This document shows positions 1-5,382 of a DNA stretch of 5,382 nt, in pieces. The stretch comes from Clostridia bacterium (GTDB taxonomy: Bacteria; Bacillota_A; Clostridia; Oscillospirales; Acutalibacteraceae), in NCBI GenBank assembly GCA_024699005.1, contig JAILQN010000057.1:1-5382 (forward strand), given 5' to 3'. The notes under the pieces were generated by a model. That model did no database searches, had not been told where the DNA came from, and saw only the letters and a program-made list of their open reading frames with translations. Both the position numbers and the translations under genes were made by a program. Numbering within the stretch: position 1 is the first letter of the stretch; each line of letters opens with the position of its first letter.

Positions 1-58
1 TGTTTACTTTCGCGAGTTCGTCACAGAATACGGCGAAACTGATCTGCTTGTTGTTCAT
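1..58 (-). CDS. N-terminal fragment of an unidentified protein, runs off the left edge
   Basis: Reading minus from the ATG at 58-56 gives the open 19-residue start MNNKQISFAVFCDELAKVN, which continues past base 1. No Shine-Dalgarno is visible, but a TATAAT box lies seven bases upstream of the ATG, so the message could be leaderless or nearly so. The start faintly resembles small clostridial DUF3791-type proteins, which often begin Met-Asn-Lys followed by a hydrophobic Phe-rich strand. With 19 residues this is only a suggestion, and function cannot be assigned. The gene is transcribed in the same direction as the rtcB cassette but lies beyond the terminator at 452-495, so it is probably a separate unit. 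Confidence 0.4.
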   Translation of the reverse strand, partial: MNNKQISFAVFCDELAKVN

Positions 59-64
59 ATGTTT

Positions 65-89
65 ATTATACTACATTATCGCTGATAAT
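65..89 (-). promoter_or_regulatory. Candidate promoter with an operator-like dyad for the left-edge gene
   Basis: On the minus strand a perfect TATAAT (70-65) precedes the ATG at 58. Directly upstream, at 89-75, is a 6-bp inverted repeat ATTATC-n3-GATAAT, placed where a repressor would cover the spacer between the -10 and -35 boxes. No convincing TTGACA-like -35 box is seen. The -10 box and dyad are visible in the sequence; their regulatory role is inferred. Confidence 0.35.
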
Positions 90-244
90 ACCAGCTTTAT
101 CACAAAAATAATAAAACCGTTTTTGTGCGGTGTTGCCTTAATATATTTTCTCTGCGCTGTCAGTTTATATGAACCAATTTGTTCAAAGAAAGAAACGTGC
201 TTAAACATGGGTTGCGTATGATGGGCATCAAAACAAAAACCCAT

Positions 245-397
245 ATGGCGGCGGCCAGAGCGAATATACGCGCTCTGCGCGAACGCGCGGGTCTCACTCA
301 GCAAGAACTGACCGTAACAGCGATATGCGAGACATTGAATAAGGTTGTTGATCATATGAGGCGCGTGGGGCACGCGCGCTACGATCCGTGGCAATAA
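245..397 (+). pseudogene. Remnant of an Xre-family helix-turn-helix regulator
   Basis: The frame from the ATG at 245 reads MAAARANIRALRERAGLTQQEL. From NIRALRERAGL onward this matches the first helix and the start of the second helix of Xre/Cro-type DNA-binding domains, which typically continue LTQQELA..LGVS...S.WE. Here the match stops after LTQQEL: the following residues (TVTAICETLNKVVDHM...) lack the recognition helix and the conserved serine and tryptophan, and the frame stops at 397. A real domain needs about 55-60 residues. No Shine-Dalgarno precedes the ATG; an upstream in-frame TTG at 179 would extend the frame by 22 residues. I read it as the 5' scar of a deleted regulator. A very short functional peptide cannot be excluded. 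Confidence 0.4.
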
Positions 398-932
398 GAA
401 TATATTGCGGCAAAGTGAACCGGATTATTACACGATAATCCGTGAAGACTGAAAAACGAAGACCCCGTCGCTCAAATCGACGGGATCTTCGTTTTGACGC
501 GCTCCGCAGATCCGGAGGCAGTCCCACGGCGAAAGAAGGCGCGTGTGCACGGAAACACAGAAACGCGCAGACCCTGAAACTGTCGTTCCCGTGTCCGGAA
601 ATATCGTCCGCAGGACGGCCCCGCCTGAAGACAAACGTGTCCCCGGGCATGCAGCGCCGACCGGAAAGATCCGGTTCCGCGCTCCGGCAGCCGGGGTGAA
701 GCTGAAGGAGAAAATCGTAAAAGGCCCCGCTGTGTCTGTTTTCGACAATCAGCAGAAACCGGCGGATGGTCATTTCCGGGCGGCCGGAACTTTCTTCTTT
801 TCCGGACTTTTTGCCGATGGTTTTACGGATCCGGATCTCCGCCGTATGCAGGCAATCGCGCATGCGTCCGGTTTGCTCCGCGGCGGCCGCGGGGCAAACG
901 TCCGTATCTGTTCTTACCTGTAATTCAGACAT
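294..932 (-). CDS. Doubtful hypothetical protein downstream of rtcB
   Basis: The frame starts at ATG 932-930, preceded by GGAAGGA seven bases upstream, a good ribosome site (a longer frame from 1058 has no such site). It encodes about 212 residues with many GC-ending codons, as in the neighbouring real genes. The first 80 or so residues look protein-like, including a basic stretch near residues 33-48 and a hydrophobic segment MTIRRFLLIVE at about 53-63. Further on it becomes rich in Arg, Cys, His and Pro. It reads straight through the terminator hairpin at 452-495 before stopping at 294, which argues against the full length. It may be a real gene with a late frameshift, a decayed gene, or chance open frame. 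I recognise no family. It would be the third gene of the DUF2828-rtcB operon, 173 bp after rtcB. Confidence 0.3.
   Translation of the reverse strand: MSELQVRTDTDVCPAAAAEQTGRMRDCLHTAEIRIRKTIGKKSGKEESSGRPEMTIRRFLLIVENRHSGAFYDFLLQLHPGCRSAEPDLSGRRCMPGDTFVFRRGRPADDISGHGNDSFRVCAFLCFRAHAPSFAVGLPPDLRSASKRRSRRFERRGLRFSVFTDYRVIIRFTLPQYILIATDRSARAPRASYDQQPYSMSRISLLRSVLAE
421..442. repeat. 8-bp hairpin next to the terminator
   Basis: A perfect inverted repeat of CGGATTAT and ATAATCCG is separated by six bases. Neither side has a T-tract, so it is not itself an intrinsic terminator. It sits 9 bp to the left of the terminator hairpin at 452-495. Confidence 0.5.
452..495 (-). terminator. Strong intrinsic terminator closing the rtcB cassette (possibly bidirectional)
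   Basis: The stem pairs 453-462 (AAAACGAAGA) with 486-495 (TCTTCGTTTT) and, after one mismatch, 464-470 (CCCGTCG) with 478-484 (CGACGGG), around a 7-nt loop. On the minus strand the stem ends in five T residues (456-452); on the plus strand it ends in four. It is the first convincing terminator downstream of rtcB on the minus strand, so the cassette transcript probably ends here. Confidence 0.75.
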
Positions 933-989
933 ATTACCGTCCTTCCACAAGTATCCCGGCGTCGGAATCACATCGGCAGACCGGAAAGT

Positions 990-1102
990 GATACGAAGCG
1001 AAGAGCCGTCGCTTCCGCGGCATGGGCTTCGCTCTGACAAGACGCGGCCGTTATACAATCAGGGTTTTGCTCAAATCTGTTGCTGTATGCGTCTTTCTGT
1101 TT
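990..1102 (-). ncRNA. Candidate structured RNA element directly downstream of rtcB
   Basis: Starting four bases after the rtcB stop codon, the minus strand carries a copy of the 23-nt block that also opens the Y-like RNA. It is followed by a 7-bp pairing AAGACGC (1095-1089) with GCGTCTT (1045-1039), exactly as in the upstream RNA but with a 43-nt loop instead of 76. Just beyond it, GCGAAG (1034-1029) can pair with CTTCGC further downstream, enclosing a small CGC-GGAA-GCG hairpin. There is no tRNA-like domain and no U-tract here. It may be a second small Y-like RNA, a processing signal in the mRNA, or a recombination scar. Confidence 0.3.
1080..1102 (-). repeat. 23-bp direct repeat, distal copy (after rtcB)
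   Basis: The block, on the plus strand TTGCTGTATGCGTCTTT followed by C, then TGTTT, matches 4215-4237 at 22 of 23 positions in the same orientation. The two copies flank the Y-like RNA, DUF2828 gene and rtcB, about 3.1 kb apart. Each includes one arm of an AAGACGC/GCGTCTT inverted repeat. Confidence 0.7.
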
Positions 1103-1105
1103 TCG

Positions 1106-2338
1106 TTATCTCTTCTTCCACGGCAGTTCGTCGTCGGACGCCTTGAAATTATAAACGGGTTTCATGATATCGACGATATCCACCGATTCTTTTATCACGT
1201 CGATTATATCGTCAATGGATTTGTACGCCATGGGAGCCTCGTCGATCGTCCGCTCGCTGACGGAAGTCGTGTAGATGCCTTTCATAGCGGCTCTGTATTC
1301 TTTGAGACCGATCTGCTCCTTCGCCTTCGTCCTTGACATTATCCTGCCGGCGCCGTGGGGAGCGGAGTAATTCCACTCGGGATTTCCCCTGCCGATTGCG
1401 AGAACAGAGCCGTCCCTCATATTTATCGGGATAAGGACCCTTTCCCCCGCGTGCGCCGCGATGGCGCCTTTGCGCAGGATCATCTCGCCGGTATCGATAT
1501 AATTGTGGATAGTATGGAATGCGTCCAGGGCGGTCATCCCGGTCCTTTCAAGCATGATCTCCGCCATCTTTTCCCTGCTTCTGCAGGCGAACCTCTGGCA
1601 GATCTCCACGTCGTGCAGATAATCCTCAAGAAACGGGCCGTAAAGCCAGCAGATATCCTCGGGCACGCAGGGAGTTTTTGCGTTGTATTCCTTTTCAAGC
1701 GATTTAAGAGCCTTCTGGATCTCGGCCCGTCTTCCGTTCTTTTTGTATGTGCGGATGATCTCTTCTCTCCTGCGGAAATAATCTTCCTTTCCGGAATGCA
1801 GGTCGACCGCGAGTTTCTGATAGATCTCGGCGACCTGTTTCCCGAGGTTCCTGCTCCCGGAGTGGATAACGAGATATAAAACGCCGTCTGACGCCCTGTC
1901 GATCTCTATAAAATGATTCCCGCCGCCGAGCGTCCCGAGGGAACGCTCCAGCCTTCTGGTATCGCGCAGAGACCGGAAGCATTTGAGTCGCGTCAGGTCG
2001 AATCTCTCTATCCGTCCCTCCCACGTGTTCATCCCGGAAGGGATAAAATGCGCGGCTGCGTCTATTCTCTCAAAATCCGGTTCCGTTCCGGCAAGCCGGA
2101 CGGTATACATGCCGCATCCGATGTCCACGCCGACTATGTTGGGACACGCCTTGTCCGTGACGGTCATGGTGGTGCCTATGGTGCAGCCCTTTCCGGAATG
2201 CACGTCCGGCATTATGCGGACGCGGCTGCCCTCCGTCAGCGCGTAATCGCACATCCGTCTGATCTGTTCGACCGCTTCTTCTTCAACCACCTTTGCGTAG
2301 CAAACGGCGGTATTCATTTTTCCTTTTATCTCAAACAT
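1106..2338 (-). CDS. rtcB: RtcB RNA-splicing/repair ligase
   Basis: Cytoplasmic GTP- and Mn2+-dependent ligase that joins RNA 2',3'-cyclic-phosphate or 3'-phosphate ends to 5'-OH ends; in bacteria it repairs cleaved tRNA and rRNA. The 410 residues match the usual length of about 400. Visible family motifs are PDVHSGKG (44-51), VGVDIGCGM (69-77, metal ligands Asp72 and Cys75), GNHFIEI (140-146, His142), HSGSRNLG (159-166, His159), HNYID (278-282, His278), RKGAIAAHAGE (289-299) and APHGAGRIMSR (326-336), whose His328 aligns with the guanylated histidine of E. coli RtcB. DEAPMAYKSID follows near the C-terminus. A charged, helical segment lies around 180-225. I kept the first ATG because the MxEIKGK start is typical of this subfamily as I recall it, although the ATG seven codons in has a better ribosome site (AAAGGA). 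It lies 206 bp after the DUF2828 gene on the same strand. No RtcA, archease or PrfH gene is seen. Confidence 0.95.
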   Translation of the reverse strand: MFEIKGKMNTAVCYAKVVEEEAVEQIRRMCDYALTEGSRVRIMPDVHSGKGCTIGTTMTVTDKACPNIVGVDIGCGMYTVRLAGTEPDFERIDAAAHFIPSGMNTWEGRIERFDLTRLKCFRSLRDTRRLERSLGTLGGGNHFIEIDRASDGVLYLVIHSGSRNLGKQVAEIYQKLAVDLHSGKEDYFRRREEIIRTYKKNGRRAEIQKALKSLEKEYNAKTPCVPEDICWLYGPFLEDYLHDVEICQRFACRSREKMAEIMLERTGMTALDAFHTIHNYIDTGEMILRKGAIAAHAGERVLIPINMRDGSVLAIGRGNPEWNYSAPHGAGRIMSRTKAKEQIGLKEYRAAMKGIYTTSVSERTIDEAPMAYKSIDDIIDVIKESVDIVDIMKPVYNFKASDDELPWKKR

Positions 2339-2404
2339 TTTTCTTTTCTTGTCCCGTATGTTTTGAATTGTCCGGCGACAGGCGGCAAGCCGAAGTCCGC
2401 GGAT

Positions 2405-2439
2405 CTGTAGCCTGTCACCTGTTACCTGTAACCTGACAC
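2405..2439. repeat. Heptamer tandem repeat CTGTNNN, first cluster (5 units)
   Basis: Five consecutive 7-bp units start at 2405, 2412, 2419, 2426 and 2433: CTGTAGC, CTGTCAC, CTGTTAC, CTGTAAC, CTGACAC. The cluster lies in the 206-bp gap between the DUF2828 gene and rtcB. It shares the 18-mer CTGTCACCTGTTACCTGT with the second cluster. Confidence 0.75.
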
Positions 2440-2485
2440 CATTCGCGCGGCGCCCGCTTATTGATGCCGTTATCCTGACCGCGCG

Positions 2486-2540
2486 CTGTTCTCTGTTCGC
2501 TGTTTACTGTTTGCTGTGACTGTCACCTGTTACCTGTCAC
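2486..2540. repeat. Heptamer tandem repeat CTGTNNN, second cluster (8 units)
   Basis: Eight units start at 2486, 2493, 2500, 2507, 2514, 2520, 2527 and 2534; the fifth is one base short. CTGT is invariant and the last three bases vary (TCT, TCG, TTA, TTG, GA, CAC, TAC, CAC). The array ends five bases before the stop codon of the DUF2828 gene. On the message strand the units read NNNACAG. Between the two clusters GCGCGG (2445-2450) and CCGCGC (2479-2484) form an inverted repeat. Confidence 0.75.
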
Positions 2541-2544
2541 ACAG

Positions 2545-4035
2545 CTAAGCTGCGATCTTCGCATAGCGCTCGCTTCCGAGCGTCTCCGTCATGAACGCAT
2601 AAGGAGAAAGGATCCCTCCCGCGATCATGGAGAACAGGCGCGGAGTCACGCCCGAAACCAGAGCCACGCCCTGTTCGTTCTGCTTCACGGGCTGCTGAGG
2701 TTGTCTGCCCGCGACGTTCCAGAACACTATCTGCGGCAGCTCATACCCCTTAGCTCTGAATTTCGCGGCGGCGTTTTCGAAGTTGGTGGCGGAAGCGTTA
2801 TACACGCACCGGTCGAATTCCATATCGGAAATAATGACGAGTTTCGCGGGAAGCTCTTCCTGAGTCGCCTTGTTTTTGACGGCGGCCGCAAGGATCAGAT
2901 CGAACACGGCCTCAAGATTCGTGTTGGCGACCTCGCTGAAAGTTGCCGCGTAACGGAGCCTGTCGACGAAGGTCTCGCCTTTGAGTTCTATCAGCTGCGG
3001 GCTTGCGGAGAATTCGATAAAACAGTTCCCGAACGCGCCGCGGCTGCGCTCCGCGAAATACAGCCCGAGTGAAAGCGCAACGGCGGCGGGCAGCGGTTTC
3101 ATGTTCCAGTACATGGAGCCGGACGTGTCGATCACCGCGAGAGCGTTGTCATCGTATCCGAAATCCGGCATCGACGCCCATGTGGCGTTCAGTGCGTCTT
3201 TTTCCTCCGGAGTCACGGCTTTCATATGACTGTTGTCATTTCCTTTCCAACCTCCGTTCAGATACGGAGCGACAAGCTCGTAAGGCGCCACGTTGTCGGC
3301 GTGCAGTACGGCTTTACCGGAAGCGACCGCTTTCAAAAAAGCCTGATAACGCTCATTGTCGTTGCGCATAAAGGCTTTTCTGTACTTGAACATCGCCCTG
3401 GAGGGCTGCTTTGCATAGTCGAAGGTATAATCCTTCTCCCGGAGATTGTTTTCTATGATGTTGAGCCTTGCCCGCAGCACGGACAGAGACTTTCTGTATT
3501 CCGCGTCCGACAGGCCAAGCGTCCGCGCGATCTTCTTTCCGAGTCTGTTGGTTTCCGGATTCGACGCGTTGACGGAAGGCAGCCATTTGGCTAGAAGAGA
3601 TACATCTTTGTTCTCTTTCAGCGCCGCCACGTCTTCCTCATACTGTTTTACGATCACGGCGAGCGCTTCTTTCTCGCAGGGCGTGTTCATAAGCGAAAGC
3701 AGGTCGTCGTAACGGCCGTATTCCGCGACGTATCCAAGATTCTTTTTCACGCTCCCGGGCTCGTTTTCGGCGAGCCATTTCAGGATCACCCTGAACACGC
3801 GGTGCTCCCCGAGACCGCCCCTGACGTCTCTTGCGAAAAAGAGTATCTTCATTGCCGTGTCGGGGTCTTCCGCATACGCGCGGACGAATCTTTTTATGAT
3901 ATCCTCTTTGCTTTGGCTGCGCAGGGCTCCGACGGCGGCGAACAGATCGAGACAATACGAACCGGTAGAGCGGTACGTGACCGCGCCGTTCTCGGTAAGA
4001 GTCAGATCCGCTTCCTTTTTTACGTATTCAAGCAT
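2545..4035 (-). CDS. DUF2828-family Ro60/TROVE-like protein (helical repeat plus vWA domain)
   Basis: Predicted cytoplasmic RNA-binding scaffold. Positions count from the upstream ATG (4044). The N-terminal helical part carries the DUF2828 signatures ENGAVTYRSTG (18-28), LDLFAAVGALR (32-42), RDVRGGLGEHRVFR (72-85) and EYGRYDD (108-114); AKWLPS (152-157) and KYRKAF (220-225) follow. From about 300 comes a von Willebrand A domain with an intact MIDAS: AVIDTSGSM (Asp306, Ser308, Ser310), Thr375 in ANTNLE and Asp407 in VIISDMEFD. The layout is the same as in Ro60 proteins (helical TROVE ring closed by a vWA domain), so a Ro-like role is inferred. The ATG at 4035 is preferred because AAAGAG lies nine bases upstream, while it abuts the ATG at 4044. 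It starts about 20 bp after the Y-like RNA and precedes rtcB, matching Salmonella rsr-yrlBA-rtcBA. Its RNA ligand is not proven. Confidence 0.85.
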   Translation of the reverse strand: MLEYVKKEADLTLTENGAVTYRSTGSYCLDLFAAVGALRSQSKEDIIKRFVRAYAEDPDTAMKILFFARDVRGGLGEHRVFRVILKWLAENEPGSVKKNLGYVAEYGRYDDLLSLMNTPCEKEALAVIVKQYEEDVAALKENKDVSLLAKWLPSVNASNPETNRLGKKIARTLGLSDAEYRKSLSVLRARLNIIENNLREKDYTFDYAKQPSRAMFKYRKAFMRNDNERYQAFLKAVASGKAVLHADNVAPYELVAPYLNGGWKGNDNSHMKAVTPEEKDALNATWASMPDFGYDDNALAVIDTSGSMYWNMKPLPAAVALSLGLYFAERSRGAFGNCFIEFSASPQLIELKGETFVDRLRYAATFSEVANTNLEAVFDLILAAAVKNKATQEELPAKLVIISDMEFDRCVYNASATNFENAAAKFRAKGYELPQIVFWNVAGRQPQQPVKQNEQGVALVSGVTPRLFSMIAGGILSPYAFMTETLGSERYAKIAA

Positions 4036-4044
4036 TTTTATCAT

Positions 4045-4050
4045 CTCTTT
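4045..4050 (-). promoter_or_regulatory. Ribosome binding site of the DUF2828 gene
   Basis: AAAGAG on the minus strand directly abuts the ATG at 4044 (no spacing) and lies nine bases before the in-frame ATG at 4035, favouring the latter as the start. It begins two bases after the U-tract of the upstream RNA, so the RNA 3' end and the gene leader are almost contiguous. Confidence 0.5.
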
Positions 4051-4052
4051 GT

Positions 4053-4084
4053 AAAAAACAAGGCACCCCGGGATTTGAACCCGG
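4053..4084 (-). terminator. 3' end of the Y-like RNA: GC-rich T-arm/acceptor followed by U6
   Basis: The T-arm hairpin (4084-4068) stacked on the acceptor 3' strand is followed by one G and six T (4058-4053). This can act as an intrinsic terminator, leaving a free RNA 3' end. DUF2828 and rtcB would then be expressed by read-through. Termination here is inferred. Confidence 0.45.
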
Positions 4085-4135
4085 AATGATCCGCCGGAGC
4101 GGAGGGGTTTCCAGATGGTTTGCTGCAGGTGCCTT
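4060..4135 (-). other. tRNA-like domain (acceptor stem and T-arm, no anticodon loop)
   Basis: Acceptor: AAGGCACC (4135-4128) pairs perfectly with GGTGCCTT (4067-4060). T-arm: CCGGG and CCCGG around TTCAAAT, which fits the tRNA T-loop consensus exactly. A U follows the acceptor strand, as at position 8 of tRNA. The D-arm is only a 3-bp CAG/CTG stem with an 8-nt loop lacking the GG pair. In place of an anticodon arm is TCCGC-TCCG-GCGGA, a 5-bp stem with a 4-nt loop. No CCA is encoded. It cannot decode, so it is a tRNA mimic or a degenerate tRNA. Confidence 0.75.
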
Positions 4136-4214
4136 TACTCAAGACGCTGCCTTCCGGCGTTTCGGACCGGAGGTTACTCCGGAGAGTCGTCCCCGGTCTC
4201 AGAAGATCCGCAAA

Positions 4215-4237
4215 TTGCTGTATGCGTCTTTTTGTTT
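4215..4237 (-). repeat. 23-bp direct repeat, proximal copy (start of the Y-like RNA)
   Basis: Matches 1080-1102 at 22 of 23 positions; the only difference is T versus C at base 18 of the plus-strand reading. It contains the 5' arm AAGACGC of the 7-bp stem closed at 4147-4141. A further CAAAT lies next to it in both copies, offset by four bases. Confidence 0.7.
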
Positions 4238-4347
4238 ACAACAGAATGATACCGCAATCACGTGGGGAAATCACGGAAAAAAAGTTGCGAACAGAGAAAC
4301 ATCGTTTTTTTTGGTTCACGGATAATTGTGGGATGACTAAGAAATCA

Positions 4348-4442
4348 ACTCCCTCAGTCGGCTTCGCCGCCAGCTCCCTCAGAGAGGGAGCCTTTTCCAA
4401 GCCCACCTCACTGAGGGGGGTGGCGCTTGCGCCGGGGGGAGT
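4348..4442. repeat. Interspersed hairpin repeat of Clostridia type
   Basis: About 95 bp bounded by ACTCCC (4348-4353) and GGGAGT (4437-4442). Internal hairpins are GGC-TTC-GCC, GCTCCCTC-AGA-GAGGGAGC (8 bp) and GGCG-CTTG-CGCC. The CTCCCTCAGTCGGCTTCGCCG type of sequence is one I remember as a dispersed, non-coding repeat in Ruminococcaceae-like genomes (from memory, not searched). It has no coding capacity of its own and may be MITE-like. The spacer from 4238 to 4347 holds nothing else I can identify. Confidence 0.65.
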
Positions 4443-4450
4443 ATTAAGCA

Positions 4451-4508
4451 TGATTGTATTTGCAATCACATCTTATCTATCATAAATCATCGCATTGCGA
4501 TGATTTAT
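4451..4508. repeat. Two adjacent hairpins, one with a 12-bp perfect stem
   Basis: TGATTG (4451-4456) pairs with CAATCA (4463-4468). Then ATAAATCATCGC (4482-4493) pairs perfectly with 4497-4508 around a 3-nt loop ATT. Neither is followed by a T-tract. They directly follow the interspersed repeat and may belong to it. Confidence 0.6.
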
Positions 4509-4572
4509 TACACAAAAACGTGAAGACCCTGAAAATCCGTTTTTTCAATCTCCGGCTCTCCGTGAAGAGGTG

Positions 4573-4609
4573 AAAAAACGTCTCCGGACCGGATGGTTCA
4601 GAGACGTTT
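4573..4609 (-). terminator. Intrinsic terminator downstream of the GH36 gene
   Basis: On the minus strand AAACGTCTC (4609-4601) pairs with GAGACGTTT (4584-4576) around a 16-nt loop, and the T-run continues to six T (4578-4573). It lies about 235 bp past the alpha-galactosidase stop codon, beyond the hairpin array. A second 10-bp inverted repeat (4538-4547 with 4571-4580) overlaps its 3' arm, so the two hairpins are mutually exclusive. Confidence 0.65.
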
Positions 4610-4667
4610 CATGATAATATTGTTTTGCCGCGGTTGCAGCGAATACATTGAACGCCGGTCAGATCAC

Positions 4668-4813
4668 GTGCCGAAGGCACATATCACATCCGAAGGATAT
4701 ATCGCATATTCCGCAGGAATATATATCGCCTGAACGTCTGCGATATATCGCCTGCGGCGATGCGATATGCGCTCACTGTGCCCGCGCGCGATATGTTCGG
4801 CTCCGCCGAACAT
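4668..4813. repeat. Array of short hairpins separated by ATATC-type spacers
   Basis: In order: GTGCC-GAA-GGCAC (4668-4680), ATCC-GAA-GGAT (4688-4698), ATATTCC-GCA-GGAATAT (4706-4722), palindrome GCGATATATCGC (4740-4751), CGCC-TGC-GGCG (4749-4759) and TGTTCGGC-TCC-GCCGAACA (4794-4812, one more A-T pair outside). Stems differ but the layout is constant: 3-nt loops and spacers such as ATATCAC or ATATCGC. It lies in the 3' non-coding region of the GH36 gene. Similar arrays occur, as I remember, dispersed in Clostridia genomes. Confidence 0.65.
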
Positions 4814-4844
4814 GTATTGAAGAGACCGCCCGGCAAACAGAAAT

Positions 4845-5382
4845 CTATCCGGCAGCGCGGTAGATCAGGATCGCCGCCTTCGGCGCTCCGGCGACCGGCA
4901 CGTCGATCCCTTCGGTCATCAGCGCTCCGCCGGTCATCACCGTGATATCCTCGTGGTGATCGTCGTCGAAAACTTCATATTCCAGATCGGGGTCAAGGCC
5001 GTTCAGCACGATGCGGCACACGTCGGCAGAAACCTTTTCTCTTTTATAGATCAGCGCCGCGCCGCCGGTTTCGTCGCCGTACTGCATCGCAAGGTATTTG
5101 TCAGGGGCGCGGGCGCCGTAGATCAGCGGGTAATAATTCTTCGTCATCGATTCGCGGACGAAACGGTAGCCGAGCACCGTCTGCGCGCAGGGCACGATCG
5201 CGGAACGGTAACGGTATTCTCCGTCGCCGCCGATGCCCGTGCCGTGCAGAGGCAGCCAGAAGGATATGCCGTAGGTGATCGACTGCGTCGCCTCGATGAT
5301 ATCGTCGGGCAGTCTGCCGTCCGAGCTCATACAGTTGTAGTCCGACCGCCAGAGCGGGATGCTGCGGCGCGTCATCTCGAGA
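4845..5382 (-). CDS. C-terminal part of a GH36-family alpha-galactosidase
   Basis: The frame enters from the right edge and ends at TAG 4847-4845, giving 178 residues. It begins LEMTRRSIPLWRSDYNC, the segment that directly follows the catalytic Cys-x-x-Gly-Gly-x-x-Asp region in GH36 enzymes (usually ...D.ETM.RRSVPLWRSDY). ITYGISFWLPLHGTGI (33-49) and YRSAIVPC (about 56-63) are further GH36-type motifs. The last 80 or so residues form the C-terminal beta-sandwich, with the typical LNGLDPDLEYEV, TGGALMTEGI and AAILIYRAAG. The enzyme removes terminal alpha-galactose from oligosaccharides such as raffinose or melibiose; the acid/base and nucleophile aspartates lie outside the window. The in-frame Met at 5375 is internal, not the start. 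No signal for linkage to the RNA module is seen. Exact substrate is not determinable from this part. Confidence 0.88.
   Translation of the reverse strand, partial: LEMTRRSIPLWRSDYNCMSSDGRLPDDIIEATQSITYGISFWLPLHGTGIGGDGEYRYRSAIVPCAQTVLGYRFVRESMTKNYYPLIYGARAPDKYLAMQYGDETGGAALIYKREKVSADVCRIVLNGLDPDLEYEVFDDDHHEDITVMTGGALMTEGIDVPVAGAPKAAILIYRAAG

What the first reader, a model, noticed from the sequence alone, without database searches (positions are those of the whole stretch)
1039..4237. Y-like RNA, DUF2828 Ro-like protein and RtcB in one cassette
A tRNA-mimicking RNA lies about 20 bp upstream of a vWA-containing DUF2828 gene, followed by rtcB. Salmonella has the equivalent trio with a TROVE protein (rsr-yrlBA-rtcBA). 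Here the Ro partner is DUF2828, a family with no assigned RNA ligand that I know of. If the RNA is its partner, this would be a distinct Ro-RNP-like RNA repair or surveillance system. The genes are visible in the sequence; the functional link is inferred.
Basis: partly seen in the sequence, partly recalled or inferred. Interest (0 to 1): 0.85.

Follow-up and report, generated by a model that had tools for sequence, protein, structure and literature searches.

The report
Ro-like RNP with tRNA-mimic RNAs
A bacterial gene cluster joins a distant cousin of the human Ro60 autoantigen, an RNA-repair ligase and small RNAs of which many relatives imitate tRNAs, and the same paired RNA-and-protein kit, with an RNA signature not found in the RNA catalogue, turns up in other bacteria and phages, which makes its suspected role in tRNA damage testable.

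The parts
4271..4291 (-). promoter-like element TTCGCAACTTTTTTTCCGTGA; TATCAT at 4251-4246 may be the -10 box
   Evidence: same element (degenerate pattern written after seeing the loci) in 36 of 80 related loci plus the window, none on the other strand; in 24 of the 36, and in the window, 33-41 nt before a unit
4140..4230 (-). RNA unit A: stem AAGACGC/GCGUCUU, AU, ACAGCAA, long structured insert, G
   Evidence: model R1 match 4232-4138, E 7.1e-6; fold z -3.15
4059..4135 (-). RNA unit B: stem AAGGCAC/GUGCCUU (plus one C-G), CU, GCAGCAA, insert with a tRNA T-arm (CCGGG-UUCAAAU-CCCGG), G; 23 nt before the probable DUF2828 start
   Evidence: model R1 match 4137-4057, E 9.3e-6; fold z -3.10 (the minimum-energy fold does not show the T-arm, the centroid shows a shortened one); aligned with 27 relatives
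2545..4044 (-). DUF2828/DUF7788 gene: predicted Ro60-type protein (helical ring + vWA with MIDAS residues); probable start 4035
1106..2338 (-). rtcB: RNA ligase RtcB
1038..1095 (-). RNA unit C, 10 nt behind the rtcB stop codon; its 5' end repeats that of unit A (23-nt direct repeat, 96%)
   Evidence: model R1 match 1097-1036, E 7.2e-7; repeat D5; fold alone not striking, z -1.65

Best explanation
The cassette encodes a Ro-like ribonucleoprotein for tRNA damage. The DUF2828 protein, a divergent Ro60 homologue, holds a set of dedicated small RNAs by their shared handle: the 7-bp end stem, two free bases and ACAGCAA. What each RNA carries on the handle differs: in relatives a near-whole tRNA core, a bare anticodon stem-loop, a T-arm or other hairpins. 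My mechanism: the RNP shows closed tRNA mimics that cannot be charged to enzymes that bind or cut tRNA (anticodon nucleases of phages, defence systems or rivals), as decoy and perhaps as sensor; RtcB, probably made from the same operon, reseals cut tRNAs and possibly cut mimics; in many relatives a WYL-type regulator may switch the operon on. Phages would carry the kit to blunt tRNA-cutting host defence. Shown by computation: RNA family, covarying stem, link to DUF2828, predicted Ro60 fold, tRNA and anticodon-loop mimicry in a part of the inserts, rtcB synteny, shared promoter-like element. Inferred: protein-RNA binding (about 0.85), role in tRNA damage (about 0.7), decoy or sensor mode (about 0.4).
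Against: No binding or expression data for the window. Most inserts show no canonical anticodon loop and no tRNA call, so mimicry may not be the job of every unit; in the window it is one T-arm. In 17 of 80 loci no rtcB lies in the DNA held, and phages such as Silverleaf, F336, VRE9_3 and S-CoN_Ph5 have units but no RtcB annotated within 2.5 kb. Of 14 named phage and plasmid loci 3 gave no model match and 5 no exact 7-nt pattern. Two genomes have a unit without DUF2828. Anticodons are varied, so no single nuclease is pointed at. In Listeria phage CKA15 the most transcribed noncoding region (26,236-26,727) holds no ACAGCAA unit.
Confidence: 0.65

Rival explanations
1. Y-RNA-style tether or gate: the RNAs link or gate the Ro-like protein to a host nuclease or chaperone (as Deinococcus Rsr-Y RNA-PNPase), and the tRNA-like insert only docks or stabilises the partner.
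For: Same predicted protein fold and a like layout, end stem plus variable part; the tether role was reported for Deinococcus Rsr (as told in PMC7790460, passages).
Against: A tether would be expected to keep one docking module; inserts vary in fold and anticodon, and up to 8 units stand in one locus.
Confidence: 0.25
2. Cis-acting leader: the hairpins regulate translation or transcription of DUF2828-rtcB in the same transcript, the protein binding its own leader.
For: In 56 of the 78 loci with units the nearest one ends within 60 nt of the start of the DUF2828 match; in the window unit B is followed by T6.
Against: Arrays of up to 8 units, some spread over 1 kb; in mycobacteriophage Silverleaf, Staphylococcus phage S-CoN_Ph5 and Felixounavirus EcoM2 the units found lie behind the gene; the window has one behind rtcB; tRNA mimicry is not needed for this.
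Confidence: 0.08
3. Cassette array or mobile hairpins: tandem hairpins with private arms are recombination sites or mobile elements, not RNAs.
For: Tandem arrays; a 23-nt repeat at both ends of the window's cassette.
Against: Units are almost only on the strand of DUF2828 (241 to 1 and 137 to 0), a part of the inserts folds as tRNA pieces, and all 31 model matches in 18 genomes sit at the DUF2828 locus (matched by coordinates).
Confidence: 0.04
4. Odd tRNA genes: the units are precursors from which working tRNAs are cut.
For: ARAGORN of 208 bacterial and 7 of 50 viral inserts as tRNAs.
Against: 184 of 208 and 43 of 50 inserts get no tRNA call; the end stem and ACAGCAA are kept in units with no tRNA call.
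Confidence: 0.03

Closest known systems
Salmonella rsr-yrlBA-rtcBA operon
   Same: Ro protein, small RNAs of which YrlA has a tRNA-like domain, and RtcB in one locus (PMC7790460, passages)
   Different: DUF2828 in place of TROVE Rsr; another RNA family with a covarying handle and ACAGCAA, up to 8 units; no rtcA recognised in the window (three ORFs tested with Pfam); WYL-type neighbour in 38 of 76 loci where Salmonella has RtcR (CARF, sigma-54)
Bacterial Y RNAs (Deinococcus Yrn, YrlA)
   Same: ends of the RNA pair (recalled for Y RNAs), tRNA mimicry, gene beside a Ro-fold protein
   Different: no Rfam match at threshold; R1 finds nothing at 14 TROVE loci. The 2014 Y RNA survey was not held, so its mycobacteriophage RNAs, and whether known Y RNAs show anticodon loops, could not be compared
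Listeria phage CKA15 CKA15_055 and putative Y RNAs (PMC12282133)
   Same: same DUF2828 family; the authors got Rsr as best HHpred match, found the protein in purified particles and proposed that abundant noncoding transcripts near by may be Y RNAs (passages and section 8)
   Different: in the passages seen no RNA family, motif, stem or tRNA mimicry is defined; the one region whose place is given holds no unit; the three units found here lie between CKA15_056 and CKA15_055
TROVE proteins of jumbo phages as RNA-repair platforms (PMC7824862)
   Same: passages propose a Ro/TROVE RNP with a tRNA-like partner beside RNA ligases in some jumbo phages
   Different: TROVE, not DUF2828; in the passages seen no RNA is identified
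Phage Ro60, e.g. Thermus phage phiLo (PDB 9l5y)
   Same: Ro fold in a phage
   Different: TROVE family; its locus L195 has no R1 match

Membership tests
Ro60/Rsr (TROVE) protein | helical-repeat ring plus vWA over the whole chain | tested here: met
Ro60/Rsr (TROVE) protein | common ancestry with TROVE detectable by profile | tested here: met
   hhalign of 62 DUF2828 against 12 TROVE: 98.8%, E 6.8e-17, 424 columns; all 12 match Pfam TROVE
Ro60/Rsr (TROVE) protein | match to the Pfam TROVE model PF05731 | tested here: not met
   none listed at E <= 1; so it is filed as Ro-like, a sister family, not as TROVE
Ro60/Rsr (TROVE) protein | vWA MIDAS residues DxSxS...T...D | tested here: met
   D306, S308, S310, T375, D407 invariant in 62 sequences (motif recalled)
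Ro60/Rsr (TROVE) protein | binds Y RNA and misfolded RNA | not testable with these tools
   needs pull-down
bacterial Y RNA | stem made by the two ends of the RNA | tested here: met
   pairing beyond re-dealt arms with no pairing asked for; all 7 pairs covary and the stem is picked, both on rows that I chose. True RNA ends are not known
bacterial Y RNA | match to a catalogued RNA family | tested here: not met
   no match at threshold to the units: window, only mascRNA-menRNA at E 3.6 on unit B; 10 loci, only tRNA and ROOL
bacterial Y RNA | tRNA-like module | tested here: met
   in a part of the relatives: 24 of 208 and 7 of 50 inserts; in the window only a T-arm, ARAGORN none
tRNA gene | cloverleaf called by ARAGORN in the window | tested here: not met
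   0 genes
RtcB RNA ligase | family match and metal/guanylylation motifs | tested here: met
   Pfam E 1.6e-56; the cysteine, GGGNHF, HSGSR and HGAGR stretches align to solved RtcB 4dwr (roles recalled)

The most novel reading that the evidence does not exclude
Bacteria and phages keep an exchangeable library of tRNA decoys: a Ro-like protein holds many RNAs by one standard handle (7-bp stem plus ACAGCAA), and the cargo on the handle, whole tRNA cores or single anticodon loops with chosen anticodons, is swapped under selection by tRNA-cutting weapons. Cut decoys are resealed by the linked RtcB, so the decoy mends itself, and the cut form may be the signal that opens the operon.
Probability: 0.35. 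Interest if true: 0.95.

Novelty: new variant of a known kind. Interest (0 to 1): 0.85.

Why it matters
It gives DUF2828, found by tblastn in 673 of 50,697 phage records and named hypothetical, RNA-binding, vWFA or Ro-like in the rows listed, its likely RNA partners. It defines a searchable RNA family in Clostridia and in phages of Gram-positive, Gram-negative and mycobacterial hosts. It offers many natural experiments on what the tRNA mimicry of Ro RNAs is for. It also warns that tRNA finders call some such inserts as tRNA genes.

Tried and rejected
Rejected or rated low: a leader element (units behind genes and in arrays); chance (strand counts, shuffles); a plain tRNA operon; DUF2828 merely sharing a vWA domain with Ro (the alignment spans model residues 10-479). 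Led nowhere: single-protein scans of viral contigs with the window protein and a TROVE protein confirmed no relative; profile search of DUF2828 against PDB sequences gave nothing at E <= 1 and three weak, unconvincing hits up to E 5. Two of seven folds (L003, L030) were given with the 5' arm cut off by mistake and are not used; the L170 fold there had 7 of 200 shuffles as good.

Weak points. One search used 28 sequences (window and 27 of 80 loci) that I picked after the unit scan and cut by offset alone. A4 has 69 rows picked because their arms pair: 74 were drawn at random from 130 short units, and I left out 5 of the 74 by hand (one each from L060, L061, L140, L146, L154). Its 100% pairing is by construction. 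R1 was trained on units from these loci, not on the window; its genome searches score only the best first-look candidates (at most 150 or 18 a genome). In one search places were set against locus ranges by coordinates, by eye; contig length was checked only for G001 and G013. Counts in the viral set include some near-identical contigs (225 sites, 185 distinct). TROVE control stretches are shorter (1.5 or 3 kb flanks). Three of the 291 genomes match DUF2828 below its cut-off and are counted as without it. In one search, units of L168 and L170-L172, and those of a Listeria phage contig like L166, were in the training set; L085 and L175 are near copies.

Papers. PMC7790460, PMC12282133, PMC7824862, PMC7765460, PMC4012209, PMC11208441 were seen as passages (PMC12282133 also section 8); other papers only as search listings, of which the top 10-20 were shown. 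The 2014 Y RNA survey, two Y RNA reviews and the 2016 RNA-repair survey were not held; what is said of them is recalled. Statements that something was not found in print rest on the searches in open-licence PMC papers only.
Full report
WHAT IS THERE. The minus strand of the window reads, in order: a promoter-like element (4291-4271), RNA unit A (4230-4140), RNA unit B (4135-4059), a DUF2828/DUF7788 gene (ORF 4044-2545, probable start 4035), rtcB (2338-1106) and RNA unit C (1095-1038). The genes are firm (Pfam; RtcB motifs). A covariance model made without the window (R1) finds these three places and nothing else up to E 10.

THE RNA FAMILY. Eighty bacterial loci with a DUF2828 54-72% identical to the window's were fetched (117 relatives were found, the best 80 kept). 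Most carry Clostridia-type labels; two are labelled Chloroflexi, one Fusobacterium naviforme, and a few only 'uncultured bacterium' or Bacillota. Their upstream regions hold tandem units: AA-N5-NN-ACAGCAA, insert, complement of N5, TTG. A scan found 280 on the strand of the gene and 1 on the other, with 4, 0 and 2 in Markov controls; three of the 280 are the window's. Within 1.7 kb upstream, 78 of 80 loci have 1-8 units, 264 in all. Of the other two, L071 has variants of the motif and L070 has a unit further off. With no pairing asked for, ACAGCAA occurs 243 times forward and 4 times reverse in 117 kb, about 7 expected. 207 of 243 have the exact complement plus TTG, against a mean of 51 and a maximum of 64 in 200 re-deals of the arms. 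A plain MAFFT alignment of 28 upstream stretches, from loci that I picked after the scan and cut by offset, gives RNAalifold exactly this stem, with no broken pair at 7 of 8 positions and double changes at four. On 69 units of both groups all 7 pairs covary, 129 double-change cells against 28.6 in shuffles; those rows were picked for pairing, so only the variety of pairs counts there.

PHAGES AND PLASMIDS. Eighty viral contigs with a 37-46% identical DUF2828 (335 found, the best 80 kept, some near-identical) show 225 forward and 2 reverse ACAGCAA upstream, in 67 of 80 loci; a control stretch downstream has 17 and 12. 104 of 185 distinct sites pair over six bases, against a mean of 15.6 and a maximum of 24 in 300 re-deals. 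Over whole loci, RCAGCAA sites with a 7-nt complement plus G number 241 to 1 by strand in the bacterial set (74 of 80 loci) and 137 to 0 in the viral set (58 of 80). Of 14 named phage and plasmid DUF2828 loci, 11 have R1 matches at E <= 1, all 32 on the gene's strand; L169, L173 and L174 have none. By the stricter pattern it is 9 of 14, 24 sites to 0. Several of these loci are not independent of the model (see Tried and rejected). The helix search shows a 6-bp version in L169, an 11-bp version in L173 and none in L174. Hosts of loci with matches include Listeria, Bacillus, Staphylococcus, Enterococcus, Campylobacter, Escherichia and Mycobacterium. In Silverleaf, S-CoN_Ph5 and EcoM2 the units lie behind the gene.

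SPECIFICITY. In 18 whole genomes all 31 matches at E <= 0.01 fall, by coordinates, inside the DUF2828 loci; 3 of the 18 had none at that limit. In 291 genomes of one class, DUF2828 is over its cut-off in 12 and R1 matches 13 at E <= 0.001. The overlap is 11 of 12, against 2 of 279 without (Fisher 3.5e-17; 1.6e-14 without the two genomes that had given loci). In all 11 the RNA lies beside the gene on its strand, within about 2 kb. The two extra genomes hold a unit with no DUF2828 in the stretch fetched. By pattern they give one hit on each strand, which I take for chance; the + hit is in the Rhizobium locus L199. Rfam 15 has no family that reaches its threshold on the units, apart from tRNA on some inserts.

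THE CARGO. Inserts are unlike one another, but parts of tRNA recur. 60 of 271 units (the window's counted in) hold a T-loop-like stretch. Hairpins with a 7-nt loop [CT]TNNNA[AC] on at least 5 pairs occur in 46 of 269 bacterial inserts (shuffled mean 1.5, maximum 4 of 40) and in 27 of 130 viral inserts (1.6, 7). Seven is the favoured loop size, to which T-loops also add. ARAGORN calls a tRNA in 24 of 208 and 7 of 50 inserts over 45 nt, and in none of five shuffles each. Under that loop pattern, which asks for A at position 37 and may catch a few T-loops, the third anticodon base is U in 50 of 75, A in 23, C in 1 and G in 1 (counted by me from the tally). U36-A37 and A36-A37 are the settings of t6A and i6A tRNAs (recalled). 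The window's inserts show a T-arm (unit B) but no canonical anticodon loop.

THE OPERON. rtcB lies behind DUF2828 on the same strand in 54 of 80 loci, 48 of them 14-215 nt off; it lies before it in 9, and not in the DNA held in 17, several of these at contig ends. In a few loci (L059-L061) only part of rtcB aligns. The element TTCGCAACTTTTTTTCCGTGA, in a degenerate pattern, precedes the array in 36 of 80 loci and in the window, never reversed; in 24 of the 36 it is 33-41 nt before a unit. The gene before the array is related to WYL/WCX regulators in 38 of 76 loci looked at. Of 10 tested with Pfam, 8 show WYL or WCX at E <= 0.001, 4 at or over the cut-off. In the window no such gene was seen next to the array. 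WYL domains are predicted sensors of nucleotides or nucleic acid (PMC4012209, passages).

HOW IT LIKELY WORKS. See the best explanation. Fold and synteny place the kit with Ro-RNA repair systems. The cargo suggests that the RNAs stand in for tRNAs. A mimic whose acceptor end is closed into a protein handle could not be charged but would still show an anticodon loop, which fits a decoy or sensor for anticodon nucleases, with RtcB to reseal. That Salmonella's operon answers to cut tRNAs (PMC7790460, title, listed abstract and passages) and that a DUF2828 protein was found in purified particles of a Listeria phage (PMC12282133) agree with this; neither proves it.

WHAT IS NEW. The link Ro-like protein plus Y RNA plus RtcB is known in kind. 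Phage annotators already call this protein Ro-like or RNA-binding, one paper proposed Y RNAs near one, and a survey proposed TROVE plus tRNA-like RNA as a repair platform in jumbo phages. Not found in the searches named, which covered open-licence papers only: the RNA family with its handle, its spread over bacteria and phages, its tie to DUF2828, and the anticodon-loop cargo. I therefore rate it a new variant of a known kind, with high interest because it makes the purpose of Ro-RNA tRNA mimicry testable.

Noticed in passing
window 4656-4731 (-): Gut-1 RNA, 51.8 bits, over Rfam's gathering score; another structured RNA about 0.4 kb upstream of the array.
   Followed up: no
window 4271-4291 (-) and 36 related loci: Conserved promoter-like element TTCGCAACTTTTTTTCCGTGA before the arrays; its regulator is unproven.
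   Followed up: partly
L002, L013, L022, L053, L060, L073, L077, L080 and others, gene before the array: WYL/WCX-type regulator genes next to 38 of 76 arrays, in same-strand (29) and opposite-strand (9) forms.
   Followed up: partly
L018 3074-3648 (+): ROOL RNA (314 bits) in one locus with 23 ARAGORN tRNA calls, rtcB, DUF2828 and units.
   Followed up: no
L003, L016, L017, L018, L020, L025, L030 and others: ARAGORN calls tRNA genes that lie inside units, a likely source of wrong tRNA annotation.
   Followed up: yes
window 2412-2540: Repeats of CTGTCACCTGTTACCTGT between DUF2828 and rtcB, unexplained.
   Followed up: no
L182 and L188: Units in two genomes without DUF2828 in the stretch fetched: orphan units or contig ends.
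   Followed up: partly
phage CKA15, L166: DUF2828 protein CKA15_055 was detected in purified phage particles (20 peptides, 57% coverage) by the authors of PMC12282133; a delivered RNP is conceivable.
   Followed up: no
window 4845-5381 (-): C-terminal end of a glycosyl hydrolase family 36 gene.
   Followed up: no
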